DNA of 64,000 nucleotides from Cryomorphaceae bacterium (GTDB lineage Bacteria; Bacteroidota; Bacteroidia; Flavobacteriales_D; Sanyastnellaceae), in NCBI GenBank assembly GCA_016124575.1, contig WGNM01000018.1, positions 1 to 64,000 on the forward strand, written 5' to 3'. A program made the position numbers and the translations under genes. Below, piece after piece: positions 1 through 64,000 of the stretch. Position 1 is the stretch's first letter. Every line of letters starts with the position of its first letter. The notes below the pieces were generated by a model. The model was not told the DNA's origin. It did no database searches and saw only the letters and a list, made by a program, of their open reading frames with translations.

Positions 1-410
<410 letters not shown>

Positions 411-486
411 ATAAGTAAAGAACTCTACCAATATGTCCCCATTAGGGGATTTTGTAAGATATTAATCAACGCAAAACCCTACGATT

Positions 487-595
<109 letters not shown>

Positions 596-597
596 TC

Positions 598-629
598 AAA
601 AAGCCCCGCTCCCGCGGGGCTTTTTTTTT
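598..629 (+). terminator. Intrinsic terminator of the rRNA operon
   Basis: A perfect GC-rich hairpin (AAAGCCCCGC, loop TCCC, GCGGGGCTTT) is followed by a run of nine T residues. It lies directly after 5S and ends the rRNA operon before der. Confidence 0.93.
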
Positions 630-665
630 GAATACATTCACCACCTTTGTGCGAATATTTCTATC

Positions 666-1973
666 ATGAATAATCTAGTCGCTATCGTCGGACGACCGAA
701 TGTCGGAAAGTCTACGCTGTTTAACCGCCTCACAGAATCAAAAGAAGCGATCGTCGATCCTGTTAGTGGTGTCACCAGAGATAGAAAATATGGTAACGTC
801 CAATGGGGTAATCGTTTGTTCGTCGCCATCGATACTGGTGGGTATATAACAAATAGCGATGATCACTTCGAAGGCGAAATACGCGAACAAGTGCGTATAT
901 CAATCGAAGAAGCCGATCTGATCCTATTCATGGTGGATGTTTCTACAGGTATCACCGACCTCGATATGGAGGTGACCGAAATTCTACGCAGATCAAAGAA
1001 ACCTGTTATCGTTATCTCTAATAAGGTGGATACCAGCGATAAAGAAATCGGTTCCGCCGAATTCTATAGCCTAGGTCTGTCTGATGTCGTATACTCTATT
1101 TCAGCAAACAATGGATACGGTACGGGCGACCTGCTCGATCGTATCGTCGCCGACCTGCCCGATGAAGATGAGGAAATTGAAACCAATCTTCCAAAAATTG
1201 CTGTGGTGGGCAGACCGAATGTGGGTAAATCTACGCTCATCAATACGCTGCTCGGTAAACAGCGCAATATCGTTTCCGATATCGCTGGAACTACCAGAGA
1301 TAGTGTGCATACCATTTTTAAAGGGTTTGGATTCGAAATCGAAATCATCGACACAGCTGGATTAAGAAAACGTGCGAAAATTGATGACGATCTGGAATAC
1401 TATAGCGCAATTCGAACAATTAAGGCTATTGATAAGTCGGATGTTTGCATGCTGCTGATCGAAGCGCCGGAAGGTGTCAATAAACAAGACCTCGCTATAT
1501 TCTACCAAATTGTTGAAAGCTACAGAGGTGTAGTGATCCTAGCCAATAAATGGGATCTGGTAGATAAAGATCATAAAACTCACGATCAAGTGAAAAAGGA
1601 AATGCTCGAACGTCTTGCGCCTTTCACCGATGTGCCAATTATTTTTACTTCGAATTTGACGAAACAACGCGTGCACCAAGCACTTGAAGAAGCTATGCGC
1701 GTTTTCGAGAATCGTCAAATGAAAATCCCTACGTCTAAGCTGAACGATCTCATGCTGCCTATCATCAGCCAAAATCCTCCGCCATCCACGAAGGGAAAGT
1801 ATATCGTAATAAAATACGTTACCCAAATACCTTCGCAAGTACCTACTTTCGCATTCTTTTGCAACCTCCCTCAATACGTGAAGGAACCGTACAAAAGATA
1901 TCTGGAGAATAAATTGAGAGAAAACTTCGATTTATCAGGTGTTCCGATCCGACTTTTCTTCCGTCAGAAGTAA
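666..1973 (+). CDS. der: Ribosome biogenesis GTPase Der (EngA)
   Basis: 435 residues, normal for Der, an essential double-domain GTPase that acts in 50S subunit assembly. Two Era-like G domains are visible: the first P-loop GRPNVGKS at residues 9-16, the second at about 180, each with its own DTAG or DTGG and NKxD elements. They are followed by the C-terminal KH-like domain. The open frame extends back into 5S rRNA, so the start was set at the ATG that gives MNNLVAIVGRPNVGKS, the usual Der N-terminus. There is no clear Shine-Dalgarno. A weak promoter-like CACCTTTG lies at 642-649. The gene is convergent with the TetR gene, 2 bases away. Confidence 0.96.
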   Translation: MNNLVAIVGRPNVGKSTLFNRLTESKEAIVDPVSGVTRDRKYGNVQWGNRLFVAIDTGGYITNSDDHFEGEIREQVRISIEEADLILFMVDVSTGITDLDMEVTEILRRSKKPVIVISNKVDTSDKEIGSAEFYSLGLSDVVYSISANNGYGTGDLLDRIVADLPDEDEEIETNLPKIAVVGRPNVGKSTLINTLLGKQRNIVSDIAGTTRDSVHTIFKGFGFEIEIIDTAGLRKRAKIDDDLEYYSAIRTIKAIDKSDVCMLLIEAPEGVNKQDLAIFYQIVESYRGVVILANKWDLVDKDHKTHDQVKKEMLERLAPFTDVPIIFTSNLTKQRVHQALEEAMRVFENRQMKIPTSKLNDLMLPIISQNPPPSTKGKYIVIKYVTQIPSQVPTFAFFCNLPQYVKEPYKRYLENKLRENFDLSGVPIRLFFRQK

Positions 1974-1975
1974 GT

Positions 1976-2650
1976 TTAGCCCTTTATACTTGCGAATACG
2001 AGGCCGACAAAAAAATCGCGCGCTGTGCGCTCTGTAGTTAGCTCCGTTAACCCCGGTAAATGATCGGCAAAGTACTTCTGCTGATGCACTCCTTCTATCA
2101 CCATCGACATTAAAGTATGCGGATGAGCGTATTTTGGATTGATCTCGTGGATGATGTTGGTGAGCCTTTCGAGTAAGTTCTGATAGACCTGAAATAACCC
2201 AGCTTTGTTTTCTGCATCCACTTCTTTGGTCAAATAAACTTTTGCCGACTCAGATAGAACGATGCGATGCAACGCAACCTCGTTGATATGACTGAAGTTG
2301 CTGTCTTCTTCTATGTCTGATGTAATGACTTCCAAAGCGCGATTCAAACGCTCTTCGGGTGAATCAATGTTGGCCATCGCAAATACCAATCGGTACTCCA
2401 ACCAACACCAATAGTAACTAATCAAGTATACCAAAAGCTTGTGCTTGTTCTCAAAGTACCTGTAAATGGTGCTCTCCGGTGAACCAATGCGCTGACCCAA
2501 TTTGCGAAAAGTAAACTGCTCAATTCCAATCTCAGCTATCAATTCTATTCCTTCACTGATGATCTTGAGTCCAACTTCACTCTCAGTCGGATTCTTGAGA
2601 TATATGTTCTCATTCAGTTTCAGCGTGTATTGAGAAAGTAATTGTTTCAT
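1976..2650 (-). CDS. TetR/AcrR-family transcriptional regulator
   Basis: 224 residues from the ATG at 2650; a TTG two codons upstream is possible but less likely. Residues about 25-75 read as a TetR_N helix-turn-helix (EGIELIAEIG, FTFRKLGQRIG, ESTIYRYFENKHKLL), and the rest is a helical ligand-binding domain. It is the last gene of the met operon, 49 bases after metF, but it also has its own TATATTTG promoter overlapped by an inverted repeat, suggesting autorepression. The ligand is unknown. A role in methionine metabolism is inferred from position only; a membrane or fatty-acid regulator is an equally fair guess. Confidence 0.85.
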   Translation of the reverse strand: MKQLLSQYTLKLNENIYLKNPTESEVGLKIISEGIELIAEIGIEQFTFRKLGQRIGSPESTIYRYFENKHKLLVYLISYYWCWLEYRLVFAMANIDSPEERLNRALEVITSDIEEDSNFSHINEVALHRIVLSESAKVYLTKEVDAENKAGLFQVYQNLLERLTNIIHEINPKYAHPHTLMSMVIEGVHQQKYFADHLPGLTELTTERTARDFFVGLVFASIKG

Positions 2651-2657
2651 TCGCAAT

Positions 2658-2684
2658 GTTTACTTACAAATATAATAGTAAAAC
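2658..2684 (-). promoter_or_regulatory. Promoter with overlapping inverted repeat upstream of the TetR gene
   Basis: On the minus strand TATATTTG (2674-2667) matches the Bacteroidota -7 consensus TAnnTTTG. It sits inside an imperfect inverted repeat whose arms are GTTTACT (2658-2664) and AGTAAAAC (2677-2684). This is the usual geometry of a TetR self-operator; the assignment is an inference. Confidence 0.5.
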
Positions 2685-2699
2685 TTGCAAATTGACGCT

Positions 2700-3653
2700 T
2701 TAGAACACGGCTTTGGCTATTCTTGACGTGCTAATTGCCTTTCCCATGGTGTAAAAGTGCAAAACAGGAACTCCCCCTTCTATAAGTTCTTTGCACTGTT
2801 TTATGCACCATTCTATTCCCAATTCCTGAATCTCGGCGTCTGTTTTACATCTCTCAGCTAGGTCTACAAGCTCTTCAGGCATGTTGACGTAAAAGTGCTT
2901 GGGGATGCTGTTAAGCTGCGCTCTGTTTGCCAATGGCTTGATGCCAGGTATGATCGGCACTGTGATTCCTTCCGATATACATCGCTCTCTAAATGAGAAG
3001 AATGCTGCGTTGTCGTAAAACATTTGAGTGACGATATACGACGCGCCAGCATCTACTTTTTGCTTTAAATAGCGAAGGTCAGATTTCATATTGGGCGCCT
3101 CAAAATGTTTCTCGGGATACCCTGCTACGCCTATACAGAAATCAGTGTTTTTGGCGTTTTTCAAATCGGGATCGAGATATACGCCGTCGTTCATTTGGAC
3201 AACCTGCTTCAACAAATCTACTGCGTATGCATGTCCTCCTGGTTCTGGTTTAAATGTGCCTTCTGACTTTATAGCATCCCCTCTCAGCAAGAGCACGTTG
3301 TCGATACCCAAAAAGTTTAAGTCTATCAATGCATTTTCTGTCTCTTCTCTATTGAATCCTCCGCAAATAATATGGGGCACGGGGTCAATTGAATAGCGGT
3401 GTTTTAACGCTGCACAAATGCCTACTGTTCCCGGACGTTTGCGCACGGTGCGCTTCTCAAGCAGTCCGCCACTGACCTCACGATATACATACTCTTCCCT
3501 ATGGTACGTCACATCGACAAAGGCGGGTGAATACTCCATCAATAAATCCATCGTTTCAAAAATCGAGGATATGTTTTGCCCTTTCAATGGGGGCAGCAGC
3601 TCAATCGAGAAAAGCGGCGATTTGGCCTGTGCTATATGTTCTGTTACTTTCAT
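2700..3653 (-). CDS. metF: Methylenetetrahydrofolate reductase
   Basis: 317 residues. It reduces 5,10-methylene-THF to 5-methyl-THF, the methyl donor for methionine synthase, using a flavin cofactor. The beta/alpha barrel has the family features FSIELLPP near residue 16, the VDVTYHRE strand, the LRGD motif and YIVTQMFYD. The start is the ATG at 3653, which overlaps the stop of the upstream gene in an ATGA arrangement; the 12-residue extension in the open frame is discarded. The overlap implies translational coupling inside the SAM-riboswitch operon. Confidence 0.95.
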
Positions 3654-6328
3654 GCTTCTGGTTCGTAATTTAAATTCGGCGATAGCCATTTCTCACAATA
3701 CGACAATGGCTCGTTTCGCCTTTTCGCAAAGTCTTCTACTTGATCTTTACCAATCTTACCCAATCCGAAATAATGCGACTCGGGATGGGCGAAATAATAG
3801 CCTGAAATCGATGAGGCGGGCTCCATGGCCAATGATTCGGTAAGGGTGATGCCTATTCGTTTTTCTACATCAAGGAGCTTCCAAATAGTGAGTTTTTCGA
3901 GGTGGTCCGGACAGGCAGGATAGCCAGGAGCTGGACGAATACCTTGATATTTTTCACCAATTAACTCACTGTTGGTAAGGATTTCATCGGCGGCATAGCC
4001 CCATAATTCTTTCCGTACCTGCAAATGAAGTCGCTCAGCGGCTGCTTCAACAAGGCGATCACCAATGGCTTTTATCAATATCGCTCGATACGAGTCGTGC
4101 TGCGCATCATATTCTTTTGCCAGTTGCTCAATCTCTTTTCCAGCTGTAACAGCGAAACATCCAATGTGATCGGTCATTCCTGTGTCGTGCGGTGCTATGA
4201 AATCAGACAAACACGATTGACTCGCAGCACTGTCTTTTTCCGATTGCTGCCTCAATAAATGAAAGATTGCAAGTTCATTGTTTTGGTCATCGAACACAAC
4301 AACGTCGTCGTTCTGTTTGCTGGCAGCTCGAAACAATCCTACTACAGCCTTTGGTGTCAGTGCATGCGTTGCTTTCAACTGATCGAGCATGGCGTTCACG
4401 TCGTTGAAAAGCTCTTGGGCTTGCTCGCCAACAACAGAATCAGTGAGTACCTCAGGGTATTTCCCGTGCAATCCCCATGTTTTGAAAAAGGGTGTCCAAT
4501 CTATATACTCAATGAGGTCAGCTATTCTAAAGCTTATTTCGCGAATCCCTAGTTGATTCGGGACAACGAGTTTAGCTTGTTTCCAATCAATTCTTTTGCG
4601 CAGTCGCCGGGCTTCTTCGATACTCACATAACGCTTGGCTGCATTGCGCGTTTTGTATAGTTCACGTAGCTCTTGATATTCGGCTTTGATTTGTTTTGTG
4701 AACGATTGGGCATCTTTTCCATTGGCGGAACTGAGAACGGGAACAGCCCGTGAGGCATCGTTAACGTGTATCACAAGTCCGCTATACATTGGGTCAATCT
4801 TCACTGCGGTGTGTACGCGCGAAGTAGTCGCCCCGCCAATTAGCAAGGGGATGGTCATATTTCGCATCTCCATTTCTTTGGCAACGTGTATCATCTCATC
4901 GAGCGATGGGGTAATCAATCCGCTCAATCCAATGGCATCGGCGCCAATCTCTTGCGCTTTGTCGAGGATAACGCTCGTAGGAACCATCACTCCCAAATCG
5001 ACGATCTCAAAGCTATTGCACGACAGCACAACACCAACGATGTTTTTGCCAATGTCGTGGACATCGCCCTTCACGGTGGCCATTACAATCACTCCTGATT
5101 TGTTTGATGTACCTGCTTTTTCTGCTTCTAAATACGGGGTGAGCCAAGCAACGGCTTTCTTCATTACACGTGCACTCTTCACCACTTGTGGCAAAAACAT
5201 TTTCCCAGATCCAAACAGTTCCCCTACTACGTTCATGCCGGCCATGAGTGGTCCTTCAATTACTTTGAGCGGACTACCATAGTGCATTCTTGCCTCTTCA
5301 GTATCTTGTTCAATGAATTCGATAACACCCTTCACCATGGCGTGTTCCAAACGTTTTTCCAAAATTTGGTCGCGCCATCTTAGGTCTTTTTCTTTTGTTT
5401 TATGGCTATCCTTTACGCGGTCTGCATACTCCAGCATGCGTTCTGTTGAATCGTCTCTGCGATCGAGCAACACGTCTTCAACGAGCTCGAGCAGGTCGGG
5501 GTCGATTTCGTTGTATACTTCAAGCATGGTCGGGTTCACAATGCCCATGTCCATGCCCGCCTTAATTCCATGATACAAGAAAGCGGCGTGCATGGCTTCG
5601 CGTACTTTCTGATTTCCTCGAAAAGAAAACGATACGTTGCTTACACCGCCGCTGACGTGCGCACCGGGTAAATTTTCTTTTATCCAACGTGTTGCTGCGA
5701 AAAAATCAAGCGCGTTTTTTCGGTGTTCTTCCATGCCTGTGGCAACAGGGAAAATATTGGGGTCGAAGATGATGTCTTCTTTCGGAAAGCCTACAATTTC
5801 GTTGAGTATGCGGTATGCTCGGGCGCAAATCTCAATGCGTCGCTCATAACTATCAGCTTGTCCGTTTTCATCAAATGCCATAACTACCGTAGCAGCGCCG
5901 TATCGGCGGATGGTAGAGGCTTGCTCAATAAATTCTGCTTCGCCACCTTTCAAACTGATTGAGTTAACCACACATTTCCCTTGCACGACTTTCAAGCCTG
6001 CAGCGATGATTTCCCATCGCGAGGAGTCGATCATTACAGGCACTCGGGAGATATCTGGTTCTGAGGCCACGAGATTTAAAAAGGTGGTCATGGCTTCAAC
6101 TCCGTCGATCATCCCTTCATCCATGTTGATGTCGATGATCTGCGCTCCTCCTTCAACTTGTTCTCGGGCAATTTCAAGGGCGTCATCGAATTTTCTCTCG
6201 CGGATGAGTTGAAGGAATTTCCGGCTACCGGTAACGTTTGTCCGTTCACCGATGTTGACAAAGTTTGATTCTGTGGTAACTATCAATGGCTCCAATCCGG
6301 AGAGCACCAAGGTGGTTTTTGCACTCAT
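3650..6328 (-). CDS. metH: Methionine synthase, folate/cobalamin/activation half of a split MetH
   Basis: 892 residues, corresponding to the C-terminal two thirds of a full MetH. Order: pterin-binding barrel ([13 protein letters not shown] near 20), cobalamin cap, Rossmann B12 domain with the base-off ligand motif DVHDIG (His near residue 423), then the SAM-binding reactivation domain with [12 protein letters not shown] and SGYYFAHP near the end. It transfers methyl from methyl-THF through cobalamin to homocysteine held by the partner protein encoded just upstream. Both boundaries are ATGA overlaps (6325-6328 and 3650-3653). This split is, as far as I know, common in Flavobacteriia, so it is not a pseudogene. 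Confidence 0.96.
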
Positions 6329-7335
6329 TCTGCTTCCTCCTTCACGATTTTTCGCGGTTCAAACCTAGATGCAACATCCGCGATAGCGCGAATATGCTCC
6401 GGTGTTGTGCCGCAGCAACCTCCGATGATGTTGATCAGGTCGCGCTCGAGGTACGCCTGTATCTGCGCTGCCATCTCTTGGGGCGATTGATCGTAATGCC
6501 CCATTTCATTCGGCAGTCCTGCATTTGGGTGAGCACTAACGTGGCAAGAGGCGTGTTGCGCGAGGACATCCACATATTGCATCAACTGATTGGCTCCTAA
6601 AGCACAATTGAATCCGATGCTTAAAAGGGGTGCGTGCGACATAGAAATCAAGAATGCATGCGCCGTTTGCCCTGATAATGTCCGACCAGAAGCGTCTGTT
6701 ATTGTCCCACTGATCATCAAAGGGATGGTGACGTTGCGTTTCTTCATGGCCTCTTCAGCGCCGAAAATTGCTGCTTTGGCATTTAGGGTATCGAAAACGG
6801 TTTCTATAAGCAGGGCATCTACTCCGCCATCTATCAAACCCAATGTCTGTTGCTCGTAAGCTTCTGCCAATTGGTCGAAGGTGACAGCTCGAAATGCTGG
6901 GTTATTCACATCTGGTGAAATGGACGCAGTGCGGTTTGTTGGTCCGATGCTTCCTGCTACAAAGCGCGGCTTGTCGGGCGTCAGATGGGTGTAGTGATCC
7001 GCGCTGGCACGCGCGATCTTCGCTGCCTGAAGGTTTAAATCGTAAACAATTTCTTCTAGGTGATAGTCGGCCTGTGCTATGGTCGTCGATGAAAACGTAT
7101 TTGTTTCCGCAATGTCGGCACCAGCCTCGAAATACGCGTCGTGAATTTCTCGGAGTATATCGGGCCTGGTAAGGGTTAAAAGATCGTTGTTCCCTTTCAA
7201 GGGGTGCGGGTGGTTCTTAAACTGCTCGCCCCGAAAATCTTCTTCTTCTAGTCTGTATCGCTGGAGCATTGTGCCCATGGCTCCGTCTAAGACGAGAATA
7301 CGCCTGCTTACTTCTTCCTCTAATTTTGTTCTCAT
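6325..7335 (-). CDS. Homocysteine-binding half of methionine synthase (split MetH N-terminal part)
   Basis: 336 residues forming one homocysteine S-methyltransferase barrel. It begins with [12 protein letters not shown], and zinc ligands are visible as Cys244 in NCALGAN and Cys307-Cys308 in GGCCGT. It ends where the folate domain of an intact MetH would begin, and the next gene supplies that part with a 4-base overlap. It is the first gene of the operon, and its start lies about 20 bases downstream of the SAM-I riboswitch. A stand-alone methyltransferase of the BHMT/MmuM type is excluded by the neighbour. Confidence 0.94.
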
Positions 7336-7355
7336 GTATGGTTCTCTTGCAGACT

Positions 7356-7489
7356 ATATCAAGAAAACCGGCGACAGAAACGTCTGCTTTTACGATCATC
7401 TTTCCTCTTTCGAGGTAGGAATTGGCACCCGGCTCAATCCGGGTTGCCAAGACATCTTCGGGCCTATTCCCTCCGTCTTTCTTGATAAG
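7356..7489 (-). promoter_or_regulatory. SAM-I (S-box) riboswitch of the methionine operon
   Basis: Read on the minus strand, the S-box core is unmistakable: CTTATCAAGAAAGACGGAGG, then GGCCCGAAGATG, TTGGCAACCCGG, GGTGCCAATTCC and GAAAGATG. P1 forms from TATCAAGAAA (7488-7479) and TTTTCTTGATA (7366-7356). There is no terminator hairpin with a T run before the ATG at 7335, so control is probably at translation. When SAM binds, metH, metF and the downstream genes should be turned off. Confidence 0.95.
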
Positions 7490-7495
7490 TCGATG

Positions 7496-7528
7496 CAAAG
7501 TTAGCTCATTTTTAATTACTCTCTGCAA
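7496..7528 (-). promoter_or_regulatory. Promoter of the SAM-riboswitch methionine operon
   Basis: On the minus strand TAACTTTG (7503-7496) matches TAnnTTTG exactly, with TTG at 7528-7526, 22 bases upstream. It sits directly before the riboswitch, so transcription would start at or near its first base. Confidence 0.75.
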
Positions 7529-7580
7529 GAGATCTTTTTTTTGATGACAAAACTAGCTTCTGCGATTCTCGAAATAATAG

Positions 7581-7588
7581 TAACTTTG
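7581..7588 (+). promoter_or_regulatory. Promoter of metK
   Basis: TAACTTTG is an exact TAnnTTTG -7 element 87 bases upstream of the metK ATG. A -33 TTC (7558-7560) is a near match. No riboswitch fold is visible in the metK leader. Confidence 0.6.
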
Positions 7589-7675
7589 GCGCCGTTCAAA
7601 GGCAATGAAAATGATGTCAGTATCGTGTTAAACGCCTTATAACTGTCACTTTTACTCATATTTAAAACGGAATTC

Positions 7676-8968
7676 ATGCCGTATCTTTTTACATCCGAAT
7701 CGGTTTCGGAAGGACATCCAGACAAAGTAGCCGATCAGATTTCTGACGCGCTGATTGACCATTTTTTGGCTTTTGATCCTGAAGCAAAAGTGGCATGTGA
7801 AACGCTGGTAACTACAGGTCAGGTTATACTTGCTGGTGAGGTGAAAGCGTCATGTTATTTAGACGTTCAGAGCATTGCTAGAAATGTAATCCGCGAAATT
7901 GGGTATACCCGCAGTGAGTATATGTTCGAAGCGAACTCTTGTGGTGTGCTTTCAGCTATTCACGAGCAGTCTCCAGACATCAACCAAGGGGTAGAAAGAG
8001 CCAAGAAAGAAGATCAAGGAGCGGGCGATCAAGGAATCATGTTTGGATATGCTTCGCGAGAGACAGATAATTACATGCCTCTTCCCCTTGAGCTGTCGCA
8101 TTTGTTGTTGCAAGAACTAGCGGCAATTCGCAAAGAAGGTAAGAAAATGAAGTACTTGCGTCCAGACTCGAAGTCGCAAGTTACCATTGAATATAGCGAT
8201 AACAATGAACCCATTGGCATCGATAACATTGTGTTGTCGACTCAGCACGATGAGTTCGTGATGCCATCAGCAAACACTGCCGCTGCAAAGAATAAGGCGG
8301 AGAAGGAAATGTTGGCGACCATTCGCAAAGACATCGAGGAAGTTCTGCTTCCACGCGTAAAGAAGATGCTTCCAAAGCGGGTTCAGAAATTGATCACAAA
8401 CAAAATCAAGCTTCACATCAACCCAACAGGAAAATTTGTAATCGGTGGCCCTCACGGGGATACCGGATTAACAGGGAGAAAAATCATTGTTGATACCTAC
8501 GGTGGAAAAGGAGCTCATGGTGGTGGAGCATTCTCAGGTAAAGATCCGAGCAAGGTTGACCGCTCAGCAGCATACGCCGCTCGCCACATAGCGAAAAACA
8601 TGGTGGCCGCTGGTTTATGTGATGAGATACTCGTGCAAGTGGCATACGCAATTGGTGTTGCCGAACCGGTAGGTATCTATGTGAACACCTACGGCACTTC
8701 TAAATTGAAGATGACTGATGGTGCACTCGGAGCTGAACTCAACAAAATATTCGACCTTCGTCCGTACGCTATTGAAAAGCGTTTTAAACTGAGAACGCCG
8801 ATTTATCGTGAGACTGCTGCTTACGGACACATGGGGCGCATCCCTGTGGAAGTGGAAAAAGTATTCGTTGACGGAACTGGAAAAGAGAAGAAAGTAAAGG
8901 TGAAACTTTTCCCTTGGGAAGAGCTTGACTTCGTAGCGAAATTGCAAAAAGCTTTTGCTGGAAAGTAA
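7676..8968 (+). CDS. metK: S-adenosylmethionine synthetase
   Basis: 430 residues; makes SAM from methionine and ATP. Visible family motifs: [13 protein letters not shown] at the N-terminus, [12 protein letters not shown] near 118-129, and the phosphate loop [13 protein letters not shown] near 256 followed by [12 protein letters not shown]. The length is somewhat above the E. coli enzyme because of an insertion around residues 150-200 rich in K and E, seen in other Bacteroidota. It is divergent from the met operon that supplies its substrate and does not share that operon's riboswitch. Confidence 0.97.
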
Positions 8969-8989
8969 AATGCAGCAATCAATATTGGT

Positions 8990-9028
8990 AAAGCCCGTTG
9001 TGATCATTCATAACGGGCTTTGTTTTTT
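8990..9028 (+). terminator. Terminator after metK
   Basis: AAAGCCCGTT and AACGGGCTTT form a 10-bp stem with a 12-base loop, followed by TGTTTTTTG. Confidence 0.85.
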
Positions 9029-9035
9029 GCAGAAT

Positions 9036-9043
9036 TAGCTTTG
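9036..9043 (+). promoter_or_regulatory. Candidate promoter of the Asp-box protein gene
   Basis: TAGCTTTG matches TAnnTTTG 21 bases before the ATG at 9065. No good -33 TTG is seen because the metK terminator occupies that position. Confidence 0.4.
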
Positions 9044-9064
9044 CTTTTCCGACCTTTGAGAACA

Positions 9065-11392
9065 ATGAAGAGTTGTTTATTATCTATCATCGCCCTTTGC
9101 TGTTTTTTTCAAAGCTATGCCCAGTTTTTGACGGGGTACCAGGATTCCCTTCGCAGTCAGTTGGATGGAATGAGGAAAACAGATGATTTTTCGTTTTTCG
9201 GACAAAAAGCACTCGAAATATGGTGTGAAGATGCAAAAGGATTCGTTGATGCCACAGGAACCTTCAATGGTTTTCCAGAAAAGGCATACAAAAGTGTCCT
9301 TTCTGAAAGAGGGCAGGGCGGACCTGTAATCGAATGGACATGGAGGGAAGTAGGGGCGTCGCAACAACCCATCGAATTAAATCCCGGAGGTTCAGCCATT
9401 CCCGCTTATGCATTGAATCGAGGAAATGGAACGGGGAGAATCAATTGCCTCTACATCGACCCTGTAATCGACGGGAGGGTTTTTGCCTGCTCACCAACTG
9501 GTGGCTTGTTTGTGTCTGAAAATCATGGAGAAACTTGGAGAAACGCAGGTACCGACCAGCTTCCTGTTTCAGGTGTGAGCTCAATTGCTGTGAACCCCTT
9601 AAACCCGCAACAATGGTTGATTTCAACCGGAGATGGAGACGATAAGTTTATGTTTTCTGATGGTGTGTGGCGGACATCAGACAATGGTGGGAGTTGGGAG
9701 AACATCAACGGTGAGAAAAATGGTCGAGCTATCTTGCCTTCTGAACGACAAGAAAGTTTGCTCTACATTGCTGAAATCGTTGCCCACCCGTGTGACTTTA
9801 ATCGCGTTTTTGCTGCCACGAGTGAGGGTTTGTATGCCACAGACAATGCCTTAGACATCCCTGAGAAGGTGAGGTGGAAGAAAATTGCTCCTTCATTTTT
9901 TTACGACATTTTAATATTACCCGAGAATCCTGCAGTTGTGATTGCAGGCGGAGAACGTTTGTTTGTGAGCAATGACTGCGGCGCAAGTTGGGATGAACAC
10001 GAAGCGCCGAGCTATAAAGATGCCGTCAAATTTCCTTTTATGCGCCTTGCTTTGCAAGCATCAACATCTGACCCAAATCTCGTTTGGGTAGGCGTTTCGT
10101 GTGCAGAGAAGTTTTCGCAATCTCCTCTTGGAGCTGCCGTATTGCAAACCTACAATGTGAAAACGCGATCGTGGAAATTCATCCGTTCGTTGAATGAACA
10201 AATGAATAACCTCACCACCACCCGTGGTCGCGCTTTTGCCGTTTCACCCACCGATGAAAAGATCATCATGGTTGCCAATGTGCAGCCCATTTACCGCAGC
10301 ATCGATGGTGGAGTGAAGTTCGAGAGAATAGATGCCAATCAAATGCACGACGACGTGCATCATATACTTTTTGAACAAAACGGGACAACGGTTTGGGCTT
10401 CTCACGATGGAGGTGTGTCTCGCAGCACCGATGGAGGAATAACTTGGCATAACCGCGATTTTGGTATCGGTGTGTCGAATGTTTTTGGATTGGATGTGGC
10501 CCAATCAGATACGCTTAAGGTGCTGTTTGGTGCCTACGATACAGGGTGCACCTTGGGAACGGAGGAGGGCTGGTATCATGCCACTTGGGGCGATGGCTTT
10601 GAAACCATAATCGATCCGAAAGATGCAATGGTTATGTATACCTCAAAGCAAAATGGGATATTGAATCGCAGCGATGACGGAGGCTTAACCTTCGAGAAAG
10701 TTGTGAGTCCAAGAGCTACAAGGTCAGACTGGCATACGTGGATTCGGTGTCATCCTAAGCGGACGGAAGTGCTGTTTTGTGCTGGCGACAAACTGATGCG
10801 TTCGTTCGATAAAGGAGCAAAATGGGATCCCATTTTGGATGTCAAAACGGTTTGTGAAAACTGCGTAAACGTCTATAAATTTTTCCTTTCTGAATCGAAC
10901 CCGAATGTGATGTACGCCTACGTGCTCGATGAATCGAAGGTGAATCCATTGCTTTTTAGGACCAATAACTTGCTGACGCCAAATCCGGAAGATGTGAAAT
11001 GGGTTGAAGTAGCGAAAATTCCTCGGCCAGGCTGGCTGTCGGCCATTGTCATCGATCCCGACAATCCGCTGCAGTTTTGGCTGGCATACAAAGACGCTGA
11101 TCCAATTGGTAAACTGTATCGCTTCAATGGCGATCGATATATCGATATAAGCAGAAATCTAGGCTGGGCTGTAATTAATGCTTTGGTGCTCGACGATAAA
11201 GACAATGAAAGGCTGTACATCGGCACCAATCATGGGGTTTTCACCCGCAATCGCCTTGAATATGATTTTACCTTGATGAATGGTTTGCCCGGCACTTGGG
11301 TGAGGTCGATGGTGATTAACGAGGTGACGAGGGAAATGTTTATCGGCACACACGGACGAGGTGTCTGGAGAGGTCCGCTGCTAAATCCTTAG
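9065..11392 (+). CDS. Secreted Asp-box/BNR-repeat (sortilin-like) beta-propeller protein
   Basis: 775 residues from the ATG giving a clean signal peptide, MKSCLLSIIALCCFFQSYAQ; the longer open frame starts inside the metK terminator. At least seven Asp-box motifs (S-x-D-x-G-x-x-W/F) are visible, such as SENHGETW, TSDNGGSW, SNDCGASW, STDGGITW and SDDGGLTF, spread across the protein, so it should form one or two large beta-propellers like VPS10/sortilin or sialidase-like proteins. I see no sialidase catalytic arginine triad, no C-terminal T9SS sorting domain and no enzyme motif. The protein probably resides in the periplasm or at the outer surface. Function unknown. It abuts the next gene end to end on the opposite strand. 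Confidence 0.85.
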   Translation: MKSCLLSIIALCCFFQSYAQFLTGYQDSLRSQLDGMRKTDDFSFFGQKALEIWCEDAKGFVDATGTFNGFPEKAYKSVLSERGQGGPVIEWTWREVGASQQPIELNPGGSAIPAYALNRGNGTGRINCLYIDPVIDGRVFACSPTGGLFVSENHGETWRNAGTDQLPVSGVSSIAVNPLNPQQWLISTGDGDDKFMFSDGVWRTSDNGGSWENINGEKNGRAILPSERQESLLYIAEIVAHPCDFNRVFAATSEGLYATDNALDIPEKVRWKKIAPSFFYDILILPENPAVVIAGGERLFVSNDCGASWDEHEAPSYKDAVKFPFMRLALQASTSDPNLVWVGVSCAEKFSQSPLGAAVLQTYNVKTRSWKFIRSLNEQMNNLTTTRGRAFAVSPTDEKIIMVANVQPIYRSIDGGVKFERIDANQMHDDVHHILFEQNGTTVWASHDGGVSRSTDGGITWHNRDFGIGVSNVFGLDVAQSDTLKVLFGAYDTGCTLGTEEGWYHATWGDGFETIIDPKDAMVMYTSKQNGILNRSDDGGLTFEKVVSPRATRSDWHTWIRCHPKRTEVLFCAGDKLMRSFDKGAKWDPILDVKTVCENCVNVYKFFLSESNPNVMYAYVLDESKVNPLLFRTNNLLTPNPEDVKWVEVAKIPRPGWLSAIVIDPDNPLQFWLAYKDADPIGKLYRFNGDRYIDISRNLGWAVINALVLDDKDNERLYIGTNHGVFTRNRLEYDFTLMNGLPGTWVRSMVINEVTREMFIGTHGRGVWRGPLLNP

Positions 11393-12676
11393 TTATTTGT
11401 TTAATAGCACGATCACTTGCTGAGCGTTTGGGCCAGTTTCAATGGTGCTGACGATGTTTCCCGTTGGAGAAATACTCACCAATTGGCTGTTGGCGCTCAG
11501 TGCAAAACAGGTGTTGGTCGTCGTGTCGTATTCCAAGTCGATGGCCGAAAAATTGTTAGCTGATCCCGGAAAGAATGCCGCTTCACCCAGCTTTTGAAGC
11601 ACTACTCCATTTGAATGTGCGAGCGCAACCCATCCGTTCGATAATTCAGCGATGTCGAAAATTTGGGTTGATTCAACCAATAAATCTTGAATTTGATTTG
11701 TCATATTCTCGAATACAACTGCAACTTTCGACTCTGCGCCGCTATTGCCTATGGCGTAGATGTTACTCGATGTCTGCACAAATGAAACCACATCAAACGA
11801 AATGGCTGAAGATTCTAACAGTGCCCCACTGTTTATGTTATATTTCGATAGCACACGGCTTTGACCATTGGGGCTGACCAATTCACAAACCAATTCGCCG
11901 TCGGCCACATGCAATTTCTGTGGTCCGAAACCAGGAGATACTTGAAAGGCATTTTTGATGTTGCCACTTCCTGTAAATTCCCTTATCCAGCCATCGAAAA
12001 AGGAAACGATGTAGCTCTTGCGTTCAAAATCAAAAACAATATCCGAAACGAATTGTCCGCTAAGTGGATTTTGTGCGCTAAACCCACCAACCCCTAAAAA
12101 TTCAGGCACCTGGTAGAAAAAACAAGCTGGAAGACTATTGCCACCAACTACGACGTGTTGATGATAGCTCCCGCCAAAGGCTACTGCGGCATCTACATCC
12201 AGCGCAGCTGCCATCATCCAGCCTGTGGCTGATAATGAGTCAATTGTAGTGGTGTTTGATGTTTGACTGACGATGAACAAGGCCTCACGTTGCAAAGGAA
12301 GTTCGTAATATCTCACGGTGGTGAAGGCTATTCCTCGATTTCCGTCGCGATCTTCAACAATGATTTCGAGCGAATAATCGTCAGATGGTAGATGTCGGTC
12401 AACCAAGTTGAACGATGTCGTCACCGACTTTTCTTTCCCATCTAAGTCGTTGAACCCTGAGCTTGCAACTATTCTTCGGGTTGCATCAACGAGTTGCACA
12501 ACGTATTTAGAGAGTTCCGTTTCATCATTGGCGCTAAAGCGGATGAATATGCTTTCTCCGTAATTGTAGGCGGTAAGAGCCGATGAAGGGATTTCAAGAT
12601 TTACATCAGGGGGAGTGGTGTCGGATTTTTTACACGACAATACCAGCAGCAAAGCAAGATACATCCAACGGGTCAT
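11393..12676 (-). CDS. Lipoprotein with N-terminal Ig-like domain and C-terminal propeller-like region
   Basis: 427 residues from the ATG at 12676; a second ATG at 12664 would give a shorter signal peptide. The N-terminus reads LALLLVLSCKKSDTTPP, a lipobox with Cys near residue 15, so it is a lipoprotein. Residues about 20-125 resemble a bacterial Ig-like or cadherin-like fold (SIFIRFSANDETELSKY, YSLEIIVEDRDGNRG). The remainder has repeated beta-strand patterns like a propeller but no recognised family. A TATATTTG promoter element lies only 3 bases before the ATG. No function can be assigned. Confidence 0.75.
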   Translation of the reverse strand: MTRWMYLALLLVLSCKKSDTTPPDVNLEIPSSALTAYNYGESIFIRFSANDETELSKYVVQLVDATRRIVASSGFNDLDGKEKSVTTSFNLVDRHLPSDDYSLEIIVEDRDGNRGIAFTTVRYYELPLQREALFIVSQTSNTTTIDSLSATGWMMAAALDVDAAVAFGGSYHQHVVVGGNSLPACFFYQVPEFLGVGGFSAQNPLSGQFVSDIVFDFERKSYIVSFFDGWIREFTGSGNIKNAFQVSPGFGPQKLHVADGELVCELVSPNGQSRVLSKYNINSGALLESSAISFDVVSFVQTSSNIYAIGNSGAESKVAVVFENMTNQIQDLLVESTQIFDIAELSNGWVALAHSNGVVLQKLGEAAFFPGSANNFSAIDLEYDTTTNTCFALSANSQLVSISPTGNIVSTIETGPNAQQVIVLLNK

Positions 12677-12679
12677 GAA

Positions 12680-12687
12680 CAAATATA
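12680..12687 (-). promoter_or_regulatory. Candidate promoter of the lipoprotein gene, 3 bases from its ATG
   Basis: TATATTTG on the minus strand is an exact TAnnTTTG match. A start site 5-7 bases downstream would fall at or inside the first ATG, favouring either a leaderless mRNA or use of the second ATG at 12664. Confidence 0.45.
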
Positions 12688-12789
12688 CAACACCATAGCG
12701 TCGTTGTTTTATCAGAGTGTTAATAACCTTGGTGAAATCGCGTGGATAGTTAAGTAAAGATTTCTGACCTTAAATGTCCTTTGTAAGTG

Positions 12790-12797
12790 TATTTTTG
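12790..12797 (+). promoter_or_regulatory. Candidate promoter of dnaB, 7 bases from its ATG
   Basis: TATTTTTG matches TAnnTTTG and is separated from the dnaB ATG by seven bases of C and T, so the transcript would begin at or just before the start codon. Confidence 0.5.
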
Positions 12798-12804
12798 TCC
12801 CCCC

Positions 12805-14367
12805 ATGGATCAACGGAAAGAAACGAAAAGAACGGAAAGACTGCCTTTAGGTGTGTCACCAAAGTCAGCAGGCGAAATATTAGCTGGAAAATTGCCACCA
12901 CAAGCCATTGATCTTGAAATGGCAGTTTTGGGAGCGATGATGTTGGAACAATCGGCTGTGAACTCAGCCATTGATATTTTGAAACCGGAGAGTTTCTACA
13001 AAGATGCTCACTCGGTAATTTTTGAAGCCATCGTTGACTTGTTTCAAAAAAGCGAACCCATTGATATTCTGACGGTTAAAGACCGTTTGTCGCGTCGCAG
13101 TACTCTTGAAATTGCTGGAGGTGCCTACTATGTTCAGAGTCTTACAACGCGTGTAGCGAGTACTGCAAACGTTGAACAACACGCGCGTATCGTTGCTCAA
13201 AAGCACATCCAACGCGAGCTGATTCGTGTGTCGAATGAAATCATGAAAGATGCCTATGAAGAGTCGACCGATGTGTTTGAGTTGCTCGACAAAGCTGAGG
13301 CAAATCTATTTCAAGTAGCAGAAGGAAATATCCGCAAGAGCTACGATACAATGAGTAACCTCTTGCGTGAGGCCATCAACAATATCGAGGCAGCGATAAA
13401 AAACAAAGATGGTATTTCTGGAGTCCCTTCCGGGTTTACTGATCTTGATCGCCTCACTGGCGGATGGCAGCGTTCAGATATGATCGTTCTTGCTGCTCGC
13501 CCTGGTATGGGTAAAACGGCTTTCGTATTATCGATGGCACGCAACATGGCAGTAGACTACGATGTACCTGTGGCTGTGTTCTCTTTGGAAATGGCGGCTG
13601 TGCAATTGGTGCAGCGTCTTATCGCCAGTGAAACGGCTCTTTCTGCTGAAAAACTGAGAAAGGGAACCCTTGAAGAACACGAATATCAACAACTGCATCA
13701 ACGTATCGGGAAACTAGCGAAAGCTCCTGTATTTATTGATGATACCCCAGCACTTTCAATTTTCGAATTGCGTGCGAAATGTCGGCGTCTGAAAGCTCAG
13801 CATGGCATCGACATGGTCATCATCGATTATTTGCAGCTTATGACAGCGGGTGGTGATGGAAAAGGGAACCGAGAGCAAGAGATTTCAAGTATTTCGAGAT
13901 CCATCAAGAGTATCGCGAAAGAACTGAATGTGCCGATCATCGCTCTGTCGCAGCTCTCGCGAAGTGTGGAGACACGCGGTGGTGATAAGCGCCCACTTCT
14001 TTCTGACTTGCGTGAATCGGGAGCGATTGAGCAAGATGCCGATATTGTTGCATTTATCTACCGTGCTGAATACTACGGGTACACCAGCCCTGATGAACAT
14101 CCGCGCAACCTCGACCCACGTGGTCTCGGTGAGTTGATCATCGCAAAACACAGGAATGGTGCGTTGGAAACTATCGATTTGCGATTTATCGGACACCTGG
14201 CGAAGTTCACGAACTACGATACGTTCGATTCTGAATCTCCAATTTCAAATGCCATGCGTCCGAATGAAGGCTTTGGAGCGCCGAAAACAATTACTGTGGG
14301 TTCTCGTATGAATGAGCCAGATGAAGAAGAAATAACGGATCACGCTGGTTTCGAACCGCCGTTCTAG
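12805..14367 (+). CDS. dnaB: Replicative DNA helicase DnaB
   Basis: 520 residues. The N-terminal DnaB domain (PQAIDLEMAVLGAMM) spans about 35-140 and the RecA-like helicase domain about 195-470, with Walker A ARPGMGKTAF near 231-240, Walker B MVIIDYLQLM near 337-346, the SLEM element and the LSDLRESGAIEQDAD arginine-finger region. The start is the ATG at 12805; an upstream GTG would place six odd residues on the front and lies before the promoter. DnaB unwinds DNA 5' to 3' at the fork and recruits primase. No intein is present. Confidence 0.97.
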   Translation: MDQRKETKRTERLPLGVSPKSAGEILAGKLPPQAIDLEMAVLGAMMLEQSAVNSAIDILKPESFYKDAHSVIFEAIVDLFQKSEPIDILTVKDRLSRRSTLEIAGGAYYVQSLTTRVASTANVEQHARIVAQKHIQRELIRVSNEIMKDAYEESTDVFELLDKAEANLFQVAEGNIRKSYDTMSNLLREAINNIEAAIKNKDGISGVPSGFTDLDRLTGGWQRSDMIVLAARPGMGKTAFVLSMARNMAVDYDVPVAVFSLEMAAVQLVQRLIASETALSAEKLRKGTLEEHEYQQLHQRIGKLAKAPVFIDDTPALSIFELRAKCRRLKAQHGIDMVIIDYLQLMTAGGDGKGNREQEISSISRSIKSIAKELNVPIIALSQLSRSVETRGGDKRPLLSDLRESGAIEQDADIVAFIYRAEYYGYTSPDEHPRNLDPRGLGELIIAKHRNGALETIDLRFIGHLAKFTNYDTFDSESPISNAMRPNEGFGAPKTITVGSRMNEPDEEEITDHAGFEPPF

Positions 14368-14431
14368 TATTTTAACAAGCCAGAACACTTGGGGTATCTG
14401 TGATGTCGTTATCTCTTTGTATTTTTATTGC

Positions 14432-15691
14432 ATGATACGTTTTGTAACTCTCTTTGCTTTACTTTTTCTCGGACTTCAAAGCTATGGTTCCAAGTTGCTT
14501 ATTCCGATGGATAAGGATCAGGCCAATCACATGAAGGCCTACGGCATTGCTTATTGGGTGCTGCAAAATAACATTGAAGTAGAATGGCTTTTGAACTATC
14601 GTGGGGGCAGCTTTCTCATTGAGAACTACCCAGATATTGTTGCTGAATGCACCATTCGGGGTGTCTCTTTGCAGGTTATCGCCGATGTACAGGCGCAGCA
14701 AATCTACCGCGAAATCAATGACCCTGAAGTCAACATGGAGCGGGTGAAGCTTGAAGTTGTTCCCAAAATAGCGGTGTACTCTCCCAAAAATAAACTCCCT
14801 TGGGACGATGCAGTTACTTTGGTGCTCACATATGCTGAAATTCCATACACGGTTATTTACGACGAAGAAGTTGTACGTGGCGATTTGCCAAAGTACGATT
14901 GGCTGCACCTTCACCATGAAGATTTTACAGGTCAATACGGAAAATTCTATCGCAGCTTCAGGAATGCCGCGTGGTACCAAGAAGAGGTGAGAAGTCAGGA
15001 GGCAACAGCGCGCTCTTTGGGGTTTGGAAAGGTGTCTGAAATGAAAAGAGCAGTAGCTATTGAAATGAAAAACTTTGTTGTCGGCGGCGGATTTCTGTTT
15101 ACAATGTGCTCAGGAACTGATTCATTCGACATCGCTCTCGCTGCTGCAGAAACCGATATTTGTGAAAGTATGTTTGACGGCGATGGCGCCGATCCTCGTG
15201 CGCAAGAAAAACTGAACTTTTCAAATGGTTTGGCTTTTCGAGACTACCAGCTAGAGCGCGATCCCATGGTGTATGAGTTTAGCAGCATCGACGGTACCGA
15301 GGATCACACCAAAATCAAAGAGATCAACGACTTTTTTACGCTCTTCGATTTTAGCGCCAAATGGGATGTAATTCCAACTATGCTAACGCAGAATCATGAG
15401 CAAGTAATCAAAGGGTTTATGGGACAAACCACTGCCTTTAGAGATAAATACATTCGAAAGGATGTAACGATCATGGGGGAAACCAAAAGCACAAAATGTG
15501 CGAAGTATATTCACGGTGAATTGGGGCAGGGACAGTGGACGTATTTTGGTGGACATGACCCGGAAGATTATCGCCACCTGGTAAATGACCCTCCAACAGA
15601 TTTGAAGCTGCACCCGAATTCTCCAGGATACCGTTTGATTCTAAACAATATTCTGTTCCCAGCAGCTAAGAAGAAAGAGCAAAAAACCTAG
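14432..15691 (+). CDS. Secreted conserved Bacteroidota protein, often labelled asparagine synthetase B
   Basis: 419 residues with a signal peptide, MIRFVTLFALLFLGLQSYGS, from the ATG at 14432. Homologues beginning LIPMDxxQxNHxKAYGIAYW are, as I recall, commonly labelled asparagine synthetase B in Bacteroidota. The sequence has neither an N-terminal catalytic cysteine (Cys2 of glutaminase domains) nor the SGGxDS pyrophosphatase loop of asparagine synthetases. A GGGFLFTMCSGTDSFD segment near residues 215-230 resembles the strand-turn around the nucleophile in class I glutamine amidotransferase-like folds. I would describe it as an exported protein of unknown function. It ends in a 4-base convergent overlap with the next gene. 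Confidence 0.75.
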   Translation: MIRFVTLFALLFLGLQSYGSKLLIPMDKDQANHMKAYGIAYWVLQNNIEVEWLLNYRGGSFLIENYPDIVAECTIRGVSLQVIADVQAQQIYREINDPEVNMERVKLEVVPKIAVYSPKNKLPWDDAVTLVLTYAEIPYTVIYDEEVVRGDLPKYDWLHLHHEDFTGQYGKFYRSFRNAAWYQEEVRSQEATARSLGFGKVSEMKRAVAIEMKNFVVGGGFLFTMCSGTDSFDIALAAAETDICESMFDGDGADPRAQEKLNFSNGLAFRDYQLERDPMVYEFSSIDGTEDHTKIKEINDFFTLFDFSAKWDVIPTMLTQNHEQVIKGFMGQTTAFRDKYIRKDVTIMGETKSTKCAKYIHGELGQGQWTYFGGHDPEDYRHLVNDPPTDLKLHPNSPGYRLILNNILFPAAKKKEQKT

Positions 15692-17568
15692 TACAGGATT
15701 TTTTCGATCGTATCTCCTTCGGTGATTTTTCGCACGATGTCCATTCCAGATGTAACTCGACCGAACAAGGTATAGCGCCCATCCAAATGGGGAGTAGGTG
15801 AATGGGTGATAAACCACTGACAACTTTCTGTGTCTTTACCCGCTGAAGCCATGCCCAAAGCTCCCGTGGAATAACTTTCTTCTGAGAATTCTGATCGGAT
15901 GATGTCGTCTGAGCTTCCCCAGCCGTCTCCTCTCGGACAACCTCCTTGAATCACGAAGTTCGGAACCACGCGATGGAAGCGCTTTTGATCGTAGAATCCA
16001 GTGTCGATCAGTTTTAAAAATGCGACAACAGTGCCGGGGGCGATGAGGGGGTACAATTCAATCTGGATGATTCCGCGTGATGTATGTATCGCCGCAGTTA
16101 TGGTGTCGTTGAAGTTTGTCAAGATTTTGTAATCGGGGACATTCTCTCCTTTGAAAACATAGATGTCTTGGATTGAGTCGCTAGAAGCATTCAGTCCGTT
16201 AATCAAAGCATTGTACGTTTCAACAGCACGCGGCAACACGCATGCGGCAGCTGCTTGTTGAACCAGTTGACGTATTTCAGCATTCACCTGTTCGGGATGT
16301 TCAACGAAGTAGTTGCCTAGTATGGCGAGTTGTCCTTCTTCATTCAACTCAGTAGCCATAAGAAGGTATTTTTTAATGTCGGTAGTGCTGTAAGTCAACA
16401 GCGTTTCTAGCGCTGCTGTGCGCAGCGGGGCATGTGGAGATGTCAAAAGCGACTCTAGAAAATCTTTTTCAGCATTTGTATTCGCAAGAGAGCGAACGCC
16501 TTCAACCTGCTGGTATTGATCAGGTAGTTCTTGAATCATTTGTGCGAGATATCCAGGTTCTGGATTGAGCTTAATTGCCGCACCAAATGCTACTGAGGTA
16601 TTCTTGCTCTCGGCGAGTGAATGCAAACTATCGGCAGGCAGTTCCTTGTTAGCGATGCTGCTCGCTGCTAGACTTGCGATGTGTGGCCGTTGATCGTGGC
16701 ACAAAACCATGAGTGAGGCAGGCGTTAACCAGTTTTTCTGTTGGGCCGCGCGCAATAGGTTTGTAGCAATGCGCTCGTCGTTGTCGGAATTTAATAGTTC
16801 AGAAATTACCCAACTGGCGGTTTCTGGATGGTTTGATTTTTTAAAGGTACCAGCAATGGCGATTTTGACGTCGATGTTGGTCTCTTCTTCATAGGCTTTG
16901 ACCAGGTTGTAAAACGATTGTGTAAGATCGATGTCGGGTGTTCTGCTTAAGTAATGCGCTGCGGCCAATCGCGCATCAATAACGTTGCAATGTAAATCAG
17001 TGATCGCCTTATCGATGAAAATTAAATTTTTGGTTCCATTTTGCGTGCAACGAAAAGCAGCCCAAAGTGGAGATGATTCGCAAGATGCCGATGCAATGAG
17101 GTTTGTAAAGTCGGTGTGCCGTGTCGACGGTAAGCTTTTCGCCATCGCCTGAAGCAGTGCGCTTTGAACGTTAAAATCACTCTCAACGAGATACCTTGTG
17201 TGCAAGACATTGAATAGGGTGGTGTCTTGCTGCTGGCCGATAGTAAACGCTACTGCTTGACGAATCATAACTGTGTCGTTTAGTGCAGACAATAAAGCAG
17301 TGTATAGCGCGGTGTCTTTCAACGAACCGCTATGTTGATGCGCAAAGAGCCTCAGCTCCCAATCATTCGATGTCAAGTATGGTATAACGGCTTCAATGTT
17401 TCGTTGATCAACAGCTGTGAGAAGAGCAATGTATTCAGGTTTCTCGAAAACTGATTGTGGTGCAGGCGCGCTTGTTTCTGATGAGCAACCAAACCATGCA
17501 CTAAGCAAGCAGAAGCTTAAGATGCTCAATGTTAAGCTGTTTTTGAGCGTTGTATTTATCGTATGCAT
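15688..17568 (-). CDS. Lipoprotein with HEAT-like repeats and C-terminal cyclophilin peptidyl-prolyl isomerase
   Basis: 626 residues. The signal peptide ends in a lipobox, SAWFGCSS (Cys near 28). Residues about 40-440 are alpha-helical HEAT-like repeats (ELRLFAHQHSGSLKDTALYTALL and many similar). The C-terminal 165 residues are a cyclophilin: FHRVVPNFVIQGG, SEESYSTGALGMA, SCQWFITHSPTPHLDGRYTLFG. The catalytic arginine (FHR) is kept. It likely assists folding of secreted proteins in the periplasm. The only possible start is the ATG at 17568, so the gene overlaps the upstream HD-domain gene by 68 bases in another frame. Confidence 0.9.
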   Translation of the reverse strand: MHTINTTLKNSLTLSILSFCLLSAWFGCSSETSAPAPQSVFEKPEYIALLTAVDQRNIEAVIPYLTSNDWELRLFAHQHSGSLKDTALYTALLSALNDTVMIRQAVAFTIGQQQDTTLFNVLHTRYLVESDFNVQSALLQAMAKSLPSTRHTDFTNLIASASCESSPLWAAFRCTQNGTKNLIFIDKAITDLHCNVIDARLAAAHYLSRTPDIDLTQSFYNLVKAYEEETNIDVKIAIAGTFKKSNHPETASWVISELLNSDNDERIATNLLRAAQQKNWLTPASLMVLCHDQRPHIASLAASSIANKELPADSLHSLAESKNTSVAFGAAIKLNPEPGYLAQMIQELPDQYQQVEGVRSLANTNAEKDFLESLLTSPHAPLRTAALETLLTYSTTDIKKYLLMATELNEEGQLAILGNYFVEHPEQVNAEIRQLVQQAAAACVLPRAVETYNALINGLNASSDSIQDIYVFKGENVPDYKILTNFNDTITAAIHTSRGIIQIELYPLIAPGTVVAFLKLIDTGFYDQKRFHRVVPNFVIQGGCPRGDGWGSSDDIIRSEFSEESYSTGALGMASAGKDTESCQWFITHSPTPHLDGRYTLFGRVTSGMDIVRKITEGDTIEKILY

Positions 17569-18115
17569 AGGGCGTAAAGAATTCGTGCGCAGATAGAAAA
17601 TGTAGGTTCGAAGTCAACCACTCTTGGTTGTTGAATGTGATGCCACGGCGAATGGCCCATTCTTGACGGAGCAGTTCAGCTATTTCTAAGAAGTGCGGTT
17701 CTGCGATATACAGAAGGTCGGCGTCTTTTAATATCTGTTGACCAATGGTTGCAGGTGTTGCACCCATTGCAGTGGCTAAAATGTTTTGAGAGACATCTTC
17801 TATGTAAGTGTGCGATTGGTTTTGTGCTAAAAAGGATGCTGCCATTTCCGCACCCACTGCTTCATGTCCGTTGTCGCACTGAAAATGACCGAGGTCATGA
17901 AAGAGCGCAGAGATTCCAATTGCGCTTGTCATCTCCGGGTCTATTCGCATGGCATGGCATATCAGTAAGGCGTCGCGATGAACTTTCTCGGTGTGTGACC
18001 AATTGTGGTAAATGAGTTCAGTGGTGTCTTTGGAGTCGAACATTTCACGTGCCATCGAAAAGGCCTTTTGTTCAAGGTCGATAATCGATGTTGAAGAATG
18101 TCTGTCTGAATCCAT
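17501..18115 (-). CDS. HD-domain phosphohydrolase-like protein
   Basis: 204 residues from the ATG at 18115 (a TTG at 18130 is possible). Metal ligands of the HD fold are visible in order: H in NWSHTEKV, the HD pair in LFHDLGH and D in LKDADLL, matching small HD proteins that hydrolyse nucleotides or similar phosphates. The substrate is unknown. It lies 18 bases after the SiaB-like ATPase gene and overlaps the HEAT/cyclophilin gene, so the three are probably one transcript. Confidence 0.82.
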   Translation of the reverse strand: MDSDRHSSTSIIDLEQKAFSMAREMFDSKDTTELIYHNWSHTEKVHRDALLICHAMRIDPEMTSAIGISALFHDLGHFQCDNGHEAVGAEMAASFLAQNQSHTYIEDVSQNILATAMGATPATIGQQILKDADLLYIAEPHFLEIAELLRQEWAIRRGITFNNQEWLTSNLHFLSAHEFFTPYAYDKYNAQKQLNIEHLKLLLA

Positions 18116-18133
18116 AGACAGAGTTACCAAAAA

Positions 18134-18712
18134 TTAGCGAGAAACACTGATCGATATGGAGAAAAAAGAGAAACGATCACCGACTTCAGTAAGAGAATAT
18201 TTCATCGGATGATTTGAGCGTTTCGCCATGGTCAGGAAGCCAAGACCTGCGCCGCCTTTGTCGTTAAAGGAGTCGTTGCACAGGGTCTCAATATAAAGTT
18301 TCCGAAGTTCAGGCAGCGACATGGCGTTGAGATTGTCGATTTTGCTTGCCAAATGCATGGCGTCATGCGTGAGGATTAAATTTCCTGTTGAAATGATAAA
18401 GCTGTCCTTATAAGAACGCAGGATATAGAAGCTGCTCAAATTTCCTTCACCGTCTTTGGTGCCATGAATAGCAGTGTTTTGCAAGCATTCTATGATGACG
18501 CTGCAAACACGTTTCATGACCATACGCTTCGACCCGTTGTCGAGAATGGCATTTTCTGAAAGTCGCAGTAAAGAGTCTATTTTAGGTTGAGAAATGTCGC
18601 CAGCATAAGACAGCAAAACTCTTTCGCCTTGAATTTTCTCAGGCGACCATCCAAGCATCTCATGGTAGAGACGGCTAAGTTCTGTCTTAGCGGATTCAGA
18701 TATAACTGTCAT
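18134..18712 (-). CDS. SiaB-family (DUF6272-like) serine kinase/ATPase
   Basis: 192 residues with a GHKL ATPase pattern: N-box IIECLQNTAIHG near residue 75 and glycine box GGAGLGFLTMAKRS near 155. Proteins of this type (SiaB family) phosphorylate a SiaC-type (DUF1987) partner, which is dephosphorylated by a SiaA-type PP2C phosphatase; such partner switches control diguanylate cyclases or sigma factors. Neither SiaC nor SiaA is in the window, so the partner must lie elsewhere or the local HD protein is the effector. The start is the ATG at 18712. Confidence 0.75.
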   Translation of the reverse strand: MTVISESAKTELSRLYHEMLGWSPEKIQGERVLLSYAGDISQPKIDSLLRLSENAILDNGSKRMVMKRVCSVIIECLQNTAIHGTKDGEGNLSSFYILRSYKDSFIISTGNLILTHDAMHLASKIDNLNAMSLPELRKLYIETLCNDSFNDKGGAGLGFLTMAKRSNHPMKYSLTEVGDRFSFFSISISVSR

Positions 18713-18849
18713 TTACTTTCCTTTCTCGTGCAATAGCGCGATGATTAAAAATACAAAATAATTTAGACAAAATGACTAAAGTTGTAGACGAATGTTGAAA
18801 TATCTTCGCTAAGGTTGTATTTTGTTCAGCCGTTATTTGCCGTTCAAGC

Positions 18850-18857
18850 CAAAAGTA
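18850..18857 (-). promoter_or_regulatory. Candidate promoter of the SiaB-HD-cyclophilin transcript
   Basis: TACTTTTG on the minus strand matches TAnnTTTG about 137 bases upstream of the SiaB-like ATG. The 291-base gap (18713-19003) also holds a terminator for the preceding unit; I see nothing else in it. Confidence 0.35.
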
Positions 18858-18915
18858 TTAAGTTAAGCGAGAGTTTAGTGAATTGTGGGATTAGACTTTT
18901 GAACATTAAGCAATG

Positions 18916-18980
18916 GAAAAAGGAGGAGCCGGCCAATTTGGACAGAAGTGTAGGATACGAGTTTTTGCTGACCGGCTCCG
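18916..18980 (-). terminator. Candidate terminator after the WYL-linked small genes
   Basis: On the minus strand GGAGCCGG (18979-18972) pairs with CCGGCTCC (18931-18924) around a long loop of 40 bases, followed by TCCTTTTTTCC. The GC-rich 8-bp stem and T run fit an intrinsic terminator, though the loop is unusually long. Confidence 0.5.
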
Positions 18981-19003
18981 ATTATAAGGGATGTTTAGGT
19001 AAA

Positions 19004-19240
19004 TTAATTGTAGCGTCGGAAGGTGTGTTCCGGAATGATGTAGTTGCCGTTGGGCAGGCGCAGCATCTGATAAAATTCTTGGCAGAAGTAATTCACTGGT
19101 TTTCTGAACGGACGATTGTTGAGGTAGCATTCCCAAGCTTCCAATGCCATGCGCTTAGCTGCATTCCATGCATACAAATTGTAGCCATTCGGTCTTGAGA
19201 TAGAATCGATGTGGTGTTGTGCTTCAATGAGTGAATTCAT
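19004..19240 (-). CDS. Small protein of unknown function (78 residues)
   Basis: Starts at the ATG at 19240 (MNSLIEAQHHIDSISRPNGY) and is rich in aromatic residues and Asn (NLYAWNAAKRMALEAWECYL). No signal peptide, no transmembrane helix, no known family recognised. It follows the 126-residue gene by 52 bases on the same strand and precedes a terminator-like hairpin. A plus-strand frame covers the same DNA, but its codon pattern and orientation fit worse. Probably real, unverified. Confidence 0.55.
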   Translation of the reverse strand: MNSLIEAQHHIDSISRPNGYNLYAWNAAKRMALEAWECYLNNRPFRKPVNYFCQEFYQMLRLPNGNYIIPEHTFRRYN

Positions 19241-19292
19241 GACCTTGTGTTTTGTTGATGATACAAATCTCCATTGGCAGAACGTAAAGGAT

Positions 19293-19673
19293 TTACGCTC
19301 TGAATTTTTTATCGGATTTGTAGTTGAAAAATGCATCTACCTGCAGCAGATCAGGGTTTTTCTTCTTCCCTACAAGTCCAATTCCGAGAATCAAAACGGG
19401 GTGGCCAAGAATTTCAGACATGGTAAACGATTCCCATCTCTCATTGGTTGTTTGCAAACGCTCTCCTATGGTCGACATGATTTTTAGCGCATCGGCTTTT
19501 ACCATTCTCGACATCATAATGTTGTTGAGGGTGGGGTAGGTTAACTCCAGACTTGTGCGCATGAGCTTGTCGTCGCTTGCGTACGAAGCGGCTATTTGGA
19601 CATGGTCGCGGTGCGTGAAGAATGAAATGGAATCGATACGCAGTGAGCGGAGTAGCAATGTTGAATCTTTCAT
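19293..19673 (-). CDS. Unknown protein (126 residues)
   Basis: Starts at the ATG at 19673 (MKDSTLLLRSLRIDSISFF). It has a mixed alpha/beta composition with a LGHPVLILGIGLVGKKK segment and a basic C-terminus. No signal peptide and no motif I can name. It lies 43 bases after the WYL regulator and 52 bases before the 78-residue gene, all co-directional, which suggests a three-gene unit. The WYL protein could regulate this pair. Confidence 0.6.
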   Translation of the reverse strand: MKDSTLLLRSLRIDSISFFTHRDHVQIAASYASDDKLMRTSLELTYPTLNNIMMSRMVKADALKIMSTIGERLQTTNERWESFTMSEILGHPVLILGIGLVGKKKNPDLLQVDAFFNYKSDKKFRA

Positions 19674-19716
19674 TTTGTTCTTTTTTGAAAGATTCAATCA
19701 ACACTACGTAATCAAT

Positions 19717-20748
19717 TTACGTGGTAGAATATTGTTTGAAAGCGAGTTCGAGGTCGTCTCTCATTCTTAATCGAAGTGATTCAGGTTGTGTTACTTCAAT
19801 GTCTTTTCCATAGCTGCGCAGAATGCTCAATAGCTCATAGGTGATGAGCACGCGCAATTGAATATAAACCAACTTCCCTTTTCTCTTGATTTGCTGGGAG
19901 TGATGCAGTGGCTGAGAGGCGAGGTATTTCGCTAGCAGTGTGGAGCTCAAAAACTCAACGTTCGATGGCATGCTGTCTATCTCGGTGATGCCGATGCTGT
20001 GAGTGAAAAACCGCGCAGGGTCGAATGTGGGGTCGGGTTCGAATGTTTCTTTTAAAACGTCAAGCTCGCTTATTCTGTCTAGTCCATATGTGCGGAATCC
20101 TTTCTTGTCGAGGTCCCAAGCAATTAAATACCACCTGTTTCTGTATTCTTTAAGCAGATATGGATTGGTGGTACGTGTTTCGAGCTCAATGTTGTCGTCG
20201 ATGCTGAATTTCTCGTAGAAAAAGGAAATGCTTGCATGGTTTTGTATCGCTTGCAAAAGTGGACCGAGGAACTCTATTCCTTTCACTTCGGGTGCTTCTT
20301 CAAATTGAATGAAGGCATCGGCTGTGTGGTCGTTTGCATCGGGTTTGATGCTGATGCGTGCGACTATCTTTTCGATGGCATGCTCGTATTGCTTGAATAG
20401 CGGTGTGTTTCGAAACTGATACAATGTAGAAGTGGCCAGTGTTAAAGCATCTATGTCGTCTTGGTTAAGGCTTATGTTGTTGATGCTGTATTCTGGATCT
20501 TCGTAATAATAGCCTTTTTCTATGCGGTGGTATGCAATAGGTGCGTAATAGCCAAGCTCACTCTCATTTCGCATTGCCCACAGGTCTTTTTCAATGGTGC
20601 TCTCTGAAATGTTTTCGCCGAAACTGCCGTACAACGCGTTTTCACAAGCCTGTCGCAATACTTCTTTGTTGGGGTATGGTTTGCCAACATTGGTGAGGCA
20701 TCGATCTATAATTCTGTAGCGTAGTAACGCGTATTTATTCGCCGGCAT
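19717..20748 (-). CDS. WYL-domain transcriptional regulator
   Basis: 343 residues. An N-terminal winged helix (residues about 5-70, ALLRYRIIDRCL, SESTIEKDLWAMR) is followed by a WYL domain around 160-240 with YLLKEYRNRWYLIAWDLDKKGFRTYGLDRI, where the W-Y-L triplet is RWYLI. WYL proteins sense ligands, often nucleotides or nucleic acid fragments, and frequently control defence or DNA-repair genes; family knowledge, not shown here. It heads a minus-strand unit with two unknown small genes. Confidence 0.88.
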   Translation of the reverse strand: MPANKYALLRYRIIDRCLTNVGKPYPNKEVLRQACENALYGSFGENISESTIEKDLWAMRNESELGYYAPIAYHRIEKGYYYEDPEYSINNISLNQDDIDALTLATSTLYQFRNTPLFKQYEHAIEKIVARISIKPDANDHTADAFIQFEEAPEVKGIEFLGPLLQAIQNHASISFFYEKFSIDDNIELETRTTNPYLLKEYRNRWYLIAWDLDKKGFRTYGLDRISELDVLKETFEPDPTFDPARFFTHSIGITEIDSMPSNVEFLSSTLLAKYLASQPLHHSQQIKRKGKLVYIQLRVLITYELLSILRSYGKDIEVTQPESLRLRMRDDLELAFKQYSTT

Positions 20749-20885
20749 GATGTTCAGTTTCTTGTTGTAAAAATACGCTTCTTGTTTGATGAAACACGTG
20801 ATCTTTGTCGGTGAAGTGCTTTACTTTGTTTGTGAAATGTACATTTCCAATCACTTTTTTCCATCTTTAACGTTCAAGATAAAAA

Positions 20886-21557
20886 ATGTCTACCATGCGC
20901 TTTCGCCACTTTCTTCTGGCTTTTTTACTTACGGTGCTCACCATTTCGGTGTACATGCTCTCAACAGGTAGGTGGAGTTCACCGGTGGTGGATGTTAATG
21001 CTCCTTTCACCCTTGGGCTCAATGCCCTTGAGTTGGCTGAGCACAATTACGGCGATGATGTGAGGGAGTATGCGCAGAAATTCGATCTTCCTGCCGAATA
21101 TTTACTCGCGCTAATCGTCTTGGAATGTAGCGGAGAGGCTTCGCCAGGAAGCAGGTTTGAAAAGGGTGTTTACGAGAAATTGGTTGCATTGCGCGATGGC
21201 AAGCGCAAGAAGTTTGAGCAAATCAGACAAGGTGATCTCGCTGACGCTTCGGATGAATCACTCAAAAATTTGGCGACTTCGTGGGGGCCGTTTCAATTGA
21301 TGGGTTATAAATGCTTGGGGTTGGATGTTGAAGTGAGTGACATCCGCGGTAGCGATGCTTTGTACCACGGTGTGAGGTGGATAAATGAGGAGTACGGAAG
21401 GATGTTGCGAAATAAACATTTCAAAGATGCATTTCACTATCACAATGCGGGATCCCGTTACCCGCTTATTGGTAAGCCGCGTACCCACGACCCCAATTAT
21501 GTGTCGAATGGTTTGCGATACATGGAGTACTTTAAAAAAGAAATGGTGCAGGAGTGA
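20886..21557 (+). CDS. Membrane-anchored or secreted lysozyme/transglycosylase-like protein
   Basis: 223 residues. An N-terminal hydrophobic segment (residues 7-26) serves as signal anchor or signal peptide. The core resembles the goose-lysozyme/SLT-like fold: LALIVLECSGEA with a candidate catalytic Glu near residue 82, then SWGPFQLMGYKCLG, the usual glycine-glutamine turn of lytic transglycosylases and N-acetylmuramidases. It ends with FHYHNAGSRYPL. A second ATG at 20895 is an alternative start. It probably cleaves peptidoglycan; the substrate specificity cannot be read. Confidence 0.72.
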   Translation: MSTMRFRHFLLAFLLTVLTISVYMLSTGRWSSPVVDVNAPFTLGLNALELAEHNYGDDVREYAQKFDLPAEYLLALIVLECSGEASPGSRFEKGVYEKLVALRDGKRKKFEQIRQGDLADASDESLKNLATSWGPFQLMGYKCLGLDVEVSDIRGSDALYHGVRWINEEYGRMLRNKHFKDAFHYHNAGSRYPLIGKPRTHDPNYVSNGLRYMEYFKKEMVQE

Positions 21558-21569
21558 ATTGGTGTCGGT

Positions 21570-21603
21570 TTTAAAAAAGAAGAGGACAGCTTTCACTGTC
21601 CTC
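21570..21603 (-). terminator. Terminator after hsp20
   Basis: GAGGACAG (21582-21589) and CTGTCCTC (21596-21603) form a perfect stem with a 6-base loop. On the minus strand it is followed by TTCTTTTTT, so it terminates hsp20. On the plus strand the T run is missing. Confidence 0.75.
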
Positions 21604-21638
21604 GACTTACCTTAACCAAAAAACCAATTAAACCAACC

Positions 21639-22076
21639 TTACAAGATTTCGATTTTCTTTACCTGAGGCTGAGCAGGTGCTTCTTTAGGAAGCGTAATCG
21701 TCAATATTCCATGCTCTTGGTGAGCGCTGATGTCGGATGTACGAATGTTCTTCGGCAATGAAAAGCTTCTGCTAAACGCTTTCGATGAAAATTCGCGGAA
21801 GGTGTATTTGCCTTCTGTCTCCGCTTCTTCTTTTTCTTTTTTCGCTGAAAAGGTGAGGACGTTTCCAGAGAGCTCAATGTTGATTTCAGACTTGCTGAAA
21901 CCAGGTATGGCGAGCTCAATTTCATAGCCGTTTTCCAATTCTTTCACGTTTGCAGCGGGTATGATGCTGCTCTCTTCTTTCGGTAAGCCTTTGAAAAAAA
22001 GATCTCGAGCAACTACATCGTCGAAAAAGGTGTTGAAGACTGAAGTGCGCGGGGTGCGGTATTTTACTAGTGTCAT
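21639..22076 (-). CDS. Small heat shock protein Hsp20 (alpha-crystallin family)
   Basis: 145 residues. The alpha-crystallin domain runs from about 40 to 130 (YEIELAIPGFSKSEINIEL, GILTITLPK) and is followed by a short tail with the IEIL motif that docks into the beta4/beta8 groove (I-x-I/L). It holds unfolding proteins as an oligomer for refolding by ATP-dependent chaperones. No TAnnTTTG element is seen upstream, but two copies of a 13-bp palindrome lie 93-141 bases upstream, suggesting a dedicated stress control. Confidence 0.94.
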   Translation of the reverse strand: MTLVKYRTPRTSVFNTFFDDVVARDLFFKGLPKEESSIIPAANVKELENGYEIELAIPGFSKSEINIELSGNVLTFSAKKEKEEAETEGKYTFREFSSKAFSRSFSLPKNIRTSDISAHQEHGILTITLPKEAPAQPQVKKIEIL

Positions 22077-22168
22077 AACAAATGATTTTAAGTTTTACGA
22101 TTGTCCCCTTTTCAATCGATGTACCATTCGGAATTTCATGAATTCTTGTCATTTAACACCACCCCGTC

Positions 22169-22217
22169 AATGACAAAATGGCATTTCGTGTGATGTGTTA
22201 ATGACAAAATGGCATTT
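22169..22217 (-). promoter_or_regulatory. Paired palindromic repeat upstream of hsp20
   Basis: The 18-base sequence AATGACAAAATGGCATTT occurs twice, at 22169-22186 and 22200-22217, 31 bases apart (about three helical turns). Its core TGACAAAATGGCA is a TGNCA-N3-TGNCA inverted repeat. Position and pairing suggest a regulator-binding site; the regulator is unknown. Confidence 0.5.
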
Positions 22218-22294
22218 TGAATAGACAAACGGGTCCAGAGCGAAGACTGAGATGTTGCTTCGTTCGTGTTTTAAGTAGGAAATAGAGGTTTAAA

Positions 22295-23044
22295 TCAATC
22301 CCAGTCTCCGAAATCGTTCGGGTCGTAGGTTTCAGAAGAATTCGCAGTGAGGCGGTTGATTTCTTTGAGTTCGGCATTGCTGAAATAGCGCCAACGGCCG
22401 ACAGGAATGTCGAGGCGGACGTTCATGATGCGGGTGCGACAAAGTTGAACAACATCGTAATCAAGGTATTCGCACATGCGCCGGATCTGACGGTTTAGCC
22501 CTTGCGTGAGGATGATTTTAAAGCGATACTTGTTTATTTGCTCTACAAAGCACTTCTTGGTGACGGTGTCTAATATGGGAACACCGTTGCCCATGGCTAG
22601 AATAAATTCGCGTGTAATAGGTCTGTCAACTGTTACGACGTATTCTTTTTCGTGGTTATTTCTTGCCCGAAGAATCTTGTTTACTATAGCACCGTCATTG
22701 GTAAGAAAGATCAAGCCCTCACTGGCTTTGTCGAGTCGGCCGATGGGATAGATGCGCTTCGGGAAATTGATGTAGTCGATGATGTTGTTTGGCTCATATC
22801 GCGTATCGGTGGTGCATACGATGCCAACGGGTTTATTGAAAGCGATGTAGATAGGTAGTTCGTTTTTGTTGACGATCAATTCGCCATCCACGCGGACTTC
22901 ATCGCCGGCGTTCACTTTGGTACCCATTTCAGGAACTTGTCCGTTAATGGTCACCCTTCCTTCGTCAATAAGCTGATCTGCTGCTCTGCGTGAGCAAAAT
23001 CCAACCTCGCTGAGGTATTTGTTGATACGAACTGATTCTTCCAT
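22295..23044 (-). CDS. rluF: 23S rRNA pseudouridine synthase, RluF-like
   Basis: 249 residues. An N-terminal S4 RNA-binding domain (RINKYLSEVGFCSRRAADQL, residues 6-55) is followed by the RsuA/RluB/E/F catalytic domain, with the catalytic aspartate at residue 105 in IGRLDKASEGL. LTQGLNRQIRRMCEYL is the RluF-like signature near 185. It isomerises a uridine in 23S rRNA; RluF rather than RluB is the best reading from the GLNRQIRRM motif. It follows DUF554 by 70 bases on the same strand. Confidence 0.88.
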   Translation of the reverse strand: MEESVRINKYLSEVGFCSRRAADQLIDEGRVTINGQVPEMGTKVNAGDEVRVDGELIVNKNELPIYIAFNKPVGIVCTTDTRYEPNNIIDYINFPKRIYPIGRLDKASEGLIFLTNDGAIVNKILRARNNHEKEYVVTVDRPITREFILAMGNGVPILDTVTKKCFVEQINKYRFKIILTQGLNRQIRRMCEYLDYDVVQLCRTRIMNVRLDIPVGRWRYFSNAELKEINRLTANSSETYDPNDFGDWD

Positions 23045-23114
23045 TTCAATAAAACAGTGGACAAAAGTACGTTTTAAGCAGCTAAATCTTTTTTGGTCTG
23101 CGTCTTAATCACAA

Positions 23115-23813
23115 TTAAAATGGCATGAGGGCAGCAACATGAGGTGCTATGCCTGCGAAAATAGGTGCGAAAACCAAGGCGGGAAGGATGTTGATCAACC
23201 GCAATTGGGTGAGGTTTAGCATGTTCAATCCAAGGCCAATCATCAAGATGCCGCCGGTTGCAGTAAGCTCAGTTTGCGGACTTCCCTCGAGCAACGGTGC
23301 GAGGAAAGATGCTGAAAGTGTAAGTCCGCCTTGATACAAAAACAAAGGAATAACGGCCAGCAAAATGCCACGTCCGAAAGCTGCGGTGAGCGCCATCGAC
23401 GAGAAAAGATCCATCAGTGATTTGGTCATGACAGTGTCTCTATTGCCAGTTAAACCTTCTTCAAAACTACCTACAATAGACATAGCCCCGATGCTGAACA
23501 TGGCAAATCCTGTAAGCATCAATTGGCCTGGAGGCACTTTATCATCCGTGGCGTTGCCACGACCTGAGAGAACGGTGTCGAGCCGCTGCTGAAGGCGCAG
23601 CACTTCACCCAAAACAATGCCTGATGAGAGTGCCAAAACCAAAATGAGCGGGTTGAGCGAATTGAACGACATGCGTACACCCAAGTATAGCGTGAAAAGC
23701 GCCAAACCACTGATAACAGTATTGGATACACGTTCTGGCAGGCGGTGCTTGAGCAGCAAGCCTACGGAACCGCCGACTAAAACAGTGGCGACATTGAATA
23801 TTACACCAATCAT
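23115..23813 (-). CDS. DUF554 family membrane protein
   Basis: 232 residues from the ATG at 23813, giving MIGVIFNVATVLVGGSVGLLL, the standard start of this family; the upstream open frame is discarded. It has six to seven hydrophobic segments, several glycine-rich (FSIGAMSIVGSFEEGLTGN). DUF554 members are inner-membrane proteins with suggested transport roles but no settled function. It is divergent from tgt with 56 bases between the starts. Confidence 0.85.
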   Translation of the reverse strand: MIGVIFNVATVLVGGSVGLLLKHRLPERVSNTVISGLALFTLYLGVRMSFNSLNPLILVLALSSGIVLGEVLRLQQRLDTVLSGRGNATDDKVPPGQLMLTGFAMFSIGAMSIVGSFEEGLTGNRDTVMTKSLMDLFSSMALTAAFGRGILLAVIPLFLYQGGLTLSASFLAPLLEGSPQTELTATGGILMIGLGLNMLNLTQLRLINILPALVFAPIFAGIAPHVAALMPF

Positions 23814-23856
23814 GTGACAAGTATACGCAAACGCGCGCATGATCGATTCGGTTCGT

Positions 23857-23864
23857 TACCTTTG
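23857..23864 (+). promoter_or_regulatory. Promoter of tgt, 5 bases from its ATG
   Basis: TACCTTTG is an exact TAnnTTTG match. Only GCGCC separates it from the tgt ATG at 23870, so the start site would coincide with the start codon. No clear -33 TTG is seen. Confidence 0.55.
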
Positions 23865-23869
23865 CGCCG

Positions 23870-25000
23870 ATGAAATTTTCAGTTCAAGCGAAAGATCCCC
23901 GCAGCAAGGCACGGGCGGGAGTTCTGGAAACCGATCACGGTCCAATAGAGACGCCTATATTTATGCCTGTGGGTACGGCGGGTACTGTAAAAGCTGTCCC
24001 ACAACAAGATTTGGTAAATGATATTCAAGCGCAAATCATTTTGGGCAACACGTATCATCTGTATCTGCGTCCGGGCATCGATATCATTTCAGCAGCTGGT
24101 GGTTTGCATGAGTTTATCCATTGGGATCGTCCGATTCTTACCGATTCTGGCGGTTTTCAAGTGTATTCGCTATCTGGAATTCGCAAGATCACAGAAGAAG
24201 GTGTCAAATTTAAGTCGCATATCGACGGTTCATCGCATGTTTTTAGTCCTGAACGCGCCATAGATATCCAACGCGCCATTGGTGCCGATATCGTCATGGC
24301 TTTCGATGAATGCACGCCTTACCCTTGTGAATTCGGCTATGCGCGCGAGTCGATGGAGATGACGCATCGTTGGCTGAAGCGCTGCATTCAAAGAATGGAT
24401 GAAACGGAGCCAAAGTACGGATACAATCAAGCCCTTTTCCCAATTGTCCAGGGCAGCACATATCCTGATCTGAGAAAGCAATCGGCTGAGTTTATCGCTC
24501 AACAAGGAGCTTTCGGAAATGCCATTGGCGGACTATCAGTGGGTGAGCCGCACGAAGAGATGTATGCGATGACCGATTTGGTGTGCTCTATACTTCCTGA
24601 AGATCGTCCGCGTTACCTCATGGGTGTTGGCACGCCGGCCAATATTTTAGAGTGCATAGCGTTAGGCGTTGATATGTTTGATTGTGTAATGCCAACTCGT
24701 AACGCACGCAATGCAACCATATTCACCAAAAACGGTGTGATGAATATGCGAAATGCAAAGTGGGCAAATGATTTTTCGATGCTCGATCCTGATGGTACTT
24801 CTTTGGTCGATACGTATTATTCGAAATCATACGTGCGCCACTTGTTCGCAGCAAATGAGATGTTGGCTTTTTGGATTGCCAGCTTGCACAATTTGGCATT
24901 CTATCTATGGCTTGTAAAAGAGGCGCGATTGAAGATTCAAGATGGTACGTTTGCGACTTGGAAAGATGAAATGGTGAAGAAGGTAACACAGCGCCTATAA
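23870..25000 (+). CDS. tgt: Queuine/preQ1 tRNA-ribosyltransferase (tRNA-guanine transglycosylase)
   Basis: 376 residues; exchanges guanine 34 for preQ1 in tRNAs with GUN anticodons. Barrel motifs are intact: DSGGFQVYSLS with the base-binding/catalytic Asp near 89, GGLSVGEP near 220 and FDCVMPTRNARN with the nucleophile Asp near 266. The C-terminal zinc site C-x-C-x2-C...H of well-studied Tgt enzymes is absent: the segment after LDP at about residue 304 contains no cysteine, and only the His of ASLHN remains. It overlaps the next gene in TAATG. Confidence 0.95.
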   Translation: MKFSVQAKDPRSKARAGVLETDHGPIETPIFMPVGTAGTVKAVPQQDLVNDIQAQIILGNTYHLYLRPGIDIISAAGGLHEFIHWDRPILTDSGGFQVYSLSGIRKITEEGVKFKSHIDGSSHVFSPERAIDIQRAIGADIVMAFDECTPYPCEFGYARESMEMTHRWLKRCIQRMDETEPKYGYNQALFPIVQGSTYPDLRKQSAEFIAQQGAFGNAIGGLSVGEPHEEMYAMTDLVCSILPEDRPRYLMGVGTPANILECIALGVDMFDCVMPTRNARNATIFTKNGVMNMRNAKWANDFSMLDPDGTSLVDTYYSKSYVRHLFAANEMLAFWIASLHNLAFYLWLVKEARLKIQDGTFATWKDEMVKKVTQRL

Positions 25001-26079
25001 TGAAGTTGCTCGACTGGTATATCATCAAGAAGTTTCTCAGCACCTTTTTCTTTATGATCGGTGCCTTCTGTGTGATTGCCGTGGTATTTGATCTCTCTGA
25101 AAATATCGACGACCTCATGGCCAATGCCGCGCCATTGGATGAAATTATTGTCGATTACTACCTCAATTTTTGTCTGTTTTTCGGAAACATGCTGAGCTCG
25201 TTCATCGTGTTTCTTACCATCATACTTTTTACGAGTCGGTTGGCGCAACAAACTGAGTTTGTAGCCATGCTATCTGGCGGGGTGAGCTTCAATCGCTTGA
25301 TGCGTCCGTATTTCATAGCATCTACATTTCTGGTTTTGCTATCGCTTTTAATTGCGCATATTCTCTTGCCTGAGGCGAATAAAACGAAAGTAGACTTTGA
25401 GTTCAAGTACATTCATACGCGTTTTTTGATCAGCGATCAGCACATGTATCGCGAGATAGAGCCGGGCACCATTGCCTACTTCCGGTCGATTACAGCTGAT
25501 CGAAATGTGGGCTATAAGTTCGCTCTGGAAAACTGGGAAGATGGCCGCTTGGTACGCAAGATTATGTCGGCAAAAGCCAATTACATTGACTCAACGGGGA
25601 TGTGGAAATTGACAACGGTGAAGGTTCGCGACATACACCTTGATGGCACTGAGGATATCCGCATTGAGAGCACAATCGATACTACATTGGATATGCACTT
25701 TTCAGATTTTGCACAGCGCAGCGAGATCATATCGACGATGGGCTATCATGAGTTGAACGACTACATCCAAAGTGAAAAGCAGGGAGGGTCGGGTAACGTA
25801 GCTTTTATTGAAATTGAAAAATACTCTCGCACTTCGAATGCTTTTGCGATCTATGTTTTGACCTTGATTGGGGTGTCGTTGGCGTCGAGAAAGGTGCGCG
25901 GGGGGACAGGTTTGCACCTCTTTTTCGCGGTCGTCATTGGTTTGACTTATGTTTTTTGTCTGAAGATGACAACGGTGGCAGCCACAACGGTTGGATTGCC
26001 AGCATACATCGCTGTGTGGGTTCCGAACGTGTTGTTTAGTGTTCTGGGGCTGTTCATATACGTCCGTGCCCCGAAATAA
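25000..26079 (+). CDS. LptF/LptG-family lipopolysaccharide export permease
   Basis: 359 residues with the YjgP/YjgQ topology: three N-terminal membrane helices (from MKLLDWYIIKKFLSTFFFMIG), a large periplasmic domain about 130-270, then three C-terminal helices. It works with LptB ATPase to pull LPS from the inner membrane to the Lpt bridge. LptF versus LptG cannot be told apart from one paralogue. The start shares one base with the tgt stop (TAATG), implying translational coupling, and the gene abuts ispE at its end on the opposite strand. Confidence 0.92.
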   Translation: MKLLDWYIIKKFLSTFFFMIGAFCVIAVVFDLSENIDDLMANAAPLDEIIVDYYLNFCLFFGNMLSSFIVFLTIILFTSRLAQQTEFVAMLSGGVSFNRLMRPYFIASTFLVLLSLLIAHILLPEANKTKVDFEFKYIHTRFLISDQHMYREIEPGTIAYFRSITADRNVGYKFALENWEDGRLVRKIMSAKANYIDSTGMWKLTTVKVRDIHLDGTEDIRIESTIDTTLDMHFSDFAQRSEIISTMGYHELNDYIQSEKQGGSGNVAFIEIEKYSRTSNAFAIYVLTLIGVSLASRKVRGGTGLHLFFAVVIGLTYVFCLKMTTVAATTVGLPAYIAVWVPNVLFSVLGLFIYVRAPK

Positions 26080-26892
26080 TCAGAGTTTCACAATCTTCGA
26101 GAACCAATTTTCAGGTATCACAGGCATTGCCGGTTCTTTCTCGAATATTCCGTAAACAGCAGACCCCGATCCCGTCATTGATGAAAATAGTGGTGTTGCA
26201 CTTGTCACAATATCCAGCGCTTCGCGGATGGCCGGGAAAGCATTGCACATGGGTGTTTGGAAATCGTTTTTAGCTATTGTATGCCACTGATCTACAGGGA
26301 GTTCAATTATTTCGCGCAGGTCAACATCCGCCGCGTAAGGCGTGATCATGGAATATGCAACAGGGGTTGAGACATGCACTTTTGGGTGGATGAGCAAGAG
26401 GTAGTAACCTGCGAGCGACAGTGCTATTGGTGAGAGTATTTCTCCACGGCCGGTTACGTATTTTGGCTTGTTCTCGATGAAGAACGGACAATCGCTGCCG
26501 AGCATCGCGGCATATTTTTCGAGTTGAGGTGTGGAGAGATTTAGGTTGTGGAGGTCGTTCAAGAGCAACAGCATATTCGCCGCATCTGAAGATCCTCCGC
26601 CTAGTCCGGCACCCGTTGGAATACATTTTAACAACGCCGCCTTATTACCAGAAATCGCATGTTGGTCGCGAAGCAGTTGCCAGGCTTTGAATACCAAGTT
26701 TTGCTTTACATCGCCATCGATGTGAATGCCTTCTGTTTGCAAAGAAAGATCGTCGGTGGTGGCGGGCACAGCTTCCATAACATCGTTCAGCGGAATGGGA
26801 TAGAAAATGCTTTCGATGTTGTGAAAGCCGTCGGGTCTTTTTTCTGTTACCCGCAACCCAATATTTATTTTCGAGCTAGCGAACCGAATCAT
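26080..26892 (-). CDS. ispE: 4-diphosphocytidyl-2-C-methyl-D-erythritol kinase
   Basis: 270 residues; phosphorylates CDP-ME in the MEP isoprenoid pathway. A GHMP kinase with substrate-binding SSKINIGLRV at the start, the ATP loop PTGAGLGGGSSDAAN near 90-104, LGSDCPFF near 133 and MTGSGSAVYGIF near the end. The length is normal. It lies 1 base downstream of era and is presumably cotranscribed with it. Confidence 0.96.
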   Translation of the reverse strand: MIRFASSKINIGLRVTEKRPDGFHNIESIFYPIPLNDVMEAVPATTDDLSLQTEGIHIDGDVKQNLVFKAWQLLRDQHAISGNKAALLKCIPTGAGLGGGSSDAANMLLLLNDLHNLNLSTPQLEKYAAMLGSDCPFFIENKPKYVTGRGEILSPIALSLAGYYLLLIHPKVHVSTPVAYSMITPYAADVDLREIIELPVDQWHTIAKNDFQTPMCNAFPAIREALDIVTSATPLFSSMTGSGSAVYGIFEKEPAMPVIPENWFSKIVKL

Positions 26893-26893
26893 A

Positions 26894-27775
26894 TCAATCG
26901 AGGTATCCGAATCGTTTCAATTTGCTTTCGTCATTTCTCCAGTTTTGGTCGACTTTCACAATGATTTCCAGGAAGACTTTTTTATCGATGAACGCTTCAA
27001 TGTCTTTTCGTGATTCAATACCAACCCTCTTGAGCATTTTGCCCTGATGTCCGATCAGAATGCCTTTTTGAGAATCTCGAGCAACCATAATTTCTGTCCG
27101 AATTCTCACCACATGCGGTTCTTCTTTGTACTCTGTAACGATTACTTCGCACGAATAGGGTATTTCTTGTTTGTAGTGAAGCAGTATTTTTTCGCGGATC
27201 ATTTCAGCTACGAAGAAGCGCATTGGCTTATCGGTTAGCTCATCTTTCGGGAAATACGCAGGCGACTCAGGAAGAGCGTCGACAATATAGTTCAGCAGAT
27301 TTTCTGTGTTGAATTTATGCAAGGCTGAGATGGCGCCAACAACCGCACGTGGGATCAATGTTTTCCAATGATCCATGAGTTTTTCAATTGTTTCTGAGTC
27401 TGCGAGGTCTACCTTGTTAATAAGGACAAACACAGGGACATCCATGCGAGCGATTTTCTCAAGCGTTTGCGGATGATTCATGGTTTGTTCGGTGACATCG
27501 GTAACAAGAAGCAACACATCGGCATCTTGCAGTGCGCTTTGAACAAAGCGCATCATCCCTTCTTGAAGTTTGTATTGCGGGTCAAGTACTCCCGGAGTAT
27601 CAGAATAAACAATCTGGAAGTTCTCATCATTCACGATGCCCATGATGCGGTGACGCGTTGTTTGAGCCTTCGATGTGATGATGCTAAGTCGCTCACCCAC
27701 AAGTGAATTCATGAGAGTCGATTTCCCGACGTTCGGGCTTCCAACGATGTTTACGAAACCTGCTTTATGTACCAA
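26894..27775 (-). CDS. era: GTPase Era
   Basis: 293 residues; an essential GTPase that binds the 3' end of 16S rRNA during 30S maturation. G1 is GSPNVGKS at residues 12-19, G3 DTPG near 59, G4 NKVD near 119, and the C-terminal KH domain shows GILIGHQGKMLKRVG. The start codon is TTG (27775), giving MVHKAGFVNIVG, the normal Era N-terminus. No in-frame ATG or GTG lies upstream before a stop, and the next Met is inside the G domain. Confidence 0.95.
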   Translation of the reverse strand: MVHKAGFVNIVGSPNVGKSTLMNSLVGERLSIITSKAQTTRHRIMGIVNDENFQIVYSDTPGVLDPQYKLQEGMMRFVQSALQDADVLLLVTDVTEQTMNHPQTLEKIARMDVPVFVLINKVDLADSETIEKLMDHWKTLIPRAVVGAISALHKFNTENLLNYIVDALPESPAYFPKDELTDKPMRFFVAEMIREKILLHYKQEIPYSCEVIVTEYKEEPHVVRIRTEIMVARDSQKGILIGHQGKMLKRVGIESRKDIEAFIDKKVFLEIIVKVDQNWRNDESKLKRFGYLD

Positions 27776-27797
27776 AATGGAAGTTCTTAGAAATTTC

Positions 27798-27827
27798 TTG
27801 CAAAGAAAGGAATTATATCTATATTTG
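27798..27827 (+). promoter_or_regulatory. Consensus promoter of the initiator tRNA gene
   Basis: TTG (27798-27800), a 19-base spacer and TATATTTG (27820-27827) match the Bacteroidota housekeeping promoter exactly. The tRNA begins about 73 bases further on. Confidence 0.8.
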
Positions 27828-27900
27828 CAGTCCCTTAAACGATAGGGTTTAGCGAAAAGCTAGAGAAAAAGATTAAACACCGAAAGGTAAAGATATATAT

Positions 27901-27973
27901 TGCGGGGTGGAGCAGTTGGTAGCTCGTCGGGCTCATAACCCGAAGGCCACAGGTTCGAGTCCTGTCCCCGCTA
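27901..27973 (+). tRNA. Initiator tRNA-Met (CAU)
   Basis: Full cloverleaf: D stem GAGC/GCTC, anticodon stem TCGGG/CCCGA with loop CTCATAA (anticodon CAT at 27934-27936), T arm ACAGG TTCGAGT CCTGT. Three consecutive G-C pairs in the anticodon stem, the A11-U24 pair and an unpaired 1-72 position (T and T) mark it as initiator rather than elongator. CCA is not encoded (the bases after the discriminator A read CTA). Followed directly by its own terminator. Confidence 0.96.
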
Positions 27974-27977
27974 CTAC

Positions 27978-28012
27978 AAAGAGGTTAGTCATAAGACTAA
28001 CCTCTTTTTTTG
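27978..28012 (+). terminator. Terminator after the initiator tRNA
   Basis: AGAGGTTAGTC and GACTAACCTCT form a strong stem with loop ATAA, followed by a T run. The 175 bases from here to the next gene hold no other recognisable signal. Confidence 0.92.
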
Positions 28013-28187
28013 TCTAAATTGTAGGTTTTGTCATGCAGAAAGCGGGCTATCAACGAAATATTTTTCAATTACCGCTGAAAACTCTTAGATTTGGACAAAT
28101 GCGACGGTAATGAACATTTTGAATTGTGATAAATCAAAATGCTTCGTTGGCTGTCTCAAACTAGTTGAACTTAATTTATACGATATC

Positions 28188-30221
28188 GTGAAACGTTTAC
28201 TAATTTTTTCTGGGGCAATGTTATTTGCTCTTTCAACATTTGCTCAACTCAATCAGATTGTTGTGGAGCCATACACACTCACAAACCCAGCGAGTGTTCA
28301 ACCAGAAGGCACTACGACATATAGAGTGTATGCTCAGCTTGACGCTGCTGTAGACAAGGTTACAGCTGTTTTTGCGACGTTGAACTGCCATACTTTGGAT
28401 ATTTCTACGACCACCACCTTCCACAACGATGCACTTGGGACAACAACAGGGGCGGCCGTGAATACTGCATTCTTTGCTTTCTTCCCAACATACGAAGCTG
28501 ATTCGTGGGTGACCATAGGAGCAGCTGACAATGCAACTCCGGGTGCTGCCGACATTGGAGCATTAGCAACTGTGCCTCTTAATCCTTATGCAGGATCTGT
28601 TGGAACCACGCCTGGGGGCAATTTGGCAATGTCTGATGGTATTTGGTACACTTTGCCAACAAGTCCGACTTGTTTGCCAACGGGCCCGAACAACCGCGTA
28701 TTGCTTGGTCAATTTACAACGGATGGTATTTTCTCTTTCAACATAAATATTCAGGTTTTTGTTGGTGGTAACCAACCAGCAGGACGTGCAGACTACGTTT
28801 GGAGTGTGCCTTGTGTTGAGACTTTTGGAAATCAAACCGGATTTGAGCAAGACGGTGCTCCCCTTGGTTTGAGCTATGTATCTGGAGGTGCTATAACAGG
28901 ATGTACAGATGATACAGCTTGTAACTATGATCCAACAGCTGAAGTTGACAATGGTACTTGCGAATATCCGGATGCTGGATATGATTGTAACGGAGAGTGC
29001 TTGGTTGATACAGATGGCGATGGTGTTTGTGATTCGAACGAGATTCCAGGATGTACAGATGTTACAGCATGTAACTACGACATGAATGCAACTGACGATG
29101 ATGCTTCTTGTACTTACCCAGAACAATATTTCGACTGTGAGGGCAACTGTTTGATGGATACAGATGGCGACGGCGTATGTGACGAGTTAGAGATTCCAGG
29201 TTGTACGAACCCTGCAGCTTGTAACTACAACATGGATGCTACGGAAGAAGACTCTTCATGTGTATTTGCAGAACAGTACTTAGACTGTGAAGGCAACTGT
29301 TTGATGGATACAGATGGCGACGGCGTATGTGACGAGTTGGAGATACCGGGCTGTACCAACCCTACCGCTTGTAACTACAACATGGATGCTACGGATGAAG
29401 ATTCGTCATGTGTATTTGCAGAACAATACTATGATTGTGAAGGAAACTGTTTGATGGATACAGATAGCGACGGAGTTTGTGATGAATTGGAGATTGAAGG
29501 ATGTTTGGATGACACCGCTTGTAACTACAACCCAGATACCACCGATGAGGTAGACTGTGTTTATGCAGAGCAATACTACGATTGTGAAGGCAACTGTTTG
29601 ATGGACACTGATGGCGACGGCGTTTGTGATGAATTGGAAATCGCAGGTTGTACCGATGCTGAAGCATGTAACTATGATGCTGACGCAACCGATGATGACG
29701 GCTCTTGCGAATTCGTTTTAGCAGGAACAGTTGTTGGATCGGCTGCTTCATCTGAAGGTTCAACTGAGACCTATACTTACGATACTACCGCAGGTAGTAC
29801 GTATGCATGGACCGTTGTTGGTGGAACTATCGTTTCAGGACAGGGCACAGCGACCATCACAGTGATGTGGGATGTTGTTGGAACAGGGACTGTAAGCGTA
29901 GTTGAAACCAATGCTGATGGATGTGTTGGCGACGAAGTGTCGCTAGATGTTGACGTTGCAGTTAGCGTAAGTGAGTTCGAGGCTTACCCGGTAGCAATTT
30001 ACCCTGTGCCGGCAAATGACCAAGTGATCATCAGCGCGAAAGGCTGGAACGGATTGACAATGGTGCGTGTTTCAGACATGACAGGACGTCTTGTTGCTGA
30101 ACACCAAATGAATGGCACTCAGCTCAATATGCCAGTTTCTCAATTGGCTTCAGGGCAGTACATCGTAACTATTTCAGGTGTGAACGGTGCTACTTCTGCA
30201 CGCATTTCTGTTCAGCACTAA
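28188..30221 (+). CDS. T9SS cargo protein with six tandem Cys-rich calcium-binding-like repeats
   Basis: 677 residues if it starts at the GTG at 28188, which gives the signal peptide VKRLLIFSGAMLFALSTFAQ; an ATG at 28110 would add 26 implausible residues. Residues about 20-235 are an unknown beta-rich domain. Then come five full and one partial 50-residue repeats, GCTDxxACNYxxxATxDDxSC plus DCxGNCLMDTDGDGVCDELE, whose DxDxDG element resembles thrombospondin type 3 calcium sites. A PKD/Ig-like segment follows, then a type A T9SS sorting domain (YPVPANDQVIIS, VRVSDMTGRLV, SGQYIVTI). Expected to be a surface or released protein, perhaps adhesive. Confidence 0.88.
   Translation: MKRLLIFSGAMLFALSTFAQLNQIVVEPYTLTNPASVQPEGTTTYRVYAQLDAAVDKVTAVFATLNCHTLDISTTTTFHNDALGTTTGAAVNTAFFAFFPTYEADSWVTIGAADNATPGAADIGALATVPLNPYAGSVGTTPGGNLAMSDGIWYTLPTSPTCLPTGPNNRVLLGQFTTDGIFSFNINIQVFVGGNQPAGRADYVWSVPCVETFGNQTGFEQDGAPLGLSYVSGGAITGCTDDTACNYDPTAEVDNGTCEYPDAGYDCNGECLVDTDGDGVCDSNEIPGCTDVTACNYDMNATDDDASCTYPEQYFDCEGNCLMDTDGDGVCDELEIPGCTNPAACNYNMDATEEDSSCVFAEQYLDCEGNCLMDTDGDGVCDELEIPGCTNPTACNYNMDATDEDSSCVFAEQYYDCEGNCLMDTDSDGVCDELEIEGCLDDTACNYNPDTTDEVDCVYAEQYYDCEGNCLMDTDGDGVCDELEIAGCTDAEACNYDADATDDDGSCEFVLAGTVVGSAASSEGSTETYTYDTTAGSTYAWTVVGGTIVSGQGTATITVMWDVVGTGTVSVVETNADGCVGDEVSLDVDVAVSVSEFEAYPVAIYPVPANDQVIISAKGWNGLTMVRVSDMTGRLVAEHQMNGTQLNMPVSQLASGQYIVTISGVNGATSARISVQH
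28899..29712 (+). repeat. Six tandem 150-bp coding repeats
   Basis: Units begin at 28899, 29049, 29199, 29349, 29499 and 29646. Units 1-4 are exactly 150 bp, unit 5 is 147 bp, and unit 6 is cut after about 67 bp. Units 2-4 share long identical stretches, so the array looks recently duplicated or homogenised and could change copy number by recombination. Confidence 0.95.
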
Positions 30222-30242
30222 TAGCTACAACATATAGTATTC

Positions 30243-30275
30243 AAAGCCCACCCTTTTCGGGTGGGCTTTTCTTTT
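30243..30275 (+). terminator. Terminator after the repeat protein
   Basis: AAAGCCCACCC and GGGTGGGCTTT form an 11-bp stem with a short TTTTC loop, followed by TCTTTTG. Confidence 0.9.
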
Positions 30276-30335
30276 GTAGTTTCTTAGAGTTAAGATTTGT
30301 CCATTTTAACTACCTTTCAAACTTAGAGTATCCCT

Positions 30336-31850
30336 ATGCCATTTAACGCTGTCTTCTCCTGGTTTATAAAGAAACGCATCCATCAAATTGAATTGTTCAA
30401 GATGTACCCGATGGAGGTACAGCAAGAATGGTTTGATAGGCTGATGGAGAATGGCGCACAAACAACTTTTGGCAAAGCTCATGGGTTTTCGTCTGGACTG
30501 AGTCTTTCAGACTTCAAAAAAAACGTCCCTGTTAGAAATTATGAGGCACTCAAACCCTATATCAATAGAGTTCGAGAGGGCGAGCCAGATGTTTTATGGC
30601 CCACCAAAACCCGTTGGTTTGCGAAGTCATCGGGGACAACAGATGCGCAGAGCAAGTACATTCCCGTAACCAAAGAAGCGCTTGAAGATTGTCATTACAA
30701 AGGCGGCAAAGATCTGCTCGCCATGTATTACAATAACAATCCCGACGCAAGGCTCATCACTGGAAAACATTTGGTTGTTGGGGGAACCAGCAAACCAAAT
30801 GAAGAAGGGCTGGAAGGATATTCTGGCGATTTGTCGGCAATTATCATTCAAAATTTACCGCTGTGGGTTGAATTCCGACGCACACCTGCGCTTGAGATCG
30901 CCTTGCACGATAACTGGGAAGAGAAAATTGATCGGATGGCTTATGCCACCATGAATGATGATGTAGCCATTTTGGCTGGGGTTCCATCGTGGACCTTGCT
31001 GCTCTTGAAAAGGATTCTTGAAATCAAAGGAGTAGATGACATCAACGAAGTTTGGCCAAACCTGGAATTGTTTATGCATGGCGGCGTTAGCTTCAAACCG
31101 TATAGGGCGCAATTTGAATCCATCATCTCTTCAAAGGGGATGAACTACGTAGAAACTTACAATGCCAGCGAAGGGTTCTTCGGTATTCAAGATAGATTGA
31201 ATTCGGATGAGATGTTGCTGATGCTCGATTACGGGATCTACTATGAATTTGTTCCCCTAGAAGAGTTGGGAAAAGACTTTCCGATCACGCTCACCTTGCA
31301 GGAATTGGAATTGGGACATGTATATGCCGTAGTGATAAGCTCCAATGCTGGGCTGTGGAGATATTTGGTAGGTGATACCGTTCGGGTTACCTCAACTTTT
31401 CCATTTCGGATACAAGTGGCGGGTCGTACGAAGCTCTTCATCAATGCCTTCGGAGAAGAAGTTGTTATCGACAATGCAGAAGATGCAATTGCACATGCTT
31501 GTCGACTTCACAATGCCATGGTGAATGATTATACCGTTTGTCCGATTTATATGTCTGACCTGCATCAAGGCGGTCACGAATGGCTAATAGAGTTCTCATC
31601 ACCACCCTCATCTTGCGAGCATTTCATGGTCGATGTAGATAACCGATTGAAGGAATTGAATTCAGACTATGCTGCAAAGCGTGCATTTGATTTGAACATG
31701 GGTTCACCAAAACTCAAAGTATTACCACAAGGCACTTTCTATGAGTGGTTGAAGTCGAAAGGGAAGCTGGGCGGACAACATAAAGTTCCAAGATTGAGCA
31801 ACGATAGAAACATTGTGGAATCAATATTGCAATTTTCGGAATTGGTATGA
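30336..31850 (+). CDS. GH3-family acyl-adenylating protein
   Basis: 504 residues, the normal GH3 length. The ATP/AMP motif SSGTTDAQSK lies near 98-107, with YNASEGFFGIQ near 270 and YLVGDTVRVTS near 345, the three GH3 ANL-superfamily motifs. Plant GH3 enzymes conjugate amino acids to jasmonate or auxin; bacterial members are uncharacterised and presumably form an acyl-adenylate and pass it to an amine or thiol. A near-consensus TACCTTTC is about 20 bases upstream. It overlaps the following gene in ATGA. Confidence 0.9.
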   Translation: MPFNAVFSWFIKKRIHQIELFKMYPMEVQQEWFDRLMENGAQTTFGKAHGFSSGLSLSDFKKNVPVRNYEALKPYINRVREGEPDVLWPTKTRWFAKSSGTTDAQSKYIPVTKEALEDCHYKGGKDLLAMYYNNNPDARLITGKHLVVGGTSKPNEEGLEGYSGDLSAIIIQNLPLWVEFRRTPALEIALHDNWEEKIDRMAYATMNDDVAILAGVPSWTLLLLKRILEIKGVDDINEVWPNLELFMHGGVSFKPYRAQFESIISSKGMNYVETYNASEGFFGIQDRLNSDEMLLMLDYGIYYEFVPLEELGKDFPITLTLQELELGHVYAVVISSNAGLWRYLVGDTVRVTSTFPFRIQVAGRTKLFINAFGEEVVIDNAEDAIAHACRLHNAMVNDYTVCPIYMSDLHQGGHEWLIEFSSPPSSCEHFMVDVDNRLKELNSDYAAKRAFDLNMGSPKLKVLPQGTFYEWLKSKGKLGGQHKVPRLSNDRNIVESILQFSELV

Positions 31851-32590
31851 ATTGGATATTGATAGCAATTTCGGTTTTTGGGATAGATCATTGTTGGGAT
31901 ACAAGTGCCAATGATTTTCTTGTCGATGATTTGGGTTATCTCTATACCATTTCTGACTTTTCGTTGGTGAAACACCGCGACAATGGTGATACGTTGTTTG
32001 TATACAGCAGAATGGATCTGGGGAAGATCTCTCAGGTAGACTTGAGTAATCCGCTAAGGCCGCTTGTGTTTTACAAGGAATCTAGCAACCTATGCATTTT
32101 AGACAACACATTGAGTGAGCAGCGTTTGCTTTCATTGTGGAATAACAACTTTGGCATGGTTGAGATGATTGCCTCAGGGGTGAATCAGCAGTTTTGGGTA
32201 TATGACGCAATCAATAAAGAACTGCTTTTGGTTGATGAGCGAATGGAAATTCGGGCGCAATCGGGTTATCTTCCTGGCATCATCGGACGAGACATTGGCT
32301 TGGTGGGAATGGCCGAGCGACATGAGCAACTTTTTATAGCCGATAGCAATTATGGCATTTGGGTTTTCGATCGTTTTGGAACCTTGACCTATCGCGTGCG
32401 ATTTGAGCATATTAAGGCCATACGAGCGCATGCTGATGCCATATCGATACGTTCTGAAGAAGGCTTTTATACCTATTCATATGCATCGCGAGATGTCGCA
32501 AAAGTAGATGTTTCGGCAGAACGCTTCGATCAAGTAAAAAACAAGCAATTTATTTTTCAACAAAATCGTATTTGTGTCCGCCAGAATTGA
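31847..32590 (+). CDS. Unknown beta-rich protein translationally coupled to the GH3 gene
   Basis: 247 residues starting in a 4-base ATGA overlap with the GH3 stop. The sequence is a series of short strands (FLVDDLGYLYTISDFSLVKH, ADSNYGIWVFDRFGTLTYRV) like a small propeller. The N-terminus MNWILIAISVFGIDHC is hydrophobic and may be a short signal peptide or anchor. No family recognised. Coupling to GH3 and proximity to the deoxynucleoside kinase suggest a conserved cassette, but the role is unknown. Confidence 0.7.
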   Translation: MNWILIAISVFGIDHCWDTSANDFLVDDLGYLYTISDFSLVKHRDNGDTLFVYSRMDLGKISQVDLSNPLRPLVFYKESSNLCILDNTLSEQRLLSLWNNNFGMVEMIASGVNQQFWVYDAINKELLLVDERMEIRAQSGYLPGIIGRDIGLVGMAERHEQLFIADSNYGIWVFDRFGTLTYRVRFEHIKAIRAHADAISIRSEEGFYTYSYASRDVAKVDVSAERFDQVKNKQFIFQQNRICVRQN

Positions 32591-32652
32591 CTTTTTGTCT
32601 GGCACAAGCAGAACTTTTTGGTACCTTAGTTCCCTTTCTAAATTGAAGTTAA

Positions 32653-33267
32653 ATGCACCTAGCTATAGCCGGTAATATCGGGTCTGGGAAGACTACTCTA
32701 ACCACGCTTCTTGCCAAACATTATAAGTATCAGCCTCATTATGAGAACGTTGATGACAACCCATATTTGAATGACTTCTACAAAGACATGCAGAGGTGGT
32801 CGTTCAATTTGCAAATTTATTTCTTGAATTCTCGTTTTTCGCAACTTATGGATCTGCGTAAATCGGGAGCAAAGATTATTCAAGATCGCACCATCTATGA
32901 AGATGCGTACATATTTGCTCCCAACTTGCATGCGATGGGCTTAATGACCACGCGTGATTTCGAGAACTACATGGATCTGTTTAGTTTGATGGATGAATTC
33001 CTTAATCCACCTGACCTGATGATTTATCTGCGTGCAAGCGTGCCAGCTTTGGTAGCGAACATCCAGAAACGTGGACGAGAATATGAAGAAGCGATTCGAC
33101 TCGACTACTTAACGCGATTGAATGAGCGTTACGAAGCGTGGATTTCGACGTATGACAAAGGGAAGTTGTTGATCATCGATATAGACAACAACCGTTTTCA
33201 TGAAGAGTCTGAAGACTTGGGTAAGATTATTCAGGCAATTGATGGCGAGTTGAACGGATTATTTTGA
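32653..33267 (+). CDS. Deoxynucleoside kinase (dGK/dAK type)
   Basis: 204 residues; phosphorylates deoxynucleosides for salvage. P-loop GNIGSGKTT at residues 7-15, the DRT motif near 77 (IQDRTIYEDAYIF) and a LID region NIQKRGREYE near 137 are typical of the dNK family. Which base is preferred (deoxyadenosine, deoxyguanosine or pyrimidines) cannot be read from the sequence. Confidence 0.93.
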   Translation: MHLAIAGNIGSGKTTLTTLLAKHYKYQPHYENVDDNPYLNDFYKDMQRWSFNLQIYFLNSRFSQLMDLRKSGAKIIQDRTIYEDAYIFAPNLHAMGLMTTRDFENYMDLFSLMDEFLNPPDLMIYLRASVPALVANIQKRGREYEEAIRLDYLTRLNERYEAWISTYDKGKLLIIDIDNNRFHEESEDLGKIIQAIDGELNGLF

Positions 33268-33301
33268 TGACAGCATTTTAAAAGACGAAAATATAGACAA
33301 T

Positions 33302-33331
33302 AAAAAAGCCCGAGTGATCGGGCTTTTTTAT
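33302..33331. terminator. Bidirectional terminator between the kinase and YceI genes
   Basis: AAAAAAGCCCGA and TCGGGCTTTTTT form a 12-bp stem with loop GTGA; A and T runs flank both sides so it can serve both converging genes. Confidence 0.92.
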
Positions 33332-33349
33332 TGAGTCAGCATCTAATAA

Positions 33350-34150
33350 TTAGTTCTGCTGAAGAGCTTTAACTTTAAAAGTAAGCATGACTTCGTCGCT
33401 GATTACTTTGTCGCCAACTATGTCGAAGAATTTCGAAGAGCCGTATCGGACATCAAAATCGGTTCTGTCGAATATCACAGTGCCTGAAATTACTGCGCCA
33501 TTGGTGCCGGTGCTTGCAAGAACTGCATTACCTGTTACTTCTTTCTCTTTGCCTTTGATGTTCAAAGTCCCTTTGAACTCTGCTTTGTGATCAGCAGATT
33601 CTATGCTTTGAATCTGGAAAGACGCGGTCGGGTGATTTTCAACATCGAAGAAGTCTGCACTCTTTAAGTGACCTTCTAATTTACCGCGTTCCTCAGCTGG
33701 TAGGTCGGTATTGGTTAAAGTGGTCATGTCGACAGAAAAATCACCAGAAACCAATTTGCCATTCTCGAAAGATAGTTTCCCACCTGAAAAACTCAATAGA
33801 CCTGTGTGAGAAGAGCCAACAACTTTGCTTCCTTTCCACTGCACGTTTGAACCTTTTAGGTCGAGAACATACAATCCATCAGCAGGAGGTGTTAATGAAA
33901 TCTCATCGTCTTTAACTAGGTTCACTTCATCAGGATTTCTTCCTGTGATTGAAGCGGCCATGCAACGACGAAATTGATCGTCGAATTCTTCTACTTTGCG
34001 GGCATCATCACAAGCAGTTTTTTGGGTAGGAACTTCGCTTTTGTAGACTTCAACACAGTCACAAGGCTCAAGTTTTTTTGCTTCTGGTTCAGAGCCGCAT
34101 GAAGCGATGAGAAGACCAATAGCTGCGAAAAAGACAAATTTTGCTTTCAT
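33350..34150 (-). CDS. YceI-family lipoprotein
   Basis: 266 residues. Lipoprotein signal MKAKFVFFAAIGLLIASCGS with lipobox Cys18. A short Cys-containing linker (CDCVEVY...CDDARK...RCMAAS) precedes a YceI lipocalin-like beta-barrel from about residue 95 (VQWKGSKVVGSSHTG, FDVENHPTASFQI, TDFDVRYGS). YceI proteins bind isoprenoid-like lipids in the periplasm. It lies 33 bases downstream of the pyrophosphatase gene and may be cotranscribed with it. Confidence 0.92.
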   Translation of the reverse strand: MKAKFVFFAAIGLLIASCGSEPEAKKLEPCDCVEVYKSEVPTQKTACDDARKVEEFDDQFRRCMAASITGRNPDEVNLVKDDEISLTPPADGLYVLDLKGSNVQWKGSKVVGSSHTGLLSFSGGKLSFENGKLVSGDFSVDMTTLTNTDLPAEERGKLEGHLKSADFFDVENHPTASFQIQSIESADHKAEFKGTLNIKGKEKEVTGNAVLASTGTNGAVISGTVIFDRTDFDVRYGSSKFFDIVGDKVISDEVMLTFKVKALQQN

Positions 34151-34183
34151 TTTAAAGGATATTTGGCGTTAAATGCTCTTTTA

Positions 34184-36430
34184 TTATTGAGCAGTGTTCC
34201 ATTGAGCCACTTCAGCAGCTTCTGCTGTTTCAGCAGGCACTGTGATTTCATTTTGAGAGTGACCCGCATCGTGTTTGTGATTCATTTCACCCAATATTGG
34301 GGCGATAACCAATCCAACCAGGCAAGTAAGTTTAATGAGGATGTTCATTGAAGGACCAGAGGTATCTTTGAAAGGATCACCTACGGTGTCGCCCGTAACT
34401 GCTGCTTTGTGAGCGTCAGAACCTTTGAACGTCATTTCACCATTGATCATCACACCTGCTTCGAATGATTTTTTCGCGTTGTCCCATGCACCACCAGCAT
34501 TGTTTTGGAAAATTGCCCAAAGCACACCAGAAACAGCTACACCAGCCATGTATGCGCCGAGTGCTTCTGGACCCATAACAAACCCGATAATAATAGGAGT
34601 GATGATGGTAATTGCTCCCGGAAGCATCATTTCTTTCAATGCTGCTTTCGTAGAAATTTCAACACATTTGCCATATTCTGGTTTACCAGTACCTTCCATG
34701 ATTCCTGGAATTTCGCGGAATTGACGACGCACTTCCATTACCATTTCCATGGCTGCTTTACCCACTGATTTCATTGCCAAAGCAGAGAAAACAACAGGAA
34801 TCATTCCGCCGATGAACAATGCGGCAAGGACATCCGCTTTAAAAATGTTGATCCCTTCAATGCCCGTGAACGTAACATAGGCAGCAAACAAGGCCAATGC
34901 GGTAAGTGCAGCCGATGCGATTGCGAAACCTTTACCAACGGCTGCAGTTGTGTTACCTACAGAGTCTAGGATGTCGGTACGTTGACGTACTTCAGCCGGC
35001 AATTCACTCATTTCAGCAACACCTCCAGCATTGTCAGCGATTGGTCCGAAAGCGTCAATAGCCAATTGCATCGCAGTAGTAGCCATCATTGCAGAAGCAG
35101 CGATTGCCACACCGTAGAAACCTGCCAGTTCGTATGAACCCCAAATCGCGGCAGCGAAAAGGATAACTGAAGAAGCAGTTGAAATCATACCTGTTGAAAG
35201 TCCAGCGATGATATTGGTTGCAGCACCCGTGGCAGAGTTCTGAACGATATTCAGAACAGGCTTCTTACCAAGAGCTGTGTAGTGCTCAGTGAACATTGAG
35301 ATCAAATACCCAACAGACAAACCAACCAAAGTAGCGTAGAATACATGACGGCTAGGGATATCTTTCAAACCTTCACCGAAGAACTTCATACCTGTTATGG
35401 TTTCAGGTAGCAACCAGTCAACCAAAAACCATCCTGCGATAGCAGAAAGAAGAATTGAAGAAATGTTACCGATGTTCAAAGCGCGTTGAACGTCTGCTTC
35501 TTTCGCATTGTTGTCTTTGATGCGAACCAAGAATGTACCGATGATTGAAGCGATGATACCAACGCCTGCAATCATGAGAGGAAGGAGGATTGGTCCCATT
35601 CCGTTGAAGGCTGCTTCAATTTGTCCTGAGTCTGCCATGTCTTTGATGATGTAGTTACCTAGCACCATCGACGCCAAAACAGTTGCTACATAAGATCCGA
35701 ACAAGTCAGCACCCATACCAGCAACATCACCAACGTTATCGCCAACGTTATCTGCAATGGTTGCAGGGTTGCGAGGGTCATCTTCTGGGATTCCAGCTTC
35801 TACTTTACCAACAAGGTCAGCACCTACGTCGGCAGCTTTGGTGTAAATACCACCACCAACACGCGCGAACAAAGCAATTGATTCAGCTCCCAAAGAGAAA
35901 CCAGCGAGTGCTTCAAGGGCGATTGTCATGTCGTTATAGAAGTTTCCACCCTCTGTCATAAATTGATTCATGAAGAAAATGAAGAACAGGCTCAAGCCAA
36001 GAACAGCCAAACCAGCTACGCCGAGTCCCATTACCGTTCCGCCCCCGAAGGAAACTTTAAGCGCTTGAGGAAGACTGGTGCGTGCTGCTTCAGTAGTGCG
36101 TGAGTTAGCGTCTGTTGCTATACGCATTCCGATATTACCAGCAACTGCTGAGAAAACGGCACCGACAATAAATGCAGGTACGATCATCCAGCTGGTGGTT
36201 TCAACAATTCGAGATATCCAAAATAATGCACCTGAAGCGATTACTACGAACACAGCAAGCAAGCGGTATTCAGCGCTCAAGAATGCCAAAGCACCTTCTT
36301 TGATGCTCTTAGAGATTTCTTGCATTCTCTCGTTACCAGGATTTTGTTTTTTTACCCATGCCATCTTGATGAACATGAAAATCAATCCGATGAGTCCGAA
36401 CCCCGGTAAGATGTAAATTAAGTTATCCAT
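34184..36430 (-). CDS. hppA: Membrane-bound K+-dependent ion-translocating pyrophosphatase
   Basis: 748 residues with about 16 membrane helices. It hydrolyses pyrophosphate to pump Na+ and/or H+. Active-site motifs: [35 protein letters not shown] and, near the C-terminus, [15 protein letters not shown]. The NTTAAVGKG segment near residue 490 has Ala and Gly at the two positions that are Lys and Thr in K+-independent enzymes, so it should need K+. Na+ versus H+ cannot be settled by eye. It has a full consensus promoter. Confidence 0.95.
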
Positions 36431-36471
36431 ATAATAAGTTATAATTGATTAAGGCTTTTTAGAAGCGCGCG

Positions 36472-36501
36472 CAAAAATAGGGCTTTCGATTAGATACCCA
36501 A
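36472..36501 (-). promoter_or_regulatory. Consensus promoter of hppA
   Basis: On the minus strand TTG (36501-36499), a 19-base spacer and TATTTTTG (36479-36472) match the Bacteroidota consensus exactly, about 41 bases upstream of the hppA ATG. Confidence 0.82.
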
Positions 36502-36531
36502 AAAATGAAACAAAGTAATAAAGGAAAAAGC

Positions 36532-37515
36532 CTATTTTGTTACGTATAAAAGCTCTTTTGCCGTGCGAACCACGTCGCCCAAGTTAGGCAAAGCGGCATC
36601 TATCAAAGTAGGAGCGAAGGCAAAAGGAGTATCTGTTTGCGTAAGTCGACGAATTGGAGCATCCAAATAATCGAAAGCGTTTGCTTGCACGCGGTAGGCG
36701 ATTTCTGTTGAAATCGAGCATACTGGGAAGCTTTCTTCAAGGATGATCAAACGGTTTGTTTTCTTGACAGACTTAACGATTGTATCGATGTCGAGCGGAC
36801 GAATGGTGCGGAGGTCGATAACTTCTGCACTGATTCCCTCTTGAGCAAGCGCTTCCGCCGCCGCAAGAGCCGTTTTCATGATCTTTCCAAAGCTAACGAT
36901 GGTTACATCTGTACCTTCGCGCTTCACATCGGCAACGCCAATTGGGATCAAAAATTCACCTTCAGGGACAAGGCCTTTGTCGCCGTACATTTTCTCACTC
37001 TCCATGATGAGTACAGGGTCGTTGTCGCGTATGGCAGACTTCAACAAACCTTTCATATCGTAAGGGTTTGAAGGAGTGATCACTTTCAATCCTGGTATGT
37101 GCGCGTACATCGACTCAAAACTCTGAGAGTGCGTGGCTGCTAGTTGACCAGCTTGTGCATTTGGACCGCGGAAAACAATCGGGATATTGAACTGACCGCC
37201 CGACATCTGAAGCATCTTCGCAGCGCAGTTGATGATTTGGTCAGCTGCCAAAATAGCGAAGTTCCATGTCATGAATTCAACAATCGGCCGAAGTCCGTTC
37301 ATTGCCGCTCCAACCGCAATCCCACTGAATCCAAGCTCTGCAATCGGAGTGTCAATTACGCGTCTGGCACCGAATTCATCGAGCATGCCTTTACTCGCCT
37401 TGTAAGCGCCGTTGTACTCGGCTACTTCTTCTCCCATAAGGAATACGCGTTCATCGCGGCGCATCTCTTCGCTCATGGCTTCAGCCACAGCTTCTCTGAA
37501 TTGAATTTCTCTCAT
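36532..37515 (-). CDS. pdhB: Pyruvate dehydrogenase E1 component, beta subunit
   Basis: 327 residues from the ATG at 37515 (MREIQFREAVAEAMSEEM). The transketolase pyrimidine-binding domain has the catalytic-type Glu region MGEEVAEYNGAYKASKG and PIAELGFSGIAVGAA. The C-terminal transketolase domain shows RTIRPLDIDTI. With an alpha subunit it decarboxylates pyruvate (or a branched 2-oxo acid) using thiamine diphosphate. The alpha subunit is not in the window, so the branched-chain alternative remains possible but less likely given the sequence. A TATTTTTG element (37541-37534) lies 18 bases upstream. Confidence 0.92.
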   Translation of the reverse strand: MREIQFREAVAEAMSEEMRRDERVFLMGEEVAEYNGAYKASKGMLDEFGARRVIDTPIAELGFSGIAVGAAMNGLRPIVEFMTWNFAILAADQIINCAAKMLQMSGGQFNIPIVFRGPNAQAGQLAATHSQSFESMYAHIPGLKVITPSNPYDMKGLLKSAIRDNDPVLIMESEKMYGDKGLVPEGEFLIPIGVADVKREGTDVTIVSFGKIMKTALAAAEALAQEGISAEVIDLRTIRPLDIDTIVKSVKKTNRLIILEESFPVCSISTEIAYRVQANAFDYLDAPIRRLTQTDTPFAFAPTLIDAALPNLGDVVRTAKELLYVTK

Positions 37516-37533
37516 CGTTTGCAGTTCAAGGGG

Positions 37534-37541
37534 CAAAAATA
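37534..37541 (-). promoter_or_regulatory. Promoter of pdhB
   Basis: TATTTTTG on the minus strand is an exact TAnnTTTG match 18 bases before the pdhB ATG; the transcript would have a leader of about 10-12 bases. Confidence 0.55.
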
Positions 37542-37659
37542 ATGATTAAAGAAATTGAATCGTCAAAGATTCAGTTATTTCAAAAAAACGTGTGAAATAT
37601 TATGCGTGCATACGAAATTGAGTTTAACTTTCGGCCGAACTTAAGCGGCTAAAAATGGT

Positions 37660-37667
37660 TAAGTTTG
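37660..37667 (+). promoter_or_regulatory. Promoter of etfBA
   Basis: TAAGTTTG matches TAnnTTTG 24 bases before the etfB ATG. No clear -33 TTG. Confidence 0.5.
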
Positions 37668-37691
37668 CAGGCCAGAATAAAATATAAGAAT

Positions 37692-38432
37692 ATGAAGATA
37701 TTGGTATGTATCAGCAAAGCGCCAGACACTACGTCGCGGATAGCTTTCACCGATAATAACACCAAATTCGATGAGAACGGTGTTCAGTATATTGTTAACC
37801 CGTACGATGAGTGGTATGCTCTTGTGAAGGGAATCGAGTTGAAAGAGACTTTGGGTGGGAATGTAACAACCATTACTGTGGGAGGTTCCGACAATGAGCC
37901 AATTATTCGCAAAGCATTGGCCATTGGGGCTGATGATGCTGTGCGCGTGGATCTCGAAACTGGAGATTCGTTTGTCGTTGCTAGTCAGATCGCTGCATAT
38001 GCCAAAGATCAAGGCTTCGATTTGATCCTTTGCGGAAAGGAAACAATCAACTACAACTCTTCTTTGGTAGGGGGTATGGTAGCTGAAATGTTGAACATGC
38101 CCTACCTATCGCTAGCTACCTCACTTACCATGGAGGGTTCAACAGCGGTGATTGAACGTGAAGTTCAAGGGGGTGTGGAAGTGCTAGAAGTTACTGGGCC
38201 ATTCGTTTTGAGTGCTGCAAAGGGCCTCGCGGAACAGCGCATTCCAAACATGCGCGGCATCATGGCAGCGCGCACCAAGCCGTTGAATGTCATTGCCGCT
38301 ATTTCAGTAGATCAAACTGCTGAAATCGTTTCGTATACATTGCCAGCTCCAAAAGGTGCTTGCAAGTATGTGGATGCAGACCATCCAGAAGAGTTAATTC
38401 GCCTGTTGCACGAAGACGCGAAGGTTATCTAA
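37692..38432 (+). CDS. etfB: Electron transfer flavoprotein, beta subunit
   Basis: 246 residues from the ATG at 37692 (MKILVCISKAPDTTSRI); the nine codons upstream in the open frame lie beyond the promoter. The AMP-binding fold shows YIVNPYDEWYALVKG and the ETF-beta signature region VEVLEVTGPFVLSAAKGLAE. With etfA it forms the FAD-containing carrier that takes electrons from acyl-CoA dehydrogenases. Spacing to etfA is 18 bases. Confidence 0.95.
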   Translation: MKILVCISKAPDTTSRIAFTDNNTKFDENGVQYIVNPYDEWYALVKGIELKETLGGNVTTITVGGSDNEPIIRKALAIGADDAVRVDLETGDSFVVASQIAAYAKDQGFDLILCGKETINYNSSLVGGMVAEMLNMPYLSLATSLTMEGSTAVIEREVQGGVEVLEVTGPFVLSAAKGLAEQRIPNMRGIMAARTKPLNVIAAISVDQTAEIVSYTLPAPKGACKYVDADHPEELIRLLHEDAKVI

Positions 38433-38450
38433 TCCTTAAATGAAAAGAAA

Positions 38451-39398
38451 ATGTCAGTTCTAGTATATACAGATTTACACGACGGTAAGGCTTCAAAGGG
38501 ATCTCTTGAGGCGCTGTCTTACGCTTCTAAAATGAATGCGGGTGATGTTGTTGCTTTTTGTCACGGCACTTTGAACGGTGATGGGGGAATGGGAGCTTTT
38601 GGAGCAACCAAGGTGTTGCACAATGCAATTGAAAACCTCGACGCCGGACAAATTGCGAAAATGGTTGCCGATGCGGCCTCTCAAGCAGGAGCAGATGTGG
38701 TTGTGTTTTCGCACGACAACTCAGGAAAAGCGGTAGCTCCACGTGTGGCTGTTCGCATGAACGCAGGTATTGTTGCAGGTGCAATTTCGTTGCCCAATAC
38801 GAGCGCGGGATATGTTGTCCGTAAATCAGTTTTCAGCGGAAAGGCGATGGCCGATGTGAGTTTGAAAACAAGTAAAAAAGTGATCAGTATCGTGCCGAAT
38901 TCATTCGGACTTCATCGCACTGATGGGACAGCTAGCGTAGAAGCTTTCAATGGTGATGCAGGAAATTCATCAGTGAAAGTAAGGTCGTTTAAACCAACAT
39001 CAACTGATGGCGCTATTCCTTTGCCTGAGGCAGATATTGTTGTTTCCGCTGGTCGCGGTATGAAAGGTCCAGAAAACTGGGGGCCTATTGAAGAATTGGC
39101 TTCAATTTTTGGCGCTGCTACCGCTTGCTCACGTCCGGTTGCCGACATCGGCTGGAGGCCTCACCATGAGCACGTAGGACAAACAGGTATTGCCATTCGT
39201 CCGACTTTGTATTTTGCAATTGGAATCTCTGGAGCCATCCAGCACCTAGCGGGTGTCAATGGTTCAAAAGTGATCGTTGTAATCAACAAAGATCCCGAAG
39301 CACCGTTCTTTAAAGCTGCTGATTATGGCATCGTGGGCGATGCATTTGAAGTGCTTCCAATGCTTATTGAAGCAGCTAAGTCTTTCAAGTCACATTAA
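38451..39398 (+). CDS. etfA: Electron transfer flavoprotein, alpha subunit
   Basis: 315 residues. The N-terminal domain resembles EtfB, and the C-terminal FAD domain carries [34 protein letters not shown] and the [10 protein letters not shown] signature. It partners with EtfB in beta-oxidation and amino-acid catabolism. The presence of etfBA together with the AtoE transporter downstream fits an aerobe that burns fatty or short-chain acids. Confidence 0.96.
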
Positions 39399-39423
39399 TG
39401 ACTTGTTGACCTCAAAAAATTAT

Positions 39424-39459
39424 TACTTTTGCAAACACGGGAAGCCTTAGTGCTTCCCG
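39424..39459 (+). promoter_or_regulatory. Promoter and leader hairpin before the bifunctional nuclease gene
   Basis: TACTTTTG (39424-39431) matches TAnnTTTG. Directly at the expected transcription start is a perfect 8-bp hairpin, CGGGAAGC/GCTTCCCG (39438-39459), ending 9 bases before the ATG. It may stabilise the mRNA, limit translation or act as a weak terminator for etfA (the tail is only CTTGTTT). Confidence 0.5.
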
Positions 39460-39468
39460 CTTGTTTAT

Positions 39469-40065
39469 ATGGAAAAGATCGAACTCGAAATCTCTGATAT
39501 TGCTCCAAGCGGTTCCACCAGCGGTGCTTATGCTTTGGTGCTAAGTGAAGTAAATGGAAAGCGTAAATTGCCGATTGTTATTGGTGGGCATGAGGCGCAA
39601 GCTATAGCCATAGAACTTGAGAAGATGACCCCTAGTCGTCCGCTGACCCACGATCTTTTCAAAACATTTGCCCATTCTTATGGAATTAAAGTAGATGAAA
39701 TCATCATCTATAATCTGCTAGAAGGGATTTTCTTTGCTCGAATCATCACCAATTTAGATGGAAAAAAGGCGGAGATCGACTCCCGTACCTCAGACGCTGT
39801 AGCAATCGCTGTCCGCTTCAATTGTCCGATTTACTGCTACGATTTCATCCTCGATGCTGCTGGAGTAAATGCTGAAGATGTTGAAGTTGAAAAAGCGACA
39901 GAGGAGTATTTTGATAGCGAAGAGTCTGATAGCCAATCTCCAACCGACGCTTCAGTGATGTCGGTTGATGAACTGGAGAACGAGTTGAACATCGCGATTG
40001 AAAGAGAAGACTACGAGCGTGCTTCGATGCTTCGTGATGAAATTCAAAAGCGCAGCAGCGAATAA
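39469..40065 (+). CDS. Bifunctional nuclease family (BFN/DUF151) protein with C-terminal UVR motif
   Basis: 198 residues. The BFN domain spans 1-135 (LPIVIGGHEAQAIAIELE, DSRTSDAVAIAVRFNCPIY). After an acidic linker rich in S, D and E, the last 45 residues are a UvrB/UvrC-type motif (LENELNIAIEREDYERASMLRDEI). The family was named for DNase/RNase activity in plants. The BFN-UVR fusion is usual in Bacteroidota. A role in nucleic-acid turnover or repair is inferred. Confidence 0.9.
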   Translation: MEKIELEISDIAPSGSTSGAYALVLSEVNGKRKLPIVIGGHEAQAIAIELEKMTPSRPLTHDLFKTFAHSYGIKVDEIIIYNLLEGIFFARIITNLDGKKAEIDSRTSDAVAIAVRFNCPIYCYDFILDAAGVNAEDVEVEKATEEYFDSEESDSQSPTDASVMSVDELENELNIAIEREDYERASMLRDEIQKRSSE

Positions 40066-40175
40066 CGCGTTTTGTGAGAAAGTTCTCGATAAGTCGCATA
40101 TTTTCATCGTTCGTACTTCCTTTCTGATCCCTAGGATTTTCCTAATTTGCCGTTCTTAATCGTGAGGACAATACT

Positions 40176-41450
40176 ATGCGTGCAATTCTGGGTATAGCTG
40201 TTTTAGTTGGTGTTGGCTACTTGTTTAGCACGAACAGAAAAGCCATTAATTGGCGCACTGTCGGCGGAGCTTTCTTGCTCCAGATAGTGCTCGCTGTGCT
40301 TATCTTGAAGGTGCCGTATGTTGATACAGGCTTTGATTGGCTCGCCCGAGGCTTTGTAAAAGTTATTTCATTTACCGATTTCGGGACCGATTTCTTACTC
40401 GGTAGTTTTACCGATGGCGGGAAGGTTGATGGTGCGTTGCTGAACTTCGCTTTTCGTGTTCTTCCTACCATCGTCTTTTTTTCTGCGCTGTCGGCCCTGA
40501 TGTATTACTTAGGTGTTCTTCAACTAATTGTATACGCTTTTGCCTGGGTGATGAAGAAAACATTGCAGCTTTCAGGGTCTGAAAGTTTGTCGGCGGCAGG
40601 TAACGTGTTTCTCGGACAAACGGAGTCTCCCTTATTGGTGCGTCCGTTCCTTGGCAGTATGACCAAATCTGAGATCATGTGTCTGATGACAGGCGGTATG
40701 GCCACCATTGCCGGTGGTGTTTTGGCATCGTATATCAACTTTCTTGGAGGCGATGATCCTGTTCAGCAGGCTATTTTTGCGAAGCATCTATTGACAGCCT
40801 CGATCATGTCGGCCCCAGCGGCCATCGCAGCAGCAAAACTGTTGGTGCCAGAAACAGAGTCGTACGATCAACGCATGGAGATCAGCAAAGATAAGTTGGG
40901 GACGAATGTGCTGGAAGCTGTGGCAAATGGGACAAGCGATGGTTTGAAATTGGCAATTAATGTAGGCGCCATGCTTTTGGTATTTACGGCATTTATCTAT
41001 TTCGGCAACTATATTCTCGGCGCTATTGGCGGCTTCACAGGGTTGAATGGAGTAATTGCTGAAAATACTCCTTACGCTACTTTGTCGTTCGAAATGCTAT
41101 TGGGATATGTTGGCGCACCCATCGCTTGGATGCTCGGAGTATGTTCCGAAGATGCTTTGCTTGTTGGACAGCTCTTGGGTGAAAAGACTATTTTGAATGA
41201 GTTTTACGCTTATGTGACACTCGGAGATTTGAAAACGTCGTCAAGTTTCACCGAAGAAAAATCGATCATCATCGCAACCTACATCCTTTGTGGCTTCGCA
41301 AACTTTGCCTCAATAGGGATACAAATTGGAGGTATCGGATCATTGATTCCTGAGCGAAAAGCATTGTTGTCGAGCTTAGGCGTACGCGCATTAGTTGGCG
41401 GTACAATAGCATGTTTATTCACAGCCGGCATAGCCGGGATGTTGTTATAA
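40176..41450 (+). CDS. Concentrative nucleoside transporter (CNT/NupC family)
   Basis: 424 residues with about ten membrane segments. Substrate and ion site motifs are clear: GQTESPLLVRPFL near 147, the gate region and the CNT signature ANFASIGIQIGGIG near 380. It imports nucleosides with Na+ or H+. It is followed 9 bases later by purE, and salvage of imported nucleosides would link with the deoxynucleoside kinase elsewhere in the window. Confidence 0.94.
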   Translation: MRAILGIAVLVGVGYLFSTNRKAINWRTVGGAFLLQIVLAVLILKVPYVDTGFDWLARGFVKVISFTDFGTDFLLGSFTDGGKVDGALLNFAFRVLPTIVFFSALSALMYYLGVLQLIVYAFAWVMKKTLQLSGSESLSAAGNVFLGQTESPLLVRPFLGSMTKSEIMCLMTGGMATIAGGVLASYINFLGGDDPVQQAIFAKHLLTASIMSAPAAIAAAKLLVPETESYDQRMEISKDKLGTNVLEAVANGTSDGLKLAINVGAMLLVFTAFIYFGNYILGAIGGFTGLNGVIAENTPYATLSFEMLLGYVGAPIAWMLGVCSEDALLVGQLLGEKTILNEFYAYVTLGDLKTSSSFTEEKSIIIATYILCGFANFASIGIQIGGIGSLIPERKALLSSLGVRALVGGTIACLFTAGIAGMLL

Positions 41451-41459
41451 TTCTTACTT

Positions 41460-41969
41460 ATGGAAAAGCCAGTTGTTGGAATCATCATGGGGAGCAAATC
41501 TGATCTCCGCGTTATGAAAGAGGCGGGAGACGTCTTGAAAGAATTGGGAGTGTCGTTCGAAATGACGGTAGTGTCAGCGCACCGCACTCCTGAACGCATG
41601 ATAGAGTATGCGTCTACAGCTGTTTCACGCGGACTAAAAGTCATTATCGCAGGTGCAGGTGGAGCTGCTCACCTACCCGGAATGACGGCTTCTGTAACAC
41701 CTTTGCCGGTTATTGGAGTGCCCGTTAAATCGAGCAACTCGATCGATGGTTGGGATAGCGTACTTTCGATTCTTCAGATGCCCTCAGGTGTGCCTGTTGC
41801 CACGGTAGCCCTCGACGGTGGAAGAAACGCGGGGATTTTAGCGGCGCAAATCATAGCCGCTGGCGATACCGATCTGCTCAGCAGGTTAGTAGAATTTAAG
41901 TCGAAACTAAAAGCCAAGGTCTTGGATAGTATCGACGAAGTAGAAAAAGAAAGTTGGTCGCATTCGTAA
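41460..41969 (+). CDS. purE: N5-carboxyaminoimidazole ribonucleotide mutase
   Basis: 169 residues; interconverts N5-CAIR and CAIR in purine synthesis. [13 protein letters not shown] near residue 10, SAHRTPERM with the catalytic His near 42, and [11 protein letters not shown] near 62 are all present. This is the class I form, which usually works with a PurK not seen here. It lies 9 bases after the nucleoside transporter, so the two probably form one transcript. Confidence 0.95.
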
Positions 41970-42020
41970 ACTTAAAGTGTCGATTCACAAAATAGGCGGG
42001 AGTGGCATTTTTTAATCTCC

Positions 42021-42028
42021 TACCTTTG
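42021..42028 (+). promoter_or_regulatory. Promoter of the flavin-reductase gene
   Basis: TACCTTTG is an exact TAnnTTTG match 16 bases before the ATG at 42045. An out-of-frame ATG lies at 42037 between the two. Confidence 0.55.
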
Positions 42029-42044
42029 TCGAACAAATGAAATT

Positions 42045-42941
42045 ATGGTATCTCTGGACCCCAAAGAACTTCATGTTTCTAAGCTGCACGGACTCTTATT
42101 AAGTGCTGTTGCGCCCCGGCCAATTGCTTTTGCAAGTACTATTGATGCTAACGGAAGGCCGAATCTTGCCCCTTTTAGCTTCTTCAATATTTTCTCCGCC
42201 AATCCGCCGATAGCTATCTTCTCACCCGCTCGCAGGGGGAAAGATGGCAGCACGAAGCATACTTATGAGAATGTTAAACTGAATCACGAAGTGGTAATCA
42301 ACGTGGTTGATTTCGACTTGGTGCAGCAGTGTTCGTTGGCTAGCACTGATTATGCGGAAGGTGTTTCAGAATTTGAAAAAACGGGTTTAACACCAATCGC
42401 ATCAGACATCGTGCGCCCTTTTCGGGTTGCTGAAAGTCCGGTTCAACTCGAATGTAGAGTTAATGATGTCGTTTCTCTCGGTGAGAACGGAGGGGCAGGA
42501 AACTTGGTTATTTGTGAGATCTTACGCATCCACGTCAGTGAAAAAGTCATGACCGAAGATGGGCGGATAGATCCTGTTAAAATCAATCTTGTTGGACGTT
42601 GCGGCGGCGATTTTTATGTTAGATCCAACGCAGATTCAATGTTTGAAGTTGCGAAACCCATCGCTCGTCTGGGCATTGGAGTAGATGCAATTCCTGCCGA
42701 CATCCGCTTTAGCGCCATACTCTCAGGAAACGATTTGGGAATACTCGGAAATGTTGAGTCGCTTCCCGATGAAACAGATGTCAATGAATTTAAACTGCTT
42801 GAATTAGCAGAAGTGTTCTTGGATCTTCAAGATGAGCCGAGAAAACTCGAAGAGACTTTGCATCTGCATGCAAAAACGCTTTTGGCGGAAGGAAAAGTAA
42901 ACGAAGCCTGGATGACCCTCCTGGCATTTAATAACGGATAA
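42045..42941 (+). CDS. Flavin reductase-like FMN-binding protein
   Basis: 298 residues. The N-terminal 200 residues form a split-barrel flavin-reductase domain (PRPIAFASTIDANGRPNLAPFSFFN, cofactor region). A 90-residue helical C-terminal part (LELAEVFLDLQDEPRKLEETLHL) is not part of the classic domain. Members bind FMN and may reduce flavin for a monooxygenase, but no partner is encoded nearby. It precedes the DUF3127 gene by 19 bases on the same strand. Confidence 0.85.
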   Translation: MVSLDPKELHVSKLHGLLLSAVAPRPIAFASTIDANGRPNLAPFSFFNIFSANPPIAIFSPARRGKDGSTKHTYENVKLNHEVVINVVDFDLVQQCSLASTDYAEGVSEFEKTGLTPIASDIVRPFRVAESPVQLECRVNDVVSLGENGGAGNLVICEILRIHVSEKVMTEDGRIDPVKINLVGRCGGDFYVRSNADSMFEVAKPIARLGIGVDAIPADIRFSAILSGNDLGILGNVESLPDETDVNEFKLLELAEVFLDLQDEPRKLEETLHLHAKTLLAEGKVNEAWMTLLAFNNG

Positions 42942-42960
42942 ACAACGAAAGAACTATATC

Positions 42961-43347
42961 ATGGCCTACGAACTTAAAGGAAGAATCAAACGCATTATGG
43001 ATGAACAGCGCTTTGATTCAGGCTTTTTTAAGCAAGAATTTGTTGTGACAACTGAAGAACAATACCCACAAGACATTAAGTTGGAATTGGTAAAGGACAA
43101 AGTTGAACAACTGAAGTCTTTCAAAGAAGGAGATAGCGTGGTAGCACGTTTTGACCTTCGCGGAAGCGAGTGGCAAGGTAAATATTATGTAAACCTCGTG
43201 GCTTGGAAGGTTGAAGCAGCAGGCGCTGCAACAGCATCCGCTTCAGCTCCTCAACAAGGATCAGTTCCGCCACCCCCTCCACCGATGCCTACTGGCGGAG
43301 ATGCAGATTTTGGATCTGATGAGGGTGATGACGACTTGCCATTCTAA
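42961..43347 (+). CDS. DUF3127 protein, OB-fold-like with SSB-type acidic tail
   Basis: 128 residues. Residues 1-90 form a small beta domain (ELKGRIKRIMDEQRFDSGFF, VVARFDLRGSEWQGKYYVNLVAWKV) that recalls single-stranded DNA-binding proteins. It is followed by an Ala/Pro-rich linker and a C-terminus EGDDDLPF, the same kind of acidic tip with a terminal Phe that SSB uses to recruit repair and replication partners. The gene ends 9 bases before the AtoE gene. Nucleic-acid binding is an inference. Confidence 0.85.
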   Translation: MAYELKGRIKRIMDEQRFDSGFFKQEFVVTTEEQYPQDIKLELVKDKVEQLKSFKEGDSVVARFDLRGSEWQGKYYVNLVAWKVEAAGAATASASAPQQGSVPPPPPPMPTGGDADFGSDEGDDDLPF

Positions 43348-43356
43348 AAACGTTAT

Positions 43357-44733
43357 ATGGTAGATCGTTTCGCAGATTTATTTCGCCGTCTTCTACCATC
43401 CCCATTCAGTATAGCGCTGCTGTTGACTATTTTGACGGCGGCGCTTTCTCTTTTTTTAGGTGATTATTCGGGTAATGGCGCAGAGCGATTTTCGAAGCTC
43501 GCTGCCGACTGGTACGATGGTATTTTTAAATCGTCGCTGCTTGTTTTTGCATTTCAGATGATGCTCATGTTGGTTCTCGGGCACATGCTGGCACTTGCAC
43601 CCTTTGTGAACCGTGCGCTGCGGAAAGTGAGCTCTAAAATTGCTACAAACACAACTGCTGCTGCAATGGGAGTGGGAGCGGTAACCATGTCTATTGGTTT
43701 TTTTAACTGGGGCTTCGGTCTCATTGCTGGTGCCATACTTGCTCGTATGGTTGGAGAGGCGGCTGCTGAGAAATCTATAGACATGAATTATCCACTTCTT
43801 GGTGCTGCGGGGTATACCGGGCTTTTGGTGTGGCATGGAGGGGTGAGTGGCTCATCGTTGATTAAGGCGGCTGAGAGCGGACATTTGCGAGAGTTATCGG
43901 CTTTGAATGGTGAGTCGTATCAGCTCGTTCCCAATTCGTTGGGATTGGCTGAGACGGTTTTTTCAACTTCAAACCTGATAGTCTCGGGAGTGATTTTTAT
44001 ATCGGTTTTGCTGACGTTGTTCATCGCAGCGCGATGGAGGCCAAAGGAGGGAAGTGTTTTTCGAAAAACGGCGATTGAACCTGAGCAAGTGAAGGATGCT
44101 GTTGGTGCGGAGCGGTTGGATGATTCATCGTTGTTCGGACGAGTCATTGGTGTTCTTATTCTCCTAGTATTGGTGGCACAAATCCCTATCTCATCGTTTT
44201 CTTCAATGACGTGGGTTACTCCCAATTTCATAAATGCATTTCTACTCGCCTTGGTTTTGATTTTGCATCCTTCGATTCGAAAAGTAATCGCTAACGGAGA
44301 GGAAGCTGTTGGTGGTGCATCAGGGATTTTACTTCAATTTCCCCTGTATTTTGGAATCATGGGGATCATGACTGGTTCGGGTCTTTTGTTGCTTTTTTCG
44401 AATCAATTGGTGTCTGTAAGCACACCTGAAACTTTTCCTTTTTTGACTTTTTTGTCGGCTGCAATTGTGAATGTGTTTATTCCTTCAGGGGGCGGACAAT
44501 GGGCGGTTCAAGGGCCCGTAGTTATTCAAGGTGCGTTAGATCATGGATTGCCTTTGTCGAAATGTATTTTAGCTTTTGCCTATGGCGATGAAGTAAGTAA
44601 TATGCTGCAGCCATTTTGGGCGTTACCCTTGTTGGGCATTACTCGGTTGAGCGCGAAAGCGATATTTCCCTATACCATGTTGCTTTTTGTAACAGGCATG
44701 GTCGTTTACGGGTTGTCGGTTCTATATTTTTAG
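43357..44733 (+). CDS. Short-chain fatty acid transporter, AtoE family
   Basis: 458 residues with about 12 hydrophobic segments. The typical AtoE start FADLFRRLLPSPFSIALLLT is present, as are SIGFFNWGFGLIAGAILAR and VFIPSGGGQWAVQGPV near residue 375. It imports butyrate or acetoacetate-like acids, which fits etfBA upstream. No ato degradation genes are adjacent. Confidence 0.9.
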   Translation: MVDRFADLFRRLLPSPFSIALLLTILTAALSLFLGDYSGNGAERFSKLAADWYDGIFKSSLLVFAFQMMLMLVLGHMLALAPFVNRALRKVSSKIATNTTAAAMGVGAVTMSIGFFNWGFGLIAGAILARMVGEAAAEKSIDMNYPLLGAAGYTGLLVWHGGVSGSSLIKAAESGHLRELSALNGESYQLVPNSLGLAETVFSTSNLIVSGVIFISVLLTLFIAARWRPKEGSVFRKTAIEPEQVKDAVGAERLDDSSLFGRVIGVLILLVLVAQIPISSFSSMTWVTPNFINAFLLALVLILHPSIRKVIANGEEAVGGASGILLQFPLYFGIMGIMTGSGLLLLFSNQLVSVSTPETFPFLTFLSAAIVNVFIPSGGGQWAVQGPVVIQGALDHGLPLSKCILAFAYGDEVSNMLQPFWALPLLGITRLSAKAIFPYTMLLFVTGMVVYGLSVLYF

Positions 44734-44770
44734 TCTCAACCGAATTTTAACGAATTCAAGATTGCATTGA

Positions 44771-44908
44771 AAGGTAGATTTTTGCCATTTACGTGGTGAA
44801 AAGAGCCAACTGCTCATTTCGCAATTTGAAAAGTTGGAAGTGGCTATAAATTCGTTGGAGCAAAGCTTTACTGCGAAGCAGACTGATTTATTAATGGTTA
44901 TCTGGTAG
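44771..44908 (+). pseudogene. Possible small coding remnant between AtoE and the LytTR gene
   Basis: A 45-codon open frame without ATG reads GEKSQLLISQFEKLEVAINS and ends at a TAG. It is amphipathic like a coiled coil. Adding one A to the AAAA run at 44798-44801 would join it to GTG GTG AAA just upstream, giving a protein of about 39 residues. A plus-strand terminator begins 3 bases after the stop. It may be a broken gene, a frameshifted small gene or chance. Confidence 0.3.
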
Positions 44909-44910
44909 TA

Positions 44911-44942
44911 AGCAGGGTCTTATTGATCCTGCTTATTTTTTT
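44911..44942 (+). terminator. Plus-strand terminator overlapping the 3' end of the LytTR gene
   Basis: AGCAGG (44911-44916) and CCTGCT (44928-44933) form a 6-bp stem followed by TATTTTTTTT. It would end transcription from AtoE or the small remnant and lies over the last codons of the converging gene. Confidence 0.65.
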
Positions 44943-45702
44943 TGTTGCTTTTTGCTGGAGATCCTGCCAATGCAGCGAGGAACTCATCTTTTCTTCTTCG
45001 CGCGATGTATATTTGAGTGCCATCTTCCATGAGGATGTACCCGCCGTCTTCTTTCATAAGGCTGATGACATAATTCAGATTTACAATATGCGATTGATGG
45101 GTTCTGAAGAAATGGGTTCTTGGCAATTGTTCTTCATATTCTTTCAATCCCTTCGAGGCCATCACACGGTTTCCATCCTTCATGTGGAAATTGGTGTAGT
45201 TGGAATCCGCTTCGAGGCGAACAATGTCTTGCAGTTTCAATACTACTTGTCCGTCGTAAGTGCTCACCGCAATTCTCCCTGCTGTTTTTACATTTTGTTG
45301 CACGCGCAATGCTTCGGCCGTAAGTCGACTAGAAATAATTTCATCGAATCGGGTTTGAGCGCGTAAAACAGCTCCCATCAGCTCTGCTGGATTGATGGGC
45401 TTTTGAAGGTAATCGATGGCGGAATGACGAATTGCTTGTATTGCAAAGTCATTGAAAGCTGTAGTGAATATCACCAATGGTATTGGAGCATCGATAGCGT
45501 TTAAGACATCAAATCCGGTCATTTCACCTAAACGAACATCAAGGAACACCAAATCAGGATTGGTGTAATTTATCATTTCAATGGCCTCGTTGCCGGTTGC
45601 AGTTTTACCGATTAATTCAATGTTCGGACAATAGATTCTCAAAAATCGGACAAGAACTTCGGTGGCAGCCGCCTCATCCTCAACTATAATGGCACGCATC
45701 AT
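44920..45702 (-). CDS. LytTR-family response regulator
   Basis: 260 residues. Receiver domain about 1-120 with acidic pocket EDE near 8-10, phospho-acceptor Asp55 in FLDVRLGEMTGFD, the TTAF switch and K of LQKPI. A LytTR DNA-binding domain follows, about 150-245 (DIVRLEADSNYTNFHMKDG, FFRTHQSHIVNLNYV). It is paired in an ATGA overlap with the kinase-like gene just upstream. ATGs at 45702 and 45699 are both possible. Targets unknown. Confidence 0.94.
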   Translation of the reverse strand: MMRAIIVEDEAAATEVLVRFLRIYCPNIELIGKTATGNEAIEMINYTNPDLVFLDVRLGEMTGFDVLNAIDAPIPLVIFTTAFNDFAIQAIRHSAIDYLQKPINPAELMGAVLRAQTRFDEIISSRLTAEALRVQQNVKTAGRIAVSTYDGQVVLKLQDIVRLEADSNYTNFHMKDGNRVMASKGLKEYEEQLPRTHFFRTHQSHIVNLNYVISLMKEDGGYILMEDGTQIYIARRRKDEFLAALAGSPAKSNKKNKQDQ

Positions 45703-46523
45703 AAAAAGATAGATTCATGTATTTGGATATCGTCGTTGAAATAGCGTTTTAAGGTGCTCATTTCAAATCGCAATTCTGTTTTATTTCCTTGCATATTGTT
45801 CGTTGAATCTCTATCAGAAATCACAGAGCACACAATTCCGAACTTGTTGAGCAGTTTTATGCGGTCTTTGATGACATCAATTGAGTTGAATGAATGTGCA
45901 ACGTTTTCATGATTATCGGAAAACGTATGGGAGTCTTGAATAACAATGATCAAGTCTTTGTTGTCTGTTTTTACGAGTACTGTAATCTTTAAATACTCCA
46001 ATCCTTTCGAAAAACCCAATAAAACAGATCGTTCAACGAAGGGTTGAACCATCAATGACGGTATTCGAATCGTATTCGCATCGAGATTGTCGGACGTCTT
46101 AATTTCAAAATCTAGTCCCTTAGGAAAACGAATTTTTTCTAAGTTTAAATAACAACTGATTTGATCAATTTCTTCCTCCAGAGCAATCAGTTGTCGCTTT
46201 GAATTATTCAAGGTTCTTCGCATAAACCGACTGAACTTCGTGAGGTTTTCCATGGCAACTGCTGTGTCTCCAATTGCGAGGTCGTTTTGCAAGCGTACCA
46301 TTGAATTAAAAACAAAATGTGAGTTTAGTTGATTTAGAACAGATGCTTTTTCTAACAGCGTTGTTTTTGAAATCCGATACAGTTTTCTATTCGCTTTCTT
46401 TAGCCGATTTATTTCAAGCAAAAAATATAGTGCGATCGCGAATGAAATGATGCAGATGCCGCATATTTCAAGCGCATACACACCAATAAAGGTCAGACTG
46501 TCTTTAGGCGTAAAAGGGTTCAA
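45699..46523 (-). CDS. LytS-like sensor histidine kinase with degenerate ATP site
   Basis: 274 residues starting at TTG (46523); no ATG exists upstream in frame, and the next Met is inside the kinase core. One membrane helix (GVYALEICGICIISFAIALYFLL, 14-36) is followed by a short coiled coil, a His_kinase box (LNQLNSHFVFNSMV, His near 68) and an HATPase-like C-terminus. The N-box reads VQPFVERSVLLGF, with Arg where the family has the ATP/Mg-binding Asn, and no DxGxG or GIGLxN loops can be recognised. It may be an ATP-poor or scaffold kinase for the LytTR partner. Confidence 0.82.
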   Translation of the reverse strand: MNPFTPKDSLTFIGVYALEICGICIISFAIALYFLLEINRLKKANRKLYRISKTTLLEKASVLNQLNSHFVFNSMVRLQNDLAIGDTAVAMENLTKFSRFMRRTLNNSKRQLIALEEEIDQISCYLNLEKIRFPKGLDFEIKTSDNLDANTIRIPSLMVQPFVERSVLLGFSKGLEYLKITVLVKTDNKDLIIVIQDSHTFSDNHENVAHSFNSIDVIKDRIKLLNKFGIVCSVISDRDSTNNMQGNKTELRFEMSTLKRYFNDDIQIHESIFL

Positions 46524-46753
46524 ATCTGGTTAGTTTTTGCTTCGGGCAAATTGAAAAAGTTCGCAATTTACTGTTGTTTACGGACTTATCTAAAATTCGT
46601 CTCAGCTTAATACAGCGAATATAATAAATCATTTAGGAGTATAAATTATAAACTAAATAAAAAGAACATATTATTATATATGCAAATTCTCATTCGCCTA
46701 TTCAGCGGTTTTATTAAAGTGCCCGCCTGCATTTCTACTCAGCTTTCCTGTTG

Positions 46754-46761
46754 TATCTTTG
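46754..46761 (+). promoter_or_regulatory. Promoter of the M16 protease gene, 7 bases from its ATG
   Basis: TATCTTTG is an exact TAnnTTTG match; only GCACTT-type sequence separates it from the ATG at 46769. The rest of the 245-base gap (46524-46768) is AT-rich with no other recognisable signal. Confidence 0.55.
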
Positions 46762-46768
46762 CGCACTT

Positions 46769-47998
46769 ATGGATTTTTGCACATTTGAGCTTTCGAACGG
46801 AATACGTGTAATTCACCTGCAAACAGCGAGTGTAGTGAGTCATTGCGGCTTGATAATTAATGCAGGTTCGCGAGATGAATTGGAGCACCAGCAAGGACTA
46901 GCGCATTTTATAGAACACAGTATTTTTAAAGGGACAACGAAGCGCAAAACGTTTCACATATTGTCGAGATTAGACAGTGTTGGAGCTGAGATCAATGCTT
47001 ACACGACAAAGGAAGAAACATGGGTTTATGGTTCTTTTATGGAAAAGCATTTGGCGAGGGCTGTTGAGTTAATTGGAGATATCTGCTTCAATTCCATTTT
47101 TCCGGAAAAAGAGATCAATAAAGAGAAAGACGTTATTATTGATGAGATCAACTCATACCTCGATTCACCAAGTGAGATGATTTTCGATGAGTTTGAAGAG
47201 TTGGTTTATGCCAATCACCCTCTGGGAAGAAATATTTTAGGAACTGAAGAAAGTGTTCGCAGTTTCACGCGCGACGATATTTTTGAAATGACTTCTCGCC
47301 GATACCGTGTCGATCAAATGGTTTTTAGTTCAGTTGGCCCAACAAGTCCGGATAAGGTGTGTAAGATTTGTGAGAAGTATCTGGGTAGCTTTAAAACTGA
47401 AAAAAGCACGGATGTAAGAAAACCATTTACAGGCTACACTCCAACCAACACCGTTGAAGATAAAGACGCTTTTCAGATGCATTATTTGATAGGCAATGAG
47501 GCGTATCATGCCGGACATCCGAAGAAAACGGGATTGATTTTGCTCAATAACTTGTTGGGAGGGCCGGCAATGAATAGCACGCTAAATCTTCAGATTAGGG
47601 AGAAGCATGGAATGGCTTATAACATTGAATCGAGCTATCAAAGCTATTCGGATACAGGGCTTTTCCAAATTTACCTCGGAACCGATGAACGTTTTTTCGC
47701 TAAGGCAGAACGTTTGGTGATGCAAGAACTGAAGAAATTGAGAGAAAAAGCTCTGGGTATTTCTCAACTGCACATGGCCAAACAGCAGTTGATCGGACAA
47801 ATTGCCTTGAGCCAAGAGAGTGGTTCGGGAACAATGTTGGCATTGGGAAAAAGTTATCTGCTTTATGACCGTGTTGACTCTTTGGAAGAAGTTTACAAAA
47901 GCATTGAGGCATTGACTTCGAGTGAGCTCTTGGAAATAGCCAATGAGATTTTTGACACCTCACGCTTTAGCTCTCTGATTTATCGCAAAGGGGGTTAA
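46769..47998 (+). CDS. M16-family zinc protease
   Basis: 409 residues from the ATG at 46769; upstream codons in the open frame lie within the promoter. The inverted zinc motif HFIEH is at residues 46-50, with the third ligand Glu in the KDVIIDEINSY helix, so it should be active. Substrate-binding REKHGMAYNIES near 280 is in the second half. It is about the size of the single-chain PqqL/YmxG-like peptidases of Bacteroidota. No signal peptide is visible, so it is probably cytoplasmic. It overlaps the converging gene by 4 bases. Confidence 0.93.
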   Translation: MDFCTFELSNGIRVIHLQTASVVSHCGLIINAGSRDELEHQQGLAHFIEHSIFKGTTKRKTFHILSRLDSVGAEINAYTTKEETWVYGSFMEKHLARAVELIGDICFNSIFPEKEINKEKDVIIDEINSYLDSPSEMIFDEFEELVYANHPLGRNILGTEESVRSFTRDDIFEMTSRRYRVDQMVFSSVGPTSPDKVCKICEKYLGSFKTEKSTDVRKPFTGYTPTNTVEDKDAFQMHYLIGNEAYHAGHPKKTGLILLNNLLGGPAMNSTLNLQIREKHGMAYNIESSYQSYSDTGLFQIYLGTDERFFAKAERLVMQELKKLREKALGISQLHMAKQQLIGQIALSQESGSGTMLALGKSYLLYDRVDSLEEVYKSIEALTSSELLEIANEIFDTSRFSSLIYRKGG

Positions 47999-48414
47999 TT
48001 GCTCGAGATGCCGTGAACATCATTGTTCTTCGCTTCAATTTCGTTTTTGATTACTCTTATTTTACTGGCAATAATAAACCATTCTTTTTCGGGAAGCTTT
48101 CCCAATGTGGCCATGGCTACATCATCATTGTCTGCCGCCAATGCCATTGTATGCAGTAAATCGTATTTGTTGAGTTTAAGCCATTGGAGGGCCACAGAAT
48201 TTCCTTCTGCGCCATTGATTAGTGCGAGTAGTTCGGGGAATTTATTATCGAGTAACCATTTTCGCGCTTCATCGTTGTTTCTTACAGCAAAGGCGAACAG
48301 CCCGAGTTCTGGGTAGCCGTTTTTAATCAACCAATCTCGAATTTCACCATTGCCACTGATGGCTTCTCCCCATGCGATGATGATCTTTACTGGATATGCT
48401 AAAACATTTGCCAT
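47995..48414 (-). CDS. Conserved Bacteroidota protein of unknown function (139 residues)
   Basis: Starts MANVLAYPVKIIIAWGEAIS and contains two to three helical repeats of the form W-L-x-x-N-x-x-P-E-L (IRDWLIKNGYPELGLFAFAV, ARKWLLDNKFPELLALINGA, ALQWLKLNKYDLLHTMALAA), each about 33 residues, like ankyrin-type or HEAT-like units. No catalytic motif. The start shares one base with the stop of the MOSC gene (TAATG), so the two are coupled. I have seen this kind of sequence in other Flavobacteriia but know no function for it. Confidence 0.8.
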   Translation of the reverse strand: MANVLAYPVKIIIAWGEAISGNGEIRDWLIKNGYPELGLFAFAVRNNDEARKWLLDNKFPELLALINGAEGNSVALQWLKLNKYDLLHTMALAADNDDVAMATLGKLPEKEWFIIASKIRVIKNEIEAKNNDVHGISSN

Positions 48415-49016
48415 TACTTAAACCAACGATTTGTAATTGATTCAGGCCATTGCTGAGGAATGTACACCTCAACAAGGTCTCCTGGCTGAATTTTTCCGCC
48501 ATTTTCTACCCATCCAACCAAGCCGCGCAGTCCAACGGCTGCTTTCTGAAATCCTGTCCCTTTTATTTCAATGCCCCGCGAAAGCATGGCTTCTTGCGGA
48601 TGCTTGCAAGGGAAGTTCTCTTCATATACCACAAGAGTTACCTGGTAACTACCTTCTCCAATGCGCAAGCGGCTCAGCGGCGGAAGTTGGGTTAGAAAAG
48701 GAATGCCTTCTATTAAAATATTGGCTCCCAAATGCTCGGGAGACACCTTTTCAATTTGCATTTTCTTGGCAACCTGCTCCATCTCTTCAACAGAAACGGC
48801 TGACCATTGACGGTGATTTTTAATCGGGAAGCCTTTCTTATACAGCTCGGTCTCCCGCACACCGGAGTTTTTATGAAAACCAGCATGCCTTTCACCCGGA
48901 ATTCCTGCCAAGGTGAAGGTGAGCTTTTTTACAGCGCTGGTGACAAATTCGCGGTTGTCGGTGGTTCGCAATGTGTCGACGACCCTACCAGTAAATGGGA
49001 TTTTGTTGAATTTCAT
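48414..49016 (-). CDS. MOSC-domain protein
   Basis: 200 residues. GIPGERHAGFH near residue 38, VSVEEMEQVAKKM, PEHLGANILIEG near 95 and LRGLVGWVENGGKIQPGDLVEV are typical of stand-alone MOSC proteins (YiiM-like), with a Cys in NFPCKHPQE near 137 at the conserved position. Such proteins may bind molybdenum cofactor or carry sulfur; activity is not proven. Coupled through TAATG to the following gene. Confidence 0.88.
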   Translation of the reverse strand: MKFNKIPFTGRVVDTLRTTDNREFVTSAVKKLTFTLAGIPGERHAGFHKNSGVRETELYKKGFPIKNHRQWSAVSVEEMEQVAKKMQIEKVSPEHLGANILIEGIPFLTQLPPLSRLRIGEGSYQVTLVVYEENFPCKHPQEAMLSRGIEIKGTGFQKAAVGLRGLVGWVENGGKIQPGDLVEVYIPQQWPESITNRWFK

Positions 49017-49041
49017 AACGGTTCAACAAAGATGACAATCC

Positions 49042-50820
49042 TTATTCATGCTCATGAAAAAATCGGAGTGTTTTTTTATACCGATTTGTTGAAAAATGGA
49101 CAAGGTATACACCAGTTTGCAATGCTGATAGGTCGATGCTGCGAAAGCCAGGTACATAAATTTCACGAATAAGTTGTCCGTTTAACGCATACAGCCTCAA
49201 AGTACCTGCCTCTGAAACTTGTAACTCCTTTCCACTGTATATCAGTTCTATATTTCCTTCTGAATCCTCAATAGATGACTCACAATCCAATATGGTGATG
49301 GCTGTTTCGGCCATCAGCAGACAACCACTGGCATCGTAACCGGAGAAAGAAACTATGTATTGTCCGGGTGCGTCGAAAGCATGCAGCGTTAGGATATTGT
49401 TCGCTTGTCCGTTGTCGCCAAAATCCCAACTGGGCAGCGTTACAAAGGGCTGCGGGAAAAGTGTGAATTGTATGGGTGTACCGATACACAAGGGTGCGTC
49501 AGGAACCACCGTAGCTGAAACAATATTCACGTCGGCATTCGGAGTTAAGACGTTAAATGGTAAACAGTATGTAACAGCATCATAAGGGTCGAACGATGCG
49601 AATTCAGCCCAAACACCACGCGGACAAGAATAGGAGTGTACACCGGCGTCGAAGGTCAGTCGAGCGACTTTTAGATTCGGATTTCCGCTGAATGTTTGGA
49701 ATTGGCTGAGTATCTGTTCGCCATCAAATATGAGAGTTGATTCGTCGCCATTGTCAACGACAAAAGTGACGTAGTGATTGTTTTGTAAAAAGTTCGTGGT
49801 TGAGAAATTACCCCGTGTGCTCCTGAGATTAAGCGGGTGAAGGACTGCGAACGACGGTCCACTAAGTAGCGGATTGCAATCCGAACCCTTGTTGAAGTGT
49901 CCGACCGTTACTGGTTTCGTACTCTTCAAAATGGCTTCATCAGCCAAGTCGATCTCAACCGTTTCTCCGGTGTTTAAGGTTGCCACAAGGTCACAATTCA
50001 CAAATACTTTCGTATCCTCGCTGCCAGCGAGCACTTTAAAGACGTTTGGACCTTGAGCAAGATACGGAACAAGAGCAAATTGTTTTCCCCAATGAGATTC
50101 CGGAAGGTTTTGATTGTACAGGTGGCTATTGTCTGTTTGGCAGCCGATGCTTCCTTCTCGTGCGCCAGCAAAAACAGCAATAGGTTCGCCATTGATGCTG
50201 GTGACCGTTGTATTCGTCAAGTCGTTTTGCGCTTGAATTTGATAGAGCTGTCCGGCATTTAAGGTCACCGTAAACGGCGTTCCTGCTCCGAAAAGTTCAG
50301 ACGTGATGGTGGCGGGTACAATTTCAATCACCGTGTTATCGGCAGTAGCAACTATTACCACTTCAGAAGGTCCGGTCAGATTGAGGTCTTCTGCGGCTAG
50401 CACCCTGTAAAAGCTCCCGAGTTCATCTTCTGGCAGAATACGAGATCCCGCAGAGAAAAAATTCCGATAGTGCACCGCTTGTAGGTCAACAGGGGCGGTA
50501 GTTTCGACTAAAATGCCCTTGCCGACAGCCGTTTGATTTATTTCAGCATACCAAATGGCTTCAGGCATAGTGACTTCTCCGCCACCGGCGGGGATGTTGA
50601 AGGGGATGGTAAGTCCGGTAGCTGGAACTATGATATTACCGCTTGTAGCATTTGGGCATGATACACGAATAGCAAAAGTAGGAGGGCCATTGAAAGCGAG
50701 CGTAAGGTTCTCCATGAAGCCAATCCAAAACCGCGTGCCCGACGATTGGAGTTGTGCCGAAGAAACCAGAGAACCACAGCAAAACAGCAAAGTAGGGATG
50801 AGTGAATAGAAGCGCATCAT
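49042..50820 (-). CDS. Secreted IgGFc-binding-domain protein with PKD domain and T9SS type A sorting signal
   Basis: 592 residues starting at one of two adjacent ATGs (50820 or 50817); signal peptide MRFYSLIPTLLFCCGSLVSSAQ. Residues about 50-400 match the bacterial IgGFc-binding N-terminal domain (HYRNFFSAGSRILPEDELG, GHFNKGSDCNPLLSGPSF). About 435-520 is a PKD domain (LPSWDFGDNGQAN, PGQYIVSFSGYDASGC). The last 75 residues are a T9SS type A sorting domain (TLRLYALNGQLIREI, LQTGVYLVHF). It should be displayed on the cell surface, where such domains often mediate adhesion. Confidence 0.9.
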   Translation of the reverse strand: MMRFYSLIPTLLFCCGSLVSSAQLQSSGTRFWIGFMENLTLAFNGPPTFAIRVSCPNATSGNIIVPATGLTIPFNIPAGGGEVTMPEAIWYAEINQTAVGKGILVETTAPVDLQAVHYRNFFSAGSRILPEDELGSFYRVLAAEDLNLTGPSEVVIVATADNTVIEIVPATITSELFGAGTPFTVTLNAGQLYQIQAQNDLTNTTVTSINGEPIAVFAGAREGSIGCQTDNSHLYNQNLPESHWGKQFALVPYLAQGPNVFKVLAGSEDTKVFVNCDLVATLNTGETVEIDLADEAILKSTKPVTVGHFNKGSDCNPLLSGPSFAVLHPLNLRSTRGNFSTTNFLQNNHYVTFVVDNGDESTLIFDGEQILSQFQTFSGNPNLKVARLTFDAGVHSYSCPRGVWAEFASFDPYDAVTYCLPFNVLTPNADVNIVSATVVPDAPLCIGTPIQFTLFPQPFVTLPSWDFGDNGQANNILTLHAFDAPGQYIVSFSGYDASGCLLMAETAITILDCESSIEDSEGNIELIYSGKELQVSEAGTLRLYALNGQLIREIYVPGFRSIDLSALQTGVYLVHFSTNRYKKTLRFFHEHE

Positions 50821-50969
50821 AAAACCATTTATATGTAGGGAAGATAACACGTTGCTTATTATTTAAGTTGCAATTTTTCGGAAATAGGAGGAATGCTAAA
50901 AAAATACAGATATTCGCGTGACCAAATGAATTTATTTTCGTCATAATCAGACCCTAACCGCAATTAGCC

Positions 50970-51542
50970 TTGTTCAAACGCAAGAAAAAGGACTTAACCG
51001 ACGAAGAGATTGTCAAAAGCATTGTTGATCAAAAGAATCACGATGACTTTGGGCTGCTGTATGATCGGTATTCGGAGAAGGTTTATCACAAGTGCATCAG
51101 TTTTGTGAAAGACTTGGATCTAGCGCAAGATTTGGCGCACGACGTATTTCTGAAGACATTCCTTAATCTTTCGCGATTCAATCACCAGTCGAAATTTTCG
51201 ACGTGGTTGTATGCATTGACATATAATTTTTGCATTGATTACATTCGGAAGAATAGCAAAGTTCGCTTTGAAGAAGATGATGAATTGGTTAACATACCAC
51301 AAAATGAAGATGACATAAATGAGAAGGAGCTTTTACAACTGCGATCTGAGCGATTAGCAGCGGTGCTTGAACTTGTCCCTCCGGGCGATAAGGCGATTTT
51401 GCTTATGAAGTATCAAGACGATATGAGCATAAGTGATATTCAAGCAGCGATGGAGTTAGCTGAGAGCGCGGTTAAAATGCGCGTTGCGCGAGCAAGGGCA
51501 AAAGCATTGGAAGTTTATCGTAAAACCTACAACGATGAATGA
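50970..51542 (+). CDS. ECF-type sigma-70 family RNA polymerase sigma factor
   Basis: 190 residues. Region 2 covers DFGLLYDRYSEKVYH to DYIRKNSK, with DLAQDLAHDVFLKTF the core-binding helix. Region 4 near the end has MSISDIQAAMELAESAVKMRVARARAK, a helix-turn-helix. The start is TTG at 50970 (MFKRKKKDL): an in-frame stop lies five codons upstream and no ATG is available before region 2. The next gene overlaps its end; no classical transmembrane anti-sigma gene follows, unless the 68-residue protein fills that role. Confidence 0.92.
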   Translation: MFKRKKKDLTDEEIVKSIVDQKNHDDFGLLYDRYSEKVYHKCISFVKDLDLAQDLAHDVFLKTFLNLSRFNHQSKFSTWLYALTYNFCIDYIRKNSKVRFEEDDELVNIPQNEDDINEKELLQLRSERLAAVLELVPPGDKAILLMKYQDDMSISDIQAAMELAESAVKMRVARARAKALEVYRKTYNDE

Positions 51543-51741
51543 GAATCCGTTTAAAATAATCGAACCAAGGGAACAAGTTCCTGAGAATATGCGCAAAGAC
51601 GTCATGGGCAGCGTAAAGCTGGCTGTGCTCGTGCTTCGTTTTGTGCAATTGTTCGTAGGCGATTATTCTTCGGTCATTCTCGAAAAGTTCTCAAGGTCAT
51701 CGAAAAACAAGAAAGATAAATCTGAAGATCAGAATAGCTAG
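51535..51741 (+). CDS. Small protein (68 residues) coupled to the sigma factor gene
   Basis: ATG at 51535 lies inside the last codons of the sigma factor gene (8-base overlap), and the stop is 5 bases before the MscS-like gene. Sequence: an N-terminal PREQVPENMRKDV segment, a hydrophobic stretch VKLAVLVLRFVQLFVGDYSS that could be a membrane-associated helix, and a very basic/acidic tail rich in K, D and S. Position suggests a cofactor or anti-sigma-like partner, but no ZAS or other anti-sigma motif is visible. Confidence 0.7.
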   Translation: MNENPFKIIEPREQVPENMRKDVMGSVKLAVLVLRFVQLFVGDYSSVILEKFSRSSKNKKDKSEDQNS

Positions 51742-51746
51742 AAATT

Positions 51747-52595
51747 ATGGAAACACTAGATAGAATATTGTTGGCATTGGAAAACTCGTTCACCTCTTTT
51801 GGAGAAGGTATCGCCAATTTTGTACCTGTAATCATCAGCGCAGTAGTTGTTCTTCTCATTGGTTGGATCATCTCCAAGATCATTTTCAAATTCGTTCACA
51901 GGGCTTTAATAGGTATGAAGTTCGATCAGATGACAGAGAAGATTCAACTCTATAAGCTGTTGAACAAAATCAAGCCTGACCTGAGTGCCTCGCTTATTTT
52001 AGCAAAGGTTTTTTATTGGCTCTTGATGTTACTTTTCATCACGAGTGCGGCGAATGTATTGGGGTGGGAAATGCTCACCGATGGCATTAGTGCGTTCATG
52101 GCTTACTTGCCAACCTTGGGGATTTCACTTATCATATTCATCATAGGCGTTTATATTGCAGACCTTGTAAAGAACATGGTGTATACAGCGGCTGACTCTA
52201 TTGGTGTTTCTGGTGCAAAAGCGATTGCGAACATTGTTTATTACTTACTCTTCATCTTTATCGCGATTACCGCACTGAACCAAGCCGGAATCAATACGGA
52301 GATCATCACATCGAATCTGACCATCATACTTGCAAGTATTTTACTCGCTTTTGCCCTGTCGTACGGCATTGCTTCGCGCCATTTAGTAACAAATATGCTC
52401 AGTTCTTTCTACAGCAAAGGCAAGTTTAAAGAAGGTCAGCTCATTCGGGTAGGTGACGTAGAAGGAGTTATTGAGTCTATAGATAGCATTTCAGTTACAA
52501 TTGCCACAAAGGGTGGAAAGGTTGTAATGCCGAGTAAAATACTCATCGAAGAATCTGTAACCATTCTTGCTGAGCCTGAGCGTTCAGAAGACTAA
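51747..52595 (+). CDS. MscS-like mechanosensitive channel family protein (short, TM-helix repeat type)
   Basis: 282 residues with five to six hydrophobic segments, including two copies of the conserved TM-helix found in Bacteroidota MscS homologues (VIISAVVVLLIGWIISKIIF near 28 and LGISLIIFIIGVYIADLVKN near 130). A small beta domain at the end (GQLIRVGDVEGVIESIDSIS, TKGGKVVMPSKIL) corresponds to the MscS beta domain. The large C-terminal vestibule domain is missing. It could form a small channel or a regulatory subunit with the next gene product. Confidence 0.85.
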   Translation: METLDRILLALENSFTSFGEGIANFVPVIISAVVVLLIGWIISKIIFKFVHRALIGMKFDQMTEKIQLYKLLNKIKPDLSASLILAKVFYWLLMLLFITSAANVLGWEMLTDGISAFMAYLPTLGISLIIFIIGVYIADLVKNMVYTAADSIGVSGAKAIANIVYYLLFIFIAITALNQAGINTEIITSNLTIILASILLAFALSYGIASRHLVTNMLSSFYSKGKFKEGQLIRVGDVEGVIESIDSISVTIATKGGKVVMPSKILIEESVTILAEPERSED

Positions 52596-52608
52596 ACATA
52601 CAATTCAA

Positions 52609-53430
52609 ATGGACCAGTTTGACTTTAAAGAATATTATGACGACATAGTAGCGATGGCAATTTCATATGCGCCGAAATTGATTTTGGCGTTGGTTGTCCT
52701 TTTCATCGGCTACAGAATTATAAAAATGCTCGAAAGGCTGCTCAAGAGTTGGGCACTAAAAATCAACATGGATCCTGCGCTGCAGTTGTTCTCGGTGAAT
52801 TTACTGCGTTGGACATTAAAAGTGCTGCTTTTTATTGCTGTGGCGGATATGATAGGTGTCAAAACGACATCGTTTGTGGCCATTGTTGGGGCTGCTGGTT
52901 TGGCTGTTGGTTTAGCTTTACAAGGAACACTTGCCAATTTTGCAGGAGGTGTGTTGTTGATGGTGTTTAAACCTTATAAAGTTGGCGACTTGATTGAATC
53001 TCAAGGTGTGCTCGGGAATGTTAAGGAGATTCAAATCTTTAATACCATTCTCACAACTCCAGAAAATAAAACCGCAGTGATGCCGAATGGAGCGATCATG
53101 AACAATCACATGATCAACTTCACCACAGAAGGTAAGATCCGTGTGGATTTGAAAATAGGGGTGAGCTACAAAGCCGACATCTCACAAGCACGTAAAGCGA
53201 TATTGAGTGTAATGGAAGCCGACTCTCGCGTGCTGAAATCACCTGCTCCTCTTGTAGCCGTTGCTGAACTAGGTGATAGCTCCATTGTTCTTGCTGTTCG
53301 TCCGTGGTGCGACCCCGCTGTTTATTGGGATGTGTATTTCGAAACCCTCGAAAATAGTAAACTTGCACTCGATCAAGCTGGAGTTTCGATTCCGTTCCCT
53401 CAGTTGGATGTACATATGATTCAAAAATGA
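52609..53430 (+). CDS. Small-conductance mechanosensitive channel MscS
   Basis: 273 residues from the ATG at 52609. Three membrane segments are followed by the pore helix GAAGLAVGLALQGTLANFAGG (about 98-118), whose Gly/Ala packing is the MscS hallmark, then the beta domain (VGDLIESQGVLGNVKEIQIF, TAVMPNGAIMNNHMINF) and the alpha/beta vestibule domain. It opens under hypo-osmotic stress. It lies 13 bases after the short paralogue. Confidence 0.94.
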   Translation: MDQFDFKEYYDDIVAMAISYAPKLILALVVLFIGYRIIKMLERLLKSWALKINMDPALQLFSVNLLRWTLKVLLFIAVADMIGVKTTSFVAIVGAAGLAVGLALQGTLANFAGGVLLMVFKPYKVGDLIESQGVLGNVKEIQIFNTILTTPENKTAVMPNGAIMNNHMINFTTEGKIRVDLKIGVSYKADISQARKAILSVMEADSRVLKSPAPLVAVAELGDSSIVLAVRPWCDPAVYWDVYFETLENSKLALDQAGVSIPFPQLDVHMIQK

Positions 53431-53448
53431 ACCAATTAACCTCAAATA

Positions 53449-54426
53449 ATGAATACAACGTTTAAATTGATGTTCGCCGTTGCTTTAATGGTGTCGTCAA
53501 CCATGTCTTTTGCGCAAGGTGAAATGACTATTTCCGACAACCCTCAAGCACTCTTGGCGCCCCCAGCAGATGTAGCTTTAGCTGATAGTAGCTGGAAAAC
53601 AGGTGGTACTGTAGGTCTTAACTTAAGTCAAGTGCATCTTGAAAACTGGGCTTCTGGTGGACAAAGTTCAGTGTCAGCAAGTGGTCTTGTGAATTTGTTT
53701 GCGAATTACTCAAAAGGGAAAGGCACATGGGACAACACCTTGGATATAGCTTATGGTTTGCTTCGTCAAGGACAAAACGGAGTTGTATTGAAAACAGACG
53801 ACAGAATTGACTTTGCATCGAAGTACGGACACAAAGCTACAGAGCATTGGTACTACAGTGGATTGTTGAATTTCCGCACGCAGTTTGCCCCTGGTTACAA
53901 TCTTTTGGATGGTGTGCCAGACAAATCAAATGTGATATCTGATTTCCTTTCACCGGCGTACATGTTAGCTTCATTGGGTATGGATTACAAACCAAATGAT
54001 AAGTTTACAGCATTCCTTTCACCAACAACCTACAAGATGACTGTTGTAATGGACTCAGCTCTTTCAGCGGTTGGTGCTTTCGGTGTTGACCCTGGTACTA
54101 ACGTCCGCTCTGAAATTGGAGGTTATGTCCGCATGGCTTACAATACAAACTTGGTAGAGAACGTTGGGTTGATGACTCGTATTGATTTGTTTTCTAACTA
54201 CTTGAATAACCCAGGAAATATCGATGTCAACTGGGAAGTATTGATTTCAATGAAGGTGAACAAGTTTATGTCGGCTACCATCAGCACGCAACTGTTGTAC
54301 GATGACGATGTAACCCTTCAAAAGAAAGATCCTATCGTAGAAGACGATGTTGTGATTGATTCAGGACGAGGGCCTGGGGTTCAGTTTAAAGAAGTTCTCG
54401 CAATTGGATTCTCATACAAGTTCTAA
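53449..54426 (+). CDS. DUF3078 outer-membrane beta-barrel-like protein
   Basis: 325 residues with a signal peptide (MNTTFKLMFAVALMVSSTMSFAQ). DUF3078 features: WKTGGTVGLNLSQVHLENWASGG near 48, then alternating beta strands (WDNTLDIAYGLLRQG, WYYSGLLNFRTQF) ending in GFSYKF, a terminal aromatic typical of outer-membrane barrels. Function unknown. It is 18 bases after mscS and may be its cotranscribed partner. Confidence 0.88.
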   Translation: MNTTFKLMFAVALMVSSTMSFAQGEMTISDNPQALLAPPADVALADSSWKTGGTVGLNLSQVHLENWASGGQSSVSASGLVNLFANYSKGKGTWDNTLDIAYGLLRQGQNGVVLKTDDRIDFASKYGHKATEHWYYSGLLNFRTQFAPGYNLLDGVPDKSNVISDFLSPAYMLASLGMDYKPNDKFTAFLSPTTYKMTVVMDSALSAVGAFGVDPGTNVRSEIGGYVRMAYNTNLVENVGLMTRIDLFSNYLNNPGNIDVNWEVLISMKVNKFMSATISTQLLYDDDVTLQKKDPIVEDDVVIDSGRGPGVQFKEVLAIGFSYKF

Positions 54427-54449
54427 GAGAAGAAAATAGTTTGTTAAGA

Positions 54450-54476
54450 AAGCCCCGTTTTTTCGGGGCTTTTTTT
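54450..54476 (+). terminator. Terminator after the DUF3078 gene
   Basis: AAGCCCCG and CGGGGCTT form a strong stem with a T-rich loop, followed by TTTTTTATTG. Confidence 0.92.
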
Positions 54477-54529
54477 ATTGAATGTTTTGTCATCTTCGCT
54501 GAATAGTTTTAAGTTTCCTCCCTTCGCAG

Positions 54530-54537
54530 TAAGTTTG
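54530..54537 (+). promoter_or_regulatory. Promoter of fabD
   Basis: TAAGTTTG matches TAnnTTTG 18 bases before the fabD ATG at 54556, just downstream of the DUF3078 terminator. Confidence 0.5.
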
Positions 54538-54555
54538 CTGCTCATTTATCGAAGC

Positions 54556-55449
54556 ATGAAAAAAGCATATGTATTTCCCGGTCAAGGTGCCCAGTTTCCT
54601 GGAATGGCAAAAGACCTATACGATAGTTCAGATTTAGCAAAACAGATGTTGGAGTCGGCGAATGACATTCTCGGTTTTCGGATTACCGACATCATGTTCA
54701 ACGGTACTGAAGAAGAGCTGCGTCAGACGCGTGTTACCCAGCCCGCAATATTCCTTCATTCGGTTGTTTTGGCGGCTACTTTAGGAGGTGATTTCAAGCC
54801 CGACATGGTGGCAGGACATTCACTCGGAGAGTTTTCGGCATTGGTTTCTGCAAGAGCAATGCGTTTTGAAGATGGTTTGCGGTTGGTTGCTTCCCGCGCT
54901 GAAGCAATGCAGCGCGCTTGTGAGGCAAACCCATCAACCATGGCCGCTATTTTAGGTCTCGACGATGAGGTTGTTGAACTGGTGTGCAGTAACATCGATG
55001 GTGTTGTTGTGGCGGCCAATTATAACTGCCCAGGTCAATTGGTGATTTCAGGAGCCAATGAAGCTGTGGCTGAAGCTTGTGAGGCATTAACTGCTGCAGG
55101 CGCTAAAAGAGCGCTTATGCTTCAGGTTGGAGGCGCATTTCACTCTCCGCTTATGGAGCCTGCGCGCGAAGAACTTGAGGGCGCTATTGCCAATACAACG
55201 TTCATGATCCCTTCTTGTATGGTGTATCAGAACGTAGATGCTCTGCCAACCAATGACCCTGAAACAATAAGGAAAAATCTGGTCTTGCAGTTAACAGCTC
55301 CTGTGAAATGGACGCAGATTATGCAGCAGATGATTGCTGATGGTTTGACCGAAGTGGTTGAGGTAGGGCCAGGTAAAGTGCTGCAAGGACTTTTCAAGAA
55401 AGTAGACCGACAATTGCCTGTTTCAAGTGCAGAAATACAGATGATATAA
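54556..55449 (+). CDS. fabD: Malonyl-CoA:ACP transacylase
   Basis: 297 residues from the ATG at 54556 (MKKAYVFPGQGAQFPGMA); the longer open frame includes the promoter. The nucleophile elbow GHSLGEFSAL (Ser near 89) and catalytic His in GAFHSPLM near 196 are present, plus QLTAPVKWTQIM near the end. It loads malonyl groups onto acyl carrier protein for fatty-acid synthesis. It stands alone here, without the usual fab neighbours. Confidence 0.96.
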   Translation: MKKAYVFPGQGAQFPGMAKDLYDSSDLAKQMLESANDILGFRITDIMFNGTEEELRQTRVTQPAIFLHSVVLAATLGGDFKPDMVAGHSLGEFSALVSARAMRFEDGLRLVASRAEAMQRACEANPSTMAAILGLDDEVVELVCSNIDGVVVAANYNCPGQLVISGANEAVAEACEALTAAGAKRALMLQVGGAFHSPLMEPAREELEGAIANTTFMIPSCMVYQNVDALPTNDPETIRKNLVLQLTAPVKWTQIMQQMIADGLTEVVEVGPGKVLQGLFKKVDRQLPVSSAEIQMI

Positions 55450-55453
55450 TAAG

Positions 55454-55477
55454 AAAAGCCCTCCATGGAGGGCTTTT
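55454..55477. terminator. Terminator after fabD (works in both directions)
   Basis: A perfect 24-base palindrome, AAAAGCCCTCCA with TGGAGGGCTTTT, flanked by A-rich and T-containing sequence. It ends fabD and may also end the 67-residue gene read in from the other side. Confidence 0.8.
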
Positions 55478-55587
55478 CAATTAACTATATAGAATAGAAT
55501 TTTTCCGCAATCTTTCTCTTCATTCGTTTCTAGCGGTTAGTTCTTTCGTGGACTCTTACGCGAAGAGCAGGACAAAGTTTCAGCGCT

Positions 55588-55791
55588 TTAATTCAAAAGA
55601 CCTTGATCGCCGAGAAAAGAGAATAGATTCTGCAACTCCGTTTCACGGATGGCAAGGTTTTCCGATAGCTCGGAATTTTCTTTCTTCAACGCGTCGTTTT
55701 CCTCTTTCATGGTAGCCAATTCAGCTTTCACTTTGAGGAATACCTGCATTAAACGCTGTCTTTCTTGGTTGAGTTGGGTGATGTCTGTCAT
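55588..55791 (-). CDS. Small coiled-coil protein (67 residues)
   Basis: MTDITQLNQERQRLMQVFLK, then a long heptad region with E, K and L at regular spacing (ELATMKEENDALKKENSELS), ending LFSFLGDQGLLN. It is almost entirely helical and predicted coiled coil, with no signal peptide. The size and composition recall ZapB-like division proteins, but that is only an analogy. It stands alone between fabD (convergent) and the lipoprotein gene 83 bases upstream. Confidence 0.55.
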   Translation of the reverse strand: MTDITQLNQERQRLMQVFLKVKAELATMKEENDALKKENSELSENLAIRETELQNLFSFLGDQGLLN

Positions 55792-55874
55792 GTTAAAAAA
55801 TTGAATAGTCTAAAGGTCGGTTTCAAAACAGGGTATTTAACCCAGTTTAATTCCAATTGTCAACGTTGCTGTGT

Positions 55875-56558
55875 TTATTCAGTGATCTCAATGCCTGAGT
55901 TACCGGTCCGGTATCTTGCTGTAATATCACCTCCGGCATTGGTTGCTTCTTGAAGTGATGGGTTTTTCGTGCGCTCTAAAAAAGCAGATGTGGTGCCTAA
56001 GCCCAAACCTGAGATTTGTTCTGTTGAAAGTCCAATGCTAATTGCTGAATTGGCATCTTCAAGAAAGGCATTGCTCGTTCCCCCAGCAGCATTGTTGATG
56101 GTTACACCCATCGTTTCGTTGCTCGTAAGTGCTGGGCCGTTCCAAAACAACTCGTATGGACTGCTGTGAGAAAGGGGACCCCATGTGTCAGGAAATGATA
56201 CGCTTGTTAGCGAAACGTCATTGACATAAACATTCCCGTTCAAATCTTCAAACTCAAAAGTACCTGAGTTAACCAAGCCAGCGTAATCTTCTTCGTAAAG
56301 TGCTTGGCCCGATTTAAATGTTAATGGAGTGCCGTTGAAACGCACCTCTGATGGCTCAGTAAGTTGAAGTTTCGTTCCCGTTATTAGCCCAAACCGAAAG
56401 GTTGCTCGCGCATAGGTTACGTCTTCTTCCCCATTGTAAAATAACTCGTATGATGTGTGAATACGGTCTTGGTTTACATTTTCTGAGTCTTCACGCAGAC
56501 AACCTGTAAGTGAAATCAGTAAAGTTATTGCGGTAATTAGGAATGCTGAATATTTCAT
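55875..56558 (-). CDS. Lipoprotein of unknown function
   Basis: 227 residues from the ATG at 56558, giving MKYSAFLITAITLLISLTGC with the lipobox LTGC (Cys20). The mature part is Thr/Ser/Asn/Gly-rich beta sequence (HTSYELFYNGEEDVTYARA, PYELFWNGPALTSNETMG); two copies of a SSYELFxNG-like motif near residues 36 and 135 suggest an internal duplication. No known domain. Probably exposed on the outer membrane or in the periplasm. Confidence 0.75.
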   Translation of the reverse strand: MKYSAFLITAITLLISLTGCLREDSENVNQDRIHTSYELFYNGEEDVTYARATFRFGLITGTKLQLTEPSEVRFNGTPLTFKSGQALYEEDYAGLVNSGTFEFEDLNGNVYVNDVSLTSVSFPDTWGPLSHSSPYELFWNGPALTSNETMGVTINNAAGGTSNAFLEDANSAISIGLSTEQISGLGLGTTSAFLERTKNPSLQEATNAGGDITARYRTGNSGIEITE

Positions 56559-56831
56559 AAATCTTTTTCGCAGCTCTTTCAAGGTTTATGCCAGAACAAA
56601 GATGATGATTTCATGCTGTAATATTAACCTGTATCTCGAATAGTAATCCACAATGTAATCTCTATTTGTCCATAAAATATGCGAAACACCTGAACCACTT
56701 TGTCTGAGTTACTGAGGGTATATTCAATTTGTTGTTGAAAAAAAATTTGCTTGTCAATGAATTGAAGCTTTTCTTGCTGTAGTTTGCATGCGGAAAGCCT
56801 TAGATAGAAGACTTTTTTACAACAACTAATC

Positions 56832-57442
56832 ATGAAACCAATCCTAATAGTACCATCTTGATGGCTAACTTAATTGTCAGTGGGCAGTGTGAATGTCCTT
56901 TTGAAAAGTTTCACGTAGACACCCAACGTATGTCGTACTTATGCGATAATACAGGTGCTGTATTGTATCACAGGGCATGGGATTTTAATGGGGTCATGAT
57001 ATTTGAACAAGAAGATTCTATTGGCATATTCTCGTCATCAACGGTGGTGAAGTTTTATGAGAACGGACAGTTGAAAGAGGCGAATACGAGCATTCAATCT
57101 TCGTCAGCGGATGATGGATATGTGTCTCAAAAAGTGTGGAGTGAAGAAGGTAAGTTGATACGCAGTGAAATCATCAAAGGTGGTGTTCCTGAAACGGTAA
57201 TTGAGGTGAAATACAATGAGAAGGGTCAGAAGGAAGAAGTCATTCAATGTCAGCCCGTGCCGGAAGAATATCAGACCAAACCGGTTAGTGATAAGAAGCC
57301 TTCACATGACGAGGCTCAGAAACCGATGGAAGATTCGCTGCCAAAACTTTTGGTGTTTTCAAAAGAGGAGTTGAAGATGCAGGCCAAACTTCTAAAAATC
57401 TACCTGAAGCAGCAGAAAGAGTTGGAGAAGAATCAAAAGTAA
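56832..57442 (+). pseudogene. YwqK-like secreted protein with an apparent frameshift inside its signal peptide
   Basis: The main open frame (ATG at 56861, 193 residues) begins MANLIVSGQCECPFEKFHVD. In another frame an ATG at 56832 reads MKPILIVPS and then stops at TGA (56859-56861). Adding one base near 56855-56858 joins the two into MKPILIVPSLMANLIVSGQC, a textbook signal peptide ending at SGQ-C. The mature part has MORN/YwqK-like VVKFYENGQLKEAN near 65 and a basic coiled C-terminus. Either the gene is frameshifted, the assembly lost a base, or a short signal-less form is made. It overlaps the PorP gene end by 10 bases. Confidence 0.6.
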
Positions 57443-58350
57443 ATGCGGTTGAAGCTGCCGCGATCTTTGTATTTAAGCAGAAACCCCAGTAGCACTTCAT
57501 GTGTGCCTCCTGTGTATACTTGGATGTTTGTGTGTGATTGTTCATAGGCGTATCCGAGTCTAAATTTTTCATTTATCACAAGCTTGACATTGGTGCCCCA
57601 TGCTTGTTTGAATCTGTAGCTCGCACCAACCCAAAGTAGCTCGTTGATCAGCAGGCTGGTATTTATATCAATGGCAATTGGCGCTCCTTGCGTATGTCTA
57701 ATCAAAACAGTGGGTTTCAGTTTTAGCTTTTCGTTGAGTTCGATATAAACGCCGCCACATACATACATGTGCTGTTGAGTTGAGCCAAGTCCAATGTTTT
57801 CTATGTCTGCAGATTTTTGCTTCATAAGGCGTGGTGACGAAAGTCCAACGAAGTATCTTTCATTCCATAAGTAGGCTCCAAAGCCTATGTTGGGCTGCGC
57901 TTTGAATTGTATGTCTTGACTGAAGTTGAAGTCGGCTTGATCGATGTTCTGAAGTTCACTAAAGCGCAGCGATTGCGAAGTGATGCTTCCCTTAATTCCG
58001 AGTGCCAGACGTGTTTTTTTTGTTAGGTACAGTCGGTATGCAAAGTCTGCTGAAAACGATGTGCTGCGCGCTGGGCCAATTTGATCTGTTGTGAATGTGG
58101 CAGCGATGGCGAGGTTGTGGCCGCGCAGCGGACTATCAACGGTAACTGCGCTTGTGCGCGGATGTCCAGGCACACTTACCCATTGAGCGCGCTCAACCAT
58201 CATGCAGTTCAATCCTTCGTTCACACCCGCGTATCCGCTATTGATGGTCAGGGGGTTGAATAGTTGAAACGAGAAGTTTGCTTCTTGTTGTGCGTTTGCC
58301 TTGAACGTGAGCAACAAAACGAAAGACAGTATGATTTGGAGATACTTCAT
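57433..58350 (-). CDS. PorP/SprF family type IX secretion membrane protein
   Basis: 305 residues. Signal peptide MKYLQIILSFVLLLTFKANAQ, then the family start EANFSFQLFNPLTINSGYAG (usually YNPAYAG-like) near residue 25 and barrel-type strands such as RFSELQNIDQADFNFSQDIQ and FRLGYAYEQSHTNIQVYTGGTHE, with THEVLLGF near the end. PorP/SprF proteins are outer-membrane components that help deliver or anchor T9SS cargo, especially type B cargo. The next gene on this transcript encodes such a cargo protein, 1 base away. Confidence 0.93.
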   Translation of the reverse strand: MKYLQIILSFVLLLTFKANAQQEANFSFQLFNPLTINSGYAGVNEGLNCMMVERAQWVSVPGHPRTSAVTVDSPLRGHNLAIAATFTTDQIGPARSTSFSADFAYRLYLTKKTRLALGIKGSITSQSLRFSELQNIDQADFNFSQDIQFKAQPNIGFGAYLWNERYFVGLSSPRLMKQKSADIENIGLGSTQQHMYVCGGVYIELNEKLKLKPTVLIRHTQGAPIAIDINTSLLINELLWVGASYRFKQAWGTNVKLVINEKFRLGYAYEQSHTNIQVYTGGTHEVLLGFLLKYKDRGSFNRIYF

Positions 58351-58351
58351 T

Positions 58352-60046
58352 TTATTTGCGGCTTATGTACACAAATCCTTGTGCTGGATTTTTGCGTGTA
58401 TCGTTGAAGTTGATGTTGTAATAGTATGTGCCACTTGGCAGTTCGCCATGCGAAGCTTGATTCGATGTGCCTGTCCAATTGTTCGCATAGTCATTAGCAA
58501 CAAATACGCGACTGCCCCAGCGGTTGTATATTTCCACTCTTGCACGAGGGTAAAGATTGGTGAGGTTTTTTATCACCCACGTGTCAGCAATGCCATCTCC
58601 ATCGGGTGAAAAGCCTTCAGGAATGTGGATTTCGTAATCGCACACGTCACCATCTAAGTAATCGGCTATGCCGTCGTTGTCGCAATCGTCTTGCGATTCG
58701 TCTTGATCAGCAATGCCATCGTTGTCTGAATCTGCGTCTTTATAATCTGGTGCGCCATCGCCGTCGGTGTCTACAGGAAAGTCAAAATTCCCAGCTTCGT
58801 CTTGATCACCTAGGCCGTCGTTGTCTGAGTCGATGTCGAGATAGTCGGGAATGCCGTCGTTGTCGGTGTCTACGCATGTATACGAGCCTTCATTTTCAAT
58901 GCTGTCTGCTATTCCGTCGTTGTCTGAGTCGAGGTCGATATAGTTCGGAATTCCATCGCCGTCGGGGTCGTTGTTTCCTTCTAAATAATCTGAAATACCG
59001 TCGTTGTCGCTATCGAAATCCCTAAAGTCGGGTGTGCCATCTTGATCATTATCAACGGGTGTCGATGGGTCTTCTCCGGCTTCTATGTCATCGCTTATTC
59101 CGTCGTTGTCTGAATCGGTATCCAAATAGTCATCAATGCCGTCGCTATCGGTGTCTACAACTTGTACGCTGCACAAATCAATGGAGAGAAATCCGGCTTC
59201 GAAGTTGTCTGGAATTCCATCGCCATCTGAATCGGGGTCTTCATAATTCCGCAATCCATCACCATCTGTGTCTTCCCACATGCCTTCTACCGCATCGGGT
59301 AATTGATCATTATCGGCATCAGCAGGAGATACTGTAATGTAAACAACTGCTTCATCGTATGCGTTGCTTGCGCCTGAATCGGCAATGGTGTATGTCACGA
59401 CATCTATTCCGCAGAATCCCAACACAGGAATGTAGGTGAGTGAGCCGTCGGTGTTGATAATGATTTCTCCATGTCCTTCATCTAAAACACCGCTTATGAG
59501 CACCTCTGCACCGTCGATGTCGTAATCGTTAGCGAGGACGTTTAATACAACCGGCGTTTGGTCATCGGTAACAGCCACATCGTTCAGCGCGACAGGCAGA
59601 TCGTTAACTGGCAGCACATTCACAACCACGATTGCCGTGTCGCAAAGATTGGCTTCATCGCAGAAGATCACTTGCAGCATATCGAAGCCATTGTCGTTCA
59701 GGTTCGGTTTGTATTGGAAACAATTGTTTGCCAGTTCAATTATTTCGCCTTGCTCGGCGGATGACGTAGGGTTGAGGGAGTAGATATCAATTTCGGAAGC
59801 AAAGCCAGGACAAAAATCTAAAAATGTATCTTCCAGAATGGTGAAGCTGTTGTCTTCGAAAACGCCATCGTTGTCCGTAAAACCATTGATGGTGATGATT
59901 GAAATGGAGTCGTTTACGAAGGCGATCTCACCGCATGACGATGCTTCAAATGCTTTGTCATCCGCCCCGTGCGGGCGAAGAGCGAAAGCAGAATGTGCGG
60001 CAAACAGGCAGTAAGACAGCATCAAACTCATGAAAATCCGTGTCAT
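58352..60046 (-). CDS. T9SS type B cargo protein with thrombospondin type 3-like repeats
   Basis: 564 residues, signal peptide MTRIFMSLMLSYCLFAAHSAFA. Residues about 125-235 carry a VCBS/cadherin-like motif (VLPVNDLPVALNDVAVTDDQ, VVTYTIADSGASNAYDE). About 240-470 are many DxDxDGxxD calcium repeats (DTDGDGLRNYEDPDSDGDGI and similar). The C-terminal 95 residues are the gliding-motility-associated (CHU_C) type B sorting domain: IPEGFSPDGDGIADTWVI, VEIYNRWGSRVF, PSGTYYYNI. It is paired with PorP/SprF, as is usual for type B cargo. It overlaps the next gene in ATGA. Confidence 0.93.
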   Translation of the reverse strand: MTRIFMSLMLSYCLFAAHSAFALRPHGADDKAFEASSCGEIAFVNDSISIITINGFTDNDGVFEDNSFTILEDTFLDFCPGFASEIDIYSLNPTSSAEQGEIIELANNCFQYKPNLNDNGFDMLQVIFCDEANLCDTAIVVVNVLPVNDLPVALNDVAVTDDQTPVVLNVLANDYDIDGAEVLISGVLDEGHGEIIINTDGSLTYIPVLGFCGIDVVTYTIADSGASNAYDEAVVYITVSPADADNDQLPDAVEGMWEDTDGDGLRNYEDPDSDGDGIPDNFEAGFLSIDLCSVQVVDTDSDGIDDYLDTDSDNDGISDDIEAGEDPSTPVDNDQDGTPDFRDFDSDNDGISDYLEGNNDPDGDGIPNYIDLDSDNDGIADSIENEGSYTCVDTDNDGIPDYLDIDSDNDGLGDQDEAGNFDFPVDTDGDGAPDYKDADSDNDGIADQDESQDDCDNDGIADYLDGDVCDYEIHIPEGFSPDGDGIADTWVIKNLTNLYPRARVEIYNRWGSRVFVANDYANNWTGTSNQASHGELPSGTYYYNINFNDTRKNPAQGFVYISRK

Positions 60047-60408
60047 CAGTCGTCGTTTTTGCTGATGAGCAAGTAGCGTTCGTATAGATCTCGTGTTTTC
60101 TTTTCGCTGAAGAAAATGATCACGTTACCGCTGTTTCCCAATCGAAAGTGCTTGTGTGTTTCGCCGGGCAGAATGCCGAGGGCTATGGGGTCGATGTTTT
60201 TAATGTCGATGCCTGGATACATCTCAAACAGATCGGGCAATGCTTCACCATTTTGAGTGATTGTTCCAATTGTAAACCCGTGTTCTTTGTAGAATGCAAT
60301 GAATTTGTCGACGGGTATATCGGGACATGTATTCGTCTTTTGAACGGCGGTTTGGGCATGTCCTGAAATGGACAAGAAGAGCATTCCTGAGAGAATTAAG
60401 AGTCGCAT
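60046..60408 (-). CDS. Small secreted protein (120 residues), first gene of the PorP unit
   Basis: Starts at the ATG at 60408, giving signal peptide MRLLILSGMLFLSISGHAQ; 36 upstream codons of the open frame lack a signal peptide. The mature 100 residues (CPDIPVDKFIAFYKEHGFTI, GILPGETHKHFRLGNSGNVI) contain no known domain. It precedes the type B cargo gene with an ATGA overlap, and that gene precedes PorP by 1 base, so the three are one transcript. A role in secretion or in modifying the cargo is inferred from position only. Confidence 0.7.
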   Translation of the reverse strand: MRLLILSGMLFLSISGHAQTAVQKTNTCPDIPVDKFIAFYKEHGFTIGTITQNGEALPDLFEMYPGIDIKNIDPIALGILPGETHKHFRLGNSGNVIIFFSEKKTRDLYERYLLISKNDD

Positions 60409-60673
60409 GTGTTTTCTATTTACACCGCCGTTTACGTTGAAAGAGAAGGGCATGCATGTCGGCCTTGCTGCGAAAACGCTGTCAGACATTTCTGAGAACA
60501 CAGCATTGAAAATCACGTTGCGACACGTTTAAATGGAGTTATATTTAATTATGGGTGTTTGATTTAGGGGGTGAATTGTCGATGAAATATATAATTTCAA
60601 GTTGGGGGTATAAAAAATAGAGGGTAGGTGGAAAAAATTATATAAAATACTTTCTACAGCCCCAAATTCGAAT

Positions 60674-60681
60674 TATCTTTG
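60674..60681 (+). promoter_or_regulatory. Promoter of glnN
   Basis: TATCTTTG is an exact TAnnTTTG match 18 bases before the ATG at 60700. The upstream 60409-60673 is AT-rich with G-tracts and no other recognisable signal; it also holds the start region of the PorP unit. Confidence 0.6.
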
Positions 60682-60699
60682 CATCCTAAAATCTCACTT

Positions 60700-62889
60700 A
60701 TGCCAACAACACGCAGCAAAGCAATGCAGGATGTGCTTCATCGCAAGCCGATGCCACAAACACCTCCGTCAGCACGTATTTCGGATTATTACGGTATCAA
60801 TGTCTTTAGTCAGCACGTTATGCGTGAGTACCTCACAGATGAGGCTTACGATTTGGTGATGGCGGCCATTGATCACGGCACACGTATCGATCGTCGCATT
60901 GCAGATCAGATTGCTTCGGCAATGAAAGACTGGTCTATTTCTCGCGGCGCGACGCACTACACGCACTGGTTTCAGCCATTGACAGGTGCAACAGCCGAGA
61001 AGCACGATTCATTTATTCAACCAACGGGAGACGGACGTGCGATTGAGAAGTTCGATGGATCGTTGTTGGTTCAGCAGGAGCCTGATGCGTCATCGTTTCC
61101 GAACGGTGGTATTCGCAACACCTTTGAAGCGCGTGGGTATACATTGTGGGATCCGGGTTCGCCGGCCTTCATCATTGGGAATACGTTGTGTATTCCGACA
61201 ATTTTCATTGCCTATACGGGGCATGCTTTGGATTATAAGATGCCATTGTTGAAGGCGCTGAGCGTTGTCGACAAAGCAGCAACCGATGTGTGTCAATATT
61301 TTGATAGAGATGTAACCAAGGTGAACACTACCTTGGGTTGGGAGCAAGAGTACTTTTTGATCGACAAAGCCTTATTCAATGCCCGTCCGGATATTGCGAT
61401 GACAGGTAGAGCTTTGTTTGGTCACAATCCGGCCAAAGGTCAGCAGTTGGATGACCACTATTTTGGTTCTATTCCTGAGCGCGCAATGGCGTTTATGAAA
61501 GATTTCGAACAAGAGTGTCACAAAATAGGTATTCCGGTTACTACGCGTCACAACGAAGTAGCGCCGAACCAGTTTGAGGTAGCGCCAATTTTCGAAGAGG
61601 CAAACTTGGCGAACGACCACAACCAATTGTTGATGGACATCCTTGATCGCGCAGCGAAGAAGCACGAGTTCCGTGTTTTGCTTCACGAAAAACCATTTGC
61701 TGGAGTAAACGGATCTGGAAAGCACAACAACTGGTCGTTGAGCACCAACACGGGAGTGAACCTGCTCAAGCCAGGCAAAAACCCGAAGAGCAACTTGCGC
61801 TTTTTGACCTTCTTTGTGAACACCATCATGGCGATTCGCAAGAATGCAGACATCCTACGTGCGAGTATTGCTGGAGCTGGTAACGATCACCGTTTGGGAG
61901 CGAATGAAGCGCCACCTGCAATTATCTCTGTATTCATCGGTTCACAGCTTTCGAAGTTGCTTGATGATTTAGAGAAAAACATCAAGGCAGGAAAGCTCAC
62001 GCCAGCTGATAAAACAGCTTTGAAACTAGAGATTGGTCGCATTCCTGAAGTGTTGTTTGACAATACCGATCGCAACCGTACCTCGCCGTTCGCCTTTACA
62101 GGAAACAAATTTGAGTTTAGAGCGGTTGGCTCATCGGCAAACTGTGCCAACGCAATGATTGCTTTGAACACCATCATGGCTGATCAGTTAATAGACTTTA
62201 AAAAGAAAATCGACGCACGTTTGGCGAAAGGCCAGAAGAAAGACGACGCTATTTTGAGTGAGCTGCAAGTGATGATCAAAGATTCGAAGTCGGTTCGTTT
62301 TGAAGGAAATGGCTACTCAGATGAGTGGGTTGTAGAAGCGAAGAAACGTGGACTTTCGAATTTGATGGACACCCCATCGGCGTTGAAGGTTTGGAAAGAT
62401 AAGAAAGTGCAGCAGTTGTTCAAAGACATGAATGTCTTGGACCCAGAGGAGTTGCACGCACGCTTGGAGGTTGAGTTGGAGAACTACATTCTTCGTCGTC
62501 AGATCGAAGCAAGAGTTTGCGCCGACTTGGCTCAAAACCACATTATCCCTACAGCAATCAACTACCAAACTCGTTTGATTGAGAACGTCCGCGGATTGAA
62601 AGATCTGTTATCGGCTGCTGAATTTAAATCAGCATCATCAACACAAATGAAGTTGATCAAGGAGATTTCGGAACATTTAACTGAGATGAAATCGAAAATC
62701 GATGAATTGCTTGAAAAACGTCGCAAGGTTGACGCTTTGGAAAGCGCTGAGAAAAAGGCTGAGCAATACGCCTCAATCGTTCTACCTCTCATGGACGATA
62801 TCCGCGAACACGTTGACCGCCTCGAAATGCTCGTTGATGACGAACTTTGGCCGATGCCGAAATTACGTGAGATTCTTTTCGCGCGTTAA
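60700..62889 (+). CDS. glnN: Type III glutamine synthetase
   Basis: 729 residues from the ATG at 60700 (MPTTRSKAMQDVLHRKPMPQ), the size of GSIII enzymes. GSIII-specific N-terminal domain, then ATP/glutamate sites: GWEQEYFLID near 210, TTRHNEVAPNQFEVAP near 290, GVNGSGKHNNWSLSTNTG near 350 and DNTDRNRTSPFAFTGNKFEFRAVGSS near 465. The tail is a long coiled coil (about 660-705). It makes glutamine from glutamate and ammonia. An upstream in-frame TTG lies in the promoter and is rejected. No glnB or regulator sits next to it. Confidence 0.96.
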   Translation: MPTTRSKAMQDVLHRKPMPQTPPSARISDYYGINVFSQHVMREYLTDEAYDLVMAAIDHGTRIDRRIADQIASAMKDWSISRGATHYTHWFQPLTGATAEKHDSFIQPTGDGRAIEKFDGSLLVQQEPDASSFPNGGIRNTFEARGYTLWDPGSPAFIIGNTLCIPTIFIAYTGHALDYKMPLLKALSVVDKAATDVCQYFDRDVTKVNTTLGWEQEYFLIDKALFNARPDIAMTGRALFGHNPAKGQQLDDHYFGSIPERAMAFMKDFEQECHKIGIPVTTRHNEVAPNQFEVAPIFEEANLANDHNQLLMDILDRAAKKHEFRVLLHEKPFAGVNGSGKHNNWSLSTNTGVNLLKPGKNPKSNLRFLTFFVNTIMAIRKNADILRASIAGAGNDHRLGANEAPPAIISVFIGSQLSKLLDDLEKNIKAGKLTPADKTALKLEIGRIPEVLFDNTDRNRTSPFAFTGNKFEFRAVGSSANCANAMIALNTIMADQLIDFKKKIDARLAKGQKKDDAILSELQVMIKDSKSVRFEGNGYSDEWVVEAKKRGLSNLMDTPSALKVWKDKKVQQLFKDMNVLDPEELHARLEVELENYILRRQIEARVCADLAQNHIIPTAINYQTRLIENVRGLKDLLSAAEFKSASSTQMKLIKEISEHLTEMKSKIDELLEKRRKVDALESAEKKAEQYASIVLPLMDDIREHVDRLEMLVDDELWPMPKLREILFAR

Positions 62890-62912
62890 TCAGAAATAAA
62901 ATAGAAACCTGG

Positions 62913-62946
62913 AAAGGCCGTTTCACGATTGTGGGGCGGCTTTTTT
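62913..62946 (+). terminator. Terminator after glnN
   Basis: AAAGGCCG pairs with CGGCTTTT (one G-T pair) around a 16-base loop, followed by a T run. The next 180 bases to 63128 hold no other gene. Confidence 0.7.
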
Positions 62947-63128
62947 ATTGGATAAGAAAACAAGAAAACTTGGCGTTTAAGTTAAATAAGAAGTCGCAAG
63001 AACTTGTAGGTCTCGTCTGACTTGTTACCTTTAACCCTTAAATTGTCGAGCTCCACAATAAACATGTAGAATTTGCAATTTGTTAATCTGTGGAATATTT
63101 ACTTATTTTCGCTTCCTGTAATCGGAAA

Positions 63129-64000
63129 ATGATGCAAAAGACCAACCTTAAAAGATCAGTATTACACTTTACTGCTGCTGCAGCCTTGCTTTTAGTTGCC
63201 TCTATTGGTAACGCGCAATCGAAGTACACAGAAAGTGCAGATAGAGAATTCGAACGCGGAGGATACTCAGATGCTTCGAAAGAATATTTAATTGCCTACA
63301 ACAAGTTGAAGGGCATTGAAGAGAAGGGACGTGTTTCTTTCCAAATAGCAGAATGTCACCGACTGATGCTAGATCTTCAGGGTGCTGCCGATTACTACAA
63401 CAAGGCGATAGGATTCAAATACTTCAAGGAAAACCCTGAGGTATTCTTCAATTACGCTGAAACGCTTCGTGAGCAAAATAAGTTCGATGAAGCCGTTAAG
63501 CAATACAACGAATACAAAGATAAAGGGGGCGATAAGTCGAAAGCCAACACACGTATTAAAGAGTGTGAAGAAGCAGCCCTCGCTTTGGATCAGCCACCAA
63601 CAAGATACGTTGTTGAGCAGGTTCCTGTTTTAAATACAGAGCAGTTCGACTATGCACCAGCTTGGGCGAGCAAGAAAGGAGATGAAATGATTCTTTCTTC
63701 TTCAAGAGCAGCATCAACAGGAACTGCTGAAGACCCTATCACTGGAGAGAGCTTCATGGATTTGTTCGTTTCTGAGCGTGATAAAAAAGGAAAATGGTCA
63801 ACCCCAATCCTTATCAACAATACCGTTAATACTACTTCTAGCGAAGGAGTTGTTGCTTTTGATAAGAAGTTCCAAACCATGTACTTCACTCGTTGTGTGT
63901 ACGAAGGGAAATCGAACTTTGCGTGTGATATCTTCAAGGCGAAGCGTCAAGGTAAAAACTTTGGTCCTGCTGAACCTTTGAACATCATCAACCGCGATGA
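63129..64000 (+). CDS. TPR/PD40-domain secreted protein, PorE/OmpA-like (partial, runs off the end)
   Basis: About 290 codons read open to the window edge without a stop. It begins with two adjacent ATGs (63129 and 63132) and the signal peptide region LHFTAAAALLLVASIGNAQ. Residues about 40-150 are TPR-like repeats (YSDASKEYLIAYNKL, GAADYYNKAIGFKYFKENPE, KFDEAVKQYNEYKDKGG). From about 165 a PD40/WD40-like propeller begins (FDYAPAWASKKGDEMILSSS, TSSEGVVAFDKKFQTMYFTR). This order matches PorE/OmpA-family proteins of the T9SS, which end in a peptidoglycan-binding OmpA domain lying beyond this window. No lipobox is visible. T9SS role is likely, given nearby PorP. Confidence 0.78.
   Translation, partial: MMQKTNLKRSVLHFTAAAALLLVASIGNAQSKYTESADREFERGGYSDASKEYLIAYNKLKGIEEKGRVSFQIAECHRLMLDLQGAADYYNKAIGFKYFKENPEVFFNYAETLREQNKFDEAVKQYNEYKDKGGDKSKANTRIKECEEAALALDQPPTRYVVEQVPVLNTEQFDYAPAWASKKGDEMILSSSRAASTGTAEDPITGESFMDLFVSERDKKGKWSTPILINNTVNTTSSEGVVAFDKKFQTMYFTRCVYEGKSNFACDIFKAKRQGKNFGPAEPLNIINRD

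Follow-up and report, generated by a model that had tools for sequence, protein, structure and literature searches.

The tRNA guanosine(34) transglycosylase (Tgt) encoded in the window, by which we mean the whole 64,000-nucleotide stretch of Cryomorphaceae DNA analysed here (contig WGNM01000018.1 of assembly GCA_016124575.1), most probably works as a normal bacterial Tgt while doing without structural zinc, a reading to which we assign a probability of about 0.8. The structural zinc site of this well-known enzyme has genuinely been lost, across the lineage and more than once, and the window Tgt does not represent a new system.

A Tgt without the cysteine ligands

The window protein scored 486.7 bits against TIGR00430 (NCBIfam, cut-off 306.75), which places it in this family, and 516.8 bits against PF01702 (Pfam). 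Alignment to E. coli Tgt revealed that the zinc ligands C302, C304, C307 and H333 are represented by G, S, D and H, so that the E. coli-type ligand set is absent (Table 1). The original prediction had located the gap after an LDP motif at about residue 304, with no cysteine from there to the C-terminus and only the His of ASLHN kept. This description holds: LDP starts at residue 305, the final cysteine is C272, and H340 is the one ligand retained, next to G309, S311 and D314 at the other three positions. The catalytic residues had likewise been described as intact, and the counterparts of the active-site residues D89, D143 and D264 of E. coli are indeed all present as D92, D146 and D271. We take E. 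coli D89 to be the general acid/base and D264 to be the nucleophile. For the Z. mobilis enzyme, these roles are described for D102 and D280, the counterparts of window D92 and D271 (PMC4425180).

The segment downstream of the former zinc loop corresponds to the dimer hot spot of the Z. mobilis enzyme, which is described as aromatic and as comprising W326, Y330 and H333 together with F92 of the mate (PMC5395182). Y317, Y321 and H324 of the window protein align with the first three (columns 310, 314 and 317), and the residue that we equate with F92, at E. coli position 79, is F in both E. coli and the window. The aromatic hot-spot residues are present in the aligned window Tgt, and the counterparts of W326, Y330 and H333 are also conserved in the wider alignment.

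Table 1. Positions of the tgt gene, its functional residues and the adjacent gene in the window.
Feature	Window position	Strand	Basis
tgt, tRNA guanosine(34) transglycosylase, zinc-site-less form, 376 aa	23870..25000	+	TIGR00430, PF01702
D92 (E. coli D89)	24143..24145	+	alignment
D146 (E. coli D143)	24305..24307	+	alignment
D271 (E. coli D264)	24680..24682	+	alignment
G309-T-S311-L-V-D314, in place of C-x-C-x2-C	24794..24811	+	alignment to E. coli Tgt
G309 (E. coli C302 position)	24794-24796	+	alignment
S311 (E. coli C304 position)	24800-24802	+	alignment
D314 (E. coli C307 position)	24809-24811	+	alignment
Residues 316-324 (YYSKSYVRH), dimer hot-spot segment	24815..24841	+	alignment
H340, fourth zinc-ligand position kept (E. 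coli H333)	24887..24889	+	alignment
LptF/LptG-family permease gene, neighbour of tgt	25000..26079	+	PF03739, 178.6 bits

Overall, the window Tgt resembles the canonical enzymes (E. coli, Z. mobilis; TIGR00430) in its full-length homology, catalytic Asp residues, hot-spot positions and predicted fold, and differs from them in the missing C-x-C-x2-C ligands. The eukaryotic QTRT1 and QTRT2 share the superfamily fold; unlike the window Tgt, both are described as retaining the zinc site (PMC6165067, PMC4425180). By score, no Bacteroidota Tgt is among the 55 matching PDB sequences, the best of which is Z. mobilis Tgt (386 bits); enzymes from E. coli, T. maritima, eukaryotes and archaea are further members of the set. 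The introduction of a 2022 paper states that TGT activity requires zinc (PMC9508795). Among the papers listed in literature searches, no title or abstract opening described a zinc-less bacterial Tgt, although the form may already be annotated in HAMAP/UniProt.

The window gene is the single TIGR00430 match in its genome. A search with this model for a second, zinc-binding copy found none, and hence no C-/C+ paralogue pair under zinc control. The start codon of the LptF/LptG-family gene shares one base with the tgt stop codon (window 24998-25000). The same pairing occurs in five of six other Bacteroidia loci tested (the related loci L161, L162, L179, L227 and L229) and tblastn found no case of it in the available flanks of 54 further loci; the two window genes are possibly co-transcribed. 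Farther downstream, window positions 28110-30221 encode a 703-aa protein with repeated Cys-rich units (GCTD..ACNY...DGVCD).

Distribution of the loss in Bacteroidota and beyond

Among 395 genomes drawn from the phylum, 381 contained a Tgt. From this draw, 142 Tgts (window included) were picked by score rank and then by family spread, a non-random sample that spans 54 of the 55 families, the 55th being f40. A scan of named loci gave at least 594 matching stretches, of which the best 80 were kept. No two sequences are identical in the aligned core, and the phylum-draw and named sets may overlap in species. Zinc-site states were read in 231 Tgts, 59 with the full CCCH set and 172 with the site lost.

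The original prediction that the missing motif might be a feature of the lineage and not a local loss is supported by this alignment, since the site is missing from 170 of the 223 Bacteroidota Tgts read (full CCCH in 53), among them every one of the 22 that belong to the window's class (12 families, window included). The best 80 of the at least 594 named loci give a similar picture, with 75 lacking the site and five keeping it (three Ignavibacteria and two unclassified Bacteroidetes MAGs); in this fetched set it is absent from every locus of the NCBI classes Bacteroidia, Flavobacteriia, Cytophagia, Chitinophagia, Sphingobacteriia and Saprospiria. A chance or sequencing effect is excluded by the 75 of 80 best named loci together with the complete absence in the window's own class. 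A Prevotella locus from a plasmid collection has lost the site, too. At the family level, CCCH was found in every sequence read in ten families, one family (f31) is mixed with four sequences keeping the site and one having lost it, and the remaining 44 have lost it. The latter include f40, in which the Tgt lies in two frames and the C-terminal piece also lacks the motif; this split (locus L226, genome G179) represents a frameshift or a sequencing error. Judged from these alignments, the missing zinc motif is a lineage feature of most, and not all, families read in the phylum.

Outside the phylum, CCCH is kept in E. coli, Fusobacterium, Pusillibacter, Latilactobacillus, Arthrobacter, Magnetococcus, Paracoccus and Xanthomonas. 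Two Hyphomicrobiales lack the site, Sinorhizobium (SCTN) and Methylobacterium (SCAN), and Paracoccus, their nearest relative read, keeps it.

Two further observations concern the gene content of individual families. Two f35 genomes (G184 and G373; loci L224 and L225) carry, beside an ordinary Tgt, an extra TGT-family gene that is divergent, about 371 aa long and marked by CDCHTC (C-x-C-x2-C); it scores 308 and 304 bits, respectively, against TIGR00430. Moreover, of the five genomes that represent genus g108 of family f36 in the draw, four (G147, G195, G199 and G344), about 99% complete, gave no Tgt match; G328 of the same genus has one.

Residue patterns in zinc-less Tgts

Three, one and no cysteines occupy the three positions in 59, 38 and 134 of the 231 Tgts, respectively, and none has two. 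At the level of sequence, the loss of C-x-C-x2-C is thus all-or-none. The fourth ligand, H333, is present in all 59 three-Cys Tgts; of the 172 zinc-less ones, 121 have H at position 333 (E. coli numbering), 48 have Q and three have N. All three catalytic Asp residues are found in every Tgt read, 172 zinc-less and 61 CCCH (n=233). Likewise, H317, L318, E323 and N334 occur in all 172 zinc-less sequences, Y314 in 171 and an aromatic residue at 310 in 169; Y314, H317, L318, E323 and N334 are invariant or nearly so in zinc-less and CCCH sets alike.

Several positions of the former site show recurring residues. With one gapped row omitted, 113 of 171 zinc-less Tgts have S, T, N or D at position 304, and the pattern [STNDG]xx[DEST] over 304-307 is found in 101; the 58 without S/T/N/D at 304 include the Sphingobacteriaceae read, which have L. 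Among the 73 zinc-less Tgts with D at 307, 72 have H333, which suggests that the two residues may be in contact as an Asp-His pair; co-evolution of the two was considered, but well-supported branches of the tree provide only three independent pairs, too few for an informative test. Furthermore, W at 340 is found in 148 of 172 zinc-less versus 11 of 59 CCCH Tgts and was considered as a permissive change, with only two such pairs on the tree and too few contrasts for tree-aware tests.

Number of losses

Two trees, of 143 and 141 sequences chosen from the 231 so as to cover their diversity, were built by short searches with the zinc-site columns removed; in the second, the long-branched Arthrobacter and Pusillibacter rows were dropped. 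Pairwise identities point to more than one loss. Both Hyphomicrobiales Tgts share 62-63% identity with the CCCH Tgt of Paracoccus but no more than 53% with zinc-less Bacteroidota Tgts, which indicates a separate loss. Similarly, the zinc-less f31 sequence (G093) is nearer to a CCCH Tgt of its own family (71.8%) than to the zinc-less Tgts of other families (at most 64.2%) and therefore indicates a further loss in f31. On these identity grounds we claim that the zinc-site loss is recurrent.

Within the phylum, a single ancient loss followed by horizontal transfer might explain the distribution in place of several losses. We regard this as a serious, if doubtful, alternative. A single clade of the 104 zinc-less Bacteroidota Tgts was not rejected by the AU test (p 0.636), and the tree constrained in this way scored 17.96 log units above the short free search; nor was a grouping of all 106 zinc-less rows rejected (p 0.429). 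The changes in zinc-site state forced by well-supported branches alone number just three or two. However, the short-search trees require seven changes, G093 lies closer to the CCCH Tgt of its family than to any zinc-less Tgt of other families, and lineages differ in the residues found at the lost sites.

Predicted fold and how the loop may hold without zinc

An AlphaFold2 model of the window Tgt, built on an alignment of 64 zinc-less sequences, has a mean pLDDT of 90.7, with block means of 95-97 over residues 301-350 and helices at 312-316, 319-327 and 331-357. The model of a CCCH relative (L099; mean pLDDT 87.4) has the same helices, the last one residue longer, and the best PDB match to the window model is itself a Tgt (1q2r; Z 51.6, rmsd 1.6, 369 aligned). 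These models support a Tgt fold with its C-terminal subdomain present and unchanged by the loss of the zinc site. AlphaFold2 is blind to metals and its training structures include zinc-bound Tgts, so it would tend to this fold anyway. The expectation that the fold is stabilised without zinc is supported by the confident prediction of the C-terminal region as well as by the in vivo function of the S. meliloti Tgt described below.

Regarding the mechanism, we propose that the C-x-C-x2-C...H site was given up as a unit in one or several Bacteroidota ancestors and that the loop (E. coli 300-309) would then fold through protein contacts alone. C304 and C307 of the zinc enzyme are the N-cap and third positions of the helix that corresponds to 312-316 in the window model, and this helix starts right after S311. 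The S-x-x-D form is a classical helix-capping box, and S311-L-V-D314 looks like such a box in place of the metal. The zinc-binding cysteines would previously have held the N-terminus of this short helix, which may now be capped by S/T/N at 304 and D/S at 307, and the metal pocket might be filled, in many lineages, by the hydrophobic residue found at 302. In the window's class, the retained H340 may pair with D314. The loss in Tgt may also be part of a general cut in structural zinc sites, like that seen in the 'C-' ribosomal proteins.

Alternatively, the cysteines could have been swapped for another metal site composed of D306, D314, H340 or other acidic or His residues. The frequent co-occurrence of D307 and H333 would provide a plausible two-ligand core, and D314 with H340, perhaps joined by D306, could in principle still hold a weakly bound metal. 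We consider such a site quite unlikely, since position 307 is mostly S or C in other zinc-less lineages, position 333 is Q or N in a considerable number of sequences, the loop 300-309 is mostly variable in zinc-less Tgts, and the conserved acid at 299 (window D306) is about equally conserved in CCCH enzymes. A replacement metal site in the alignment would have spoken against the original prediction; among the 172 zinc-less sequences no new conserved ligand set emerged.

Function in the queuosine pathway

The window genome encodes QueA (400 bits) and QueG (339 bits), both of which act after Tgt, and also has a second QueA-like ORF of 411 aa. No convincing QueC match was found in this genome (best 23.7 bits, cut-off 150.3); preQ0 is probably not made de novo, and the queuosine precursor is therefore probably salvaged.

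A phenotype is available for a zinc-site-less relative. A tgt mutant of S. meliloti 1021 is described as showing that Tgt is needed for the use of preQ1 in vivo (PMC3568095), which by analogy indicates that a Tgt without the zinc site works in the cell. The S. meliloti sequence read here, with SCTN at the zinc positions, comes from strain Ak57, in which tgt overlaps the queA gene (TIGR00113 359.9 bits, cut-off 267.45). In strain 1021, tgt (SMc01206) and queA (SMc01207) have neighbouring locus numbers, and we infer that the two tgt genes are orthologous. A 3.7-Mb sequence labelled S. meliloti plasmid pSymB (CP090106.1) carries tgt beside queA and may be a mislabelled chromosome.

That the window Tgt is a relic or has changed its function, with the zinc loss as a sign of decay, could be linked to the probable lack of de novo preQ0 synthesis, yet is highly improbable given the complete set of catalytic Asp residues in every zinc-less sequence, the downstream enzymes in the window genome and the presence of Tgt in nearly all genomes drawn from the phylum. 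Decay or a paralogous origin was rejected in view of the one intact copy and the presence of QueA and QueG.

A possible link to zinc loss in ribosomal proteins

Loss of zinc motifs is known from the 'C-' forms of the ribosomal proteins L31, L33, L36, S14, S4 and several more, which resemble the window Tgt in that the motif was dropped by lineage and the role kept (PMC3087516, citing Makarova et al.). Unlike these proteins, Tgt is a tRNA-modifying enzyme, present here as a single copy and not as a zinc-controlled paralogue pair. According to Table 2 of the same paper, nearly every zinc ribosomal protein is of the C- form in Bacteroidetes and alpha-proteobacteria (PMC3087516), and these are the two groups with zinc-less Tgt in our data. 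Verrucomicrobiota and Chlamydiota also appear in that table as largely C-. Against a strict link, Fusobacteria and gamma-proteobacteria are also given there as C- for most of these proteins (PMC3087516), whereas Fusobacterium, E. coli, Xanthomonas and the alpha-proteobacterium Paracoccus have a CCCH Tgt.

We compared L31, L33 and L36 in 30 hand-picked genomes that have one match to each, a small set related by descent (11 with CCCH and 19 with zinc-less Tgt). The zinc motif is missing from all three proteins in 13 of the 19 genomes with zinc-less Tgt versus none of the 11 with CCCH Tgt, and all four sites, including that of Tgt, are lost in the window genome. The L36 motif is kept in all 11 CCCH genomes; four of these lack a full L33 motif (one partly), two of the four also lacking that of L31, and three of the 19 zinc-less-Tgt genomes keep all three motifs. 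The Tgt loss may thus fit into a broader abandonment of structural zinc, although the association is loose and shared descent confounds it. The fuller scenario, in which most Bacteroidota and independently some Hyphomicrobiales have a zinc-free Tgt with a capping box for the metal, as one step in a lineage-wide zinc economy that includes ribosomal proteins, is tentative, and we would put it slightly below even odds.

If the zinc-free reading is true, zinc is dispensable for the Tgt family, and the recurrent, all-or-none loss would represent a natural experiment on how a structural metal is replaced. A tRNA-modifying enzyme would thereby join the ribosomal proteins that are known to have shed zinc, with possible consequences for how queuosine and zinc homeostasis are modelled in Bacteroidota.
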